From: Trueperaceae bacterium
GTDB taxonomy: Bacteria; Deinococcota; Deinococci; Deinococcales; Trueperaceae
Direction: 5' to 3'
Assembly: GCA_023954415.1 (NCBI GenBank)
Contig: JAMLIB010000005.1
Span: 248,001 to 312,000 of the forward strand
DNA: 64,000 nt
This document shows positions 1-64,000 of the stretch, in pieces. Each line of letters begins with the position of its first letter. Position 1 is the stretch's first letter. The notes under the pieces are model-generated. The model worked only from the letters and a program-made list of their open reading frames with translations, searched no databases and was not told where the DNA came from. The position numbers and the translations under genes are program-made.

Positions 1-107
1 CCGGCGCCGGTCGGCGCCTGGCACAGGTCAGGACCAAGCGAGAAGAAGCAATCCCGGGGAAGAGGTCTGCGCGCACGCGCCGAAACCGCCCCCACGGAGG
101 AAGGTAA

Positions 108-503
108 ATGCAGACGGATCCAATCGCAGACATGCTCACGCGCATCCGCAACGCCGTGGCCAAGGCCGAAGCGAGCGTCGATGTGCCGGCGAGCAAGTTC
201 AAGCTGGCCCTCGGCCGGCTCCTGGTGGCGGAGGGCTACCTCAAGTCGATCGATGCGGTAGACGTCGAGGGCAAGCCCTACTTGCGCATCGGCCTCAAGT
301 ACGGCCACAAGCGCTCGCCCGTCATCCACTCCATCAAGCGCGTCTCCACCCCCGGCCGTCGCGCCTACGCCAAGGCCGAGCACGTCCCGGTCGTCCGCGG
401 CGGCCTCGGCCTCGCCGTCATCTCCACCTCGCGCGGCCTCCTCGCCGACCGCGAAGCTCGCCGCAACAACGTCGGTGGCGAGATCGTCTGTGAGGTGTGG
501 TGA
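108..503 (+). CDS. rpsH: 30S ribosomal protein S8
   Basis: Binds the central domain of 16S rRNA during small-subunit assembly and is a known translational repressor of the spc operon. The 131 residues match the family length: the N-terminal [13 protein letters not shown] block and the C-terminal ISTSRGLL and GGEIVCEVW blocks are all present. The ATG follows a strong Shine-Dalgarno (GGAGGAAGG, about 96-104). The stop overlaps the rplF start by one base (TGATG), so translation of the two is coupled. It is the first complete gene of the ribosomal cluster. The 107 bases upstream hold no recognisable end of rpsN. Confidence 0.98.
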
Positions 504-1045
504 TGTCGCGCATCGGCCGCTCGCCCATCCGCCTGCCCAAAGGCGTCGAGACCAGGCTCACGGAGCCGGGCAAGGTGTCGGTCAAGGGCCCCAAGGGCAG
601 CCTCGAGGTCGTCTTCAGCCCGCGCCTTGAAGTCAAGGAAGAGGCCGGCGCCCTCAACGTCGCGCGTCCGAGCGACAACCGCGACGACCGCGCCCAGCAC
701 GGCCTCGCGCGCACGCTGATCGCCAACGCCGTCACCGGCGTGACGGAAGGGTACGAGAAGAAGCTCGAGATCCACGGCGTCGGCTTCCGCTGCGCCAACA
801 AGGGCTCGAACCTGGAGCTGACCATCGGCTACTCGCACCCGGTCGTCGTCGAGGCCCCCAAGGGCATCACCATCCAGGCGACGGAGCCGACGCGCATCAC
901 CGTGAGCGGCATCGACAAGCAGCTCGTCGGCCAGGTGGCCGCCAACATCCGCGCCCTGCGCCCGCCCGACTCCTATCACGGCAAGGGCATCAGGTACGCG
1001 GGTGAAACCGTCCGACTCAAGCCCGGCAAGTCCGCGGCGCGCTGA
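503..1045 (+). CDS. rplF: 50S ribosomal protein L6
   Basis: Primary 23S rRNA-binding protein near the factor-binding site of the large subunit. The protein opens with [15 protein letters not shown], the usual L6 start, and has the two duplicated L6 folds; the C-terminal [19 protein letters not shown] is diagnostic. I chose the ATG at 503, which overlaps the rpsH stop by one base, over an in-frame GTG six bases earlier. Length is 180 residues, normal for L6. Confidence 0.97.
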
Positions 1046-1063
1046 AGCGGGGCAGGGTAGATC

Positions 1064-1417
1064 ATGAGCATGAACGTATCCGTACGCAAGGAACGCCGCG
1101 CCAACCGCACCCGCAGGCGGCTCAAGCGCCCGGTGCACACCGAGCGCCTGCGCCTCTCCGTGTTCCGCAGCGCCAAGCACATCTACGCCCAAGTGATCGA
1201 CGACGAGCAGGGCCGCACCGTGGCGGAAGCCAACAGCAAGGCGCTCGCCCCTCAGGGCAACAAGACGGAGCAGGCCAAGGCAGTCGGCAAGCTCCTCGCG
1301 GAGCGCGCCGTCGCTGCCGGTGTCAAGAGCGTCGTCTTCGACCGCGGTTCCTTCAGGTACCACGGTCGCGTCAAGGCCCTCGCTGAAGGGGCCCGTGAAG
1401 GAGGCCTCGAGTTCTGA
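1064..1417 (+). CDS. rplR: 50S ribosomal protein L18
   Basis: Binds 5S rRNA together with L5 in the central protuberance. The basic N-terminus ([16 protein letters not shown]) is followed by [18 protein letters not shown] and the C-terminal [26 protein letters not shown], all typical of L18. A second ATG two codons downstream (1070) could be the true start. The stop overlaps the rpsE ATG by one base. 117 residues. Confidence 0.97.
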
Positions 1418-1890
1418 TGGCTGATACCGACTTCGAAGACAAGGTCATCTTCATCCGGCGCACCGCCAAGACGTACAAGGGCGGCAGGCGGTTCCGGTTC
1501 GGCGCCATGGTCGTCATCGGCGACCGCAACGGTCGCGTCGGCGTCGGCCTCGGGAAGGCCAGGGAAGTCCCGGTGGCCGTTCAGAAGGGCCAGTACGTCG
1601 CGCGCCGCAACATCATCAACGTGCCCATCGAGGAGCCGGGCACCGTGCCGCACGAGGTCCTGGGCGAGCACGGCACCAGCCGCGTGATGCTCAAGCCCGC
1701 GGGCGCCGGCACCGGCGTCATCGCCGGCAGCGTGCCGCGCGCCATCGTCGAGCTGGCCGGCTACAGCAACCTCCTCACGAAGGAGCTCGGCAGCCGCAAC
1801 CAGACCAACGTGGCCTACGCGGTCATCGACGGCCTCAAGCAGCTCCGTACCTTCGACGAGGCCAAGCGCATCAGGGAGTCGGCGGAATGA
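1417..1890 (+). CDS. rpsE: 30S ribosomal protein S5
   Basis: Small-subunit protein at the mRNA entry and decoding side, contributing to accuracy. The N-terminal double-stranded-RNA-binding fold ([23 protein letters not shown]) and the C-terminal S5 domain ([19 protein letters not shown]) are intact. 157 residues. It starts inside the rplR stop (TGATG) and ends in a 4-base overlap (ATGA) with rpmD. Confidence 0.98.
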
Positions 1891-2063
1891 AGGTCAAGCT
1901 CGTCCGCAGCCTGATCGGCACGACCAAGGCCCAGCGCGGCACGGCCAACGCCCTCGGGCTGAGGAAGATCGGCGACGTGCGCGAGATCGTCGACAACGAG
2001 TCGACGCGCGGCATGGTCAAGAAGGTCGAACACCTGCTCGCCATCGAAGGGGAGAAGCGGTGA
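1887..2063 (+). CDS. rpmD: 50S ribosomal protein L30
   Basis: Small large-subunit protein of 58 residues, read directly from the sequence: it starts [17 protein letters not shown] and contains the L30 pattern [16 protein letters not shown] and [11 protein letters not shown]. It sits in the invariant position between rpsE and rplO, overlapping rpsE by 4 bases (ATGA) and the rplO GTG start by 4 bases (GTGA). The length is usual for bacterial L30. Confidence 0.97.
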
Positions 2064-2518
2064 AGCTCAACGAACTAAGCCCGGCACCGGGCTCGAAGAA
2101 GACGCGCAAGCGCGTCGGTCGCGGCCTCGGGAGCGGCCGCGGCAAGACGGCCGGTCGCGGCCAGAAGGGTCAGACCAGCCGCTCAGGCCATAGCCAAGGG
2201 GCGGGCTGGGAAGGCGGGCGCTCGCGCCTGATCATGCGGCTGCCGAAGCGCGGCTTCACGCGCGTGAAGGAGCCCCTCCAGCTCGTCAACCTCCGCGATC
2301 TCAACGCCTTCGCGGCCGGCGAGTCCATCGACGCCGCCAAGCTCGTCGCGTCCGGCCTCGTGCGCCGTGTCGACCACCGCGTCAAGCTCCTGGCCGACGG
2401 CGAGCTCGAGGTCAAGGGCCTCACCATCACCGTCGACGCCGCCTCGAAGGGCGCGCTCGCCGCGGTGGAAGCCGCCGGCGGCAAGGTCGTCCTGACCTCG
2501 ACCGGCGAGGGAGCCTAA
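2060..2518 (+). CDS. rplO: 50S ribosomal protein L15
   Basis: Late-assembly large-subunit protein. The flexible Gly/Arg/Lys-rich N-terminal arm (GRGLGSGRGKTAGRGQKGQ) and the MRLPKRGF block mark L15; the C-terminal globular part ends with AGGKVVLT. 152 residues. The GTG start overlaps the rpmD stop. It ends two bases before the secY ATG, so the two are expected to be co-translated. Confidence 0.97.
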   Translation: MKLNELSPAPGSKKTRKRVGRGLGSGRGKTAGRGQKGQTSRSGHSQGAGWEGGRSRLIMRLPKRGFTRVKEPLQLVNLRDLNAFAAGESIDAAKLVASGLVRRVDHRVKLLADGELEVKGLTITVDAASKGALAAVEAAGGKVVLTSTGEGA

Positions 2519-2520
2519 AC

Positions 2521-3837
2521 ATGCTTAAGGCTTTCCGCAATGCTCTGGTCATCCCGGACTTGCGGGCCAAGCTGCTCGTCACCATAGGCCTGCTGGCCGC
2601 TTACCGCCTGATGGTCCACATCCCGACGCCGGGCGTGGACGTCCAGGCGCTCAAGGCCGGCGCCCTAGGCGGCGGCGTCTTCTCCCTGCTCAACTTCATC
2701 TCGGGCGGCAACTTCGAGGTCTTCTCGATCGCCGCGCTCGGCGTGATCCCCTACATCACGGCGAGCATCATCATCCAGCTCCTCCAGAGCACGTACCCGC
2801 CCCTCGAGAAGCTCTCGAAGGAAGGGGAAGAAGGCCGGCGCAAGATCACGCAGTACACGCGCCTCGGCGCCACCGCGCTCGGCGCCATCCAGGCGCTCTT
2901 CCTCGCGATCGCCCTGATCGGACCGTCCGGCGCGCTCAAGGTCGGCTGGAGCAACGGGCCGTTCTTCTGGTTCGTGGTCCTCGTCACGCAGGTAGCCGGC
3001 ATCACCGTCGTCATGTGGCTTGGCGAGAAGATCACGGAGTACGGCATCGGCAACGGCATCTCGCTGATCATCTACGCCGGCATCGTGGCCGCCTTCCCCG
3101 GCGCGCTCGGTCAGCAGTTCGCCCTCATCGGCGCCGGCGAGGCCAACGTCTTCGGCCTCCTCTTCTACGTCGTCCTCCTCGTGGTCGCCATCGCCGGCAT
3201 GGTGCTGGTGCAGCAGGCCGAACGGCGCATCCCGGTCCAGTACGCCCGCAAGGTCGTTGGGCGCAAGGTCATGGGCGGTCAGACGACGTACATCCCCTTG
3301 CGGCTCAACGCGGCCGGCGTCATCCCGATCATCTTCGCCGTGGCCATCCTCGTGCTGCCGCAGACGATCCTCGGGGCCTTCCCCGAGATCGCCTGGATGC
3401 AGTCGCTCGCCAGCTGGTTCAACCCGAGCCAGTGGCAGGGCCTGCTCCTCAGCACGCTCCTGATCGTCGGGTTCACGTACTTCTACACCCAGATCTCGTT
3501 CGATCCGAGGCGCATCAGCGAGAACCTCCGCGAGTACGGCGGCTTCGTGCCGGGCGTGCGCCCCGGCCAGCAGACGACCGAGCACCTGACCCGCATCACC
3601 AACCGCATCACCCTCTGGGGCGCGCTGTTCCTCGGTCTGGTCAACGCCCTGCCGCAGGCCTTCTCCTGGCTCACGGGCCAGCAGCAGCTCTCGTTCGTCT
3701 TCTCCGGCACCGGCCTCCTGATCATGGTGGGCGTCGCCCTGGACACGTTGCGGCAGCTCGAGTCGCAGCTCATGATGCGCCACTACGAGGGCTTCGTGGC
3801 CAAGGGTCGCATCCGGGGCCGCGGGAGGCGCTTCTAG
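2521..3837 (+). CDS. secY: Preprotein translocase channel subunit SecY
   Basis: Forms the membrane channel through which SecA-driven and co-translational export occur, with SecE and SecG. The 438 residues hold about ten hydrophobic segments. Family blocks are visible: the N-terminal IPDLRAKLLVTIGLLAAYRL, the plug-region GGNFEVFSIAALGVIPYITASII, the cytosolic loop AERRIPVQYARKVVGRK and the C-terminal RGRGRRF. The partner secDF fusion is at 46662-48875. Last gene of the spc part, abutting adk directly. Confidence 0.98.
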   Translation: MLKAFRNALVIPDLRAKLLVTIGLLAAYRLMVHIPTPGVDVQALKAGALGGGVFSLLNFISGGNFEVFSIAALGVIPYITASIIIQLLQSTYPPLEKLSKEGEEGRRKITQYTRLGATALGAIQALFLAIALIGPSGALKVGWSNGPFFWFVVLVTQVAGITVVMWLGEKITEYGIGNGISLIIYAGIVAAFPGALGQQFALIGAGEANVFGLLFYVVLLVVAIAGMVLVQQAERRIPVQYARKVVGRKVMGGQTTYIPLRLNAAGVIPIIFAVAILVLPQTILGAFPEIAWMQSLASWFNPSQWQGLLLSTLLIVGFTYFYTQISFDPRRISENLREYGGFVPGVRPGQQTTEHLTRITNRITLWGALFLGLVNALPQAFSWLTGQQQLSFVFSGTGLLIMVGVALDTLRQLESQLMMRHYEGFVAKGRIRGRGRRF

Positions 3838-4425
3838 GTGCCTAGCCAAGACCACGAGGTCGTGCTGCTCATGGGCCCTCCCGGGGCGGGGAAGGGCACG
3901 CAGGCCAACCTGCTCGCCTCCGAGCGCGGCCTCGAGCAGCTCTCGACGGGCGCCATGCTTCGCGCCCACGTGCAAGGCGGCACGGAGCTCGGTAAGCGCG
4001 CCAAGGTCATCATGGACTCCGGCGCCCTCGTCCCCGACGACATCATCATCGGCATGGTGAGGGCCGAGCTCGACCGCATGCGACCCATCCGGGTCCTGCT
4101 GGACGGCTTCCCGCGCACCACCGTGCAAGCCGAGGCCTTGGACGACCTGCTGGCCAGCTACGGCGCGGGCATCGATTCCGCCATCGAGCTGGTCGTCCCG
4201 GAGTCGGAGCTCGTCAGGCGCCTCCTCGGCCGCGCCGCGGCCGAAGGCCGTTCGGACGACAACGAGGACACCATCCGTACGCGGATGCGGGTATACCTCG
4301 ACCAGACGCGACCGCTCCTCGACTACTACGCTGCGCAAGGCAAGCTCAGGAGCGTCGACGGCATCGGCACTACCGGTGAGGTCTTCGACCGGGTCGTCGG
4401 CGCCCTCGGAGCGGAGCGGGCATGA
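3838..4425 (+). CDS. adk: Adenylate kinase
   Basis: Cytoplasmic enzyme catalysing ATP + AMP = 2 ADP. The P-loop GPPGAGKGTQ is near residue 12, the AMP-binding LSTGAMLRA and LLDGFPRTTVQAEAL follow, and DDNEDTIRTRMRVYLDQTRPLLDYY closes the core. The LID is the short form without the four-Cys zinc site, giving 195 residues. The GTG start immediately follows the secY TAG. Its end overlaps the map start by 4 bases (ATGA). secY-adk-map is the standard order. Confidence 0.97.
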   Translation: MPSQDHEVVLLMGPPGAGKGTQANLLASERGLEQLSTGAMLRAHVQGGTELGKRAKVIMDSGALVPDDIIIGMVRAELDRMRPIRVLLDGFPRTTVQAEALDDLLASYGAGIDSAIELVVPESELVRRLLGRAAAEGRSDDNEDTIRTRMRVYLDQTRPLLDYYAAQGKLRSVDGIGTTGEVFDRVVGALGAERA

Positions 4426-5216
4426 TAGTCAAGCGCCGCAGCGAGCTCGAGGTCATGGCCGAAGCCGCGGTGATCAACCGCGAGGCCCTCGAGGTCGTCG
4501 AGCGTGCCGTGACGCCTGGCGTCACGACGCGCGAGTTGAACGCGCTTGCTGAAGATGCTATCCTCTCGCGCGGTGGTAAGCCGGCGTTCAAGGGTTACAA
4601 CGGCTTCCCCGCCACGATCTGCGCCAGCCCCAACGAGGTCGTCGTCCACGGTTTCCCGGACGACCGGCCGTTGGCGGAGGGCGACATAATCTCGATCGAC
4701 ATCGGGACGTTCTATCGCGGGTACGCGGCCGACATGGCCCGCACCTACCCCGTTGGCAACGTCTCGGTCGATGCCGAACGGCTCCTCGCTGTCACCCAGC
4801 GGTCCTTGACCGCCGGCATCGAGCGGGCCCAAGCAGGCGGCCGACTAGGCGACGTATCCGCGGCCATACAGGACGTCGTCGAAGCGGCAGGTTTCTGGGT
4901 AGTACGGGAGTTCGTAGGTCACGGCATCGGTCGCGACTTCCACGAAGGCCCCGAGGTGCCCAACTTCGGTCGTGCCGGTACCGGACCTGTTCTCCGTCCC
5001 GGCCTCGTCCTCGCGATAGAGCCCATGGTGGCTCAGCGGCGCGCACGCGTCGTGATCGCGGACGACGGCTGGACGGCCTCCACCGAGAACAGGTGCCTCG
5101 CGGCACATTTCGAGCACACCGTAGCCATCACGGAAGATGGTCCTTGGGTGCTTACGGCAAGCGGCAGTGGGACGAAGGTCATGCCCACCGCCAGGGGAGG
5201 TGTGCATGGCGCGTAA
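4422..5216 (+). CDS. map: Methionine aminopeptidase, type I
   Basis: Removes the initiator Met from nascent proteins co-translationally. In this 264-residue protein the metal ligands line up with E. coli MetAP: D93, D104, H167, E200 and E231, plus the substrate-side H76 and H174. The core 1-248 is a normal type I enzyme, followed by a short basic or neutral tail. The end overlaps the infA start by 11 bases, which places infA translation under local coupling. Confidence 0.97.
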
Positions 5217-5475
5217 GAGTTCGGGTCCGCCCAGAAGGCCACGCGTTGAACGTCAGGAAGAGACGACGCAAGACACTATCCGCACCGAAGGCGTGGTACT
5301 TGAAGCGCGCCCCAACACGACCTTCTTGGTCCAGTTGGACGCAGGGCCCGAGATCCTTGCCCACGTTGGTGGCAAGATGCGCCGTCACTACATCCGCATC
5401 CTTCCCGGCGATCGCGTCGTGTTGGAGATCAGCACCTACGACCCCGAGAAGGGTCGCATCGTCTACCGCAAGTAG
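5206..5475 (+). CDS. infA: Translation initiation factor IF-1
   Basis: Binds the A site of the 30S subunit during initiation. The OB-fold sequence [39 protein letters not shown] and [12 protein letters not shown] is unmistakable. I chose the ATG at 5206 because AGGGGAGG lies 6 bases upstream; this gives 89 residues, with about 16 extra basic residues ahead of the 72-residue core of typical IF-1. A start at a later codon cannot be excluded, but no ATG or GTG with a good ribosome site lies closer. Confidence 0.95.
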
Positions 5476-5487
5476 GAGAGTTGGAGC

Positions 5488-5604
5488 ATGAAAGTCAGGG
5501 CTTCAGTGAAACCAATGTGTGATAAGTGCAAGGTCATCCGTCGGCACGGCCGGGTCTACGTCATCTGCCCGAGCAACCCGACGCATAAGCAAAGGCAGGG
5601 CTGA
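5488..5604 (+). CDS. rpmJ: 50S ribosomal protein L36
   Basis: Zinc-ribbon protein of 38 residues in the large subunit, read from the sequence. Zinc ligands C11, C14, C27 and H33 are present in [19 protein letters not shown] and the [13 protein letters not shown] tail. It follows infA after 12 bases and precedes rpsM by 2 bases, the conserved alpha-operon position. This is the zinc-binding (C+) form. Confidence 0.97.
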
Positions 5605-5606
5605 GA

Positions 5607-5987
5607 GTGGCGCGTATCGCGGGCGTAGACCTGCCTAGGGACAAGCGCATCGAAGCGGCCCTCCCGTACATCTACGGTATCGGCTGGAGCCGGTCCGTCG
5701 AGATCCTCACCAAGGCCGAGGTCGATCCGAGCACGCGCGTCAAGGACCTCACCGAGACCGAGGTCAGCCGCCTTCGCGAGATCGTCGACCGCGACTACAA
5801 GGTCGAGGGCGACCTGCGCCGCGAGGTGCAGCTGAACATCAAGCGCCTCATGGACATCGGCTGCTACCGCGGGCTCAGGCACCGCCGCGGCCTGCCGGTC
5901 CGTGGGCAGTCGACGAAGACGAACGCGCGTACCCGCAAGGGCCCGCGTCGCACCGTGGCCGGCAAGAAGAAGGCCCCGAAGAAGTAA
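5607..5987 (+). CDS. rpsM: 30S ribosomal protein S13
   Basis: Head protein of the small subunit contacting the P-site tRNA and bridging to L5. It begins [26 protein letters not shown], contains the S13 block [24 protein letters not shown], and ends in a lysine-rich tail. 126 residues. The GTG start lies 2 bases after the rpmJ stop. Confidence 0.98.
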
Positions 5988-6001
5988 GGACGCGCTGACT
6001 A

Positions 6002-6394
6002 ATGGCCAAGCCGACTACCAAGAACACGAAGAAGCGGGTCAAGCGCTCCATCTCGGAGGGCAAGGCGTTCATCCACGCTTCCTACAACAACACCATCGTG
6101 ACCATCACGGACATGGACGGCAACACCGTGGCGTGGTCCTCCTCGGGCTCCATCGGTTACAAGGGCTCGAAGAAGGGCACGCCGTACGCCGCCCAGCTCG
6201 CCGCCGCCGACGCGACCCGCAAGGCTCAGAACATGGGCGTCTCGCAGGTCGACATCGTCATCCGTGGCACGGGCTCCGGCCGTGAGCAGGCCATCCGCTC
6301 CATCCAGGCCACGGGCGTGAACGTCCGCACCATCATCGACGACACCCCCACCCCCCACAACGGCTGCCGCCCGCGCAAGCGGAAGCGCCCCTGA
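6002..6394 (+). CDS. rpsK: 30S ribosomal protein S11
   Basis: Platform protein of the small subunit near the E site. The signature [22 protein letters not shown], the [13 protein letters not shown] helix and the C-terminal [17 protein letters not shown] are conserved. 130 residues, with a slightly longer Lys-rich N-terminus. Co-directional with rpsM (14 bases between) and rpsD. Confidence 0.98.
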
Positions 6395-6433
6395 GTCTAG
6401 GGCGCGGCCCCGTGCTGGGGGCCTAGGAGAAAC

Positions 6434-7051
6434 ATGGGTCGATACAGAGGACCGATAGTCAAGATCTGCAGGCGCGAAGGCGCCAACCTGGTGGAGACGC
6501 CCAAGGTGCAGCGCTACATGGAGAAGCACCCCTACCCGCCCGGCCAGCACGGCCAGCGCCGTCGCCGCAAGCCGAGCGACTACGGGGTGCGCCTGCGCGA
6601 GAAGCAGAAGCTGCGCTTCTACTACAACATGAGCGAGAGGCAGTTCCACAACCTCTTCGAGGAGGCCAACCGCGCCGAAGGCTCGACGGGCACCGTCTTC
6701 CTCCAGCTCCTCGAGTCGCGCCTCGACAACGTGGTCTACCGCCTCGGCATCGCCTACACGCGGCGCCAGGCGCGCCAGTTCGTCGCTCACGGGCACATCC
6801 TCGTGAACGGCAAGCGCGTCGACGTCCCGTCTTACAGCGTGCGCCCCGGCGACACCATCGAGGTCTCCGCCAAGGCGAAGAAGAACGGCGTCATCCAGGC
6901 CAACATCGAGGACCGCAAGCGGGGCAAGCTGAACCCCTGGCTGGAGTTCGACTCGGAGACCATGAAGGGCCGCTTCCTGCACCGCCCTTCCCGCGAGGAC
7001 ATCATGGTTCCGGTCAACGAGCTCCAGGTCATCGAGTACTACTCGCGCTGA
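6434..7051 (+). CDS. rpsD: 30S ribosomal protein S4
   Basis: Nucleates 16S rRNA folding and is a known autoregulator in many bacteria. The S4 RNA-binding domain ([35 protein letters not shown]) is intact in 205 residues. Only one Cys (about residue 12) remains in the N-terminal region, so the three- or four-Cys zinc site known from Thermus S4 is absent. The 39-base gap before it can fold GGCCCC (6406-6411) with GGGGCC (6418-6423), just ahead of the ribosome site TAGGAGA. That could be a control hairpin, but this is inference. Confidence 0.97.
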
Positions 7052-7092
7052 GCGGCGAGCGCACCAACTAAGTCGCTACCGAGGAGGTACCG

Positions 7093-8031
7093 GTGCACAT
7101 CATCCCAGAGTTCAAAGCCAAGGTCTCGGGCAGCTACGGCGAGTTCGTCGTCGAGCCGCTACCGCGCGGCTACGGCGTCACGCTCGGCAACCCGCTCAGG
7201 CGCATCCTGCTCTCGTCCGTGCCTGGCACGGCGGTCACGAGCGTCTACATCGAGGACGTCCTGCACGAGTTCTCGACCATCGACGGGGTCAAGGAGGATG
7301 TCATGCAGATCATCCTCAACCTCAAGGACCTGGTCGTGAAGATGCACGACGAGGACCCCGTCACGCTCACGCTGCGCGCCGACCAGCCCGGCGCGGTCAC
7401 GGCCGCCATGTTCGACGTGCCCTCGACCGCGGAGGTCGTGAACCCCGACCTGCACATCGCCACCCTCTCGAAGGGCGGCCGGCTCGTCATGGAAGTACGC
7501 GTCGAGCGGGGCGTCGGGTACGTGCCCGCCGAGGTGCACGGCACCAAGGACCGCATCAACTCCATCCCCGTCGACGCCATCTACACGCCTGTCCGGCGTG
7601 TGGCCTACCGCGTCGAGGACACCCGCGTCGGCCAGAAGACCGACCTTGACCGCCTCACCCTGCGCGTCTGGACCGACGGTAGCGTCGACCCGCGCGACGC
7701 GCTCGACGTCGCGGTCGAGACGCTGCGCGCCCAGCTCAACGTGTTCAGCGGCGACGGCGGCCTCGAGGAAGAGCCGGCCCCCGTACTGGTCATCCCCAAC
7801 GGCAAGGTGGAAGAGCAGAGCACGCCGGTCGAGGAGGTCACGATCAGCTTGGAGAGCCTCGACCTGTCCAGCCGCGTCCTGCACTCGCTGCAAGAAGAGG
7901 GGATCGACTCCGTCAACGCCCTCCTCGCGCTCTCCGAGCGCGACCTGAAGAAGGTCGGCGGCGTCGGCGAGAAGTCGCTCGAAGAGATCAAGGAGCGCCT
8001 TGCGGCGCGCGGATACAACCTAAAGGAGTGA
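7093..8031 (+). CDS. rpoA: RNA polymerase alpha subunit
   Basis: Dimerises to nucleate RNA polymerase assembly; its C-terminal domain binds promoter DNA and activators. The N-terminal domain carries GNPLRRILLSSVPG and the RxE-type assembly segments. A linker of Glu/Pro-rich sequence runs from about residue 225 to 250. The C-terminal domain holds SSRVLHSLQEEGIDSVNAL and the helix-hairpin-helix GVGEKSLEEIKERL. 312 residues. The GTG start has a strong GAGGAGGT ribosome site at about 7081. Confidence 0.98.
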   Translation: MHIIPEFKAKVSGSYGEFVVEPLPRGYGVTLGNPLRRILLSSVPGTAVTSVYIEDVLHEFSTIDGVKEDVMQIILNLKDLVVKMHDEDPVTLTLRADQPGAVTAAMFDVPSTAEVVNPDLHIATLSKGGRLVMEVRVERGVGYVPAEVHGTKDRINSIPVDAIYTPVRRVAYRVEDTRVGQKTDLDRLTLRVWTDGSVDPRDALDVAVETLRAQLNVFSGDGGLEEEPAPVLVIPNGKVEEQSTPVEEVTISLESLDLSSRVLHSLQEEGIDSVNALLALSERDLKKVGGVGEKSLEEIKERLAARGYNLKE

Positions 8032-8036
8032 CCTAG

Positions 8037-8393
8037 ATGCGCCATATGATGCGCGGCCGCAAGTTGAGCCGCTCCAGCAGCCACCGTTCCGCCCTGGCCC
8101 GCAGCCAGGCGACGGCGCTGTTGCGGCACGGCCGGATCAAGACCACGGTGACGAAGGCGAAGAGCCTCCAGCCGTTCGTGGAGAAGCTCATCACGACCGC
8201 GCGCGGCGGCGACCTGCACGCTCGCCGGCTCGTGGCACGCGAGATCCACGATCTCGACGTCCAACGCAAGCTCATGCAGGAGATCGCCCCCCGCTACGCG
8301 CAGCGCGCGGGCGGCTACACGCGCATCTACCGCCTCACCACCAGGCGTGGCGACGGCGTGCAGGAAGCGTTCATCGAACTCGTCAACGACTGA
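8037..8393 (+). CDS. rplQ: 50S ribosomal protein L17
   Basis: Large-subunit protein near the polypeptide exit tunnel. It starts [29 protein letters not shown] and ends with [15 protein letters not shown]. 118 residues. It follows rpoA by 5 bases and is the last gene of the cluster; a strong hairpin terminator follows. Confidence 0.98.
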
Positions 8394-8419
8394 GGCGCTT
8401 CCGAGCGCTCGAGTGAGTG

Positions 8420-8454
8420 CGCCCCCGGCATCCGCATGCCGGGGGCGTTGCTTT
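8420..8454 (+). terminator. Intrinsic terminator after rplQ
   Basis: A perfect 12-bp stem (8420-8431 with 8436-8447, CGCCCCCGGCAT and its complement) with a CCGC loop is followed by TTGCTTT. It ends the ribosomal/rpoA transcription unit and separates it from the convergent deoB. Confidence 0.9.
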
Positions 8455-8504
8455 GCCGCCGCGCCTCTGCGGCGGCCGGCCGGGCCCCCGGGGCAGCGCG
8501 GTCG

Positions 8505-9665
8505 CTAACGCGCGAAGCTCGTGCCGACGCCCGCCCAGGGCACCCGCAGTAGGTCCGCCACGCTCGCCCCCACGTCGGCGAAGGTCTCGCGCGTGCCGAG
8601 GTCCCGCGCCGCGACCCCCGGGCGGTAGTAGAGGAGCAGACCGTACTCGCGCGTGTGGTCGGTCCCGTGCCACGTCGGGTCGTTGCCGTGGTCGCTCACG
8701 AACAGCAGGGCGTCATCAGGCCCGGTGGCGGCGAGGAAGTCCGGGATGCGCTCGTCGAGCTCGCGCAGGGCGGCCGCGTACCCGGCCGGGTCGCGACGGT
8801 GACCGTAGAGCGAGTCGAACTCCACCAGGTTGGTGAACACGAGCCCGGCCGGCCGCGCGCGCATCAGCTCGAGCGTCCGCTCGATGCCGAGGGCGTTGGT
8901 GCCGGCCGCGACCTCGCGCGTGAAGCCGCGATGGGCGTAGATGTCGGGGATCTTGCCGACCCCGATCACCTCGCGGCCCGCCGCCTTCAACGCGTCGAGA
9001 ACGTTCGGCGGCGGCGCCACGGAGTAGTCGTGACGCTTGTCGCCCAGGCGCACGAACGCGCCCGGCTCGCCCGCGAAGGGCCGCGCGATCACTCGGGCGA
9101 CCGCGTTCTCGCCCTGCAGGATGGCCCTGGCCCGCCGGCACCACTCGTAGAGCGTCTCGAGCGGCACCACCCCTACGTGTGCGGCCACCTGGAAGACGCT
9201 GTCAGCGCTCGTGTACACGATGGGGTAGCCCGTGCGCAGGTGCTCGGGGCCGAGCTCGTCGAGGATCGTCGTGCCAGAGGCGGGGTAGTTGCCGAGGTGG
9301 CCGCGGCCCGTCGCGGCGTCGAACTCGCGCATGACGGCGTCCGGGAAGCGCTCGAACGTGCGGAACGGGTGTTCGAGCACGGTGCTCATGAACTCCCAGT
9401 GGCCCGTCGTCGTGTCCTTACCCACCGACAGCTCGGCCAGGCGACCGTGGCTCGCGAGCGGCGCAGCGCCGCGCGGCAGGCTTTCCACCCCGGCGATGTT
9501 CGCGAGGCCGAGCGCGGCCAGGCGCGGCAACGCCACGCCGGTCGCGCCGACGACGTGGTCGAGGGTATGGGCCCCGGCGTCGTCCCCGCCGGGGCCGCCG
9601 AAGTCGGCCGCGTCCGGTAGGGCGCCGACGCCGACGGAGTCGAGTACGACTAACGTCACGGTCAT
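8505..9665 (-). CDS. deoB: Phosphopentomutase
   Basis: Interconverts ribose-1-phosphate (or deoxyribose-1-phosphate) and the 5-phosphate in nucleoside salvage; cytoplasmic and manganese dependent in the family. It opens [19 protein letters not shown] with the metal-binding Asp. The alkaline-phosphatase-type motifs [24 protein letters not shown] and [20 protein letters not shown] are all present. 386 residues. The ATG at 9665 is preferred over one eight codons earlier because a TATACT -10 box ends 6 nt before it. Divergent from tilS-tadA. Confidence 0.97.
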
Positions 9666-9671
9666 GGCGCG

Positions 9672-9677
9672 AGTATA
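9672..9677 (-). promoter_or_regulatory. -10 box of deoB, leaderless type
   Basis: TATACT on the minus strand is separated by exactly 6 nt from the deoB ATG, leaving no room for a ribosome site. No clear -35 box is seen. Confidence 0.7.
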
Positions 9678-9736
9678 TGAGCCCGCCACCCGGGCCGCGG
9701 CGCGCCGCCGCGCGAGGACACGGGATCGTCGCGGGC

Positions 9737-9742
9737 GATAAT
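9737..9742 (+). promoter_or_regulatory. -10 box of tilS-tadA, leaderless type
   Basis: GATAAT lies exactly 6 nt before the GTG at 9749 and there is no Shine-Dalgarno sequence. It is back to back with the deoB promoter. Confidence 0.65.
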
Positions 9743-9748
9743 GCGAGC

Positions 9749-11587
9749 GTGACGGAGCCGGCAGACCTCGGTGCTCGCGTGGACGCTGAACTGACGCGGC
9801 TGGCGCCGGCCGCCAAGCGCGTCGTGGTGGCCGTGTCGGGCGGCGCTGACTCGGTGGCTGCGGCGCGCCTCCTCGCCGCGGCCGGTCGCGACCTGGTCAT
9901 CGCCCACTTCGATCACCGCCTGAGGCCGGACTCGGGAGGGGACGCCGAGTTCGTGCGCGCCTTGAGCGCCCGGCTCGGAGCGGAGTTCCGCCTCGGCGGC
10001 GCCGACGTGCTGGCCGTCGCCAGCGCCAGGCGGTGGAACCTGGAGGACGCCGCGAGGCGGCTACGCTACGCCTTCTTGCACGACGTGCTGCGCGCCACGG
10101 CCGCGCGAGACGGCGCGATCGTCGTGGCCCACACGCTGGACGACCAGGCGGAGACGTTCCTGCTCCAGCTCCTGCGTGGCGCGGCTTTCCCGGGCGGCAT
10201 GGCGGCCAGGCGCGGGAGCGTCGTCAGGCCGCTCCTCGGCGTCAGGCGCGAGGAGCTGCGCGCCCACTTGCGCCTCCTGACGCAGGCGTGGCGGGAGGAC
10301 GCCACGAACGACGACCTGAGCAGGAACCGCGCCTGGGTCCGCGCCGAGCTGCTGCCGGCGTTGGAGAGCCGCTTCCCGGGCGTGGCGGAGCGCATCGATC
10401 ACACGGCGTCCCAGCTGGCCGCGGCGCGCGCGGCGTTGGAGCGGCTCGCGCGCGAGCGGTTCGGGGAGGCGGACATCGACGTCGGGCGGCTGGCCGGCGC
10501 GGAGCCCGCGCTGCGCCGCGCGGTCATCGCGGCGCGGCTGCGTGCCTTGGGCGTGCCGGCCACACGCGCGGTCGTTGCGGACCTCGAGGCGGCACTCGGC
10601 GAGGCGGCGCGGCTGGGCTCGGCCGCGCCGCCCTGGCGCCGCGACCTGCCCAGGGGCGCGAGCGCGACGCTCGCCTACGGACGGTTCGCCATCGGGCGCT
10701 CCACCAGCGCGGCGCCGGCACCCGAGGCGCCGCGCGCCGTGAGCACCCTAGCCGACCTGCCGGCCGGCGCTCCCGCGGCGGTCCTCGCCGGCCGCTCCGG
10801 CCTCGTCGTGCGCCGGCGCCTGCCGGGCGACCGCATCAGGCTGCCGGGCGGCACCAAGCTCGTCAGCGACCTCCTCATCGACCGCAAGGTACCGAGGGCC
10901 GAGCGCGACCGTCTCCGAGTGATCGCCGACGGCCCGGAGGTCCTGTGGGTCGAGGGGGTGGCCGTCGCCGCCGCGCTCGGGGCGGGTGCGGCCGGCGTGA
11001 GCCCCGAGGCGCTCGGTGCCCCCGCGCGGGGCTCTTCTCCTCCGGCCGCTAACGGCGACCCCCTCGCGCCTGACACCCGACCGACGCCCGACCGGGACGC
11101 CCGCCTCATGCGCCTGGCCCTCGCGCAGGCGCGCCTGGCCCTCGCCGAGGGGGAGGTCCCCGTCGGCGCCCTGGTGGCCAGGGGCGACGAGGTCCTGGCC
11201 GTCGGGCGCAACCGCACGCGCGCCACGGGCGACCCCACCGCGCACGCCGAGATCGTCGCCATGCGCGCCGCAGCGGAGCGGCTCGGCGGTTGGCGGCTCA
11301 CGGGCTGCACGCTCTACGTGACGCTCGAACCGTGCCCGATGTGCTTCGGCGCCGTGCTCCAGTCGCACGTTGCGCGCGTCGTCTTCGGCGCCCCCAACCT
11401 CAGGGACGGCGCGCTCGGAGGCGTCGCCGACGTCTCGCTCGCGCCTTGGAAGCGGGTCCCGGCGATCCTTGGGGGCGTCGAGGGTGGCGCGGCGGCACGG
11501 CTCCTCAAGGACGCCTTCGCGGCGGCCAGGGGCGCAGACGCCCCGGAAGGCGGCACCGATGACCCCCGCCAGGACGGCATGAACTGA
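9749..11587 (+). CDS. tilS-tadA: Fused tRNA(Ile)-lysidine synthase / tRNA adenosine deaminase
   Basis: Two wobble-position tRNA enzymes in one 612-residue chain. Residues 1 to about 425 are TilS, which makes lysidine at C34 of tRNA-Ile(CAU): ATP-pyrophosphatase P-loop SGGADS at 30-35, then [26 protein letters not shown] and the C-terminal [12 protein letters not shown] domain. A Pro/Ala/Asp-rich linker leads to TadA (about 450-612), which converts A34 to inosine in tRNA-Arg(ACG): zinc-site H499-A-E501 and PCPMC with C529 and C532. No stop or frameshift lies between them. I start at the GTG 9749 because of the -10 box 6 nt upstream. An upstream ATG (9677) would lie in the deoB promoter. Confidence 0.93.
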
Positions 11588-11603
11588 ACGCTTGGGGTTA
11601 CGC

Positions 11604-11609
11604 TAGACT
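11604..11609 (+). promoter_or_regulatory. -10 box of lepA, leaderless type
   Basis: TAGACT is followed by 6 nt and the GTG start at 11616. It lies in the 28-base gap after tilS-tadA, and no ribosome site is visible. Confidence 0.55.
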
Positions 11610-11615
11610 ACCCGG

Positions 11616-13403
<1,788 letters not shown>

Positions 13404-13409
13404 CCTAGG

Positions 13410-14495
13410 GTGGAAGGGGCTGCGAGCGCTGGCGGCGGGCAGGACGAGGTCCGCGGCAGGCGCGCCGCGCCCCTCAAGCTCCGCACGCAGGTCGCCCTCG
13501 TCATCGCCCTCCTCTCGGCGTTGCCGAACGTCATCCTCATCGTCGCCGTGCTCCTGCCCGAGTACCGACGCGCTGGGGGCGCCTGGCTCGACGGCGGCGC
13601 GTGGCCCATCCTCCTCTGGCTCGTGGCCATCGTGGCCCTCTCCGCCCTGGTCGGCTACTTCCTCTCAGGGCAGCTCCTCGCGCCCCTGCTCAAGGCCGAG
13701 CGCGAGGTGCAGGCGTTGCCGCGTGCTGCGGAGCGACTGGCCACCGCCAGGCTGCCGCGGCACCCAGACGACCCGCCGGAAGTGGCGGCGCTCAAGGGGT
13801 CGTTCAACGCCCTCCTCGCCCAAGTGGAGGTGCAGGAGGCCCGCCGCGACGCGTTCACGGCCGCCCTCATGCACGACCTGAAGACCCCGCTCATCGCGGC
13901 CAACAACCTGCTCGGCGTTGTCCGCGAGGACGATTCGCTCGACCGCGCCAGCCGCGTCGAGCTCGTCGGGCGCCTCGGCCAAGAGATGGAGGCGCTCATA
14001 GACCTCGTCCAGAAGCTCGTCGACGCGCACCGGTTCGAACGCGCCAGCGTCCTCCTCACGCGCAGGAGCGCGAGCCTGGCCCGGATAGCCGACCAGGTGG
14101 TGGCGCGCCTCGCACCGCTCCTCGCCGAGCGCGGCGTCGCCCTCCGCGTGAGGGGCGAGGGGAGCGCCGTCGTCGACGCGCGCGAGGCCGAGCGGGCGCT
14201 ATACAACCTCGTGAGCAACGCGGGGCGCTACGCGCGCTCGGAGGTGCGCCTCGAGGTCTTCAACAACATGGTGCGGGTGCAGGACGACGGTCCAGGTCTG
14301 CCCGCCCCCCTGGAGCAGCTCGCCCAGCCGTTCGTCGGGCGCACGGTCGAGATAGCCGGCAAGGAGTACGCGGGCGGCACGGGTGGGCTCGGGCTCTTCA
14401 TCGCCAGGCGCGTCCTGGAAGCCCACGGCGGTAGGCTCGTGTGCGAGGCGAGCGGTCCGAGCGGTACCGTCCTGCTCGCCTACTTCGGCAAGTAG
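13410..14495 (+). CDS. Membrane sensor histidine kinase, HisKA type
   Basis: Sensor of a two-component system; autophosphorylates on His and passes the phosphate to the response regulator just downstream. In 361 residues there are two transmembrane segments (about 27-50 and 66-88), a short linker, then the HisKA dimerisation helix with H155 in LMHDLKTPLIAANN. The ATPase domain follows, with N-box ALYNLVSNAGRYA (N266/N270), DDGPG (292-296) and GGTGGLGLF (322-330). The extracytoplasmic loop is only about 15 residues, so the signal may be sensed in the membrane. The GTG start is 6 bases after the lepA stop. Ligand unknown. Confidence 0.9.
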   Translation: MEGAASAGGGQDEVRGRRAAPLKLRTQVALVIALLSALPNVILIVAVLLPEYRRAGGAWLDGGAWPILLWLVAIVALSALVGYFLSGQLLAPLLKAEREVQALPRAAERLATARLPRHPDDPPEVAALKGSFNALLAQVEVQEARRDAFTAALMHDLKTPLIAANNLLGVVREDDSLDRASRVELVGRLGQEMEALIDLVQKLVDAHRFERASVLLTRRSASLARIADQVVARLAPLLAERGVALRVRGEGSAVVDAREAERALYNLVSNAGRYARSEVRLEVFNNMVRVQDDGPGLPAPLEQLAQPFVGRTVEIAGKEYAGGTGGLGLFIARRVLEAHGGRLVCEASGPSGTVLLAYFGK

Positions 14496-14508
14496 AGGAG
14501 GGAGCGAC

Positions 14509-15132
14509 ATGCCGTCTGACGGACCACGAGGGGGCGCGGCGCCGGTGAGGGTGCTGATAGCGGACGACCACCCGCTCTTCCGCATGGGCCTCTCCCTGGC
14601 CCTCAAGGCCGACGGTTTCGAGGTCGTGGCCGAGGCCGAGAACGGCAGGCAGGCCGTGGAGCGCGCGCGGCAGCTCCAGCCGGACGTCGTGCTGCTCGAC
14701 GTCAGGATGCCCGAGCAGGACGGCATCGCGGCCTGCAGGGCCATCACGACCGCCGCCGGCGCGCCTGTCGTAGTGATGCTCACGACCTTCGAGGAGCCCG
14801 CGGTGGTGGAGGCGGCCAGGTCGGCGGGCGCGCGCGCCTACCTGTCGAAGGAGACGAGCCCACGCGAGCTGGCGCGCATGCTGCGCAACATCCTCGCCGA
14901 GCCGCAGCGCGATTGGCTCCCGGAGGTGGCCCTGCCGGAGCTGACGCCGCGCGAGTCGCAGGCCCTCGCGCTGATGGCGCGCGGCTTGAGCAACAAGGCG
15001 ATCGCCGCGGAACTAGGCATCAGCCCGGACACGGTCAAGGACTACCTCGAGAACGTCTACCGCAAGCTCGACGTGCGCGACCGCGTCAGCGCCGTCAGGC
15101 GCGCGGCCGAGCTCGGGCTCGTGGACCGCTGA
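14509..15132 (+). CDS. NarL/LuxR-family response regulator
   Basis: DNA-binding response regulator, partner of the preceding kinase (13 bases between them). The receiver domain has the acidic pair D19/D20, phosphoacceptor D64 in VVLLDVRMPEQDG, the conserved T (MLTTFE) and K (LSKETSP). The C-terminal LuxR helix-turn-helix reads LTPRESQALALMARGLSNKAIAAEL then DTVKDYLENVYRKL. 207 residues. The ATG is preceded by GAGGAGGGA. Pairing of a NarL-type regulator with a HisKA-type kinase is uncommon; targets are unknown. Confidence 0.92.
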   Translation: MPSDGPRGGAAPVRVLIADDHPLFRMGLSLALKADGFEVVAEAENGRQAVERARQLQPDVVLLDVRMPEQDGIAACRAITTAAGAPVVVMLTTFEEPAVVEAARSAGARAYLSKETSPRELARMLRNILAEPQRDWLPEVALPELTPRESQALALMARGLSNKAIAAELGISPDTVKDYLENVYRKLDVRDRVSAVRRAAELGLVDR

Positions 15133-15270
15133 GCGCCTGGCCGGCGCTGGCCGGCGGGGCGCGGTGGTCGTGACCGCCATCACCCCGCCCGCTGTCACTC
15201 CGCCCGCCGCCGCCCGGCCCGCGCCGGCGACCGGGGCCGCGCTCGCTCCCTGCGACCGGCGACCGGCCCA

Positions 15271-15313
15271 GGACGCCTGGGCTCTGGCCTAGCTCGGCGT
15301 CGGCCAGGCGTCC
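15271..15313. promoter_or_regulatory. 10-bp inverted repeat upstream of the pseudopilin operon
   Basis: GGACGCCTGG (15271-15280) and its perfect complement CCAGGCGTCC (15304-15313) are 23 nt apart. The right arm covers the position expected for the -35 box of the TAGCGT promoter at 15323. It could be an operator or an RNA/DNA hairpin. The rest of 15133-15334 is GC-rich with simple GGCCGG repeats and no gene that I can support. Confidence 0.45.
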
Positions 15314-15322
15314 GCGCGGGGC

Positions 15323-15328
15323 TAGCGT
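15323..15328 (+). promoter_or_regulatory. -10 box of the pseudopilin operon, leaderless type
   Basis: TAGCGT is followed by 6 nt (GGCGCC) and the ATG at 15335. The spacing equals that at deoB, tilS, lepA, dnaB and aroC. Confidence 0.5.
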
Positions 15329-15334
15329 GGCGCC

Positions 15335-15970
15335 ATGAGCTTCCTGGTAGGGCAAGTCGCGGGGCAAGAGGGGCGAGGGCGCGGTGGGCGGCCGGGGCCG
15401 GCCCGTGCGACCGGCGGCGTGCTACCACCTGCCGGCCGCACCGGGGCGGTCCGGGCGGGCGCCATCAGGGCGGGTGCCATCCGGGCGGGCGCCACGCCTG
15501 CCTACGCAGCCCGGACGGGCGCCACGTTGGCGGAGCTCCTGCTGGTGATCGCGGTCCTCGGGGCGCTCGCCTCCGTCGCCCTCGCCGTGAGCCGCCCGAG
15601 CCACACTACGCGCGCCGCCAGGGCCGTGCGCTCGGCGCTCCTGTTCGGGCGCGCGGAGGCCATGTGGCGCGGCGCGGCCGTCAGCGTCACGGAGCTGCCT
15701 GGCGCGGCCGGGCTGGTCGTGCGTGCGGCAGCGTCGGAGGCCGCGCCTTGCGGGGCCGGGGACGAGCTCTTCCGCGTGTCGCTCGCCGAGCACGCCGGCG
15801 TGCGGCTGAGCCGAGGCCTGCCGCGCGGCATCGTCTGGCTGCCGAGCGGCTCCGGCCGCAGCTGTGAGGGCGGCGGCGTCATCTCCGCCACGCTCGAGCT
15901 GACCGACGGCAGGTCCACCGTGGCCGTTGTCGTCTCGGCGCTCGGCAGGGCGCGCCTGGAGCCGCGATGA
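15335..15970 (+). CDS. GspH/FimT-like type IV pseudopilin
   Basis: Minor pilin-like protein. The class III prepilin site is RTG/ATLAELLLVIAVLGALASVAL, with the conserved Glu five residues after the cleavage point and a hydrophobic helix. The C-terminal globular part has a Cys pair (PCG and SCEG). The pre-sequence is unusually long (about 62 residues) and contains a triple RAGAI-type repeat encoded by a 15-bp tandem DNA repeat (about 15453-15497). If the promoter at 15323 is real the ATG is right; a GTG at 15419 would give a shorter leader. First of four overlapping pseudopilin genes. Confidence 0.78.
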   Translation: MSFLVGQVAGQEGRGRGGRPGPARATGGVLPPAGRTGAVRAGAIRAGAIRAGATPAYAARTGATLAELLLVIAVLGALASVALAVSRPSHTTRAARAVRSALLFGRAEAMWRGAAVSVTELPGAAGLVVRAAASEAAPCGAGDELFRVSLAEHAGVRLSRGLPRGIVWLPSGSGRSCEGGGVISATLELTDGRSTVAVVVSALGRARLEPR

Positions 15971-16425
15971 CTCGGGAGGCGCTCGCGGCCCCGGCTCGCA
16001 CGACCGTCGCAGGAGCCCGGGCGAAGCCGGAGGCGGCCAAGGCGTTGCCTGCGGGCCGTGCTGCCGGGTTCACCCTCGTCGAGGTGCTCGTAGCCTTCGC
16101 CGTCATGGCCGCGGCGGGCGGGGCGTTGCTTGGCCTGCAGGCCGGCTCCTCCAGGGCGTTACGGGCCGCCGAGCAGCTCCACGTCGCGGTCGCGCTCGCT
16201 CGCAACGAACTCGCTCTGCAGCGCCTGCTCGTGGGTGCCGAGAGCGGACCGTGCAGTACCGCCGTAGCCGGTCCCGGGTGGGTCTGCGAGGTCGAGCGCA
16301 CCTGCGCGGCCGGGCCCCTCGGGCCGTGCGCGCTGCTGGGGTTGCGGGTCGTGGTCGGTGCGTCTGGCGGCCGGGAGTACGAGCTACGCGGCGTAGCGTT
16401 CCCGGCGTTGGAGGGGCTGCCGTGA
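15967..16425 (+). CDS. PilV/GspI-like type IV pseudopilin
   Basis: The prepilin peptidase motif is AAG/FTLVEVLVAFAVMAAAGGALL, followed by a short globular domain with four Cys residues (PCST, WVCEV, RTCAA, GPCALL) that may form disulfides outside the membrane. 152 residues, about 34 before the cleavage site. It overlaps the previous gene by 4 bases (ATGA) and the next by 4 (GTGA). Likely part of the minor-pilin initiation complex for type IV pili or DNA uptake. Confidence 0.82.
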   Translation: MTREALAAPARTTVAGARAKPEAAKALPAGRAAGFTLVEVLVAFAVMAAAGGALLGLQAGSSRALRAAEQLHVAVALARNELALQRLLVGAESGPCSTAVAGPGWVCEVERTCAAGPLGPCALLGLRVVVGASGGREYELRGVAFPALEGLP

Positions 16426-17123
16426 GTCTCCCGGCGCTCGGCCACGGCTGGCCCGCCGGGCGCGGACGCTTGGGAGGGGCCGCCGCCACGCCGCGCCGGC
16501 CACGCCCGACCCTAGAGGGCGGTTTCACCCTCGTCGAGATGCTCGTGGCACTGGCGCTCGGCGCGCTCCTCCTCGGACTGGTCGGCGCGCTGCTGACGGG
16601 AGGGAGGCGCCACGGCGCCGCTACCGAGGCCGCGGTGGACGCGGCCGCCACGCTACGGTTGGCCGCCGAGCTGCTCCGCGAGGAGCTCCGCCTCACGGGC
16701 GCCGCGCCGTGGCCCACCCCGGGGGCCGTGCCGGACGTCCCGGATGTCGAGGGTTGGCTCGCCACCCCGCTCACGCTCGTCGTGTCGGCGGCCGGTAGCG
16801 TCGTAGGCGCGCGCTACGTCGACCACCGCCTGGCCGACGGCCCCGTGGCCCGCGACCTCACCTTCGAGGCCGCGCCCGACGGAGCCGGCGAACCGCAGCT
16901 ATACCGGCGCCAGGCCGGCTCGCCGCGCCAACCGCTCGTGGCCGGGATCGACCGGTTGACGGTGCTCGAGGTCATCGCTGCCTCGGGAGTCGGTCTGCCG
17001 CCCGAGGCAGCCGACGGGGGGGAGGTGGCCGCTCTACTCATCGAGCTCGGTGTCGGTCATGTCAGCGCCCGGGTCGTCGTGGAGCTGCCGGCCAAGCCGT
17101 TGGTCGCGGTGGTGGCGCGGTGA
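16422..17123 (+). CDS. PilW/GspJ-like type IV pseudopilin
   Basis: The prepilin motif is EGG/FTLVEMLVALALGALLLGLVGALL near residue 35, followed by a helix rich in Ala/Leu and a larger globular domain (233 residues in total), as in PilW/GspJ minor pilins. The GTG start overlaps the preceding stop (GTGA), and the end overlaps the next GTG in the same way. Confidence 0.8.
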   Translation: MSLPALGHGWPAGRGRLGGAAATPRRPRPTLEGGFTLVEMLVALALGALLLGLVGALLTGGRRHGAATEAAVDAAATLRLAAELLREELRLTGAAPWPTPGAVPDVPDVEGWLATPLTLVVSAAGSVVGARYVDHRLADGPVARDLTFEAAPDGAGEPQLYRRQAGSPRQPLVAGIDRLTVLEVIAASGVGLPPEAADGGEVAALLIELGVGHVSARVVVELPAKPLVAVVAR

Positions 17124-17506
17124 ACGGCGCTCGGGCGGAAGGTAGCGTGCTCGTCACCGTCCTGGGCGGGCTCCTGCTCGTCGGCGCGATCACGTTCGCC
17201 GCGGTCTTCTCCGTCACGCTCGATACGCTGACCGCCAGGAGCGCGGCGCGCGGGGCGGCGGAGGCGGCCGCGCTGGAGGGCGCGCTGCATGTGGCCGCGG
17301 CGGAGCTGGCGGCTCTGCCCGAGCCGGCCGCGCTCCCCATCACCGTAGGGCCGTGGCCGAGCCTCGGCGTCGCCGCGCGTGTGCGGCTCTCCGACGTCGG
17401 CGGTGGCGGGGTGCTGCTCGAGGCGACCCTGCCCGACGGGACGCGCGCGAGCGCGAGCATGATCGTAGTGCTCGAACCGGAGTTGCGGGCCGTATGGCGG
17501 CCTTGA
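17120..17506 (+). CDS. PilX/ComZ-position membrane protein
   Basis: 128 residues with one N-terminal transmembrane helix (VLVTVLGGLLLVGAITFAAVF) and a short extracytoplasmic part. It sits where PilX-type or Thermus ComZ-type minor components are found, fourth in the pseudopilin operon, overlapping the previous gene by GTGA. It lacks the Glu at position 5 and a clear prepilin cleavage motif, so I do not call it a processed pilin. Its role is inferred from position only. Confidence 0.65.
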   Translation: MNGARAEGSVLVTVLGGLLLVGAITFAAVFSVTLDTLTARSAARGAAEAAALEGALHVAAAELAALPEPAALPITVGPWPSLGVAARVRLSDVGGGGVLLEATLPDGTRASASMIVVLEPELRAVWRP

Positions 17507-17531
17507 CACTGCCCGCGCCTGCTGAAACGAT
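17503..17531 (+). promoter_or_regulatory. Promoter of scpB
   Basis: Consensus -35 TTGACA (17503-17508) overlaps the stop codon of the last pseudopilin gene. The spacer is 17 nt, the -10-like box is AACGAT (17526-17531), and the GTG start follows 5 nt later, so the transcript would be leaderless. Confidence 0.6.
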
Positions 17532-17536
17532 ACGGC

Positions 17537-18079
17537 GTGAGCGCAAGCGCAAGCCAAACGCACGCCCTCCTGTGCGCCGCCCTGTTGGCCACGGGTCGGC
17601 CCGTCGCCGTACGCGAACTGAAGACCCTCCTGGGCCTCAGCGAGGAGGCCGTGGAGCGCGAGGTGAACGGCTTGCGGGAGGCCCTGGCGCGAGCCGGTCT
17701 CGGGCTCGTCGTCGAGCACGTCGCCGGCGGTTACCGGCTGGTCGTCGACCCGGCGCTCGTGCCTGCGCTGGCGAGCCTCCTCTCGCCGCCTCCGCTGCCC
17801 CAACTCAGTCAGGCGGCGCTCGAGACGCTGGCGCTCGTCGCGTACCACCAGCCCGTGACGAGGGGGGAGCTGGAGGCCGCGCGCGGCGCGTCGTGCTCCT
17901 CGACCCTAGAGACGCTGCAGGAGCGCGAGCTCGTCCACGTGATCGGACAGAAGGATGTCGTCGGCAAGCCGCTCCTGTACGCCACGACCCCGCGGTTCCT
18001 GCTCGAGTTCGGCCTGGGGTCGCTCGCCGACCTGCCGCCCGTGGAGGAGAACGCGCCGAGCAACTTCCTGCGCGGCTGA
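17537..18079 (+). CDS. scpB: Segregation and condensation protein B
   Basis: Winged-helix dimer that binds ScpA and SMC in the condensin complex for chromosome segregation. The characteristic ALETLALVAYHQPVTRGELEAARG and the C-terminal GKPLLYATTPRFLLEFGLGSLADLPP are present; 180 residues. scpA is not in this window. The GTG start sits directly behind a TTGACA promoter. It faces aroQ convergently. Confidence 0.93.
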   Translation: MSASASQTHALLCAALLATGRPVAVRELKTLLGLSEEAVEREVNGLREALARAGLGLVVEHVAGGYRLVVDPALVPALASLLSPPPLPQLSQAALETLALVAYHQPVTRGELEAARGASCSSTLETLQERELVHVIGQKDVVGKPLLYATTPRFLLEFGLGSLADLPPVEENAPSNFLRG

Positions 18080-18084
18080 GGCGC

Positions 18085-18100
18085 CGCGCCCCAAGGCGCG
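18085..18100. terminator. Short hairpin between convergent scpB and aroQ
   Basis: A 6-bp stem CGCGCC/GGCGCG with a CCAA loop lies in the 22-base gap between the two stop codons. There is no T-tract, so it is a weak terminator call. Confidence 0.4.
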
Positions 18101-18101
18101 C

Positions 18102-18536
18102 CTAGCCGGCGTGACGCTCGGCCAGGAAGCGGATGGCGAGCCCGTAGCCGGCGACGCCCAGGCCGACGATGCTGCCGGCGCACACGGCGGCGACCAGGCT
18201 GCGGTGCCTGAACTCCTCGCGCGCGGCCGTGTTGCTCAGGTGCACTTCGACGACGGGCACGGCGATCGCGGCGATGGCGTCGCGCAGCGCGACGCTCGTA
18301 TGCGTGAACCCGCCCGGGTTGAGGACGACGCCCGTAGCCCCGGCGTCGGCTGCGCCGTGCAGCCAGTCGATGAGCTGCCCCTCGTGATTGCTCTGCCGGC
18401 AGACGGCCGCCGTGCCGAGCTCGGCGGCGACGGCCGAGCAGCGGGCCTCGAGGTCGGCGAGCGTCGAGCGGCCGTACACGTCGGGCTCGCGCTTCCCGAG
18501 GAGGTTGAGGTTCGGACCGTTCAGCACCAGGATCAT
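18102..18536 (-). CDS. aroQ: 3-dehydroquinate dehydratase, type II
   Basis: Converts 3-dehydroquinate to 3-dehydroshikimate (third step of chorismate synthesis). Type II features are visible: VLNGPNLNLLGKREPDVYG with the catalytic Tyr, the QSNHEGQLIDWLH loop, LNPGGFTHTSVALRDA and EVHLSN. 144 residues, a normal length. It overlaps aroB by 4 bases (ATGA) and is last in the aroC-aroK-aroB-aroQ operon. Confidence 0.96.
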   Translation of the reverse strand: MILVLNGPNLNLLGKREPDVYGRSTLADLEARCSAVAAELGTAAVCRQSNHEGQLIDWLHGAADAGATGVVLNPGGFTHTSVALRDAIAAIAVPVVEVHLSNTAAREEFRHRSLVAAVCAGSIVGLGVAGYGLAIRFLAERHAG

Positions 18537-19726
18537 GCCGTGACCTCCAGCAACTCGTTCCAGGCGGCTGCGAGCTCGCCTTCCCGCAGGTCGGCGACCA
18601 CCACGGCTCGCCCGACTTCCTCGAGGAGCACCATCCGCAGTCGGCCGTCCACTACCTTCTTGTCGCGCGCCATGAACGGACGGACCTCGCCGAAGGCACG
18701 GTTGGGGAGCGGCGCGGGCGCGACCCAGCCGAGGAGGTCCAGGGTGGGGCGTAGCACGTCGGCGAAACCTCGCGCGCGCGCGACGAGCGCGGCGAAGACG
18801 AGCCCGTAGGCCACCGCGTCCCCGTGCTGGAACGTGTGTCCGCTCGCGGCCTCGAGGGCGTGCGCGAGCGTGTGACCGAGGTTGAGATGGGCGCGCACGC
18901 CCTGTTCCCGTTCGTCGGCCGCGACGACGGCGGCCTTGACGGCCACGTTGCGCGCCACGACCTCGGTGAGGACGCTTGTCGCCGCGTCAGTCCCCCAACC
19001 GGCGGTCAAGGCTGGGAGGAGGTCGGGCGCGGCGAGAAGGGCGTGCTTGAACGCCTCGACGGTGCCCTGGCGGAACTCGCGCTCGGGTAGCGTGGCGAGC
19101 GTACCGACGTCCGCGATCACGGTCCGCGGCTGCCAGAAGGCGCCGACGAGGTTCTTGCCTTGCGGCAAGTCGATCCCGGTCTTACCGCCAACGCTCGCGT
19201 CCACCATGGCGAGGAGCGAGGTCGGCGCCTGATAGAAGGCGACGCCGCGCATGTAGCTCGCCGCCACGAAGCCGCCGAGGTCGCCCACCACGCCGCCGCC
19301 GAGCGCGACGACGGCACCGTCGCGCGGGAAGGCCACGCTCGCGAGCTCCCCGAGGAGCCGGGCGTACTCCCCGAGGGACTTGCTCGCCTCGCCCGCCGGG
19401 ACGACGAGCTCTAGCACGTCCTTGCCGGCCGCGGCCAGGGCGGTGGAGACGCGCCGGGCGTGATGAGCGGCCACGCGCGCGTCGGTCACGAGCGCCACGC
19501 GCCGCTCGCCGACGCGCGCGGGGAGGAGGGAGGTGAGGAGGTCGGGGCCGACGCTGACAGTGTAGTGAGGCGCGACCGCCACGACGACCTCGAGGCTGCC
19601 TGCCACGCCGCCCGCGCGCACGGGCGCGGGGCTCGGCGTCGGGGTCCGGTCGGGGGCGGCGCCAGGTGCCGCGCCGCCGCCTGCCGGCCCGCTTCGCGCG
19701 GCCGTACCGCCTCGGGGATCGCTCAT
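18533..19726 (-). CDS. aroB: 3-dehydroquinate synthase
   Basis: Makes 3-dehydroquinate from DAHP using NAD and a divalent metal. The NAD-binding GGGVVGDLGGFVAASYMRG, the substrate block ASVGGKTGIDLPQGKNLVGAFWQP and the metal ligands in HLNLGHTLAHALE are present. The start overlaps the aroK stop (ATGA). It adds about 45 residues of Gly/Ala/Pro-rich low-complexity sequence ahead of the catalytic core (397 residues against about 360 usual). A downstream start is possible, but the overlap favours this one. Confidence 0.95.
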   Translation of the reverse strand: MSDPRGGTAARSGPAGGGAAPGAAPDRTPTPSPAPVRAGGVAGSLEVVVAVAPHYTVSVGPDLLTSLLPARVGERRVALVTDARVAAHHARRVSTALAAAGKDVLELVVPAGEASKSLGEYARLLGELASVAFPRDGAVVALGGGVVGDLGGFVAASYMRGVAFYQAPTSLLAMVDASVGGKTGIDLPQGKNLVGAFWQPRTVIADVGTLATLPEREFRQGTVEAFKHALLAAPDLLPALTAGWGTDAATSVLTEVVARNVAVKAAVVAADEREQGVRAHLNLGHTLAHALEAASGHTFQHGDAVAYGLVFAALVARARGFADVLRPTLDLLGWVAPAPLPNRAFGEVRPFMARDKKVVDGRLRMVLLEEVGRAVVVADLREGELAAAWNELLEVTA

Positions 19727-20328
19727 GCTCCTTCCTCCCTGCCGTCGGCGTCGCCGTCCTCGGCCGCCCCGTCGTGCGCGCTCTTCCACTCCTGCAGCCG
19801 CGCGACGATCTCCTCGACGACCTCGGCCGACGGACGCCCGTCCGTGGAGACCTCGAACGACGCGGCGTCCTGGTAGGCGGCCGAGCGCGCCGCCATGAGC
19901 TCGCTGATGCGCTTCATCGGGTCCTCGTGCTGGAGCAGCGGACGGTGGCTGCGCTTCGTGCGCCGGTAGACGGTCTCGGGGCTGGCGGTCAGCAGGACGA
20001 CCGGCCCGCGCGCCTTGAGCGCCGCGCGGTTCTCGGGCCGCACCACCGTGCCGCCGCCAGTCGAGATGACTACCTCGTCGAGGCGCACGCACCGGCGCAC
20101 CACCTCGGTCTCGTAGTCCCTGAACACCTTCTCGCCGTAGAGCTCGAACAGGTCCGGGATGCGCATGCAACTGACGCGCTCTATGACCCGGTCGGTGTCG
20201 ATGAAGGTGAGTTGCAGCCGCCGCGACAGCTCCCAGCCGATGCGGCTCTTGCCGGTCCCCATGAAGCCGGCCATGGCCAGCCAGGTCACGACGCGCTCCG
20301 GCGGGAGGTGGCGATGGCCGTTCGGCAT
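19723..20328 (-). CDS. aroK: Shikimate kinase
   Basis: Phosphorylates shikimate with ATP. The P-loop GFMGTGKSRIGWELSRRL, substrate-binding DTDRVIER and FRDYETEVVRR, and STGGGTVV are conserved; R-S-H-R-P-L-L forms the LID. 201 residues with a Glu/Asp-rich C-terminal tail. I chose the ATG at 20328; earlier in-frame starts run into aroC. It lies 13 bases downstream of aroC and overlaps aroB. Confidence 0.95.
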   Translation of the reverse strand: MPNGHRHLPPERVVTWLAMAGFMGTGKSRIGWELSRRLQLTFIDTDRVIERVSCMRIPDLFELYGEKVFRDYETEVVRRCVRLDEVVISTGGGTVVRPENRAALKARGPVVLLTASPETVYRRTKRSHRPLLQHEDPMKRISELMAARSAAYQDAASFEVSTDGRPSAEVVEEIVARLQEWKSAHDGAAEDGDADGREEGA

Positions 20329-20341
20329 TGGGGAGCCGCTC

Positions 20342-21496
20342 TCAGTACGCGGCTGCGTAAGCCCGGTGAGCGGCGAGCCTCTCGCGCAGCTCGTCCAGGG
20401 TGTCGCCACCGAACTTGTCGATGAAGGCGTCCGCCAAGGTCAGGGCCGCCATGGCGAGGACCACGATCGACGCGGCCGGCACGGCCGTGACGTCCGAGCG
20501 TTCGCGCGCGGCGTCGGCCGGCTCGTGGGTGAGCACGTCGACGGTCGGCAGGGGTTTCATGAGCGTGGCGATGGGCTTCACGGCGGCGCGTACGACGAGC
20601 TCCTCGCCGTTCGTCATGCCCCCCTCGAGCCCGCCGGCGCGGTTGGAGGCGCGGCCGTAACGCTCGGCTCCGCCTGTCATGGCGTCGTGCACCTGGCTGC
20701 CGGGCAGGCCGGACGCGCGCCACCCGTCGCCGACCTCGAACCCCTTGACGGAGTGGATGCTCATCACGGCTTGCGCGAGCTTGCCGTCCAGCTTGCGGTC
20801 CCACTGCATGACGCTTCCCAGACCGATGGGCACGCCCTTGAAGCGCGCCTCGACCACGCCGCCGAGCGTGTCGCCGTTCTCCTTGGCGGAGTCGATGAGG
20901 TCGATGATGCGCTCCTCGGCGCTCTGGTCGAAGGTCCGCAGCGGGCTGGCGTCGAGGTCGGCCAGGCGGTCCCAACGCATGCCGCCATCGCACTCCACGC
21001 CGCCCAGGCTCACGACGCGCGCGCACGCCTCGACGCCGAGCTCCTCCAGGAGCCGCATCGAGACGGCGCCGGCTGCTACCCGGGAGGCGGTCTCGCGCGC
21101 CGAGGCGCGCTCCAACACGTCGCGCAGGTCCTTGTGGTGGTACTTGACGCCACCCGCGAGGTCGGCATGCCCGGGGCGCGGCTGGGTGAGGGCCCGCTTC
21201 CGCGGCTCGTTGCCCGGCTCGGCGCCCATGACGTCCTGCCAGTTGGCCCAGTCGCGGTTGAGGATCTCGATGGAGAGGGGACCGCCCGTCGTGCGACCGG
21301 CCCTGACGCCGCCCCGGAAGGTGGCGTGGTCCTGCTCGATGAGCATACGCTGCCCGCGGCCGTAACCGGCCTGCCTGCGGCGCAGCCAAGGGTCTACGTG
21401 GTCCGCCGCCACGAGGGGCAGCCCAGCAGGGACCCCGTCCAGGAGGACCGTGAGTGCCGGGCCGTGGGTCTCGCCTGCGCTTAGGTACCTGAGCAT
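20342..21496 (-). CDS. aroC: Chorismate synthase
   Basis: Last step to chorismate; needs reduced FMN. It begins MLRYLSAGETHGPALTVLLDG, followed by RRQAGYGRGQRM, the GGVRAGRTTGGPLSIEI block, RPGHADLAGGVKY and the C-terminal FDQSAEERIIDLIDSAKENGDTLGGV and GGMTNGEELVVRAA. 384 residues. The start ATG sits 6 nt after a TACCCT -10 box and has no ribosome site. First gene of the shikimate operon. Confidence 0.97.
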   Translation of the reverse strand: MLRYLSAGETHGPALTVLLDGVPAGLPLVAADHVDPWLRRRQAGYGRGQRMLIEQDHATFRGGVRAGRTTGGPLSIEILNRDWANWQDVMGAEPGNEPRKRALTQPRPGHADLAGGVKYHHKDLRDVLERASARETASRVAAGAVSMRLLEELGVEACARVVSLGGVECDGGMRWDRLADLDASPLRTFDQSAEERIIDLIDSAKENGDTLGGVVEARFKGVPIGLGSVMQWDRKLDGKLAQAVMSIHSVKGFEVGDGWRASGLPGSQVHDAMTGGAERYGRASNRAGGLEGGMTNGEELVVRAAVKPIATLMKPLPTVDVLTHEPADAARERSDVTAVPAASIVVLAMAALTLADAFIDKFGGDTLDELRERLAAHRAYAAAY

Positions 21497-21502
21497 CGGG
21501 TT

Positions 21503-21508
21503 AGGGTA
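21503..21508 (-). promoter_or_regulatory. -10 box of aroC, leaderless type
   Basis: TACCCT on the minus strand, 6 nt before the aroC ATG. It lies in the 35-base gap after the aldehyde dehydrogenase stop, so the shikimate genes can be expressed independently of the catabolic operon. Confidence 0.55.
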
Positions 21509-21531
21509 GCACGCGCTCGAGCGAGCACCGT

Positions 21532-22971
21532 TCAGCCGACCCGCATGCGGACGCTCTTGAGCTGCAAGTAGTTGTCGACCGCTTGCTGCCCCTCCTCGCG
21601 ACCGAAGCCGCTGAGCTTGTAGCCGCCCGCCGGGCACGAGACGTCGCCGCAGAACCACTCGTTCACGTAGACCTGGCCGGACTGCAGCCGTGCCGCCACG
21701 CGGTGGGCCCGTGCGAGGTCGTTCGTCCACATGCCGTTCGCCAGGCCGTACTCGGTGTCGTTGGCCAGCGCCACGGCCTCGTCCTCCGTCGCGAACCCCT
21801 GGATGGTGACCACGGGGCCGAAGACCTCCTCGCGGGCGATGCGCATACGGCTGTCGACGCGGTCGAAGACCGTCGGCGCCACGAAGTAGCCGTTCGCCAG
21901 CGCACCGTCCGTGACGCGGGCGCCGCCCGTCAGCAACCTCGCGCCCTCGGCCCTGCCCGCCGAGATCATGTCGAGGACGTAGCGCATGTGGCGCTCGGAG
22001 ACCACCGGCGTGATGTCGTGGTCTTCCAGGCCGGGTCCGACGCTGAGCCGCGCGACGCTCTCGAGGAACAGCTCCGTGAACTCGGGCAGGACGTCCTCGT
22101 GCACGAGGAGGCGCGGTCCCGCTACGCAGATCTGGCCGGCGTTGGAGAAGGCCGCTGCGATGCTGCCGGCAACGGCCGCGTCAAGGTCGGCGTCGGGGAA
22201 GACGATGTTCGCGGCGTTGCCGCCGAGCTCGAGCACGAGCCGCTTGAGGGTCCCTGCGGCGCGCTCCATGACCCTTCGCCCAACGGCGACGGAGCCGGTG
22301 AACGTGACGCCGTGGACGCCCGGGTGAGCGAGCAGGGCCTCCCCGACGGTCGCGCCGGGGCCCGGCACGACGTTGACGAGACCGTCGGGCAGTCCGGCCG
22401 CCTTCGCGATCTCGCCGAGCCTCATGGCGCCCAGCAGGGCGTCCTGGGCGGGTTTGATGATCGCGGCATTGCCGGCCGCGAGCGCCGGCGCCAGGCTTCG
22501 CGACGCCTCCCAGAGCGGACCGTTCCAAGGCACGATGTGGGCGGTGACCCCGAGCGGCTCGCGCACCGTGTAGACGTGGTAGCCGTCCCTCACGGGGAGC
22601 TGCTCGCCCGTCAGCTTGTCGGCGAGGCCGGCGAAGTACTCGAAGCGCCGTGCCGCGATGTCGCGGACCGTGATCACGGAGTACGCGAGGGTGCCGCCCG
22701 CGTCGAGGGTCTCGAGCCTGGCCAGGTCGTCCGTCTCGGCCAGGAGGGCGTCCGCCATGCGGCGCAGTGCCGCGGCGCGTTCGCGTGGCGCCAGTGCCTG
22801 CCACTCCTTGGTAGCCGCCGCCGCCGCGGCTACCGCCAGGTCGACGTCTTCGGGCGTGCCGAGCGCGACGGTGGCCACCGCCTGCCCCGAAGCGGGGTCG
22901 ATGGCGTCGAAGTGGCCGCCGCCGGTCGCTTCCCGCCACCGGCCTCCGATGTACAGTCCGAACTCTCTCAT
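21532..22971 (-). CDS. NAD(P)-dependent aldehyde dehydrogenase
   Basis: Oxidises an aldehyde to the acid. Family motifs are complete in 479 residues: VPWNGPLWEASRSLAPALAAGN, the K of IIKPAQDA, the catalytic Glu in LELGGNAANIVF, the nucleophilic Cys in NAGQICVAGPRLLV and the C-terminal EEVFGPVVTIQGF. It resembles the betaine-aldehyde/lactaldehyde-type branch, but the substrate cannot be read from sequence. Last gene of the RpiR-controlled operon, 41 bases after the sugar kinase, so it may process an aldehyde released by the aldolase. The ATG at 22971 matches the usual N-terminus (YIGGRW). Confidence 0.9.
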   Translation of the reverse strand: MREFGLYIGGRWREATGGGHFDAIDPASGQAVATVALGTPEDVDLAVAAAAAATKEWQALAPRERAAALRRMADALLAETDDLARLETLDAGGTLAYSVITVRDIAARRFEYFAGLADKLTGEQLPVRDGYHVYTVREPLGVTAHIVPWNGPLWEASRSLAPALAAGNAAIIKPAQDALLGAMRLGEIAKAAGLPDGLVNVVPGPGATVGEALLAHPGVHGVTFTGSVAVGRRVMERAAGTLKRLVLELGGNAANIVFPDADLDAAVAGSIAAAFSNAGQICVAGPRLLVHEDVLPEFTELFLESVARLSVGPGLEDHDITPVVSERHMRYVLDMISAGRAEGARLLTGGARVTDGALANGYFVAPTVFDRVDSRMRIAREEVFGPVVTIQGFATEDEAVALANDTEYGLANGMWTNDLARAHRVAARLQSGQVYVNEWFCGDVSCPAGGYKLSGFGREEGQQAVDNYLQLKSVRMRVG

Positions 22972-23012
22972 GGCTTGGCTTGGTCTCCTATCGCGCCGGT
23001 GGCGTCGCGCCG

Positions 23013-24467
23013 CTACCGGCGTCTGAACTGCGCCAGGCGGCCGAACGCGCCCGTCAGCGCCGGGTACAGTTCCCGGAACACCGGATAGAGGTCGTCGTAC
23101 ACGGCCGCGTCGGCCCGGTTCGGTTCGTAGGTGCGCTCGAAGCGCACGAGGGCTCGCGCGACGGCGGCCAACGGCGCGCCCGTGTCCGCCGCCTTGGCGA
23201 GGATGGCGGCGCCCATGACCCCTGAGTCCTTCACCCGCGGCACGAGCACGGGTCGGCCCGTGACATCGGCCTTGATCTGGTTCCAGACCCCGACGCGCGC
23301 CGTGCCGCCGCTGGTCGCCAGCGAGTCGACAGAGGCGCCGAGCTCCTCCAACACGTCGATCACGCCGCGGATCCCGAAGGCGACGCCCTCCAACACGGCG
23401 CGCGTGACGTGCTCGCCGCGGTGCTGGCTGCCCAGCCCCACGAGCGCACCTCTGGCGTCCGCCGAGTAGACGGGCGTGCGCTCGCCGAGCAGGTAGGGGA
23501 GCATGACGAGGCCCTCGGCACCGGGCGGCACCGACGCGACGGCGCCGAGCAGGGTCTCGCGGTCCGCGCCCGGCTGCCACGCGGCCAGCGCCCAGTCGAG
23601 GGCGCTGCCGCCGTTGGACATCGAGCCGCCGACCAGCCAACCGTTGCCGAAGGGACTGGGGATGCCGAACACCCGGAAGCGCGGGTCGGGGATCGGGTCG
23701 GGCCAGCAGAGCGACACCCCTTCCGAGGTGCCGCCGATGTTGCACAACCGGCCCTGCTCGGTGGCGTCGACGCCGATCCAGTGGGCGAAGGCGTCCACCG
23801 TGCCCGACGCCACCAGGCAGCCTGGCGCCAGGCCTAGCTCGGCGCAGACCAGCGGCGCGACCTGACCCACGATCACGCCGGGTGGGACGGCCGTGGCTGG
23901 GAACTTCGCCTGGTCGAGCTCCGCGGCCTCGAGCCGCTCCGGCGTCCACTGCCGGAGGCGCGGGTGCGGGTAGGCGGTGACGGCCGAGCCCGTCAGACGG
24001 AACGGCAGGTAGTCGTAGGCCTGCAGGAACGCGGCGGTCCGCTCGTACACTTCCGGCTCGTTGCGCTTGAGCCACATGATGCGCGGGAGCGCTTCGAACT
24101 CCACCCTGACGGGCGTGCCCACTTTGTCGCCGAGCCAGGCCGCCTCGGCGGTCGCTCTGCGGTCGGCCCACGTGATGGCCGGCCTGAGAGCCCGACCCTC
24201 GGCGTCAACGGGCACGACGGTGGGGCTCTGCGCCACGACGCAGACGGCGCGCACCCGCGCCAGGTCGACGGCCCGTCGCGCCTGAGCGAGGGCGTCCTCG
24301 AACGCGCGCCACCAGTCGTCCGCGCTCTGCTCGGCCCAACCCGGCCTGGCCGACAGCAGGGGGTAGGTCGCCCTGCCGCCGGCCAACTCGGCGCCGGAGG
24401 CGTCGAAGACGCCGAGCTTGAGGCTACTCGTCCCCAGGTCGACACCGAGGTAGAGATCGCCGGTCAC
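23013..24467 (-). CDS. FGGY-family carbohydrate kinase (xylulokinase-like)
   Basis: Phosphorylates a sugar or polyol. The N-terminal LGVDLGTSSLKLGVFDASG, QSADDWWRAFEDAL, the xylulokinase-like WLKRNEPEVYERTAAFLQAYDYLPFRLTG, then GTVDAFAHWIGV, GGTSEGVSLCW and the C-terminal TSGGTARVGVWNQIKADVTGRPV are FGGY blocks. With the GTG start at 24467 it is 484 residues, close to E. coli XylB. It starts 15 bases after the aldolase stop. The pairing with an LsrF-like aldolase also recalls LsrK-type kinases, so the substrate is open. Confidence 0.87.
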   Translation of the reverse strand: MTGDLYLGVDLGTSSLKLGVFDASGAELAGGRATYPLLSARPGWAEQSADDWWRAFEDALAQARRAVDLARVRAVCVVAQSPTVVPVDAEGRALRPAITWADRRATAEAAWLGDKVGTPVRVEFEALPRIMWLKRNEPEVYERTAAFLQAYDYLPFRLTGSAVTAYPHPRLRQWTPERLEAAELDQAKFPATAVPPGVIVGQVAPLVCAELGLAPGCLVASGTVDAFAHWIGVDATEQGRLCNIGGTSEGVSLCWPDPIPDPRFRVFGIPSPFGNGWLVGGSMSNGGSALDWALAAWQPGADRETLLGAVASVPPGAEGLVMLPYLLGERTPVYSADARGALVGLGSQHRGEHVTRAVLEGVAFGIRGVIDVLEELGASVDSLATSGGTARVGVWNQIKADVTGRPVLVPRVKDSGVMGAAILAKAADTGAPLAAVARALVRFERTYEPNRADAAVYDDLYPVFRELYPALTGAFGRLAQFRRR

Positions 24468-24481
24468 GGGCGTCCTGACGG

Positions 24482-25267
24482 TTACAGCTCGGTCAGGGCC
24501 TGGTCGACGGTGGCGTCTTCGTGGATGATGCGCGCGAGCGCGCGCACGATGCCCCGCGTGTTCGCGTGGCGCCACACGTTGCGCCCGACGGCGACGCCGG
24601 AGGCGCCGCCACGGACGGCGTCGTGGACCATGCCGAGGAGGTCGGCGTCGCTCTCCTGCTTGCTGCCGCCGAGCACGACGACGGGGGCGAAGACGCCCGA
24701 CGTCAGGGAGGAGAAGGAGGAGACGTCGCCCGTGTAGAGCGTCTTGATGATGTCGGCCCCGACCTCCGCGCCTATGCGGCTGGCGAGGGTGATGTTCTCG
24801 GGGGTGTGCACCGACTTGTCGAACCCGCCCGGCATCATCTCCGCGAGGAGCGGCATGTTCCAGGCGATGCACTGGCCGGCGATGCGAGCGAGGTTGTGCA
24901 GCGTCTGGCCTTGGTTGACGCCGGGGAAGCCCATGGCCGCTACGGCGTCCGCACCGAGGCGGAGAGCGTCCTCGACCGTGTAGCGCTGCTCGAAGACCAG
25001 CGAGTTGTCGAGGTTGGAGCCGGCGCCGTCGACACGCATGATGAGGCTCATGCGGCCGAAACGGTCGGCGAACGTCGACGCGATCCCCATGGTGGTGAGG
25101 ATGGCGTCGGCGCCGCCCTCGCGGACCTCGTCGAGGATGCGGCCCGGGTCGGCGGCGTGGGGGAGAACGTTCATGAACGACCCGTGGTCCATCGCCACGA
25201 TCAACGAACGGCCGTTATCGCGGAAGATCCGCTGCATCCTGCGTCTCTTGGCCAGCTTGCTCTGCAC
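24482..25267 (-). CDS. Class I aldolase of the DeoC/FbaB/LsrF family
   Basis: Predicted Schiff-base aldolase or thiolase-like enzyme on a phosphorylated sugar. In 261 residues the beta-barrel motifs are visible: VAMDHGSF, DAILTTMGI, LLAEMMPGGFD, the Schiff-base lysine in DIIKTLYTGD and the phosphate-binding VVVLGGSKQ and GVAVGRNVWRH. The GTG start follows GGAGGACAAAA. It lies between the zinc dehydrogenase and the kinase in the same operon, so it most likely cleaves the phosphorylated product of the kinase. Exact substrate unknown. Confidence 0.86.
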   Translation of the reverse strand: MQSKLAKRRRMQRIFRDNGRSLIVAMDHGSFMNVLPHAADPGRILDEVREGGADAILTTMGIASTFADRFGRMSLIMRVDGAGSNLDNSLVFEQRYTVEDALRLGADAVAAMGFPGVNQGQTLHNLARIAGQCIAWNMPLLAEMMPGGFDKSVHTPENITLASRIGAEVGADIIKTLYTGDVSSFSSLTSGVFAPVVVLGGSKQESDADLLGMVHDAVRGGASGVAVGRNVWRHANTRGIVRALARIIHEDATVDQALTEL

Positions 25268-25361
25268 TTTTGTCCTCCGGTGCGGGGAAGGCCCGCGGGT
25301 AGTCCTAGGGGTTGCGATCGATCTGGGATAGGGTGCCGCGGGCTCGAGCGCCCTAGGCTCC

Positions 25362-26408
25362 CTACGCCATGCTCACGACGACGCGCTGCGTCGCGCCGCG
25401 CGGCACGCCGAGGGCGAGCTCGCCGGGAAGGTCGTCCAGCCCGATGCGGCGCGAGACGAGCGGCTCGAGGTCGAGCCCCGGCAGGAGCTGGACCGCCCTG
25501 CGCACGTCGTCGCGCGTGCGCGACTCGGTGCCGTCGATACGGATCTCGTTGTAGTGGATACGGTTCCAGTCGACCGCGATCTTCGCCGGCGGGTAGCTGG
25601 CCGCGTAGAGCACGACGGTGCCGTACTTGCCGGTCATCTCGATGGCCTGCTCGGCGGCGGCTCCCACCCCGGCCGTCACGAACACGGCGTTCACCCCGCG
25701 CCCCGCCGTGAGCTCCTTGGCGGCCTCGACGGGGTCGTGCGTGGTCGGGTCGACGGCCGCCGTGGCGCCGAGCCGCTCCACGGCGAACGCGCGGCGCTCG
25801 GCGTCCGGGTCGCTGACCAGCACCTTGCAGCCTTGCAGCTTGGCGAGGACGACGTGCAGCGAGCCCATGGTGCCGGCGCCGATGACGGCCACGGCGTCGC
25901 CGAGCCCGACCGTCGTCTTGCCGAAGCTGTGCAGCACGCAGCCGAGAGGCTCCGCGAGGGCCGCGATGTGATCGGGCACGGACTCGTCGACCTTGAACAC
26001 CTTGGCCGGATCGACCGAGACGTACTCGCCGAAGCCACCCCCCATCAGGTGCCTGCCTTCCCAGGTCAGACCCTCCTTGAAGAGCCTCACGCACTGGTTG
26101 TCCATGCCGCGGACGCAGTAGTAGCAGCGGCCGCACCGGTATACGAGGTCGAGGGCGACCTTGTCGCCTTCGCCGAGGCCGGTGTCCGCCGGAGCGGCGA
26201 CGACGCGGCCGGCGACCTCGTGCCCCGCGATGACCGGCATCGGGATGTGCTTCTGCGCGCCGCTGAAGATGCGGCGTTCGAACGTGCAGATGCCCGTGCT
26301 CGTGACCTTGACGAGGACCTTGCCGGGCTCCGGCTCCGGGCGCCTGAGCTCCTCGAGGCGGATATCCTCGGCGCCGTAGAAGGTCGCCGTTCTCATAGAA
26401 GCGTTCAC
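25362..26408 (-). CDS. Zinc-dependent medium-chain alcohol dehydrogenase
   Basis: Oxidises a sugar alcohol or similar secondary alcohol with NAD(P). In 348 residues: catalytic-zinc region with Cys in GICTFERR and GHEVAGRV, structural-zinc cysteines in CGRCYYCVRGMDNQC, and the nucleotide-binding VIGAGTMGSLHVVLAK with SDPDAERR. It is of the sorbitol/threonine dehydrogenase type. I chose the GTG at 26408 because it overlaps the regulator stop (GTGA) and has GAGGAGGG upstream; an ATG four codons later is the alternative. Confidence 0.88.
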   Translation of the reverse strand: MNASMRTATFYGAEDIRLEELRRPEPEPGKVLVKVTSTGICTFERRIFSGAQKHIPMPVIAGHEVAGRVVAAPADTGLGEGDKVALDLVYRCGRCYYCVRGMDNQCVRLFKEGLTWEGRHLMGGGFGEYVSVDPAKVFKVDESVPDHIAALAEPLGCVLHSFGKTTVGLGDAVAVIGAGTMGSLHVVLAKLQGCKVLVSDPDAERRAFAVERLGATAAVDPTTHDPVEAAKELTAGRGVNAVFVTAGVGAAAEQAIEMTGKYGTVVLYAASYPPAKIAVDWNRIHYNEIRIDGTESRTRDDVRRAVQLLPGLDLEPLVSRRIGLDDLPGELALGVPRGATQRVVVSMA

Positions 26409-27370
26409 TTGCTTCCCTCCTCGCGTTCGTCCTGCGCGTGGTCGGCTCGGCCCGCCTCGGCTCGCACGGCGCCCTGCTGCCAAGGCTCCTGACCGAAGTC
26501 GAAGCGTTGGTCGGGCCTGCCGAGCTTCTGAAGCAGGATGCGGTTGTACTTGGTGAAGGCGGAGCGGAAGCGCTCCGGGTCGGCAGCGAACAGCCGGATG
26601 AACAGGAGGTCGACCACGAGGAGCTGGGCGATGCGTCCGCCCAGGCTGCCGTCCGGCAGCAGGTGCTGCGTCACTGACGTGGGCACCACGATGTCGGCCA
26701 CTTGGACGATCGTCGAGTCGCGGAAGTTCGTGAGCGCGATGGTCAGGGCTCCCTGGTCGCGCGCCATGGCCAGGTTCTCGACCACGCCGCGCGTCTCGCC
26801 GGAGTAGGTGACGGCCACGGCGACGTCGCCCGCGCTCAGGCTGGCCGACGAGATGGCCTGCGTGTAGGCGTTGTCGAAGCTCGACGCGTAGATGCCGAGC
26901 CGCTTCAGCTTCTCCACCAGGTCCCTGCCGACGAGGTACGACGTGCTCACACCGTAGACGTCGACGTGCCTCGCGTTGCTCAGGGCGCGCGCGGCGGCGT
27001 CGAGGGCCGTGAAGTCCATGCCGGCGATCGTCTCGCGCAGGCCGAGCACGGTGTTGTCGAGGAGCGTGCCAGCGTAGCCTTCGTCCTCGAGCGTCGCCGT
27101 GGCGTCGAACTGCGGCAGGAGGGTGCCGACCTCCTGGGCCAACGCGATCTTCATCTCCTTGAGGCCGTCGAAGCCTATGTCCTTCGCGAGCCGCACGACG
27201 GTGCTCGGGCTGGTATGACAACGGGAAGCAAGCTCTTGCACCGAGCAGCTCAGGGCCTGGCTCGGCTGCTGCAAGATGAACTCTGCCACCCGCTGCTGCG
27301 CCGCCGAGAGGCTCGTGAAGCTCTGGCGGAGCCGCTGAAGGCAGTGGCGCGAGGGACGGGCGTTCGCCAT
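26405..27370 (-). CDS. RpiR/MurR-family transcriptional regulator with SIS domain
   Basis: Sugar-phosphate-responsive regulator. The N-terminal helix-turn-helix (residues about 1-80) has LSAAQQRVAEFILQQPSQAL and CHTSPSTVVRLAKDIGFDGLKEMK. The C-terminal SIS domain (about 120-260) has ARHVDVYGVSTSYLVGRDLVEKL and VAVTYSGETRGVVENLAMA. 321 residues. First gene of the catabolic operon, overlapping the dehydrogenase by GTGA, so it is probably autoregulated by a sugar phosphate of the pathway. The start at 27370 is favoured by the promoter 9 nt upstream. Confidence 0.9.
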   Translation of the reverse strand: MANARPSRHCLQRLRQSFTSLSAAQQRVAEFILQQPSQALSCSVQELASRCHTSPSTVVRLAKDIGFDGLKEMKIALAQEVGTLLPQFDATATLEDEGYAGTLLDNTVLGLRETIAGMDFTALDAAARALSNARHVDVYGVSTSYLVGRDLVEKLKRLGIYASSFDNAYTQAISSASLSAGDVAVAVTYSGETRGVVENLAMARDQGALTIALTNFRDSTIVQVADIVVPTSVTQHLLPDGSLGGRIAQLLVVDLLFIRLFAADPERFRSAFTKYNRILLQKLGRPDQRFDFGQEPWQQGAVRAEAGRADHAQDEREEGSK

Positions 27371-27379
27371 GACGTTCTC

Positions 27380-27409
27380 ACGATAGTCCCGCGAGGCGCT
27401 ACCTGTCAA
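27380..27409 (-). promoter_or_regulatory. Promoter of the RpiR catabolic operon
   Basis: On the minus strand: -35 TTGACA (27404-27409), 18-nt spacer, -10 TATCGT (27380-27385), then 9 nt to the ATG. The 5' leader would be only a few nt. Confidence 0.7.
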
Positions 27410-27427
27410 GATAAAATTCGGCGAGAC

Positions 27428-27440
27428 GGTACTTTGTACC
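27428..27440. promoter_or_regulatory. Palindrome GGTACTTTGTACC, possible RpiR operator
   Basis: A 5-bp inverted repeat with a TTT centre lies 19 nt upstream of the operon -35 box, between the divergent regulator and comB-like genes. Candidate binding site for the RpiR protein; inference only. Confidence 0.4.
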
Positions 27441-27462
27441 ATCGGTCACTCGACTGCGCGAC

Positions 27463-27478
27463 GGCCGCATGCTAGAAG
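27463..27478 (+). promoter_or_regulatory. 16-nt element before the comB-like gene (extended -10 like)
   Basis: GGCCGCATGCTAGAAG. It differs at one base from 33679-33694 ahead of the phosphodiesterase gene. Each contains TGnTAGAAG, similar to an extended -10 box, 6-8 nt before the ATG. Confidence 0.4.
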
Positions 27479-27486
27479 TGACCGAC

Positions 27487-28197
27487 ATGGAACTAGACGT
27501 GGCCTTCCTACCAGCCGGCGACCCGACCGACGTTGCCGTCGTCATCGACGTCTTGCGCATGACCACGACCGCGGCCGCCCTGCTGGCGGGCGGGATGCGG
27601 CGCCTGACCATCGTGGCCGAGACGGACGCGGCGTTGGCGCACGCCGCCAGCTCCGGCGCGCTGCTCTTCGGCGAGCGCATGGGGCTGCCTTACCCCGGCT
27701 TCGACGGGGGCAACTCGCCGGTCGAGCATGCCAAGCGCGACTACGGCGGCAGGTCGGCCATCCTCTGCACCACTAACGGCTCGAAGGCGGTCGGGTTGGT
27801 GGCAGGCGCCAGGCACGTGCTGCTCGGCGCCATCGTCAACGCCCCCGCCGTCGCGCGCCTCGCCGCGCGGCTGGCTAGCGAGCGCGTCACCCTCGTCTGC
27901 GCCGGCACGGACGGTGAGGTCTCGCTCGACGACGTGCTCGGAGCCGGCTGTATCGCGACGGAGGTCGCGCGGCTCGGCGGCTTCGAGCCGACGGACGCCG
28001 CTCGGATCGCCATGGCCGTGGCCGCCGACCGAGCGGGTGTGGGCGCCACGCTGGCCTCCGCGCGTCACGCGCATACGTTGAGCGAGCTGGGGTTCGCGGA
28101 GGACGTCGAGTACGCCGCCACGCTCGGCAGCGTCGGCGGGGTCGCGCGGCTCGTCGGCCGTGCGCCGTTCGAGTTCGAGGCCGTCACGGCGAGCTGA
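27487..28197 (+). CDS. ComB-family 2-phosphosulfolactate phosphatase-like protein
   Basis: The ComB family hydrolyses 2-phosphosulfolactate to sulfolactate; many bacterial members have no known role. Family blocks present are VVIDVLRMTTTAAALLAGG, FGERMGLPYPGFDGGNSPVEH, ILCTTNGSKAV and DDVLGAGCIATEV. 236 residues. I chose the ATG at 27487 as the one closest to the family N-terminus; an ATG at 27469 is in frame. It is divergent from the RpiR operon. No other coenzyme M or sulfolactate gene is seen nearby, so the substrate is uncertain. Confidence 0.82.
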   Translation: MELDVAFLPAGDPTDVAVVIDVLRMTTTAAALLAGGMRRLTIVAETDAALAHAASSGALLFGERMGLPYPGFDGGNSPVEHAKRDYGGRSAILCTTNGSKAVGLVAGARHVLLGAIVNAPAVARLAARLASERVTLVCAGTDGEVSLDDVLGAGCIATEVARLGGFEPTDAARIAMAVAADRAGVGATLASARHAHTLSELGFAEDVEYAATLGSVGGVARLVGRAPFEFEAVTAS

Positions 28198-28253
28198 GTG
28201 TGGCGCCGGTCTCCTGCGACGAGGTGGGCTAGTAGAAACTTTCTTTCGCGGCC

Positions 28254-28262
28254 TGGTATAAC
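28254..28262 (+). promoter_or_regulatory. Extended -10 promoter of the ABC permease operon
   Basis: TGGTATAAC: a TATAAC hexamer (28257-28262) with a TGn extension, in a locally AT-rich stretch starting near 28232. The leader to the ATG at 28305 is about 35 nt with a weak ribosome site. Confidence 0.6.
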
Positions 28263-28304
28263 AGTTCACGAACGCCACCGAGGGTTGGAGCGAGCACGCC
28301 GAGC

Positions 28305-29222
28305 ATGCATCACTTCGTCGTAAAACGCCTACTACGGGGGATCGCGACCGTCTGGTTCGTGCTCACCGCCGTGTTCCTCGCCTCCCGGGTGGCCGGCGAC
28401 CCGGTCACCTTCCTCCTGCCGGACAACGCCACGCCTGACCAACGCGCGGAGCTGCGCCAACGGCTCGGGCTCGACAAGTCGGTGGTGGAGCAGTACGCGC
28501 TCTACCTACGGGGCGTGCTCGCGGGCGACTTCGGCGACAGCTTCAGGGAGCGCCGGCCGGTCACGCAGGCCTTCGTGGAGCGCCTGCCCGCCACGCTCGA
28601 GTTGGCGGCCGCCTCGCTCGCGCTGGCCGTCGTTCTCGGGGCGGGGGCAGGCATCCTCGCCGCCCTGAACCGCAACCGGCCACTGGACCGCCTCATAATG
28701 TCCCTCACCTTCATAGGCCAGGCCCTGCCGAACTTCGTGCTCGGGATCGCCATGATCCTCGTCTTCAGCCTGCTCCTGCGCTGGTTGCCGAGCGGCGGCT
28801 ACGGCGACTGGCGCAGCTTCGTCATGCCGGTCATCACGCTCGGCACGAGCTCCGCCTCCAGCATCGCCAGGCTCACCCGCAGCGGCATGCTCGACGTCCT
28901 GAAGCAGGATTACGTCAGGACCGCGCGGGCCAAGGGGCTGGTCGGCGCCGCGATCGTCCTCAGGCACGCGCTGCGCAACGCCGCGCTGCCGGTCGTCACC
29001 CTCCTCGGCATGCAGGCCGGAGTCCTCATCGCGGGCTCGGTCATCGTCGAGACGGTGTTCGCGTGGCCGGGCGTCGGCCGGCTCATCGTCACGGCCGTGA
29101 CCTTCGGCGACTTCCCCGTGCTGCAGTTCGCCATCGTGATCGTGTCCGCCAGCGTGGTGCTCGCCAACAGCCTGACGGACGCGCTCTACACGGTCCTCGA
29201 CCCTAGGGTGCGTGTGGCGTGA
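28305..29222 (+). CDS. ABC transporter permease, DppB/OppB family
   Basis: Inner-membrane subunit of a peptide/nickel-type importer. 305 residues; N-terminal helix VVKRLLRGIATVWFVLTAVFLASRVAGDP, large periplasmic loop, five further helices, and the EAA loop DYVRTARAKGLVGAAIVLRHALRNAALPV that contacts the ATPase. It overlaps the next permease by 4 bases (GTGA). No ATPase gene is present in this cluster, so the transporter must borrow ATPases encoded elsewhere. Confidence 0.92.
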   Translation: MHHFVVKRLLRGIATVWFVLTAVFLASRVAGDPVTFLLPDNATPDQRAELRQRLGLDKSVVEQYALYLRGVLAGDFGDSFRERRPVTQAFVERLPATLELAAASLALAVVLGAGAGILAALNRNRPLDRLIMSLTFIGQALPNFVLGIAMILVFSLLLRWLPSGGYGDWRSFVMPVITLGTSSASSIARLTRSGMLDVLKQDYVRTARAKGLVGAAIVLRHALRNAALPVVTLLGMQAGVLIAGSVIVETVFAWPGVGRLIVTAVTFGDFPVLQFAIVIVSASVVLANSLTDALYTVLDPRVRVA

Positions 29223-30100
29223 CGTCGAGGAGAGCGCGGCGCGAGGCGGGGGAGCCCGCGAGGCGGACACGCCGACGGGGGGTCCCGCCGCTCATCGTGG
29301 CCTGCTGGGTCATCCTCGGCCTCCTCGTGGCGCTGGCCGTCCTGGCGCCCGTCATCGCGCCTTACGACCTACGCACGCAGAGCCTCCTGCAGCGCCTCAA
29401 GCCGCCGGTCTTCCTGGGCGGCTCGACCGACCACCTCCTCGGCACCGACCAGCTCGGTCGCGACATGCTGACGCGGCTCCTCTACGGTCTACGGACCACG
29501 CTGGGCATCGCGGCGATCGGCACCATGATAGGCATGGCCCTCGGCGTGACCCTCGGCGTCCTGTCCGGCATGCTCGGCGGCTGGCTCGACGACGTCGTGA
29601 TGTTCCTCGTTGACGTGCAGATGTCGTTGCCGTTCGTGCTCGTGGCGCTCACGGTCATCGCCATGCTCGACACGAGCCTCGTCGTGCTCGTGCTGGTGGT
29701 CGGCATCGCCGGCTGGGAGATCCACGCGCGCGTCGTCCGCGGTCAGGTGCTGGCCGTCAAGGGCCTCCCGTTCGTCGAGGCGACGCAGGCGCTCGGGGCA
29801 CGGCTGCAGCGCGTGGCGCTCAGGCACGTCCTGCCGAACGTCATCTCGCCGATCATCGTGCTGACGACCGTCAACTTCAGCTACGTCGTGCTCCTCGAGT
29901 CCGCGCTCTCCTTCCTCGGCCTCGGCGTGCAGCCCCCCAACACGTCGCTCGGCGCGCTGCTAGGCGCCGGCCGCGACTACATGATGTCGAACTGGACCCT
30001 GCCCGCCATCCCTGGCCTGGTGATAGTCACGATCACCATGGTCGTCTCGCTCATCGGCGACTGGCTGCGCGACGTGCTCGACCCGCGCCAGCGCGACTGA
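29219..30100 (+). CDS. ABC transporter permease, DppC/OppC family
   Basis: Second membrane subunit. 293 residues: Arg-rich N-terminus, first helix IVACWVILGLLVALAVLAPVI, then the DppC block LGTDQLGRDMLTRLLYGLRTTLGIA, an EAA-type loop VKGLPFVEATQALGARLQRVALRHVLPN and GLGVQPPNTSLGALL. The GTG start overlaps dppB-like. It is followed 10 bases later by an amidase in the same direction. Confidence 0.92.
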   Translation: MTSRRARREAGEPARRTRRRGVPPLIVACWVILGLLVALAVLAPVIAPYDLRTQSLLQRLKPPVFLGGSTDHLLGTDQLGRDMLTRLLYGLRTTLGIAAIGTMIGMALGVTLGVLSGMLGGWLDDVVMFLVDVQMSLPFVLVALTVIAMLDTSLVVLVLVVGIAGWEIHARVVRGQVLAVKGLPFVEATQALGARLQRVALRHVLPNVISPIIVLTTVNFSYVVLLESALSFLGLGVQPPNTSLGALLGAGRDYMMSNWTLPAIPGLVIVTITMVVSLIGDWLRDVLDPRQRD

Positions 30101-30110
30101 GGGGGTCGCC

Positions 30111-31754
30111 GTGGAACGCCTGACCATCGCGGAAGCGTCCGAGCTGCTTCGGGCCAGGACCGTGTCGCCCGTGGAGCTGATCGAGACGCACGCGCGCCGT
30201 ATCGAGCGGCTCGACGGCGTCCTGAACGCCTTCGTGACTACCACCCTCGACGAGGCCAGGGCGGCCGCGCTCGCGGCGGAAGCCACCTTCGCGCGCGGCG
30301 GCGCGCGCGGCCCGCTGCACGCGGTCCCCGTGGCACACAAGGACATCTACTTCACCCGCGGGGTGAGGACGACCGCGGGCAGCCGCGCCCTGGCCGACCA
30401 CGTCCCCGATCACGACGCGACCGTCGTAGAGCTCCTCGCCGCCGCCGGCGCGATCAGCCTCGGCAAGGCCAACTGCCACGAGCTCGCCTGCGGCGCCATG
30501 CAGGGCTTCGGCGTCACGCGCAACCCGTGGGACCCGGCCAGGGCGGCCGGCGGCTCGAGCTCGGGCTCGGCTGCGGCGGTGGCGGCGGGTCTCGTCATGG
30601 CGGCCACCGCGAGCGACACCGGCGGCTCCGTCAGGGTGCCGGCGTCCTTCACCGGCACCGTCGGTCTCAAGCCGACGTTCGGGCGGGTAAGCCGGCACGG
30701 CCTGTTCCCGATCAGCTACACGCTCGACCATCCGGCGCTGCTCACCGCGTGCGTGGCGGACGCCGAAACGGTGCTAGGGGCTATGACTGCTCCCGACCCC
30801 AAGGACAGGACGACGGTCGCGATGCGCGACGCGGAGAGCCGGCCGGCCTTCTACGACGACCTGGCGGGCTTGCGGCTGGGCGTCCCCACCGCGCTGCTCG
30901 CCTCCGGGCTCGACCCCGAGGTGGAGGCGGCGCTAGCCGCCGCCGTCGCGCGCTTCGAGGAGCTCGGCGCTACCTGCGTGCCCGTGGACGTGGCGGGGTT
31001 CGACCTCGTCGCTACCACGCACTCCGTCATCTGGCTGGCGGAAGGGGCGAGCAGGCTGCGGGGGCTCATCGCGGGCCGGAGGGAGAGCGTCGGGGCTGTG
31101 GTCGCGCGGCGGATGCTGCCCGGCCTCCTGCTCTCCGCGAACGACTACTTCCTCGCCATGCACGTCAGGGAGCGCTTGAGGGAGTCGATGGGCAGGCTCT
31201 TCGCTACCGTCGACGCCCTGGTGCTGCCGACCACGCCGTTCGCCGCTCACGCGATCGACGACCTGGCCGCGGCGCGGAGCGACGTGTCGCGCTTCAACCG
31301 TCTCGCCGACCTGACCGGTGAACCGGCCTTGGCCCTGCCGTGCGGTTTCACGGCCGGAGGCCTCCCCATCGGCATGCAGCTGATGGGGAGGGCGTGGAGC
31401 GAGGGGCTCCTGCTCCGCGTGGCGGGGGTCTACGAGCGGGCCACGCGCTGGAGCGAGCGGACGCCGAACGAGCGCGCCCTGACCGAGTGGCGCGACGACG
31501 GGCGGGCGGAGGCGTACCTGCGCCGACTGGAAGGCCTCGCGGCGGACTTCGGCCTGGTGGACGGCGGCGAGCCGAACGAGGCCGGGGCCGCGGACTGGGT
31601 GAGACGACGGGCGGCGGCGGCAGGGCTAGCGCTCGCCGAAGCCGACGTCGACGGCTTGAGCGGACAGGCGCGCGACCTGATGAGCGCGCTGGCGGGCATG
31701 CGCGCCTCCGTCGATCTCGCCGCGACGACCTCGGCCCTCGACTACCTGGTCTAG
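30111..31754 (+). CDS. Amidase-signature-family amidohydrolase
   Basis: Hydrolyses an amide or aryl-amide; not a GatA with certainty. The Ser-cisSer-Lys triad region is present: VPVAHKDIYFTRGVRTTAGSR (catalytic Lys), GGSSSGSAAAVAAGLVMAATASDTGGSVRVPASF and LKPTFGRVSRHGLFPIS. The core ends near residue 450. About 95 further residues, helical and Ala/Glu-rich, are not usual for simple amidases. 547 residues. It is in an operon with two ABC permeases, so it probably acts on the imported compound. No gatB or gatC is adjacent. Confidence 0.88.
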   Translation: MERLTIAEASELLRARTVSPVELIETHARRIERLDGVLNAFVTTTLDEARAAALAAEATFARGGARGPLHAVPVAHKDIYFTRGVRTTAGSRALADHVPDHDATVVELLAAAGAISLGKANCHELACGAMQGFGVTRNPWDPARAAGGSSSGSAAAVAAGLVMAATASDTGGSVRVPASFTGTVGLKPTFGRVSRHGLFPISYTLDHPALLTACVADAETVLGAMTAPDPKDRTTVAMRDAESRPAFYDDLAGLRLGVPTALLASGLDPEVEAALAAAVARFEELGATCVPVDVAGFDLVATTHSVIWLAEGASRLRGLIAGRRESVGAVVARRMLPGLLLSANDYFLAMHVRERLRESMGRLFATVDALVLPTTPFAAHAIDDLAAARSDVSRFNRLADLTGEPALALPCGFTAGGLPIGMQLMGRAWSEGLLLRVAGVYERATRWSERTPNERALTEWRDDGRAEAYLRRLEGLAADFGLVDGGEPNEAGAADWVRRRAAAAGLALAEADVDGLSGQARDLMSALAGMRASVDLAATTSALDYLV

Positions 31755-31824
31755 CGGCCCCTTCGACCATCCGGAACAGCTACCTCTTCGCTCGCAGCGC
31801 CCGGCGGGTCTGGCGAGCGCGCCT

Positions 31825-31857
31825 CCCGATGCTCCGGGAACCCCGATGCTCCGGGAA
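31825..31857. repeat. Two tandem 16-bp copies, period 17
   Basis: CCCGATGCTCCGGGAA occurs at 31825-31840 and again at 31842-31857, between the amidase stop and the hairpin. Each copy could pair CCCG with CGGG. Small local duplication of unknown role. Confidence 0.7.
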
Positions 31858-31864
31858 CGGCGAA

Positions 31865-31901
31865 GTGGGTGGCGGCGACCCCAAGGGCCACCGCCACCCA
31901 C
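31865..31901. terminator. Bidirectional hairpin between amidase and solute-binding protein
   Basis: An 11-bp perfect stem (GTGGGTGGCGG, 31865-31875, with 31891-31901) and a 15-nt loop lie between two convergent genes. There is no T-tract on either strand. Confidence 0.6.
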
Positions 31902-31927
31902 GTGCTCGCGCTACCTGACCGTAATGC

Positions 31928-33457
31928 CTAGTCGAACGACAGGTTCGAGGGCCTCAGGTCCATGTAGAAGTCGCTGTACGGCTGCCAGTTCACGCCGTCG
32001 CGCACGCCGTAGAACTCCACGGAGTAGTAGAGGGTCGTACCCGGCGCCTCGTCCTCCCAGATGTCGAGCATGCGCCAGTAGTCGGCGCGGCGGGTGTCGC
32101 GGTCGGTCGTCTGGAGGGCCTCGGCGCCGAGGCGGTTGAACTCCTCGGGGGCGTTCCAGTAGCCGCTCGCCTGGGGCGGGCCCGACGGGCTCCAGTTGGC
32201 CCAGAGGCCGCCGGCCGGGTCGGCGTAGCGCATGGAGTTCGACCACGTGTTCACCATGGCCATCGGATCGTCCGCCGCCAGGCCGAAGAGCTCGGCCGGA
32301 CCGGACACGACCCGCACCTGGGCGTCGATGCCGATGGCGCGCCACATCTCGACGATGGCCTCGGAGGCCGCCATGAAGTTCACGTACCAGGTCGGGTGGG
32401 CGTTCAGGTAGATCGTCTGGCCCGTGTAGTTCGACTCGGCGAGCAGCTCGCGGGCGCGCTGCGGGTCGTAGACGTCGACCGGCCGATCGGCGTCGTACAT
32501 GTCGCCGAAGGCCTTGAACTGGTGGCTGCGCGGTACCTCTGCGGCGCCGCCCCAGAGGGCGTCTGACAGAAGCTGGCGGTCGATGGCGAGGTTCATGGCT
32601 TGCCGGAGGAGCTTGTCTGACAGCGCCGGGTTGTTCGTGTTGTAGCGGAGCAGGTGGATGTTGTCGAGAACGGCCTCGCGGACCGCGACGCCCGAGAACC
32701 TGCGGATGGTGTCGAGCTGGTCCGGCGGTACGGCCGTGATGATGTCGACCTCGCCGTTGACGAGCGCCGTGATGCGCGCGGCCGTCTCGGGGATCACCCG
32801 GAACACGACCTCCTTGGCCGTAGGCTGGCCTTCCCAGTAGGCGTCGAACGCCGTGAGGGTCAGCTGGTCGCCCGTGGAGAACGACGTCACCTTGTACGGC
32901 CCGGTGCCGACGGGCAGCTGGTTGAACCGCGAGGCGTCCTCCGGCGTGGCGTAGGCGCCGGCCGGCAGGATGGCCGTCTCCTGCATGGTCAGGACCTGTT
33001 CCAGCACGGGGTCGGGGGTGTTGGTGTGGATCCGCACCGTGTACTCGTCGACGGCCTCGACTTGCGCGACGTTCTTGAGGGTGCCGCGCGCGGTCACGAA
33101 GTCCGACGCGGGATCGATGATCCGTTCGAACGTGTAGACGACGTCGTCGCTGCCGAAGTCGCTGCCGTCGTGGAACTTCACGCCCTGGCGGAGCTCGAGC
33201 TCGAGCGTCGTGTCGTCGACCCAGTGCCAGGCGGTGGCCAGACCGGGTTGGAGGCCGCCCGCGAGGAAGTCACGGTGGATGAGACGGTCGAAGACGGAGT
33301 AGAGGGTACGGAAGCCGTTGGCCCCGATGTTGATGTTGACCGCGGGGTCCAGGCCGTCGGGCAGACCGGTGACCCCGATCCTCAAGGCCGGCCTCGCGTC
33401 CTGGGCCCAGGCGATGCCGGCCAAGGCTATGACGAGTGCGACGAGCGCTCTGCGCAT
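31928..33457 (-). CDS. Extracellular solute-binding protein, family 5 (peptide/nickel type)
   Basis: Captures a peptide-like or other ligand outside the membrane for the neighbouring DppBC-type permeases. Signal peptide MRRALVALVIALAGIAWA ends in AWA/QDA. Mature family-5 features include the LRQGVKFHDGSDFGSDDVVYTFERI block and YRVIPET-like segments. 509 residues. No lipobox Cys, so it is either released or held another way. A ribosome site TTAGGAGA precedes the ATG. It is convergent with, not part of, the permease operon. Confidence 0.9.
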   Translation of the reverse strand: MRRALVALVIALAGIAWAQDARPALRIGVTGLPDGLDPAVNINIGANGFRTLYSVFDRLIHRDFLAGGLQPGLATAWHWVDDTTLELELRQGVKFHDGSDFGSDDVVYTFERIIDPASDFVTARGTLKNVAQVEAVDEYTVRIHTNTPDPVLEQVLTMQETAILPAGAYATPEDASRFNQLPVGTGPYKVTSFSTGDQLTLTAFDAYWEGQPTAKEVVFRVIPETAARITALVNGEVDIITAVPPDQLDTIRRFSGVAVREAVLDNIHLLRYNTNNPALSDKLLRQAMNLAIDRQLLSDALWGGAAEVPRSHQFKAFGDMYDADRPVDVYDPQRARELLAESNYTGQTIYLNAHPTWYVNFMAASEAIVEMWRAIGIDAQVRVVSGPAELFGLAADDPMAMVNTWSNSMRYADPAGGLWANWSPSGPPQASGYWNAPEEFNRLGAEALQTTDRDTRRADYWRMLDIWEDEAPGTTLYYSVEFYGVRDGVNWQPYSDFYMDLRPSNLSFD

Positions 33458-33694
33458 TGTCTAGTCTCCTAACTACATGGGTGGTGCTGCTTGGTTGCGG
33501 TCTCGGGTCTCGTTCTCGACGACGCGGTCACTGGGTCAACTCGGTCACCTCACAAGCTGCACGGCGGCCAGCCCGACTACCCTGCAAGGCTTCGGCCCCA
33601 CCCCTGCCTCTCGCTGAACTACGCGAACAATGTATCATGACGGGGCAATAAGTTCCATGAGCCGGTTCGCGGGGGTCCGGCCGCATGTTAGAAG
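33458..33694. promoter_or_regulatory. Divergent control region between the binding protein and the phosphodiesterase
   Basis: 237 bases without a gene. The AT-rich island 33620-33660 has minus-strand TACATT and plus-strand TATCAT -10-like boxes, but neither has a convincing -35. The 3' end (33679-33694) carries the 16-nt element shared with comB; its TAGAAG ends 6 nt before the ATG at 33701. Confidence 0.4.
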
Positions 33695-33700
33695 GTGCGT

Positions 33701-35134
33701 ATGCAAGGTTCCGAAGCCCACGGACGCCGGCGGGTGCTGATCATCGGGGCGGACGGCCTGAGGCCGGACCTGGTGAGCCGCGAGCGGATGCCCACCTACC
33801 ACGCGCTCATCGGTCGGGGCTCCCTGTACACCGCGTTCCACTCAGCGTTCCCCACCCATACGCGCGTGAACATGACGACGTTGACCACGGGTACCAGGCC
33901 CGGCAGGCACGGTGTCATCAACAACACGATGTACGTGGCGGGGGCTGCGGCGCCCATCGACACGGCCGACCCCAAACAGCTCCTCGAGTTCGAGAGGCTG
34001 AGCGGTGAGAGCGTGGTACTGACGCCGACGCTGGGGGACCGGCTCCGCAAGCAGGGGGAGCGCCTGGCCGTGGCGGCGTGCAGTACACCCGGCGCCTCAC
34101 TGCTCTGGAACCCCAGGAACCCGCAGCGCGTCCTCAACGCCGCCACCGACTACGGCGACGCCGACCTCGCGGCCGTACGCGACAAGCTCGGCCCGGCCGA
34201 GCCTGACGCCGGGCGCACCAAGTACAACGCCTGCCGCTGGGCGGCGCGGGCCCTCATCGACGTGCTGCTCGACCAACCGGAGAACCGGGTCATCACCCTG
34301 TGGCTCACGGAGCCAGACGCCAGCCAGCACTTCTACGGCCTCGGCTCGCCGGAGGCGCTCAAAGCCATGCAGGTGGTCGACGAGTGCGTAGCCACCGTGC
34401 TGGACGCGCTCGCCGCCAAGGGGCTCGCCGACGAGTTCGACCTGCTGCTCGTGAGCGACCACGGTCACTCTTCCGTTCGCCACTCCGGTTCGCTGGCCGA
34501 ACACCTGGTCGAGGCGCGCGAGGAGCTGGACCTCGGCGACCTGATCGCCGTGGCGGACTTCGTCTACTCGCCGAACGGCGCGTACGACCCGGCCGCGCTC
34601 CCGCGGCTGGCCGACTGGCTGCTGGAGCGCCCTTGGTGCGGGCTCCTGTTCTCGCCCGTCCCGTCCATGCACGGCCACCGAGGCGTGTTGCCGCTCGAGC
34701 TGGCGACCGGCCCGCTGTCGCACGACAGGGCGCCCCTGCTGGCCGTCAGTCCGACCTGGAGCCACGCCACCAACACCTTCGGGGTGCCGGGCAGCGTCGA
34801 CACGTTGACGTCGTACTCGCCCCTGAAATCCACCCACGGCACCGCCTCGCCCTACGACATGCGCGCGTTCTGCCTGGGTGTCGGACCGGGGTTCGCGCCC
34901 GGCGTTCGCGTCGACGAGCCCTGCGGCACGGTCGACGTCGCTCCGACGGTATGGGACCTCCTCGGCCACGACGGACCTTCGGCGAGCTACGGCTTCGACG
35001 GCGGCTCGCTCCTCACCCTCGGGGCCGATACGTCGGTGCGGCGCGAGCGGTTCGCGGCCGAGTCGAGCCGGGAGGGCGTCGAGATCGCGCACGTCGACGG
35101 GCGCAGCTACTTCCTCGGGAGCGTGGCGCGCTGA
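33701..35134 (+). CDS. Type I phosphodiesterase / nucleotide pyrophosphatase family protein
   Basis: Alkaline-phosphatase-superfamily metal enzyme that cleaves phosphodiester or phosphonate bonds. Metal and nucleophile motifs are seen: IIGADGLRPDLV (first Asp), FPTHTRVNMTTLTTGTRPGRHGV (Thr nucleophile region), LTEPDASQHFYG, LVSDHGHSSV and the late STHGTASPYDM His. 477 residues. No signal peptide is evident, so it is probably cytoplasmic. I chose the ATG at 33701; a GTG two codons earlier is in frame. Substrate unknown. Confidence 0.87.
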   Translation: MQGSEAHGRRRVLIIGADGLRPDLVSRERMPTYHALIGRGSLYTAFHSAFPTHTRVNMTTLTTGTRPGRHGVINNTMYVAGAAAPIDTADPKQLLEFERLSGESVVLTPTLGDRLRKQGERLAVAACSTPGASLLWNPRNPQRVLNAATDYGDADLAAVRDKLGPAEPDAGRTKYNACRWAARALIDVLLDQPENRVITLWLTEPDASQHFYGLGSPEALKAMQVVDECVATVLDALAAKGLADEFDLLLVSDHGHSSVRHSGSLAEHLVEAREELDLGDLIAVADFVYSPNGAYDPAALPRLADWLLERPWCGLLFSPVPSMHGHRGVLPLELATGPLSHDRAPLLAVSPTWSHATNTFGVPGSVDTLTSYSPLKSTHGTASPYDMRAFCLGVGPGFAPGVRVDEPCGTVDVAPTVWDLLGHDGPSASYGFDGGSLLTLGADTSVRRERFAAESSREGVEIAHVDGRSYFLGSVAR

Positions 35135-35160
35135 CTTCGTAGCCGCCCGGGGCAACGCGA

Positions 35161-35192
35161 ACGCCGGGGCCCCGTAACGAAGACCCCGGCGT
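35161..35192. terminator. Hairpin between phosphodiesterase and pilQ (convergent)
   Basis: ACGCCGGGG (35161-35169) pairs perfectly with CCCCGGCGT (35184-35192) over a 14-nt loop. It likely serves both genes. Confidence 0.65.
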
Positions 35193-35221
35193 CAGGCGGT
35201 GGGCTTGGTACTGCTAGACCC

Positions 35222-36673
35222 TCAGTCGATGACCTGCGCGGTGACCACGAGGAGCAGGTCGGTGGTCTCGTCTTCCGAGGTCGTCGACCCGAACAACTCG
35301 CCGATGATCGGGATGTAGCCGAGGACCGGCACGCGCTTCTTCGTCAGCTTGTACTGGTTCTGCATCAGCCCGCCGAGGAGGGCCGTCTGGCCGGGCTGCA
35401 GGTTGACGGTGGAGGAGACGGAGCGGTTGGACAGGTTGAGGAAGCTCGGGTCGTTGGTGGTGGAGATGACGTCCTCGACCTTGGCCACGATGTTGAGCGT
35501 GACGCTGCCGTCCTTGGCCACGCGCGGCGTGATCTCGATCTGCACGCCGTAGGGGATCTCGCGCTCGATGTTCTCGCTGGCGCCCGGGATGCTGATGAAG
35601 ATGGTGCCGCCGGACTGGATGTAGCCGCGCTGGTTGTCGAGGACCGTGATGTTGCCGTCGTCGACGCGGCGGGCTAGGCCTTGGGTCTCGAGGGCGTCGA
35701 GCACGGCGTTGATGTTGAACGAGGAGACGGCGGCCGCCGTGTCGAAGATGAACTTCAGGCCCGTGTCGAGGATGTTCGCCGTCATCTGCCCGAAGCCGCC
35801 GGCGAGGTCGAGGCCGAGGTCGTAGCTGACGCTATGCGCCACTTCCTGGATGCGGACCTGGACGTTCACCTGCTGGCGCGCCTCGTCCAGCTGCGGGATG
35901 AGCTGGGCGAGGCTCGCCTGGACGGCGGACGTACCCGTGACGATGAGGGCGTTCGTGCGCGGCTCGGCCACGACCGTGAAGTCGGTGCCTGCGGCCTCCT
36001 GGCCGGCCGGGACGACGCCCGTCGATTGGAGCACGGTCGCGAGGTCGCTCGCTACCGCGTTGTTCAGGAAGTAGGTGCGCTGCTCGAGCTGCACCTGCTC
36101 CGCAGCCGTGTCGAACTGGTCGAGGAGCCGCCGGACGCGGTCGTGATCGGCCTCGTTGGCGACGACCATGATGCTGCTGACGCCGGGCAGGGCCTGGATG
36201 TCCGTGGTGGGCATGGCGCGGTGCAGGATCTCGACGACCTGCTCCGGATCGGTGTTGACGCGGTAGAAGCGCTGCTCGAGGTCGGACGCCTCCGGCTGGG
36301 CTACGACCGTCTCGACCGGCGTCCGGAGCCTGCTGACGGAAGCGGGCGTGCCGACGACCACGATGTCGTTGTCGAGGAGCACGTAGTCGAGGTCGTTGAG
36401 CGTCAGGACGATGTTCCAGACCTGCCTGAACGGCTTCGGGTCGCCGATGTCGTAGACGATGGTCTTGTCGGGGACGTCGTCGGTGATGGCCGTGAGCCCG
36501 ATGGCCTTGGCCAACGCGGTGATCATGACGGGCAGCTGCTCGCCGTTACTTCCCGTGCTGAACTCGACCGGCGCGTCGTAACGTTCCGCTTCGGGCAAGG
36601 GAGTGAGCTTCCCTTGAGCGAACGCGACGGCCAAGGTCGCGAGGAGGCTTAGGAGTAGGATCGTCCGCTTCAT
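35222..36673 (-). CDS. pilQ: Type IV pilus secretin PilQ (short form)
   Basis: Outer-membrane ring for pilus extrusion and DNA uptake. Signal peptide MKRTILLLSLLATLAVAFAQ; an N0/STN-like domain (about 25-105); an N1-type domain (EQRFYRVNTDPEQVVEILHRAMPT); the secretin domain with NALIVTGTSAVQASLAQLI, VQVRIQEVAHS, GVQIEITPRVAKDG, SRSV-type SNRSVSSTVNLQPGQTALLGGL and the C-terminal VPVLGYIPIIGELFG. About 483 residues, much shorter than the 750-odd of Thermus PilQ, so it has fewer N-domains. ATG 36673 is chosen; a GTG at 36679 overlaps the preceding stop. Confidence 0.92.
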   Translation of the reverse strand: MKRTILLLSLLATLAVAFAQGKLTPLPEAERYDAPVEFSTGSNGEQLPVMITALAKAIGLTAITDDVPDKTIVYDIGDPKPFRQVWNIVLTLNDLDYVLLDNDIVVVGTPASVSRLRTPVETVVAQPEASDLEQRFYRVNTDPEQVVEILHRAMPTTDIQALPGVSSIMVVANEADHDRVRRLLDQFDTAAEQVQLEQRTYFLNNAVASDLATVLQSTGVVPAGQEAAGTDFTVVAEPRTNALIVTGTSAVQASLAQLIPQLDEARQQVNVQVRIQEVAHSVSYDLGLDLAGGFGQMTANILDTGLKFIFDTAAAVSSFNINAVLDALETQGLARRVDDGNITVLDNQRGYIQSGGTIFISIPGASENIEREIPYGVQIEITPRVAKDGSVTLNIVAKVEDVISTTNDPSFLNLSNRSVSSTVNLQPGQTALLGGLMQNQYKLTKKRVPVLGYIPIIGELFGSTTSEDETTDLLLVVTAQVID

Positions 36674-36675
36674 GA

Positions 36676-37944
36676 TCACCGCCTGAGGTCCAGAGAGAGG
36701 ACCTGGGTACTGTCACCCAGTGAGAACTTCGCTTCGTAACCGCGCAAGTCAGCCAACACGATATCAGTGTCCGGCAACGACTGGCCCAAGGTCAGCACTA
36801 CGGGCTGCTCGAAGTGGTTGGCGCGGAAGACGCCCACGCTCAGCGGTCCGAGGGCCGTGCCCGTGAACCGCACGTCGTTGTCCCGGAGGTAGCGGCTGAG
36901 CGTGTCGATGCCGGCCACCAGCGGGAGCTTCTGAACGTTCGTCGGAGCGCTCGGCTCCGTCGCCACCACGGGTTCGGTAGGTTCGGCCGGCTCCGAGGCC
37001 GCCTCGTTCGGCTGGCCGGGGCCGAGGACTTCGACGGGAGCGGCCAGGTCCTCCGCCGGCCCGTCGCCTACGGGCGGCAACTCGCTCTGGGCCGTCTCGA
37101 TGGGCTCGACGAGCGCCGCGACCGGCGTCTCGGCCTGCGTCGGCGACTGCACGGGCGAGGCCGTGCGGGCGTCGCGCAGGATGTCGGGGGTGATGGGCAG
37201 CGTGCCGGAAGGGAGTGGCCGCGGTAGCTCGCCGACGCCTCCCGATGCCGGGGCAAGTGCCCGCGGCGCCGGCGCCTGCGCCGGTTGCGCCGCCACGACG
37301 GTGGTGCTCGGCTGGCTGCTCGTCGCGCTCGCGCCCGCCGGGGGCGTGCCGTCGTTGTTGACGACGATGACGGTCGGCTCCGGGCTGCTGGTCGGCGCCT
37401 CGGCGAAGACGGGCTCCGGTTGCGTCTGGGCGGTCTGAACGAGGACGGGGGAGAACGGGTTGATGTTCCCACGGCGGCCGGCTTGCGGCCGGGTCGCGCC
37501 GCCGCCATCCTCCTCCGCCTCGGCGGTCTCGACCGCGGGTGGCGAGGTGACGAGGAAGGGCAGGTCGTCGACCACCAGGTCGCGCAGGACGACCGTGGGT
37601 GGGGCTACCACGGCGGCCGGCACGGCGATCGGGCTCGGCTGGTCGGTCGTGCCCGCGGCGGAGCCGGCCGAAGCCGGGTCGGTGCCGGCGGCGGGCCCGC
37701 TCGTGGCGGGCGTGCCCGCCGGAGCCCCGACGATCGCTTCCGAGCTCGGCGCGAGGAGCGGAGCCGCCGTGGCGGTCGGCGAGTTGGCCGCTGCGTCCGC
37801 CGCGGCCGCCCCCGGCACGACGGTCGGGGTGCCCGCCAAGGTCGTCTGCGGTTCGGCGTTCCTCAAGTAGCTCACCCAGACGAACGCCGCCGCCGCCACG
37901 AGCAGTAGCGCGATGAGGATGCGAGCGGTTCTAGAAAGAGACAT
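36676..37944 (-). CDS. Pilus assembly protein in the Thermus PilW / PilP position
   Basis: Inner-membrane anchored protein thought to link the PilMNO platform to the secretin. One N-terminal helix (ILIALLLVAAAAFVWVSYL), then about 290 residues of Pro/Ala/Thr-rich low complexity with an NINPFSPV motif like the NPF of PilP, and a conserved-looking C-terminal domain of about 80 residues (PLVAGIDTLSRYLRDNDVRFTGTALGPLSVGVF). 422 residues. It lies between pilO and pilQ. The assignment rests mainly on gene order, with Thermus PilW as the model. Confidence 0.7.
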   Translation of the reverse strand: MSLSRTARILIALLLVAAAAFVWVSYLRNAEPQTTLAGTPTVVPGAAAADAAANSPTATAAPLLAPSSEAIVGAPAGTPATSGPAAGTDPASAGSAAGTTDQPSPIAVPAAVVAPPTVVLRDLVVDDLPFLVTSPPAVETAEAEEDGGGATRPQAGRRGNINPFSPVLVQTAQTQPEPVFAEAPTSSPEPTVIVVNNDGTPPAGASATSSQPSTTVVAAQPAQAPAPRALAPASGGVGELPRPLPSGTLPITPDILRDARTASPVQSPTQAETPVAALVEPIETAQSELPPVGDGPAEDLAAPVEVLGPGQPNEAASEPAEPTEPVVATEPSAPTNVQKLPLVAGIDTLSRYLRDNDVRFTGTALGPLSVGVFRANHFEQPVVLTLGQSLPDTDIVLADLRGYEAKFSLGDSTQVLSLDLRR

Positions 37945-37947
37945 GGC

Positions 37948-38532
37948 CTATTGCTCCCCTGGGTCGCTACCCGTGAAGACGTAGACGGTGAAAGCGAAGG
38001 AGGCGTTGAGGTTCGGGTCGCTGGACGTGTTGTCCTCGATGTCGAGGCTCACGCGGCCGATCTTCGCGAAGCGGCGCATGGCCTCGAGGCGAGAGAGGTA
38101 GTCCATCGTCTCCCCGTACGTGCCCTGGGTATCGATGGTGAACCCGATGGGGCGGACGTCCTGTATCGACTCCTGGGCCGAGCCTTGGCTGAACGACCTG
38201 ATCACCACGTCCGACTGTTGGGCGTTGGCGCGCAAGGAGTCTATGAGGCCGGCTATGTCGCTCTCCCTGGGCAGCTGGGAGAGGAAGTCGCGACGGTCCG
38301 CCTCCAGCTCCGCCACGGCGAGCCGCAGGTTGGGGAGGTTCCGCCGCGCGTCCTCGCCGCGTCGGATGTCAGCGTCGAGGCGCGTGATGTCGGATTCGAG
38401 CTGGGCGATGCGCTCCTGGGTGGGGCCGTACATGTAGAAGTACCAGAGGATAGCCGCCACGATGGAGAGGACGATGCAGACGATGGCCCAGTCACGCTGC
38501 TTGAGCTTGCGGAGGCTGAACGACTTGGTCAT
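37948..38532 (-). CDS. pilO: Type IV pilus inner-membrane protein PilO
   Basis: Forms a heterodimer with PilN in the alignment subcomplex. Short cytoplasmic N-terminus, helix WAIVCIVLSIVAAILWYFYMYG, a coiled-coil of heptads (residues about 33-80) and a ferredoxin-like C-terminal domain (IGFTIDTQGTYGETMDYLSRLE). 194 residues. It overlaps pilN by 4 bases (ATGA). Confidence 0.9.
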   Translation of the reverse strand: MTKSFSLRKLKQRDWAIVCIVLSIVAAILWYFYMYGPTQERIAQLESDITRLDADIRRGEDARRNLPNLRLAVAELEADRRDFLSQLPRESDIAGLIDSLRANAQQSDVVIRSFSQGSAQESIQDVRPIGFTIDTQGTYGETMDYLSRLEAMRRFAKIGRVSLDIEDNTSSDPNLNASFAFTVYVFTGSDPGEQ

Positions 38533-39137
38533 CGCGCCCCCTCCTGGATGCTCCCGACCGTCAGCGAGTACTGGTAGACGCCGTCCTCGTCGGAGCGCTG
38601 CGCGTTCTGGAACGTCACCCCGTAGTCGTCGCTGCGCTCCAGGGCGCGGATGAACTCGGCGAGCACCTCGGTGTTGACGACCGTGCCGGAGACGTTCATC
38701 TCGGCCGTCACGGGCCTACCCTCGTAACGTTCCGCGTCCGCCCGGGGCGGGAAGACGCTCTGCATGGACAGCGAGCGGAAGTCGATGGCCGGGCGCGTGT
38801 CGCCGCCCACGGGCAGGTTCTCGAGGAGGCCCGCGATCTCGCCCGTCCATACGATCGTGTTCTCGCGCACCGACTGGGCCACGGCGATGAGCTGGTTGAG
38901 CTGCTGCTGCCGGGAGACGAGGTCGCGCTGCTCGCGCAGGAACGGCTGCAGGAGCGCGAGCTGGTCCTCGCGGGCGAGCTTCTCGCGTTGCAGGTTGGCG
39001 GACGTCGCGTTGGCCGTGTACTGCATGATCCCCGCGACGACGAGCACGAGCAGCGGGAACGCCACGGCCAGCAGCCGCCAGTAGCCCGGCTCGCGGACGC
39101 GCCTGAGGTTCTTGGGAAGTAGGTTGATGTTAATCAA
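38529..39137 (-). CDS. pilN: Type IV pilus inner-membrane protein PilN
   Basis: It begins MININLLPKNLRR, the INLLP-type motif that binds PilM, then has one membrane helix (LAVAFPLLVLVVAGIMQYTA), a coiled-coil and a periplasmic alpha/beta domain. 202 residues. The start codon is TTG and overlaps the pilM stop by 8 bases. Confidence 0.92.
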   Translation of the reverse strand: MININLLPKNLRRVREPGYWRLLAVAFPLLVLVVAGIMQYTANATSANLQREKLAREDQLALLQPFLREQRDLVSRQQQLNQLIAVAQSVRENTIVWTGEIAGLLENLPVGGDTRPAIDFRSLSMQSVFPPRADAERYEGRPVTAEMNVSGTVVNTEVLAEFIRALERSDDYGVTFQNAQRSDEDGVYQYSLTVGSIQEGAR

Positions 39138-40317
39138 CGCCGGCCACCCCCCTCAACGCCAGACCCAACGGGACCGCGAACTCCGGGGCGATCTTCTTGA
39201 GGTACTGCGAGTCGAAGCGACCCTCGTCGAACGTGACGGCCAGCCAGGGGTCGCCGAGCTCCACCTTGATGCCGAGGGCGTCGCCGATGGCGTCCGGCAG
39301 ACCGCGCAGCTTGGCGCCGCCGCCCGTGACGAGCATGCGGCTGATGGTGGCGTCGCCGGACTGCACGCGGAAGAACTCCAGCGACCGCCGGATCTCGGTC
39401 GTCAGCTCGACGAGCACGGGCCGCAAGGCGTCGTACACGCGGCTGGGGGAGAACTGCTCGCGCTTGGCGTCGAAGTTGAGGAGGTCCTCCTCGTCTTCCG
39501 TTGGGATCGTGGCGGTGCCGTACTCGAGCTTGACCTCCTCCGCGCTATCGAAGTCGAGCCCGAAGGCGCGCTGGATGGCGGTCGTGAAGTCGTCGCTGCT
39601 GACGTTGATGTTGCGGTTCATGAGCACGCGCTGGCCGCGCACGAGCGTGACGGTCGAGGTGCTCGCGGCGATCTCGAGGACCACGCCGATCTCGTTGCCC
39701 TCGGTGAAGTTCTGGCCCGACAGGGTCGCCTTGGTGAGGTGCTCACCGTGGAGCGAGCCGCGCAGCGCCCGGAGGAGGGAGAACGGCTTGACGTCGATGA
39801 CGTGGGGCTCCAGCCCGGCGTGCTTCAGGTAGTCGACCTGCTGCGAGACCTCGTCGAGGCGCGCGGCCGCGATCACGACCTCGAGCTGCTCGCCCTCGGC
39901 CACGTCCTCCGGGTTGTCGAGGACGAAGTAGTCGAGGACGACCTCGTCGATGGGGAAAGGGATGTAGCGCTCGGCCTCCCAGCGGATGGCCTCGTCCAAC
40001 TCCGCCACCGACATGCGGGGCACGTGGATGTTACGCGTGATGGCCTGCCGGTTGCTGACCGCCGTGACCGTGAAGCGCTTCTGGATGCCCGCCTCCTGGA
40101 AGAGCGCCTTGATCTCCTCGGCCAGTCCCTGCTGATCGGTGACCTCGTCCTCGCTGACGAGGCCTGCGGGCATGGGCCTGACCGCCAGCGCGCTCAGCGT
40201 CGGCGGGTTGCCGGCGCGAAGCTCAACCACCTTGAGTGCGCTGGTCCCGACCTCGAGGCCGACCGCTTCGATCTTGGGACTTAGCATGCGAGCGAAACGC
40301 TCGCGAAATGAGACCAT
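39130..40317 (-). CDS. pilM: Type IV pilus assembly ATPase-fold protein PilM
   Basis: Cytoplasmic actin-like (FtsA fold) protein binding the N-terminus of PilN. Blocks include AVGLEVGTSALKVVEL, EAIRWEAERYIPFPIDEVVLDYFVL, the SHS2-type insert and the nucleotide-binding ISRMLVTGGGAKLRGLPDAIGDALG. 395 residues. Strong ribosome site AGGAGGAGA. First gene of the pilMNOWQ operon, 109 bases downstream of dnaB on the same strand. Confidence 0.94.
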   Translation of the reverse strand: MVSFRERFARMLSPKIEAVGLEVGTSALKVVELRAGNPPTLSALAVRPMPAGLVSEDEVTDQQGLAEEIKALFQEAGIQKRFTVTAVSNRQAITRNIHVPRMSVAELDEAIRWEAERYIPFPIDEVVLDYFVLDNPEDVAEGEQLEVVIAAARLDEVSQQVDYLKHAGLEPHVIDVKPFSLLRALRGSLHGEHLTKATLSGQNFTEGNEIGVVLEIAASTSTVTLVRGQRVLMNRNINVSSDDFTTAIQRAFGLDFDSAEEVKLEYGTATIPTEDEEDLLNFDAKREQFSPSRVYDALRPVLVELTTEIRRSLEFFRVQSGDATISRMLVTGGGAKLRGLPDAIGDALGIKVELGDPWLAVTFDEGRFDSQYLKKIAPEFAVPLGLALRGVAGVD

Positions 40318-40344
40318 GGCGTCTCCTCCTAGTAAAGCTGGGGG

Positions 40345-40353
40345 AGTCTATCA
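40345..40353 (-). promoter_or_regulatory. Extended -10 promoter of pilMNOWQ
   Basis: TGATAGACT on the minus strand: TAGACT with a TGn extension, about 28 nt upstream of the pilM ATG. No good -35. Unlike the leaderless genes nearby, this transcript has a leader with a clear ribosome site. Confidence 0.5.
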
Positions 40354-40426
40354 CGCGACCTTCGCGCCACCACGTGAAAAAATGCCGTACGGACCAAGAC
40401 GCCTTGGGCTCCGGCCGGGGCGCTAC

Positions 40427-42217
40427 TCAACCGTGGCCGCCCTTGGCCAGGTCGTTGAACCGCACGTGCGCGTTGTGGAACTGCAGCTCCAGGCTGCCCG
40501 TCGGACCGTTGCGCTGCTTGCCGATGATGATCTCGGCGATGCCGTGCTTCTCGCTATGCGGGTCGTAGTACTCGTCGCGGTAGATGAACATCACGAGGTC
40601 GGCGTCCTGCTCTATCGCGCCCGAGTTATGCATGACGACGCCGTCCGCGAGCCACGACGCCGGACCCGGAACCGTCAGGTCGTAGGCCTGGTGCATACCG
40701 ACGCTGCGCACGCTGACGATCTCGTCCCAGTACAGGTCCGGAGAGTAAGTTGACGCCGCGTCGGCCATGGTTGCCGACGGCTCTACCGCCGGCAGGCGCC
40801 GCGCGATCGCGACCCGGTCACCCGGCCCTAGTCGTTCTAGCCGCTTCCAGCCGTCGAAGCTGTACCAGAGGTGCCGGGCGGTCGTCCGCCTGACCCGGCC
40901 GCTGGCGAGGCGCACCTCGAACAGCTCCTTCTCACCGACCGGCCACACCTTGTCGCTCTTCGCGGTGACGACCTTGCCGCGCTCGTCGACCGCGAAGAGC
41001 TCCGGTTGCAGGCCGACGAGGTCCGCGATCGGCATACGCCTGCCGTCGGCGAGGTCGACGAGGGTATCGCCGCCGACGCATTCGCGCAGGTCGGAGAGCA
41101 TCGGCCGCTTGTTCGGCCTGGCCTCCACGGCGCGCGACAGCTGGCTGAGGACGAGGACGGGGACGTCGAGCTCGCGCGCCAGGCCCTTGAGGCCGCGCGA
41201 GATGGCCGAGATCTCCTGCTGTCGGTTCTCGCTCTGGCTCCGGCTGCTGCCCGACATGAGCTGCAAGTAGTCGATTATCAGGAGATCGAGCCCGTGCTCG
41301 GCCTGCAGGCGCCGGGCGCGTGAGCGTAGCTCCATGACCGTCATGTCGGCGTGGTCGTCGATGAAGACGCGGGCCTCGGACATGCGGCCGGCGGTGTCGG
41401 CGAGGCGCTGGAAGTCGCGATCGGAGAGCTGACCTGACCTCACCCTGGACATGTCGACCCTGGCCTCGGCGCAGAGCATGCGCGTCACGAGCTGCACGGC
41501 CGACATCTCGAGCGAGAAGATGCCGACTGAAGCGGCCTCTTTCAGGGCGGCGTTCAGGCCGATGGTGAGGGCGAAGGCCGTCTTGCCCATCGAGGGGCGC
41601 GCCGCCAGGACGTTGAGGCTGGCCGGCTGCAGGCCGCCCGTCAGGCCGTCGAGGTCGCGGAAGCCGGCGCGGAGGCCGGAGACGGGGTTCGGGTTGGCGA
41701 AGCGCTCGTTGATGTCCTGGAACGTCTCGGTGACGAGGGTGCGCATGCCCTCGAAGTTCGTGCGGCGCTTGCGGGTCGTGAGGTCGAAGATGGCCTTCTC
41801 GGCCTGGTCGAGCACCTCCTCGAGCGGCCCGGACTGATCGTACGCGGTCTGCATGATGCGTCCGCCCGCCCCGATGAGGTCGCGCAGCGTCGCCTTCTCC
41901 TGCACGATGCGCGCGTAGCTCTCGGCGTATGCGGCGGTGGGCACCATGTCCACGAGGCCGACGAGGTACGCGACGCTGCCGACCCCTTCCAGGTCGCCCG
42001 CCACCCTGAGCTCCTCCGCGAGCGTGACCAGGTCGAGCGGCTCGCCGCGCCGGTGCAGCTTCTCCATGGCGCGGAAGACCTTGCGGTGGGCTTCCTTGTA
42101 GAACTGCTCGGCGTGCAGGGTGCCCTCGAGGTTGGCGAACACCTCGTTGTCGAGGAGGATGCTGCCTAGAACGCTCTGTTCTGCCTCGAGGTTGTGCGGC
42201 GGGGTCCTGCTCTCCAC
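40427..42217 (-). CDS. dnaB: Replicative DNA helicase DnaB containing an intein
   Basis: Hexameric 5'-3' helicase of the replication fork. Precursor of 596 residues: N-terminal primase-interacting domain (about 1-105), linker, RecA-like motor with Walker A ARPSMGKTAF (206-215), Walker B LLIIDYLQL (312-320) and LSQLSRAVE. The chain is interrupted after LSDLRE (residue 379) by a 152-residue intein and resumes SGAIEQDADLVMFIYRDEYY. The spliced helicase would be 444 residues, the normal length. The GTG start has a TAAGAT box 6 nt upstream and no ribosome site. Confidence 0.96.
   Translation of the reverse strand: MESRTPPHNLEAEQSVLGSILLDNEVFANLEGTLHAEQFYKEAHRKVFRAMEKLHRRGEPLDLVTLAEELRVAGDLEGVGSVAYLVGLVDMVPTAAYAESYARIVQEKATLRDLIGAGGRIMQTAYDQSGPLEEVLDQAEKAIFDLTTRKRRTNFEGMRTLVTETFQDINERFANPNPVSGLRAGFRDLDGLTGGLQPASLNVLAARPSMGKTAFALTIGLNAALKEAASVGIFSLEMSAVQLVTRMLCAEARVDMSRVRSGQLSDRDFQRLADTAGRMSEARVFIDDHADMTVMELRSRARRLQAEHGLDLLIIDYLQLMSGSSRSQSENRQQEISAISRGLKGLARELDVPVLVLSQLSRAVEARPNKRPMLSDLRECVGGDTLVDLADGRRMPIADLVGLQPELFAVDERGKVVTAKSDKVWPVGEKELFEVRLASGRVRRTTARHLWYSFDGWKRLERLGPGDRVAIARRLPAVEPSATMADAASTYSPDLYWDEIVSVRSVGMHQAYDLTVPGPASWLADGVVMHNSGAIEQDADLVMFIYRDEYYDPHSEKHGIAEIIIGKQRNGPTGSLELQFHNAHVRFNDLAKGGHG
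40625..41080 (-). mobile_element. Mini-intein in DnaB (protein-splicing element, no endonuclease)
   Basis: Precursor residues 380-531. N-terminal block A is CVGGDTLVDLADGRRMPIADL with nucleophile C380; block B RTTARHLWYSFDGWKRL has T446xxH449; the C-terminal end is YDLTVPGPASW then ADGVVMHN with H530-N531, and S532 is the +1 residue. Blocks C, D, E and H of LAGLIDADG endonucleases are absent, so it cannot home by itself. The block F His is replaced (GPASW where many inteins have GPHNF). The sequence recalls the Rhodothermus marinus DnaB intein. Residues around 478-490 look like a remnant linker. Confidence 0.94.
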
Positions 42218-42223
42218 CCCGTC

Positions 42224-42229
42224 ATCTTA
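42224..42229 (-). promoter_or_regulatory. -10 box of dnaB, leaderless type
   Basis: TAAGAT on the minus strand, exactly 6 nt before the dnaB GTG start. No -35 match that I trust. Confidence 0.6.
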
Positions 42230-42328
42230 CCGGCCGGCCTGACGGTCCGTGACCGCGCGTCGGTTGACCGCCCTGGCCGGCGCGTGGTCCTCGCGGGCCC
42301 GTTGGGTCGTCGGCCGCTGTCACGACGC

Positions 42329-42353
42329 CGTGGTCGCCCCGCGACCAGGGGGG
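42329..42353. repeat. 25-bp hairpin repeat, copy 1
   Basis: Contains TGGTCGC-CCC-GCGACCA (42331-42347), a 7-bp stem with a 3-nt loop, preceded by CG and followed by a G-tract. Identical in 25 bases to copy 2. It lies between the divergent dnaB and the PlsY-like fusion. Confidence 0.8.
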
Positions 42354-42389
42354 GGCGAGGACCCGGGCGAGCGGGGTCGCGACACGTGT

Positions 42390-42414
42390 CGTGGTCGCCC
42401 CGCGACCAGGGGGG
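42390..42414. repeat. 25-bp hairpin repeat, copy 2
   Basis: Same hairpin at 42392-42408 followed by six G. The copies are 61 bp apart, which is close to six helical turns. Possible paired operator or a small dispersed repeat. The rest of 42230-42450 holds no gene that I can support. Confidence 0.8.
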
Positions 42415-42450
42415 TCGCCCGCGGAGCGGACCGCGCGCTCGAGCGGCGGG

Positions 42451-42456
42451 TAGAAT
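42451..42456 (+). promoter_or_regulatory. -10 box of the PlsY-reductase operon
   Basis: TAGAAT lies 10 nt before the ATG at 42467 and overlaps an alternative ATG at 42455. A transcript starting about 6-7 nt downstream would reach the 42467 ATG almost without a leader. Confidence 0.5.
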
Positions 42457-42466
42457 GGCGCCGTTC

Positions 42467-44332
42467 ATGGACCTCCTGACGACATGGGCGTTGCCGCTGC
42501 TGAGTGCCTACCTGATCGGTTCGCTGCCGTTCGGCGCCTGGCTCGTCCAGGCCGCGTCCGGCTTCGACCCGCGCGATGTCAACCCGCACCTCCTCGGCGT
42601 CGAGAACGTCTACAAGCTCGTCGGGCCGTGGGTGGCGGTCAGCTCGTTCGTGCTGGACGTCATCAAGGGCGCGCTGGCCGTCATCCTCGGCGCGCTGCTC
42701 ATGGTCGCCGTGCAAGGCGCGGCCGGGCTCCTCCTCGACCCCGTCCTCGGGCTGCGGGTGGAGTCGCCGTGGTCGTTGACGGGCTTCGACGGCTTCCTCG
42801 CCGCCGCGGCCACCGCGCCCCTCGACCTCGGCATCGCGGCCGGCTGCTCCTTCCTCGGGGTGCTCTTAGGCCACCTCTACCCGCTGCCCTTCAAGCGCCT
42901 CGCCTCGACGCCCCGCGGCCGCGGCAACGGCGTGGTGATCGGCGGTCTCGCCGCACTCTTCGGACTCGGGGTCGTGCCCTTCTGGTTGCCGGCCGTCGCC
43001 GTCGCCGCGTACGCCGCCGCGCTCGCCCTCAGCGGTTACGTCGCCCTGGCGAGCGTCGCGGGGCTGGCGACCCTCGCACTGTTCTGGGCGTTGGCCGCCG
43101 GCTCCGGCCTCGTGGCGTGGCGGCCCTTCCTACCGGCGCTGCTCGCCGCGCTCGTGCTCCTGTGGCGGCACAAGGCGGCCCTCATGCGCATCGGGGACGG
43201 CACCGAGGCCCGCCTCGGCGCGCCCCCGCCCGTGCGCGGTCTCGACCCGAACACGGTGCTCTGCGCCTTCATGGTCCACCCCCTCACGTACGACGACGTG
43301 TGGCAACCGCGCTCGAGCCGGTGGCTGCGGTGGGTCGTCGAGACGCTGGTGCGGCCGGGCATCCTGCCGGAGGCATGGCTCAAGCGGCTCTTCCTCAGCA
43401 TCCGCCCGCAGTTCCACGGCGTCATCGAGGGCATAACCCTGGCCGACGGCCGCAACCTGCGCGTGCTCCTCATCTCGGCCCCACTCATGCCCGACCAGTT
43501 CCGCTCGAACCCGGACGACGCCTTGCGCACGGCCATCCTCGGCGCCAGGTTCGCGCGGCGGCTCGGCGCGGAGGTCGTCGGCCTCGGCGCCTTCTGGTCC
43601 ACGGTGGGGGAGAAGGGACAGGCCGTGCAGGAGGCCGTGCCGGAGATCGTGGTCACGAACGGCGGAGCTTACACGGCCGCCACCGTCAAGGCCGCCGTTC
43701 CGGGGCTGCTGCGGCGCTTCAAGGCGCAGGGCGGCAACCTCCGCACCGCCAGCGCGGCCGTGGTCGGCGCCAACGGCGTCGTCGCGTTCGGGGTGGCGCG
43801 GATGATCGCGCCCGAGGTCGGCGAACTCGTGCTCGTCGGCCGCGACCGGGAGCGCCTTAACCGCTCGGCCGACAGCCTGCGCAAGAAGTACCCGCACACG
43901 CGCATCCTCGCGACGACCGACGTCGAGGCGGTCGCCGGCTCCGACCTGATCTTCACGGCGACTTCGGACCCGGAGCCCGTCATCTACGCGCACCACGTCA
44001 AGCCGGGCGCATGGATCTACGACCTCGGCCGCCCCGTTGACGTCGACGAGAGCGTGCGCACCGTGCCCGGCGTCGAACTCGTGCCCGGCGGCGTCGTCAG
44101 GCCGCCCGGCAACATGCGCAGCCGTATCGACCTGCGCTTCGGTGACGGCAACGTGCCGGCCTGCCTCGCCGAGACCATGATCCTGACCGCCACGCGCGCG
44201 TACGACAGGCGGAGCCTCGGGAGCGCCACCCGCTCCGCGGACATCGAGTTCTACCTCCTGGAAGGCGAGCGCCTGGGCTTCGAGATCGTCACGCGCGACG
44301 CGCGCCTCTCCCCGGTAGCGGTCACCGCTTGA
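42467..44332 (+). CDS. PlsY-like membrane domain fused to an acyl-ACP-reductase-like domain
   Basis: 621 residues. N-terminal part (1-250) resembles PlsY, the acyl-phosphate:glycerol-3-phosphate acyltransferase: YLIGSLPFGAWLVQ, FVLDVIKGALAV, LGHLYPLPFK (H136, P139), GRGNGVVIG in place of GGKGVAT, and WRHKAALMRIGDGTEARLG, among several membrane helices. The GSGN and some other catalytic positions are changed. The C-terminal part (about 316-621) resembles cyanobacterial acyl-ACP reductase: GLGAFWSTVGEKG, NGGAYTAATVK, Rossmann AVVGANGVVAFGVARM, LVGRDRERL, VPGGVVRPPGN and PACLAETMIL, where C566 aligns with that enzyme's active-site Cys294. Predicted to handle fatty acyl groups at the membrane. 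It heads an operon with prmA (TTGA overlap). Confidence 0.84.
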   Translation: MDLLTTWALPLLSAYLIGSLPFGAWLVQAASGFDPRDVNPHLLGVENVYKLVGPWVAVSSFVLDVIKGALAVILGALLMVAVQGAAGLLLDPVLGLRVESPWSLTGFDGFLAAAATAPLDLGIAAGCSFLGVLLGHLYPLPFKRLASTPRGRGNGVVIGGLAALFGLGVVPFWLPAVAVAAYAAALALSGYVALASVAGLATLALFWALAAGSGLVAWRPFLPALLAALVLLWRHKAALMRIGDGTEARLGAPPPVRGLDPNTVLCAFMVHPLTYDDVWQPRSSRWLRWVVETLVRPGILPEAWLKRLFLSIRPQFHGVIEGITLADGRNLRVLLISAPLMPDQFRSNPDDALRTAILGARFARRLGAEVVGLGAFWSTVGEKGQAVQEAVPEIVVTNGGAYTAATVKAAVPGLLRRFKAQGGNLRTASAAVVGANGVVAFGVARMIAPEVGELVLVGRDRERLNRSADSLRKKYPHTRILATTDVEAVAGSDLIFTATSDPEPVIYAHHVKPGAWIYDLGRPVDVDESVRTVPGVELVPGGVVRPPGNMRSRIDLRFGDGNVPACLAETMILTATRAYDRRSLGSATRSADIEFYLLEGERLGFEIVTRDARLSPVAVTA

Positions 44333-45189
44333 AGGCCTACCGGGTGCCGGGGCTGACGGGCGAGTCGCCCGAGACGGCGCTCCTCTGGGACCTCGGCTGC
44401 CTCGGCCTGCAGGAGGAGGAGGGCATCGACGGCGTCGGGGTCCTCGCGTACTTCGCCGCGGAGGTGGACGTGCCGCTGCCGGGCGCGTGGGTGGAGCTGC
44501 CCGATATCGACCACGTCGGGGCCTACCTGGCGAGCCTCGCGCCGGTGCGCTGCGGCACGGTCGTCGTGGCGCCGAGCCACAGGCAGGCCGTGCTCGAGCG
44601 GGGCGAGACCGTCGTCTGGCTCGATCCGGGTACGGCGTTCGGCACCGGCCACCACGAGACGACCGCGATGGCCCTCGAGGCGCTATGCGGCCTGGAGCTG
44701 CGCGGCAGGACGGTCCTCGACCTCGGCACCGGCAGCGGGCTGCTAGCCATCGGGGCCGACCGCCTCGGGGCGGAGCGGACCTACGGCCTCGACATCGACC
44801 CGGAGGCGGTCAGGGTGGCGCGCGAGAACGCGGCGCTCAACCGGTCGCGCGCCCGGTTCGCCCTCGGCACGCTCGGCGCCGCCCCGGTGGGGGTCGCGGG
44901 CGACGAGTGGGCCGAAGCCGCCGGCGCCCACGCCGGTTCCGCCCCCCTGGCCGGCCTGCCCGGCCGGTTCGACGTCATCGTGGCGAACCTCTTCGCCGAG
45001 CTGCACGCTGCCCTGTTCGGCGAGTACGTCGCCAGGCTCCTGCCTGACGGCGCGCTCGTGCTGACCGGCATCCTCGTCACCCACCGTACGCTGGTCACGC
45101 GCGCCGCGCCGCGCCGCTTGCGCTTGATGCGAGAAGAGGCCCGTGGCGACTGGCTGCTGCTCGAGTACCGGCTCACGGAGACGCCTTGA
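44329..45189 (+). CDS. prmA: Ribosomal protein L11 methyltransferase
   Basis: SAM-dependent trimethylation of L11. Motifs: VWLDPGTAFGTGHHETTAMALEAL, SAM loop DLGTGSGLLAIGADRLGAERTYGLDIDPEAV and FDVIVANLFAELH. 286 residues. The start is TTG, overlapping the upstream stop (TTGA); the end overlaps rsmE in the same way. Slightly extended loop (about 186-215) rich in Ala/Gly. Confidence 0.94.
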   Translation: MKAYRVPGLTGESPETALLWDLGCLGLQEEEGIDGVGVLAYFAAEVDVPLPGAWVELPDIDHVGAYLASLAPVRCGTVVVAPSHRQAVLERGETVVWLDPGTAFGTGHHETTAMALEALCGLELRGRTVLDLGTGSGLLAIGADRLGAERTYGLDIDPEAVRVARENAALNRSRARFALGTLGAAPVGVAGDEWAEAAGAHAGSAPLAGLPGRFDVIVANLFAELHAALFGEYVARLLPDGALVLTGILVTHRTLVTRAAPRRLRLMREEARGDWLLLEYRLTETP

Positions 45190-46073
45190 GGCTGAGCCGC
45201 GTCCTGGTGCCGGGCCTCGTGGAGGCGGCGCGGGGCGGGGAGGCACGAGCGACCGGCCCGATGCCGGAGGCCGTGACCGGCGCCGCGCGCGAGGCCTTCA
45301 CCGTCGTGCTGCGCGGGCAGGAAGCCCACCACCTGCGCGACGTGCTCCGGCTCGGCGGCGGCGCCCCTGTCGAGGCCTTCGACGGGCTGGGCAACGTGGC
45401 GCGGGGCGAGGTAGCGAAGGCCGATCGCGACGGCGTCGTGCTGAAGTTGGGGCCGTTGGCGAGGAGCGATGCCGAGGCCGGTCTACGCCTCACCGTCGCC
45501 GTCGCACTGCTCAAGGGGGACAAGCTGAGCGACGTCGTCAGGCAGTGCACGGAGCTGGGGGCCTCGGCCTTCACCCTCACGCTCACCCGCCAGGCCGACG
45601 TCGGCGAGCTGTCCGTGGCCAAGCTCCAGCGCCTCGGTCGCGTCGCGGAGGAGGCCGCGCGGCAGTGCGGCAGGGCTACGGTGCCCGAGCTCCGCGGCCC
45701 GCTGCCCCTCGCGGAGTTGGCGTGGCGCGGTGCGGCGTTCGTGGCCGACCCGCGGGCGGACGTGCCGCTCAGAGACGCCGTTGCGGCCACCGAGCATGGA
45801 GACGTCACCGTCGTGACGGGCCCGGAGGGTGGCTTCACCCCGACCGAGGTCGCCGGGCTCGTCGCCAGGGGAGCCATGGCCGTCGGCCTCGGCCCGCGCG
45901 TGCTCAGGGCGGAGACGGCGCCGACGGCCATGGCGGCCGCGCTCATGCTGGGTGCAGGCGGGTCCGCCGCCGACAACGGTGAGGCTCGCAGGGGCGAAGC
46001 TGACGAACGCGAAGCCGGCAGCCGCGAGGCGGCCGGCCGAGGGCGCGACGAGCGGGGGACCGACTATGCGTGA
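45186..46073 (+). CDS. rsmE: 16S rRNA m3U1498 methyltransferase
   Basis: SPOUT-fold enzyme that methylates U1498 in 16S rRNA. Motifs: QEAHHLRDVLRLGGGAPVEAFDGLG, ALLKGDKLSDVVRQCTELGA and the knot VTGPEGGFTPTEVAGL with GLGPRVLRAETAPTAMAAALML. 295 residues. The last 35 or so are a charged Glu/Arg/Gly tail beyond the knot, not typical of RsmE. TTG start coupled to prmA (TTGA). Confidence 0.93.
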   Translation: MRLSRVLVPGLVEAARGGEARATGPMPEAVTGAAREAFTVVLRGQEAHHLRDVLRLGGGAPVEAFDGLGNVARGEVAKADRDGVVLKLGPLARSDAEAGLRLTVAVALLKGDKLSDVVRQCTELGASAFTLTLTRQADVGELSVAKLQRLGRVAEEAARQCGRATVPELRGPLPLAELAWRGAAFVADPRADVPLRDAVAATEHGDVTVVTGPEGGFTPTEVAGLVARGAMAVGLGPRVLRAETAPTAMAAALMLGAGGSAADNGEARRGEADEREAGSREAAGRGRDERGTDYA

Positions 46074-46494
46074 CGACGAGCAGCCGAGGCACGGGGCTTT
46101 GCGACTAGCTAGAACGGTCGGTACGGCGGCGGCGCTGGCGTTGATCGGGCTCACGGCGTGCAGGCCGCTCTACTTCCCGCCCGTGCCGAGCGACCGGCTC
46201 CCCGAGCCGAGCCCCGTGCGTCTCTCGAGCGAGAGCGGGCTCACGGTGGGTGTGGGCGGACGCCCGACGCTCGACGTCGAGGTCGTCGACTTGCCGGCAG
46301 CAGGTTGGCTAGCCGTCCAATGGTTCGGACCCAAAGGGAGCGAGGTCGCTTCAGAGAGCGCCTGGCTCGAGCCGGACGCGCCGAGCGCCGAGTTCGTGCT
46401 GCCCGCCGACGTGAGCCCGGTGAGCGGGGAGTGGCGCGCCGTCGTGTCGTTCGGTGGCCGGCTGTTGCGCCAGTACGTGCTCAGCCTGCCGTGA
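46066..46494 (+). CDS. Small lipoprotein of unknown function
   Basis: 142 residues with a lipoprotein signal: Arg-containing n-region, hydrophobic TVGTAAALALIGL and lipobox LTAC with Cys32. The mature part is a single predicted beta-rich domain (GLTVGVGGRPTLDVEVVDLPAAGWLAVQW... GEWRAVVSFGGRLLRQYVL), which looks like an Ig- or FnIII-type sandwich. It overlaps rsmE by 8 bases, so it belongs to the PlsY-like/prmA/rsmE operon. No family recognised. Confidence 0.75.
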   Translation: MRDDEQPRHGALRLARTVGTAAALALIGLTACRPLYFPPVPSDRLPEPSPVRLSSESGLTVGVGGRPTLDVEVVDLPAAGWLAVQWFGPKGSEVASESAWLEPDAPSAEFVLPADVSPVSGEWRAVVSFGGRLLRQYVLSLP

Positions 46495-46568
46495 AGTGAC
46501 CTTGCTGCGAAGGCCAGCTCTTACGCGCACCGCGCCCGTATCTGCCGGCCCTGACGTGACATGAAGCG

Positions 46569-46610
46569 ACGCGCGGGGCGCCCACCTTCTCAGGTGGGCG
46601 CCCCGCGCGT
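46569..46610. terminator. 19-bp perfect hairpin between lipoprotein gene and secDF
   Basis: 46569-46587 pairs without a mismatch with 46592-46610 over a TCTC loop (core GGGGCGCCCACCT). It lies in the 167-base gap between convergent genes. No T-tract follows on either strand. Probably a bidirectional terminator; the rest of the gap holds nothing else evident. Confidence 0.75.
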
Positions 46611-46661
46611 GAGGTGAAGCGGCTCTGGCGAGCCCGGTTGCCGTGTGACACCGCGCCAGGC

Positions 46662-48875
46662 TCAGGCGTTCGCCGAGCGCGTAGCGCTCGGCTTCTTGCC
46701 GGAGCCGGCCTGCGCCTGCTGCCACTCGCGCGCCCACACGAGCATAGGCGAGAGCAGAAAGATCGAGGAGAAGGTGCCGACGGCGATGCCGACCAACAGC
46801 GTCACGCTGAAGCCGTTCAGCGTCGACCCGCCGAAGATGAGGAGGGCGATGACCGGAAGCAGGGTGGTGCCTGCGGTCGCGACCGTGCGCGTCAAGGTCT
46901 GATTGACGGCCAGGTTGACGAGTTCACGGTACGGCCTGTCGCGTACGGTCCGCACGTTCTCGCGGATGCGGTCCGCGATGATGATGGAGTCGTTCAGCGA
47001 GTAGCCGACCACGAACAGGAGCGCGGCGAGCACCGGGATGGAGAACTCGATCCCGAAGAGCGCCTGGATACCGAGCGTGATGGCGACGTCGTGCGCGGTC
47101 GCGACCACGACGGCGAGGGCCACCATCCAGTTCGGCCAGAAGCGCCACGCCAGGTAGAGGAGCACGAGTAGTAGCGACATGAAGACGGACATGAGCGCGC
47201 CCCTGCGCAGGTCGGCGCCGACGGAAGGACCGACGAAGTCCGACGCCAGCTTGGTGCCTCCGACGGCCGTCGCGAGGCGCTCGGCGAAGTCGTCCGTTGA
47301 CGTCTGGGACTCGTTGCCGAGGCCGATGCGCACGGAGACTTGTCGCGTGCCTCCGGCCGTCACCTCTGCGTCCTCAACGATTGCGGCGCCTTCGCCCGTG
47401 ACACCTGGGAAGCCGAGGTCGTCGATGGCAGCGCGGATGTCCGCCGTGGACTCGGTGACGGGCACCTCAAGCTGCACGCTTGAGCCGCCCGTGAAGTCGG
47501 TCGACATCTTCAGGCCGACGACGCCGACGTAGATGAGCGAGGCGATGGCGAGTAACGCCGTGACGGACACGAAGAAGCGCGCGTTCTCGACGAACTTGAT
47601 GCCACGCACCGTGAAGCCGCGCCACATGTAGGTGCGGTTGCCGTTGCCGGCCAGGAGACCCAGGACGTACGGCACCACGATGACGTTGACGAACACGGAG
47701 GCCACGATGCCGATGGCGAGCGTGATGGCGAAGCCGCGCACGGGGCCCGTCGTGTACTGGTAGAGGGCGAGCGCGGCGAGGACGGTGGTGACGTTGGCGT
47801 CGATGATGGCCGAGAGCGAATGCTCGAAGCCGCGCTTCATGGCGGCCTTGAGGCCGCGCCCGCCGCGCAGCTCCTCGCGGATGCGCTCGAACGAGATCAC
47901 GTTGCCGTCGACCGCGGAGCCGATGGTCAGCACGAGGCCGGCGAGGCCGGGGAGCGTGAGGGCCGCGCCCAGGCCGGCGAGCACGCCGAAGATGAAGAGC
48001 ATGGCGAGGATGACGCCGAACGCGAGCACCCCGCCGAAGAGGGGGCCGTAGTAGATGAGGACGGCGAGGATCACGAGCGCGCCGCCGACGATGGCGGCGG
48101 TGGTGCCCTTGGTGATGGAGTCCTGGCCGAGCGTCGGGCCGATGGAGCGGACCTCGTCCACCTTCAGGCTGATGGGCAGGCTGCCGGTGCGGAGCACGAC
48201 TGCGATGTCGCTCGCCTCGTCCAGCGTGCCGATGCCCGTGATCTGCCCGGAGTCGGAGATGCGCGACTGGAGCGTGGGCGCCGTGATGATGCGACCGTCG
48301 AGTACGATCGCCATGCGCCTGCTGACGTTGCTGCCCGTGAAGTTGCCGAACGCCTGCGCGTCGCCCGGGCGGATCTCGAAGACGACGACCGGGCCGGTCG
48401 GCGCGCCGGGCACCTGCTGGAACTGAGCGCTGGCGGTCGACACGATCTCACCGGTGAAGGCCACCGGTTCCAGATCATCGAGTGTGAGGGCCTCCGTCGG
48501 GAGGGCGTTGGACGCGGACTTGACGATGCGGAACTCGAGCACGGCCTGCTGGCCGATGAGGTCGAGCGCGCGCTGCTGGTCGTCCGTCGTGAGGCCGGGG
48601 AGCTCGACGACGACCTTGTCGTTGCCCGCCGTCGAGACGACGGCCTCGGACACGCCGAACTGGTTCACGCGGTTCTCGACGATGTTGCGGGCGGTGGCCA
48701 GGTCCTCGCTCGCGGGGTTTGGCGTGTCGGAGACGAGGGTGACGCGCAGGCCGCCCTGCAGGTCGAGGCCCAGCCTCAAGGCGGGCTCGGTGGTGTTCCA
48801 GGGTTTCCACAGGTAGAGGACCGACGCGACGATCAGCGCCAGGATGACTATGCCAGTGAACGGGTTGCGACTCAT
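46662..48875 (-). CDS. secDF: Fused protein translocase subunit SecDF
   Basis: Proton-driven accessory unit that pulls exported proteins through SecY. One 737-residue chain. The SecD half has an N-terminal helix, RLGLDLQGGLRVTLV, the large P1 domain (P1 base and head) and helices with TIGSAVDGNVISFERIREELRGGRG. The SecF half begins near residue 440 with SLIYVGVVGLKMSTDFTGGSSVQLEVPV and has VVGYSLNDSIIIADRIREN. About twelve membrane helices. The fused arrangement is as in Thermus. Ends in a short Lys/Ser/Arg tail. Downstream of infB and a small secreted protein. Confidence 0.96.
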   Translation of the reverse strand: MSRNPFTGIVILALIVASVLYLWKPWNTTEPALRLGLDLQGGLRVTLVSDTPNPASEDLATARNIVENRVNQFGVSEAVVSTAGNDKVVVELPGLTTDDQQRALDLIGQQAVLEFRIVKSASNALPTEALTLDDLEPVAFTGEIVSTASAQFQQVPGAPTGPVVVFEIRPGDAQAFGNFTGSNVSRRMAIVLDGRIITAPTLQSRISDSGQITGIGTLDEASDIAVVLRTGSLPISLKVDEVRSIGPTLGQDSITKGTTAAIVGGALVILAVLIYYGPLFGGVLAFGVILAMLFIFGVLAGLGAALTLPGLAGLVLTIGSAVDGNVISFERIREELRGGRGLKAAMKRGFEHSLSAIIDANVTTVLAALALYQYTTGPVRGFAITLAIGIVASVFVNVIVVPYVLGLLAGNGNRTYMWRGFTVRGIKFVENARFFVSVTALLAIASLIYVGVVGLKMSTDFTGGSSVQLEVPVTESTADIRAAIDDLGFPGVTGEGAAIVEDAEVTAGGTRQVSVRIGLGNESQTSTDDFAERLATAVGGTKLASDFVGPSVGADLRRGALMSVFMSLLLVLLYLAWRFWPNWMVALAVVVATAHDVAITLGIQALFGIEFSIPVLAALLFVVGYSLNDSIIIADRIRENVRTVRDRPYRELVNLAVNQTLTRTVATAGTTLLPVIALLIFGGSTLNGFSVTLLVGIAVGTFSSIFLLSPMLVWAREWQQAQAGSGKKPSATRSANA

Positions 48876-48944
48876 GCGACTCCAAAGGTTTGCTCGGGTG
48901 AGATGGGTGGTCGGTTGCGAATACTGCCGGCGGAGCTCGGCGGC

Positions 48945-49298
48945 TCAACCGCCGTCGAGCAGGAGCCGGCCGAGGCCGACCAGCCTCTCACCGGTCCGCA
49001 CCTCGGTGGTCGGGCGGAGCGTGGCGAGCGGCGCTACGGGGCGCGGCCCGGCGAGGCGGGACGGGGCGGGCGGCAGCACGAGCTGCAGCCCGAGGTTCGG
49101 CGCCGGCACCCGCGCGTTCCCTTCGACGATGATGAGGGGAACGGGCGAGCCCATGCTCGGCGTGGCGGCGTCCGCGGTGGTCCGCCCGGCGAGCGCGTGA
49201 ACCGGCAGCGGCAGGAGGGCGAGCGCGCACGCGAGTACCAGGCGCCCGCAAGCGAGCCGCCGGTCACCAGCGTGGCGCGCCGCCCCGAAGAGCCGCAT
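48945..49298 (-). CDS. Small secreted protein of unknown function between infB and secDF
   Basis: 117 residues. The start overlaps the infB stop by one base (TGATG), which together with a good signal peptide (LACGRLVLACALALLPLPVHALA, cleavage after ALA) supports it as a real gene. The mature part of about 80 residues is rich in Pro, Leu and Arg (PLIIVEGNARVPAPNLGLQLVLPPAPSRLA). No family recognised. Position next to secDF suggests export but says nothing of function. Confidence 0.6.
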   Translation of the reverse strand: MRLFGAARHAGDRRLACGRLVLACALALLPLPVHALAGRTTADAATPSMGSPVPLIIVEGNARVPAPNLGLQLVLPPAPSRLAGPRPVAPLATLRPTTEVRTGERLVGLGRLLLDGG

Positions 49299-51124
49299 CA
49301 GACCGCCGGCACCTCGACCATCTCGTAGACCTCGATGAGGTCGCCTTCCTGGACGTTGTCGTAGTTCTGGAGGCTGATTCCGCACTCGTAGCCGGTGCCG
49401 ACCTCGCGCACGTCGTCCTTGAAGCGGCGCAGGCCCGAGATGCTGCCCTTGTAGACCTCTTTGCCCGCGCGCGTGATGCGGGCCTTGGCGCCGCGCTTGA
49501 TGATGCCGTCCGTGACGTAGGAGCCGGCGATGTTGCCGCTGCGCGGGACGTGGATGACCTGCCGCACCTCGGCGTGGCCGAGGATCTTCTCCTCGAACTC
49601 CGGCTCGAGCTGGCCGCGCACCATGCGCTCGACGTCCTCGACGAGCTCGTAGATGATCCGGTACGTCTTGACGGGGATGCCGAGGCGCTCGGCGGACTTC
49701 AGCACGCTGCCGGGGGCGTTGACACCGAAGGCGAGCACCGAGGCGCCCGCGGTGCTCGCGAGGAGCAGGTCGGACTCGGTGGGCGCGCCGACCTCGGCGA
49801 GCATCACGTTGATGTCCACGTCCTCCGTAGCCTCGGACTCCTTCTGGATCACGCCCTTGAGGGCCTCGAGGGTGCCCTGGGTGTCCGCGCGCAGGAGGAT
49901 GCTGATCGTCTTCTTGGTGGGCTTGCCGAACAGGTCGGCGAGCGTTATGCCCTTCTTGCCGATGGCCTCGCGCTCGAGGTCCTTGCGCGCCTCGCGGCGC
50001 TCGGACGCGATGGCCTTGGCCTCGGCCTCGCCCGACACGACCTCGACCGTGCTGCCCGCCACGGGCTGCTCGGAGAAGCCGAGGATCTGGACGGGCATCG
50101 CCGGCCCGGCCTTGTCGATGGTGGCGCCCGTGTAGTCGGTCAGGCGACGGACCTTCGCCCACGCCTCACCCGAAACGATGTAGTCGGCGACCTTGAGCTC
50201 GCCTTCCTGGACGATCACGGTGACGAGCACGCCCGCCCGCTTGTCCAGGACCGACTCGATGATGACGGCCTTGGCAGGTCCCTCGTCGCGGGCACGGAGG
50301 TCCTCGACCTCGGCGACGAGCGAGAGCATCTCGAGGAGGTCGTCTATGCCCTTGCCGGAGCGCGCGGACAGCTCGACGGTGATGACGTCGCCGCCGTACT
50401 CCTCGGGGATGAGGCCGACCTGCATGAGGTCCTGCTTCACCTTCTCGGGGTTCGCCTGCGCCAGGTCGACCTTGTTGATGGCGACCACGATGGGGACGCC
50501 GGCGGCCTTGGCGTGCGCGATGGCCTCGCGCGTCTGCGGCATGACGGAGTCGTCGGCCGCCACCACGATCACGGCGATGTCGGTGGCGTTGGCGCCGCGC
50601 TGGCGGATGCTCGTGAACGCCTCGTGGCCGGGCGTGTCGATGAACGTGACCGTCCCCGACGGCGTCTGGGCCTGGTAGGCGCCGATGTGCTGCGTGATGC
50701 CGCCGGCCTCGCGCTCGGCGACGCTCGACTTGCGGATGGCGTCGAGGAGCGACGTCTTGCCGTGGTCGACGTGACCCATGACCGTGACGACCGGCGCGCG
50801 GCGTGGCAGGGAAGCCTTGTCGGCGGGGGCCGCATCGTCGCCCTTGCCCGGCTTGCCCTTGGGCGCGACCTTGCCCGGCTTCTCGGCCAGCACGGACTTC
50901 TCGGCGGCCGTGAGCGTGGTCTTGTCGGCGCCCTCACCCTCCACGGCCGAACCGGCCGCGGAGGCGCCCTGGAGGAGCTGGCGCACCGTGTCGGCCGTCT
51001 CGGCGTCCAGGGTGCTCGAGTGCGACTTGTACTCCACGCCGATGTCGTCGAGCACGGCGAGGAGCTCCTTGTTCTCTACGCCCAAGTCTCTAGCTAGTTG
51101 ATAGATCCTGACCTTCTCCGTCAT
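49298..51124 (-). CDS. infB: Translation initiation factor IF-2
   Basis: GTPase that brings initiator tRNA to the 30S subunit. A short N-terminal IF2_N domain ([25 protein letters not shown]) and a Lys/Ala-rich linker lead to the G domain: [48 protein letters not shown]. Domains II, III and IV follow ([58 protein letters not shown]). 608 residues: the compact form without the long E. coli N-terminus. Its start overlaps the ylxR stop by 4 bases. Confidence 0.97.
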
Positions 51125-51432
51125 TCAAGCCTCCGAGGCGGGGTCCCCGCGGCGCCGGCGGCGGTGGGGGGAACATGAGCGAGGGCCGCGTCGAGCAGCT
51201 CGCGCACCTGCTGCGCGCTGCCCTTGAAGGCGTGGCGCAAGCGTTTCTCGTTGGAAGAGGCGGCGCAAGCGGCACAGATCCATGTGCCGCGGCCGCCGAG
51301 CCTGCGTGTGAGGTCCAGGCGGTAGCCGGCGTCGCCCTTGACCAGGCGCAGCAACTCCGCCTGGGGCGCCTGCGCGCGGCAGACCGCGCAGCGGCGTAGC
51401 GGGACGTGCCTGACTCTCACCGTGGACGTCAT
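51121..51432 (-). CDS. YlxR/RnpM-family RNA-binding protein
   Basis: Small basic protein found between nusA and infB in many bacteria; YlxR/RnpM of Bacillus binds RNase P RNA and modulates it. Conserved start RHVPLRRCAVCRAQAPQAELLRLVKG with a CxxC, a second CxxC (WICAAC), RRLGGRGTWIC and the KRLRHAFKG block. 103 residues with a Pro/Ala-rich tail. It overlaps nusA (TGATG) and infB (ATGA). Confidence 0.9.
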   Translation of the reverse strand: MTSTVRVRHVPLRRCAVCRAQAPQAELLRLVKGDAGYRLDLTRRLGGRGTWICAACAASSNEKRLRHAFKGSAQQVRELLDAALAHVPPTAAGAAGTPPRRLE

Positions 51433-52622
51433 CAGGAGGCCTTGTCCTCGCCTTCGGACCCTTCGCTCTTGCTCGGTTGCTGGGCGGAGTCTTTGAAGAG
51501 CGCGTCGAACGCGGAGTGCGTGCGCTCGGGCTGGGCGGCGGCGTCGCCGAGGCGCGAGGCCGCGGCCTGGAAGGCGGCGTCGAAGTCGGAGACGGTCTCG
51601 GAGGGCTGGAGGTCGAGCTTGTAGCCGGTCAGCTTGGCGGCGAGGCGGACGTTCTGGCCCGACTTGCCGATGGCGAGCGAGAGCTGATCGGAGCCGACAG
51701 TGATGCGCGCCGACTTGTTCTCCGTGTCGAGCTCGATGTTGCCGACCTTCGCGGGGGAGAGGGCGTTGCGGATGAACTCGCGCGGGTTGGCGTCCCACTG
51801 GATGATGTCGACGCGCTCGCGCTGCAGCTCGCCCGTCACGGCCTGGATGCGGCTGCCGCGGTGACCGATGCACGCGCCGATGGGGTCGACGTTCGGGTTG
51901 TTGGAGCTGACCGCGACCTTGGAGCGCTGCCCTGCCTCCCTGGCGATGGCCTTGAGCTCCACCGTGCCGTCGGCGACCTCGGGGATCTCCTGGCGCATGA
52001 GGTACTCGAGGAGCTCAGGCGCGGCGCGAGAGACGTGGATCGACGGCCCGCGCGGGCTCAGCTCCACGTTCTGCACGTAGACCTTGATGCGCATGCCGAC
52101 CATGTAGCGCTCGCCGGTGATCTGCTCCTTGGCGGGCATGATCGCCTCGCCGCGGCCTAGGTCCACGAACACGTTGCGCTTGTTGTCCGTACGCGCGACG
52201 ACGCCGGTCATGATGTCGCCGGCACGGTCCTTGTACTCCTCGAAGACGTAGGCCCGCTCCGCCTCGCGGATCTTCTGGGTGATGACCTGCTTGGTCGTCT
52301 GCACGGCGATGCGCGTGAACTTCTCCGGGTCTACCGGGAACTCCATCTCCATGCCGACCTCGACCTCCTCGTCGAGGTCCAGCGCGTCGGCGAGGGAGAT
52401 CTCCGTGGTGGGGTCCTCGACCGCCTCGACGACCCGCCGGATCACCATGATGTCCATCTCGCCCGACTCGGGGTCGAGCTCGACGTCGATCTGGTGGCCC
52501 GGCATGACGTTGCGCTCGAACGCCTGGCCCAGGGCGTCCTCGAGGTCCGCTAGCAGCTGCTCCTTGTCGAGGTTGCGCTCGGCGGCCAGCAGGTTGAGCG
52601 CGTCAACGAACTCCTTGTTCAT
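51432..52622 (-). CDS. nusA: Transcription termination/antitermination factor NusA
   Basis: Binds RNA polymerase and nascent RNA to control pausing and termination. The N-terminal domain (1-125), an S1 domain (GDIMTGVVARTDNKRNVFVDLGRGEAIMP), KH1 (GPSIHVSRAAPELLEYLMRQEIPEV) and KH2 (GACIGHRGSRIQAVTGEL; DQLSLAIGKSGQNVRLAAKLTGYKLDL) are present. 396 residues with an acidic Ser/Glu tail instead of E. coli AR repeats. Ribosome site AGGGAG upstream. Confidence 0.96.
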   Translation of the reverse strand: MNKEFVDALNLLAAERNLDKEQLLADLEDALGQAFERNVMPGHQIDVELDPESGEMDIMVIRRVVEAVEDPTTEISLADALDLDEEVEVGMEMEFPVDPEKFTRIAVQTTKQVITQKIREAERAYVFEEYKDRAGDIMTGVVARTDNKRNVFVDLGRGEAIMPAKEQITGERYMVGMRIKVYVQNVELSPRGPSIHVSRAAPELLEYLMRQEIPEVADGTVELKAIAREAGQRSKVAVSSNNPNVDPIGACIGHRGSRIQAVTGELQRERVDIIQWDANPREFIRNALSPAKVGNIELDTENKSARITVGSDQLSLAIGKSGQNVRLAAKLTGYKLDLQPSETVSDFDAAFQAAASRLGDAAAQPERTHSAFDALFKDSAQQPSKSEGSEGEDKAS

Positions 52623-52720
52623 CTAGTCCAACTCCCTACCTATTCGGTTGTGGCCACTACCGCGACCTTGCAGGGGCGGCGTGGCGGTGTTCTCGCACCG
52701 TGCGTGAGCGGCGCGATACG

Positions 52721-53185
52721 TCAGCGTGGAGAGTCCGGCCATTCGGCCAGACGCGCCGACACTACGTCGGCGATCCTCACCACGCGCTCGGTGCCGTCGA
52801 CCTCGACGGTTACGGTGCCCTCCGCGACACCCTTGATCCGCCCCTTGAACGTCTCCCCGCCCACCCTGAACTTGACGAGCAGGTCGTGGAAGCGTTCGAA
52901 ATGCCGGGCGCGCCGCAACGGGCGCTCGGCGCCCGGAGACTCGACGTCGAGCCGGTAACCCGTCGGGAACGGGTCCAGCCGGTCCAGCTCCAGACCGAAC
53001 ACCTCGGACGCCCTGGCGACGTCCTCGATGCCGACGATGGCCTCGTCGAGCCGATCGATGCGAAGCAGAACACGACGCGACCGCCCGGAAGTGCTGACGG
53101 TTACCTCCAGCACCTCGTACCCGAGGGGTTCAAGCACCTCGGTGGCTGCACGCTCGAGTTCCACGCCACCTCCCATGGTCGGCAC
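52721..53185 (-). CDS. rimP: Ribosome maturation factor RimP
   Basis: Assists 30S maturation. N-terminal KH-like half (LGYEVLEVTVSTSGRSRRVLLRIDR, IEDVARASEVFGLELDRLDPFPTGYRLDVESPGAERPL) and C-terminal Sm-like half (ETFKGRIKGVAEGTVTVEVDGTERVVRIADVVSARL). 154 residues. Start at 53185 or 53176. 98 bases upstream of nusA on the same strand: the canonical rimP-nusA-ylxR-infB order. Confidence 0.95.
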   Translation of the reverse strand: MPTMGGGVELERAATEVLEPLGYEVLEVTVSTSGRSRRVLLRIDRLDEAIVGIEDVARASEVFGLELDRLDPFPTGYRLDVESPGAERPLRRARHFERFHDLLVKFRVGGETFKGRIKGVAEGTVTVEVDGTERVVRIADVVSARLAEWPDSPR

Positions 53186-53219
53186 GGCCCACTCGCTCCC
53201 CCTACACCCGTAGCTCTCG

Positions 53220-53225
53220 AGTCTA
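53220..53225 (-). promoter_or_regulatory. Possible -10 box of rimP operon
   Basis: TAGACT on the minus strand, 34 nt before the rimP ATG, with a purine-rich ribosome site between. No -35 is convincing. The remaining intergenic DNA (53226-53386) shows nothing I can name; no tRNA was found in it. Confidence 0.35.
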
Positions 53226-53386
53226 GGGGTGCGCTGGGAGCCGGACCTGAGGCTCGGACGTCCTGCATGGAAAAGGCGGTGGGCGCGAACCCATCCGCCG
53301 TTCCCGCCGGGACGTTGTCCGCTCGCTAGTCTACTTCCGCGGGTATGGGCGCTGCAACCGCCAGCATGCGTTCAGGCCTTGAGACC

Positions 53387-53421
53387 CCCCGTGGACCGGG
53401 AGGTCGCCCGGGTTCACGGGG
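53387..53421 (-). terminator. Hairpin at the 3' end of the SBBP-repeat gene
   Basis: CCCCGTGGACCGGG (53387-53400) pairs with 53407-53421 over AGGTCG, with one wobble and one bulge. It includes the stop codon of the gene. No T-tract follows. Confidence 0.55.
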
Positions 53422-54916
53422 CCAGCTTCCCGACCAGGGCGCTGCCGGACGCGCTGCCACCGTCCTCGAGGGTGGCGTCGGAGAAACCCGAGAACAGCAC
53501 GTTCCTTGCGCTATCGACCGCGACCCCCGCCGCCGCGCTGAAGGTGCCAGCGGCGGGCTGGCGCGTCCATGCCACCATGCCGTCCGGACCGTACTTCCTC
53601 ACGAAGGCATGGACGGCGCCGTCGGCGTCGCCGGCCAGGTTGCCGAACGTGTAACCGGCGACGAGCACGTTGCCGGCGGCGTCCACCGCGGCCGCGAGCG
53701 CGTAGTCGTCGCTGTTGGTGCCGAACTGGCGCGTCCAGACCTCATCGCCGCCGGCGGTGTACTTGCTCACGAACGCGTCGAGGCCGCCCGCGTTGTCGCT
53801 CGCGAGGGCGCCCTCCGTGATCCCGACGACCAGCACGCTCCCTGCCGCTTCCACGGCGACGCCCAGCCCCTTCTCGTCGGCTCCCGTGTCGAGCTCGATG
53901 AACGACACGAAGTCGCCGTTCTGGTCGTACTTCCGTATGAACGCGTTCGCCGTGCTCACGTCCGTGTTACTGGGCTCCGTGTAGCCCACCACGATGACGT
54001 TCCCGGCGGCGTCGGCGGCGACCCCGTTGGCGTAGTAACGGTCCACGCCGCCGAACTGGCGCGTCCAGACGATGTCGCCGTTGGGGTCGTACTTCCTCAC
54101 GAAGGCGTCGACCAGGCCGCCGGCATCGTCGGTCAGGCTGCCGAACGTGTAACCGGCGACGAGCACGTTACCGGCGGCGTCCAGCGTCACGGCTCGCGCC
54201 GCATCGGCGTCCGCGGTGCCGAACTGGCGCGTCCAGAGCACGCCGCCGTCGGGGCCGTACTTCCTCACGAACGCGTCTTCACCGCCGGCGTTGGCACCCG
54301 CGAGCGCGCCGTCCGTGGTACCCGCGACCAGCACGTTCCCGCCCGCGTCCGCCGCGACGCCGTACGCGCCTTCGTTGGCGCTGGTGCCGAACTGCCTGGT
54401 CCAGAGTACGTCGCCGTCCGCGGCGCGCTTCTGGACGTACGCGTCCGACTCGCCCGCGTTCTCGCCCTCCAACGCGCCTTCCGTGTAGCCGACGGCGATG
54501 ACGTTCCCGTCGAGGTCCACCGCCACCGCCAGCGCGGCTTCTGTGGAGTCCGTGCCGAACGGCCGGAGCCACAGGGTGCCGCCAGGCGTCACCACCGTGA
54601 CCGCGGCGGCTGCCTGCCTCGTCGGGTCCGCGACGCTCGTGGCCTTGACCTCGTAGCTGCCCGGCGCGACGGGGGCGTGGTAGGTGACCGTGCCGCCCAC
54701 CCCCTCGACGGTGCCGCCCGTCACGCTCCAGGAGACCGCCGTGTCCGCGGCTCCGGTCACCTGCGCTGTGAACGTCTGGTCCGCGCCCGGCGGCAGCGCG
54801 ACCTCCGCAGGCGCGACGGTGACGACGACGCCGGGACCGGAGCCCTGGCACGCGCCCAGAAGGCCGCCTACGAGGAGTAAGGCCAGCGGAAGCTTGACGG
54901 GCCTGGGGTCGCGCAT
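53414..54916 (-). CDS. SBBP-repeat (beta-propeller) lipoprotein
   Basis: Surface lipoprotein, 500 residues. Lipoprotein signal with lipobox LLGAC (Cys23). An Ig-like domain follows (about 30-110: VVVTVAPAEVALPPGADQTF... VSWSVTGGTVEG). Then come about seven repeats of roughly 54 residues, each with WTRQFGT, AxAVAxDAAGNVLVAGYT and DAFVRKYGPDG. Such repeats form beta-propellers, typical of secreted proteins with unknown ligands. The DNA repeats are degenerate, so the array is old. Ribosome site AGAGAGG before the ATG. No link to neighbours is evident. Confidence 0.88.
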   Translation of the reverse strand: MRDPRPVKLPLALLLVGGLLGACQGSGPGVVVTVAPAEVALPPGADQTFTAQVTGAADTAVSWSVTGGTVEGVGGTVTYHAPVAPGSYEVKATSVADPTRQAAAAVTVVTPGGTLWLRPFGTDSTEAALAVAVDLDGNVIAVGYTEGALEGENAGESDAYVQKRAADGDVLWTRQFGTSANEGAYGVAADAGGNVLVAGTTDGALAGANAGGEDAFVRKYGPDGGVLWTRQFGTADADAARAVTLDAAGNVLVAGYTFGSLTDDAGGLVDAFVRKYDPNGDIVWTRQFGGVDRYYANGVAADAAGNVIVVGYTEPSNTDVSTANAFIRKYDQNGDFVSFIELDTGADEKGLGVAVEAAGSVLVVGITEGALASDNAGGLDAFVSKYTAGGDEVWTRQFGTNSDDYALAAAVDAAGNVLVAGYTFGNLAGDADGAVHAFVRKYGPDGMVAWTRQPAAGTFSAAAGVAVDSARNVLFSGFSDATLEDGGSASGSALVGKLAP

Positions 54917-55103
54917 CGGTTACCTCTCTACATCGGAGGACCGGCAGCGGGCGTGCGGCGGGGAAGGTGACGGGGTGGCGGCCTGCCGGCGTCCCCGGCT
55001 CCATGAAGACCGTGGAACGGGCTGGACGGATTCTATCGCCGGCCGAGCCGGGGGGCCGTACGGCGCGCACGCGTCCCGCGGCGCATACACGGCCCCAAAC
55101 GCA

Positions 55104-55109
55104 TACACT
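55104..55109 (+). promoter_or_regulatory. -10 box of the 55117 gene, leaderless type
   Basis: TACACT, 7 nt before the GTG at 55117. The 9-mer CGCATACAC occurs here and again 18 nt upstream (55082-55090). No ribosome site. The rest of 54917-55103 is GC-rich with nothing recognised. Confidence 0.5.
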
Positions 55110-55116
55110 GCTCCAA

Positions 55117-55611
55117 GTGAACGACGGAGAGGCCCGGGCGGAGCTGCCGCCGGAAGACGAGGTCAGGTTCGCCGAGGCGCTGCGGGTGAGCCCGGAGGCG
55201 GCCGAGCTCGCCGCCTCGTTGCTGCTGGCGCTGTTCCCGAACCGGTCGTGGGCGCGCGCGCACGTCGGTCGCCTCACGGCCTACTCCGCGCGACCGCCGC
55301 TCGACCAGACCGGGGCGCGGCGGCTCTTCGACAAGCTCTTCGAGCTCAGCGAACGCCAGGAGTGGCGTGCTCGGCATGCGGTGGCCCGCGAGGTCACGGA
55401 CGTGGCCGGCCGGCGGTTGGAGTTGCTCGTGCCCGTTCCCCCCGAGGAGTACGAGGGCGGCGAGGGCCTGGTCGGCCCGTTCGCGACCTTCGAGGACGCG
55501 AACGCTTGGGGCATGGGCGTCCAGGCGCGCGAGCTGGCGGCCGACGCCTTGCAGGCGGGCGACGCCTGGCTCTGCGAGCTGTTCCGCCTCGGCGAGTTGC
55601 TCGAGGACTGA
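55117..55611 (+). CDS. Conserved-looking cytoplasmic protein of unknown function
   Basis: 164 residues, no signal peptide, Glu/Leu/Ala-rich and acidic. It is predicted alpha-helical in the first half (EDEVRFAEALRVSPEAAELAASLLLALFP) and has a mixed second half with VAREVTDVAGRRLELLVPVPPEEYEGG. I do not recognise a family. Codon pattern and GC bias agree with neighbouring genes. The GTG start is supported by the -10 box 7 nt before it; earlier in-frame starts would lie upstream of that promoter. Confidence 0.65.
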   Translation: MNDGEARAELPPEDEVRFAEALRVSPEAAELAASLLLALFPNRSWARAHVGRLTAYSARPPLDQTGARRLFDKLFELSERQEWRARHAVAREVTDVAGRRLELLVPVPPEEYEGGEGLVGPFATFEDANAWGMGVQARELAADALQAGDAWLCELFRLGELLED

Positions 55612-55725
55612 AGGTTCGCGGGCGAGCGCGCGGGTCGGGGCGGCTGCGGGTCTCGCGCGCAGGACGTGCCGAGATGGGCCGTCGCGCTCCCGTTCGCGCC
55701 GTGCCCCGGGCTGCGCCGGCCTTCG

Positions 55726-55755
55726 TTGACACGTCCCGCGCGCGCAACTTACACT
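55726..55755 (+). promoter_or_regulatory. Promoter of the pheS leader
   Basis: Consensus -35 TTGACA (55726-55731), 18-nt spacer, -10 TACACT (55750-55755), followed 7 nt later by the ATG of a 12-codon leader ORF. It is the best -35/-10 pair in the window. Confidence 0.75.
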
Positions 55756-55762
55756 CACGGCC

Positions 55763-55801
55763 ATGAGAAGCCCGCTGGCTTCGGAGTCGTTTACTCGCTG
55801 A
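55763..55801 (+). CDS. Leader peptide ORF of 12 residues before pheS
   Basis: MRSPLASESFTR, starting 7 nt after the -10 box, so it would be translated from a leaderless end. It holds a single Phe codon (TTT) near its end, three codons before the stop. Its first half forms a hairpin, GAAGCC (55767-55772) with GGCTTC (55777-55782). Whether it is translated is unknown. Confidence 0.4.
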   Translation: MRSPLASESFTR

Positions 55802-55863
55802 GCGCAGGACCTCGGCTGGTCTTGCGCGGTTGACGCCACTGCCCAGAGAGGCGGTGGTGTTTT
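55802..55863 (+). promoter_or_regulatory. pheS leader with two hairpins, the second a terminator/attenuator
   Basis: Hairpin 1: GCGCAGGACC (55802-55811) with GGTCTTGCGC (55818-55827), 10 bp with one G-U. Hairpin 2: GCCACTGCC (55835-55843) with GGCGGTGGT (55850-55858), followed by GTTTTCGTT, a terminator shape. It lies 130 nt before pheS, so transcription reaching pheS must read through. No T-box consensus was found. Suggests attenuation of the pheST operon. The remaining stretch 55864-55991 holds only the ribosome site GAGAGGTGAAGG before pheS. Confidence 0.6.
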
Positions 55864-55985
55864 CGTTGGGCTAAGGCCCGGCGGGTGGAACGGAACGTCG
55901 GGTGCCAGCGAGCGCCGACGAGCCTCGGCGCGGACGGCGAGGCCGGTGGCCGAGCAGGTGACGGCGCCAGGGCAACGAGAGGTGA

Positions 55986-59427
<3,442 letters not shown>

Positions 59428-59431
<4 letters not shown>

Positions 59432-59982
59432 CGCCCGTGACTTGGCTCGACGTTGCCCTCGTCCTCATGGTCGTGGTCACGACCGCGCTCGGGGCGAAAC
59501 GGCGCCTGGTCGGGTTCGTCGTGGGGGTCGGCGGCGCGCTGCTCCTCCGGCCGCTCATCATCATCGGCTCGCGTGACCTCTGGATAGCGCTCGCCGCCGG
59601 CGTCTGCGGCACCCTCATCCTCGCCCTCATCGGCCAGCGCCTCGTGCCGGCCGGGCGTCGCCAGCGTTGGGGCACCACCGTCCTCGGCGGTGTCGGCGGT
59701 GCCGTCCTCGGCCTCAGCCTCATGTTCGCGCTCGTCACGTCACTGCCCATCGAGCGCAGCACGACCAACGAGCGCGAGATCTTCTACCCCCCGCGCACGG
59801 CTCCGGCCGGCCTGGCCGTCACGTTCGCGCAGTCGCCCCTCGTCCTGGAGGGGCGCGCCATCCTCCTGCACCCCCTCCTCTCGGCCCCCACCCCGGCCGA
59901 GGGTCTGGCCAACCTCACTTGGCGCGCCGAGGGGCTGTTGCACCGCTGGCTCGTCGTCGGCGAGCCGTGGACGGCGCCCTGA
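59428..59982 (+). CDS. CvpA-family-like membrane protein
   Basis: 184 residues with about three hydrophobic helices: [57 protein letters not shown] and TTVLGGVGGAVLGLSLMFALV. The first segment (a W-x-D helix then GAKRRLVGF) matches the opening of CvpA/colicin V production proteins. The C-terminal 75 residues are non-membrane. It overlaps pheT by ATGA, so it is co-expressed. CvpA assignment is tentative and its function is unknown. Confidence 0.65.
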
Positions 59983-60184
59983 GCACGTGCCGGCGGGGCG
60001 ATCGGGTACTCAGGGTTAGCGATAGCACGACAGGTCCAAGCGTGAGGCCGCGCGGCGGAGCCCCGGGCCAGCCCATAGACGCCTGCAAGCGGCACGTCGC
60101 CGCCGACGCCACGCGTCCGCCTCGCGAGGTCGTAGGCTGGAGCCGCGTAAGAACGGCGTAAGGTCGTGAGGAGAGAATGGGACC

Positions 60185-62017
60185 ATGTGCGGAATAGTCG
60201 GTTACGTAGGCGGCCGTGAGGCTGCAGGGGTCATCCTCGACGGCCTTGGTCGCCTCGAGTACCGTGGTTACGATTCCGCCGGGCTGGCCGTCAAAGGCCT
60301 CGGCTCCGACGGCCGGTTGCGCGCCGTCAAGCGCGCCGGCAAGCTCAGCGTCCTGCGCGACGCCGTGGCGGCCGGCCTGCCTGCCGGCTGCGTCGGGCTC
60401 GGGCACACGCGCTGGGCCACGCACGGCCGCCCCAACGACGTCAACGCCCATCCGCACCTCTCGGAGGACGGCCGCCTCGCCGTCATCCATAACGGCATCA
60501 TCGAGAACTACGTGGAGCTGCGCGAGGAGCTCGCCGGCCGCGGCCACGTGTTCGTCTCCGAGACCGACACGGAGGTGCTCGTGCACCTCATCGAGGAGGC
60601 GTACGAAGCGACCTCCCACGACCTCGCCGTCGCCGTGCGCGCCTGCCTGGCGCGGGTGTCGGGCGCCTACGCGCTCGTCGTCGCCCACGCCGAGCACGAC
60701 CTGCTCGTAGCGGCGCGCAACACGAGCCCGCTCGTCATCGGCCTAGGCTCCCAGGAGAACTACCTCGCCTCCGACGTGCCCGCGCTCCTGCCTTACACGC
60801 GCGACGTCATCTACCTGCTCGACGGCGACGTGGCCGAGCTGGGCCGCGACGGCGTCGTCATCACGAACCTGCAAGGCGTACCCCAGACGCGCGAGACGAA
60901 CCGCGTCGAGTGGGACGCGGAAGCCGCCGAGAAGGGCGGCTACGAGCACTACATGCTCAAGGAGATCTACGAGCAGCCCACCGTGCTGCAGAACACGCTC
61001 TTCGGGCGGTTCACGCACGGTGGGTTGGACGTGGAGCTGGGCCTTAACCTCGATCCGAACGCCATCGACCGCGTCGTGATCACCGCGGCCGGCACGGCCT
61101 CGTACGCCGGCGAGGTAGGCCGCACGCTGCTGCGGCGGCTGGCGCGCCTCGACACCGTGGTCGAGGTCGCCTCCGAGTTCCGCTACTCCGAGCCCGTCGT
61201 CGACGAGCGCACGCTCTGCATCGTCGTCTCCCAGTCCGGCGAGACGATCGATACCCTCGAGGCCATGCGCGAGGCCAAGCGCCGCGGCGCGCGGACGCTC
61301 GCCATCCTGAACGCCAAGGGCTCCAGCATCAGCCGCGAGGCCGACGACGTCCTCTACATCCACGCCGGCCCGGAGATCGGGGTGGCGAGCACGAAGGCCT
61401 ACCTCGGCATGGTGGCCGCCTTCGCGCTCCTCTCGTTCTGGTTCGCGCGGGAACGCGGGTACATGGACGACGACGCGGCGCGCGAGTACGTGCGGGCGTT
61501 GCGCGAGCTGCCCGGTCAGGTCGAGCGCGCGCTGCAGGTCAGGGAGCACGTCGCGCACATCGCGGAGCAGATCAAGGGCGCGCGCAGCTCGCTCTTCCTC
61601 GGCCGCGGCATCAACGCCGCCACCGCCCTGGAGGGCGCCCTCAAGCTCAAGGAGATCTCGTACGTACACGCCGAGGCGTACCCCATGGGCGAGATGAAGC
61701 ATGGCCCCATCGCGCTCGTCGACCGCGACCTGCCGGTCGTGGCGGTCGCCACCAACTCGCCCCTGTACGACAAGACGGTCTCCAACCTGCAGGAGGTGCG
61801 TGCGCGCGAGGGCCGCCTCGTCGTCGTGGCCGACGAAGACGACACCAAGATCGGCCAACACGCCGAGTTCGTCATCCCGGTGCCGCGTACGCTCGAGCTC
61901 CTCTCGCCCGTCGTGAACGTGGTACCGCTGCAGCTCCTCGCCTACGAGGTGGCGCGCGCGCTCGGACGCGACATCGACCAGCCCCGCAACCTCGCCAAGA
62001 GCGTCACCGTCGAGTGA
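60185..62017 (+). CDS. glmS: Glucosamine-fructose-6-phosphate aminotransferase (isomerising)
   Basis: Makes glucosamine-6-phosphate for cell wall precursors from fructose-6-phosphate and glutamine. The N-terminal glutaminase has the nucleophile Cys2 (MCGIVGYVGG), GHTRWATHG and HNGIIENY. Two SIS domains follow with SQSGETIDTLEA, GPEIGVASTKAYLGM, YPMGEMKHGPIAL and the C-terminal DQPRNLAKSVTVE. 610 residues. Ribosome site GTGAGGAGAG. The 202-base upstream region has no glmS-ribozyme core that I can recognise. Confidence 0.97.
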   Translation: MCGIVGYVGGREAAGVILDGLGRLEYRGYDSAGLAVKGLGSDGRLRAVKRAGKLSVLRDAVAAGLPAGCVGLGHTRWATHGRPNDVNAHPHLSEDGRLAVIHNGIIENYVELREELAGRGHVFVSETDTEVLVHLIEEAYEATSHDLAVAVRACLARVSGAYALVVAHAEHDLLVAARNTSPLVIGLGSQENYLASDVPALLPYTRDVIYLLDGDVAELGRDGVVITNLQGVPQTRETNRVEWDAEAAEKGGYEHYMLKEIYEQPTVLQNTLFGRFTHGGLDVELGLNLDPNAIDRVVITAAGTASYAGEVGRTLLRRLARLDTVVEVASEFRYSEPVVDERTLCIVVSQSGETIDTLEAMREAKRRGARTLAILNAKGSSISREADDVLYIHAGPEIGVASTKAYLGMVAAFALLSFWFARERGYMDDDAAREYVRALRELPGQVERALQVREHVAHIAEQIKGARSSLFLGRGINAATALEGALKLKEISYVHAEAYPMGEMKHGPIALVDRDLPVVAVATNSPLYDKTVSNLQEVRAREGRLVVVADEDDTKIGQHAEFVIPVPRTLELLSPVVNVVPLQLLAYEVARALGRDIDQPRNLAKSVTVE

Positions 62018-62034
62018 ACGGCCGCCGCCCCCGC

Positions 62035-62053
62035 GGTTAAGGGGCGGTTAACC
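62035..62053 (+). terminator. Hairpin after glmS
   Basis: GGTTAA (62035-62040) pairs with TTAACC (62048-62053) over GGGGCGG. Flanking CCGC/GGCGG may extend it. No T-tract, so moderate support. Confidence 0.5.
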
Positions 62054-62119
62054 CGGCGGTGTGCGTTTGCCGGGGGAGGGCCCGCCGCGGGGGTTTACCA
62101 TCCTGGCGAGGCGAAGCGC

Positions 62120-62296
62120 GTGAGGGAACTGGCCGCCATCAGGGAAGCGATAGTCGAGCGTGTCGCCGGTTGCGACGACGCGCTCCTCCTCGGCCGCATC
62201 GAGCGGATGCTCGACGAGGCGGAAGGCGGTGAGGCGCTCATCGAGTTGGACGACGCCGCCATCGAGGAAGTCCTCAGGGGCCTGCTCGACGACTGA
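62120..62296 (+). CDS. Small acidic protein of unknown function (58 residues)
   Basis: Read from a GTG at 62120 after a GAGGCGAAG ribosome site, with a TACCAT -10-like box at 62096-62101. The protein (MRELAAIREAIVERVAGCDDALLLG then RIERMLDEAEGGEALIEL and DAAIEEVLRGLLDD) is strongly acidic and predicted all helical with regular Leu/Ile spacing. Frame bias is coding-like. No family recognised; antitoxin-like size and charge, but no partner toxin is next to it. It sits between glmS and the convergent TPR gene. Confidence 0.55.
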   Translation: MRELAAIREAIVERVAGCDDALLLGRIERMLDEAEGGEALIELDDAAIEEVLRGLLDD

Positions 62297-62371
62297 GGGG
62301 ACGGCCCCTAGAGGGGCGCACGCTGGTTGGGCGAGGGCTACGGGCGACCCGGATGCCGCACGGCGTGGCCG

Positions 62372-63226
62372 CTAGATGTAGCCGGCGGACTTCAGGATGA
62401 AGTAGACGCCGATGGCCGCCGCGCCCCACAGGAGCCACTTCAGGTACTTGCTGCCGGACTTGCCCGTCCACTTGCCCAGGCTCTCTCTCGCCACGGCCGC
62501 GTCGTGGCGTTGCTGGCTCCTCTGAGCCCGGCGCAGCGACTTGACGCTCTTGTTGAGGTGCCCCTTGCGACGGTAGGCGACGCCCAGGTTGTGATGCGCG
62601 TTCGCGAACTCCTCGTTGAGCTTGAGGGCGGCTTGGTAATGCTCGATCGCCTCGTCGACCCGGCCCTGTTCCAGGGCGACGTTGCCGAGGTTCGTGAGCG
62701 CCCGGTAGTGGCGCGGGTCGATGCTGATGGCCGCCTCGAACTCGGCTTGCGCCTTGGCGAGCTCGGAGTCGTAGATGCCGACCGTGCCCAACTGCGTGTG
62801 ACGCTCCGCCGGGAACCAGGTGCTCCCGTCGAGGCGCGCGAGCACCGCCGCCGCCGCGTCGGGGTCGCGCTTGTCGAGCTCCTTGGCGGCCTCCTCCAGC
62901 ACGCGCAGGTCCGCGACGAGGGCGTCCCACGGCACGATGGCGGCCGGGACTTCCAACCGCTCGATGCGCTCGATGGCCTTGGCGAACGAACGCTCGTGGA
63001 CGAGGTCCTCGACGTCGGCCAACGCCGCGAGGGCTGACTTGACCCGCGGCTCCGGCTCGCCCGTCACGAAGTAGGCCTGGCGCGCGGCCGCGAAGCGGCG
63101 CTGCGCGAGGAGCTCGCGCCAGTCGCTGGTCGGTTGCGTCGTCTCGGCGGCCGCCGGTTCGGCCGCCGTTTCCAGGTCGTCCGTCGCTGCGCCGGAGCGT
63201 AGGTCTTCCGTCTCGTCTCGTGTCAC
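62372..63226 (-). CDS. TPR-repeat protein with C-terminal membrane anchor
   Basis: 284 residues. N-terminal acidic and Ala-rich region (1-45), a helical middle, then about three tetratricopeptide repeats (IYDSELAKAQAEFEAAISIDP, YRALTNLGNVALEQGRVDEAIEHYQAALKLN, ANAHHNLGVAYRRKGHLNKSVKSLRRAQ). A C-terminal hydrophobic segment (YLKWLLWGAAAIGVYFILK) lies at the very end, so it is tail-anchored. The GTG start overlaps the glgA stop (GTGA), hence the same transcript. Partner unknown. Confidence 0.82.
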   Translation of the reverse strand: MTRDETEDLRSGAATDDLETAAEPAAAETTQPTSDWRELLAQRRFAAARQAYFVTGEPEPRVKSALAALADVEDLVHERSFAKAIERIERLEVPAAIVPWDALVADLRVLEEAAKELDKRDPDAAAAVLARLDGSTWFPAERHTQLGTVGIYDSELAKAQAEFEAAISIDPRHYRALTNLGNVALEQGRVDEAIEHYQAALKLNEEFANAHHNLGVAYRRKGHLNKSVKSLRRAQRSQQRHDAAVARESLGKWTGKSGSKYLKWLLWGAAAIGVYFILKSAGYI

Positions 63227-64000
63227 ACCCAAGACCGTAGCACGCTCTCGTACAGGGCCGAATAGGCGGCGGCCGACGCCTGCCAGGAACGGTCGGCCGC
63301 CATGCCGGTCGCCTGGATGCGGCGCCATGCCGGCGTGCCGTACGCCGCCAGTGCCTCGCCGGCCGCCCACTCCAGCCCGGCGCTCGTCCCATGCTCGAAG
63401 ACGAAGCCGGTCGCGCCGTGCCTCACGGTGTCCTTGAGGCCGCCCGTGGCCCGGACGATAGGCACCGTGCCGTAACGCATGGCGATGAGCTGCGAGAGCC
63501 CGCACGGCTCGAAGCGGCTCGGCACCGCCAGGGCGTCGGCACCGGCGTAGACGAGGTGGGCGAGGTCCTCGGCGTAGCCGATGTGCGCGCCCACCAGGCC
63601 GCCTCGAGCGCGTGCCAGGTCGGACACGCCCTCCTCCAGACCCGGATCGCCCGCGCCGAGGACGACGAGCGACCAGCCCTGCTCCAGCAGCCGGGGTGCG
63701 GCGGCGATGAGCAGGTCCATGCCCTTCTGCTCGGCGAGCCTGGACACGACGGCCAGGAGCGGCCTTCGCGCGTCGAGGCCGAAGCGCCTCGTGAGCTCCC
63801 GCTTCGCGGCGGACTTACCGGCGAGGTCGGCCGCCGAGTACGGCTCCGGCAAGGTCGGGTCGCGCGCCGGGTCCCACACGTCCGTGTCTATACCGTTCAG
63901 GATGCCCGTGAGCTTGCCGGACAGCGAGCGGAACGTGCCGTCGAGGGAGTAGCCGTACTCGGGCGTCTGGATCTCCTCGGCGTAGGTCGGGCTGACGGTC
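63223..64000 (-). CDS. glgA: Glycogen synthase, 3' part (gene runs off the window)
   Basis: Transfers glucose from ADP-glucose to the growing glucan. Only the C-terminal 258 codons are in the window; the 5' end lies beyond 64000. Visible features: TVSPTYAEEIQTPEYGYSLDG, GILNGIDTDVWDPARDP, the nucleotide-binding LLAVVSRLAEQKGMDLLI and LSQLIAMRYGTVPIVRATGGLKDTV with the EX7E-type region FEPCGLSQL. The reading frame is open up to position 64000. Confidence 0.93.
   Translation of the reverse strand, partial: TVSPTYAEEIQTPEYGYSLDGTFRSLSGKLTGILNGIDTDVWDPARDPTLPEPYSAADLAGKSAAKRELTRRFGLDARRPLLAVVSRLAEQKGMDLLIAAAPRLLEQGWSLVVLGAGDPGLEEGVSDLARARGGLVGAHIGYAEDLAHLVYAGADALAVPSRFEPCGLSQLIAMRYGTVPIVRATGGLKDTVRHGATGFVFEHGTSAGLEWAAGEALAAYGTPAWRRIQATGMAADRSWQASAAAYSALYESVLRSWV

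Follow-up and report, generated by a model that had tools for sequence, protein, structure and literature searches.

A phylum-wide, probably ancestral TilS-TadA fusion in Deinococcota, predicted to be a bifunctional tRNA-modifying enzyme

Introduction

Two tRNA-modifying enzymes of solved structure, the tRNA(Ile)-lysidine synthetase TilS (2e21, 2e89, 3a2k, 1ni5) and the tRNA adenosine-34 deaminase TadA (2b3j, 1z3a, 1wwr), are the closest described relatives of the protein considered here. TilS combines a PP-loop ATPase domain bearing SGGxDS with a central helical region and a TilS_C domain, while TadA carries an HAE plus PCxxC zinc site together with EVPVGA and is known as a free gene. In other bacteria TilS is also found fused to HprT, a purine salvage enzyme.

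We analysed a 64,000-nucleotide stretch of a Trueperaceae bacterium genome (the window), in which one gene holds all of these TilS elements and, unlike known TilS, continues in frame into a deaminase with the full TadA zinc site and EVPVGA; what is elsewhere a free gene is here the C-terminal portion of a larger chain. The arrangement is like the TilS-HprT fusions in that a second enzyme has been attached to TilS, and unlike them in that the partner there, HprT, is not a tRNA-modifying enzyme. A search of the open-access literature for a paper describing a TilS-TadA fusion found none, the matches for 'TilS' being mostly to tumour-infiltrating lymphocytes. The annotation of Deinococcus radiodurans does name a MesJ/cytosine-deaminase-related protein, which would be the same fusion.

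Results and discussion

The gene is a single open frame from its GTG to its stop without interruption (Table 1), in agreement with the earlier note, made from the sequence, that had TilS running in frame into TadA, and the Pfam and NCBIfam domains follow in that order along 612 residues. The TilS half comprises the PP-loop ATPase, a region that binds tRNA and the C-terminal domain. On the TilS side Pfam matched ATP_bind_3 (E 3.8e-36) and TilS_C (E 7e-09), the NCBIfam model TIGR02432 (TilS_N) was passed with 131.8 bits against a cut-off of 93.6, and both TIGR02433 (TilS_C) and PF11734 were above their cut-offs. The TilS C-terminal domain had been called complete; it is indeed present, but the word is slightly generous, as the Pfam alignment spans model positions 1-61 of 74. 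On the TadA side the Pfam deaminase match covers residues 449-559 (E 4e-29), and the motifs previously picked out by eye, SGGADS, HAE and PCPMC, lie at residues 30-35, 499-501 and 528-532 and are invariant or nearly so among 54 fused relatives. EVPVGA is also present. Sequence matches in the PDB divide the chain in the same way, with TilS structures over the first part (3a2k, 1wy5, 1ni5) and TadA structures over the last (2b3j, 1z3a, 3ocq).

Table 1. Features of the tilS-tadA locus (window positions)
Feature	Position	Strand	Basis or detail
Possible -10 element, GATAAT	9737..9742	+	Sequence; 6 nt 5' of the GTG start
tilS-tadA fused gene	9749..11587	+	612 aa, GTG start, TGA stop
TilS PP-loop ATPase domain, residues 25-199, SGGADS at 30-35	9821..10345	+	PF01171, TIGR02432
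TilS C-terminal substrate-binding domain, residues 352-410	10802..10978	+	PF11734, TIGR02433
Disordered inter-domain linker, residues 414-443	10988..11077	+	pLDDT below 50 in AlphaFold2 model
TadA deaminase domain, residues 449-594, zinc ligands H499, C529, C532, catalytic E501	11093..11530	+	PF00383/PF14437, 2b3j match

An AlphaFold2 model, for which the 54 fused relatives served as input, had a mean pLDDT of 89, with disorder confined to the linker and to the tail at residues 601-612. Foldseek placed the TilS part close to Aquifex TilS (2e21/2e89, TMt 0.83-0.86), and the best match of the deaminase part was the S. aureus TadA-RNA complex 2b3j (TMt 0.96, rmsd 1.0 Å, 40% identity); identity to solved bacterial TadAs ranges from 34 to 45%, with rmsd near 1 Å. 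With separate fold matches on either side of a disordered linker, the two domains are predicted to fold separately, in line with the independent folding proposed earlier. That proposal had put the linker at about 25 residues; it is there, at a length nearer 30. Linker length varies and is shorter in most relatives; the long form is confined to this species and those closest to it.

One score might seem at odds with a TadA assignment. The NCBIfam model NF008113 gave 114.6 bits, below its equivalog cut-off of 150. That cut-off serves the automatic naming of proteins, and the model itself derives from the E. coli-type PRK10860. The domain nevertheless belongs with TadA by motif, tree and fold tests. 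This score would suit the alternative that the TadA part works on something else, for example a free nucleoside, or has degenerated into an RNA-binding appendage, as would the Thermus-like members (L032, L034, L035, L146-L151), in which several deletions have shortened the domain to just 60-78 bits compared with 85-139 in other members. However, even these shortened domains keep HAE/PCxxC and the catalytic residues, and 54/54 relatives retain the zinc ligands, the catalytic Glu and the conserved Asn unchanged. In addition, tRNA-Arg(ACG), which normally needs TadA, is encoded both in the present genome and in the Thermus-like G052, neither of which showed another TadA. We consider another substrate or role improbable, and reject degeneracy on the invariance of the catalytic residues and the presence of the tRNA. 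Judged by their residues, both domains of the fusion look catalytically intact.

Single-copy status was assessed by profile searches of the genome (30 contigs, 3.2 Mb, 96.26% complete). Just one TilS stood above the cut-off, the second match reaching 20.8 bits. In the deaminase search the fused gene scored 105 bits, and the other match, C14:204-518, scored 47. This frame has SGHPCPMC where TadA has TLEPCPMC and has no EVPVGA; its score with the TadA model is 49 bits, and the tree places it at a great distance from TadA. We therefore rejected it as a second TadA and regard it as a distant nucleoside-deaminase type. The searches of this 3.2-Mb, 96%-complete genome, including the check for a second tadA proposed in the earlier note, thus found neither a second tilS nor a second TadA, nor the separate intact tilS that would have spoken against that note's reading; at this completeness a second copy could be missing from the assembly.

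Both expected substrates are encoded. ARAGORN, run on loci located by Rfam, gave 44 distinct tRNAs, among them tRNA-Arg(ACG) (L137), through which CGU, CGC and CGA are decoded. The tRNA-Ile(GAU) at L127 is the only tRNA-Ile besides the CAU type. Of three CAU tRNAs, one looks like the initiator (L141), another like elongator Met (L126), and the third (L123) is likely tRNA-Ile2, which we presume to be tRNA-Ile(CAU) from its resemblance to E. coli tRNA-Ile2. No tRNA-Ile(UAU) was found among the 44, and with tRNA-Ile(CAU) present the reading of AUA would therefore need lysidine.

How widespread the fusion might be had been left as a question for a phylogenetic survey, and the answer is that it occurs in essentially every Deinococcota genome surveyed. 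We searched 111 Deinococcota genomes from 31 sampled genera for TilS, cross-checking against a deaminase search. TilS exceeded its curated cut-off in 100 genes from 99 genomes; 98 of these genes share an open frame with a TadA match, and all 31 genera are fusion-positive. The two exceptions are G104, with TilS and TadA on separate contigs and each match near a contig start (a contig break), and G061, in which a frameshift near the junction parts two otherwise intact halves. No TilS passed the cut-off in the remaining 12 genomes, mostly fragmented and incomplete assemblies, eleven of which had no match at E 1e-8 and the twelfth (G012) a weak match only. In genus g4, of the same family, no TilS was seen in six of seven genomes (G075-G078, G080, G081; completeness 72-91%), probably because the assemblies have a gap where GC content is high, with real loss as the less probable explanation.

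These counts bear directly on whether two neighbouring genes had simply been joined by a frameshift, an assembly error or a missed stop. The frameshifted G061 does illustrate that frame errors occur here in assemblies, but an in-frame junction repeated in 98 of 100 genes and across 99 assemblies, several of them with the locus in one contig, leaves this explanation next to no chance, and refutes a sequencing error at the junction, which the earlier note had named as a possible refutation. Elsewhere in the phylum (Truepera, Meiothermus, Thermus-like and further genera) domain order and frame are the same, and the fused gene is there too normally the sole TilS and TadA of its genome; linker length differs. 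Since it is normal throughout Deinococcota, the fusion is old and stable rather than peculiar to the present genome.

Every locus with both halves in a global contig scan was from Deinococcota. The fusion was found in 0/59 loci outside the fused set, and a plasmid search gave no record with both halves, these 59 loci and the plasmid search being the ground covered for its absence outside the phylum. In the tree, fused TadA domains cluster separately from 53 stand-alone TadAs; only 18% of bootstrap trees have a branch that by itself divides the fused rows from the others, and such a tree allows one origin of the fused TadA and does not prove it. From the distribution, the fusion most likely arose a single time, no later than the last ancestor shared by the sampled Deinococcota, and was retained thereafter. 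The same tree has a long branch between the fused TadA domain and the deaminases at L004 and L164. The latter (G001:C1:286800-288200), some 3 kb away from the fused gene of G001, is a frame of 300 aa with a second deaminase domain that scores 75-87 bits; deaminase matches of like strength occur in short separate frames in G002, G003, G025 and G026.

We are highly confident that tilS-tadA encodes a bifunctional tRNA-modifying enzyme of two independent modules, most likely fused once in or before the Deinococcota ancestor and kept. By analogy with the known families, the N-terminal TilS would use ATP and lysine to convert C34 of tRNA-Ile(CAU) to lysidine, and the tRNA would then read AUA and be charged with Ile. 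The C-terminal TadA would deaminate A34 of tRNA-Arg(ACG) to inosine, enabling that tRNA to read CGU, CGC and CGA. The modules would work independently on different tRNAs across the flexible linker, and the whole chain is probably dimeric through the homodimerisation expected of TadA.

Why the two have stayed together is a separate matter. Selection for coupling both edits, whether by synthesis in a fixed 1:1 ratio, by joint docking of tRNA or by TadA dimerisation aiding TilS, is compatible with the bifunctional enzyme and would supply a reason for it. Retention in 31/31 sampled genera, a linker that is kept even as its length varies, and one possible split only, by frameshift, could all be taken in its favour. 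Long retention is, however, also expected if the splitting of fused genes is rare; moreover, the substrates are different tRNAs, the disordered linker argues against a fixed interface, and B. subtilis can do without TadA (PMC10454642). Coupling is thus a possible but rather unlikely explanation, and we are more doubtful still that the wobble-34 enzymes act as one unit across the phylum, with TadA dimerisation or tRNA docking helping TilS, and are inseparable without cost. The earlier suggestion that two essential edits are made in fixed proportion needs softening, as TadA is dispensable in at least that one bacterium. Equal synthesis of TilS and TadA is a trivial consequence of fusion and the importance of the ratio is hypothetical, and a chance fusion of adjacent genes explains the arrangement equally well.

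As a bifunctional enzyme of independent modules, the fusion is real but ordinary for its phylum, and implies no new activity or mechanism. Its value lies elsewhere: retention in every sampled genus makes it a phylum-wide marker, and it is a natural experiment on the benefit, if any, of joining two unrelated chemistries that act at the same tRNA position. It also carries a practical warning, in that the single name 'TilS' can hide a genome's only TadA, and pathway surveys could therefore wrongly score tadA as absent.

Upstream on the opposite strand lies a gene (8505-9689) that we named phosphopentomutase, deoB, from reading its translation; lepA, named in the same way, follows downstream from 11616. 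An in-frame ATG at 9677 sits at the start of the divergent deoB, and the alignment of the nearest relatives begins at the GTG and not at this ATG. The GATAAT before the GTG is suggestive of a promoter, from which a leaderless tilS-tadA mRNA might possibly arise; TANNNT at similar spacing is found in part of the relatives only. Within 11604-11618 the lepA GTG is preceded at the same six-nucleotide spacing by TAGACT, and both genes may yield leaderless transcripts, each from its own promoter.

Further along in related genomes, tilS-tadA and a tRNA-Ser(CGA) gene share 22-23 nt, the 3' end of the former running into the 5' end of the latter, in the Thermus-like L032, L034, L035 and L146-L150 and also at L151, L055, L056, L157 and L165; the codons for the last residues of the protein (...GCRSG) therefore lie within the tRNA gene. 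Many other Deinococcota have this tRNA gene 3-330 nt downstream (39 nt at the Truepera locus L037), which suggests that its linkage to tilS-tadA is old.
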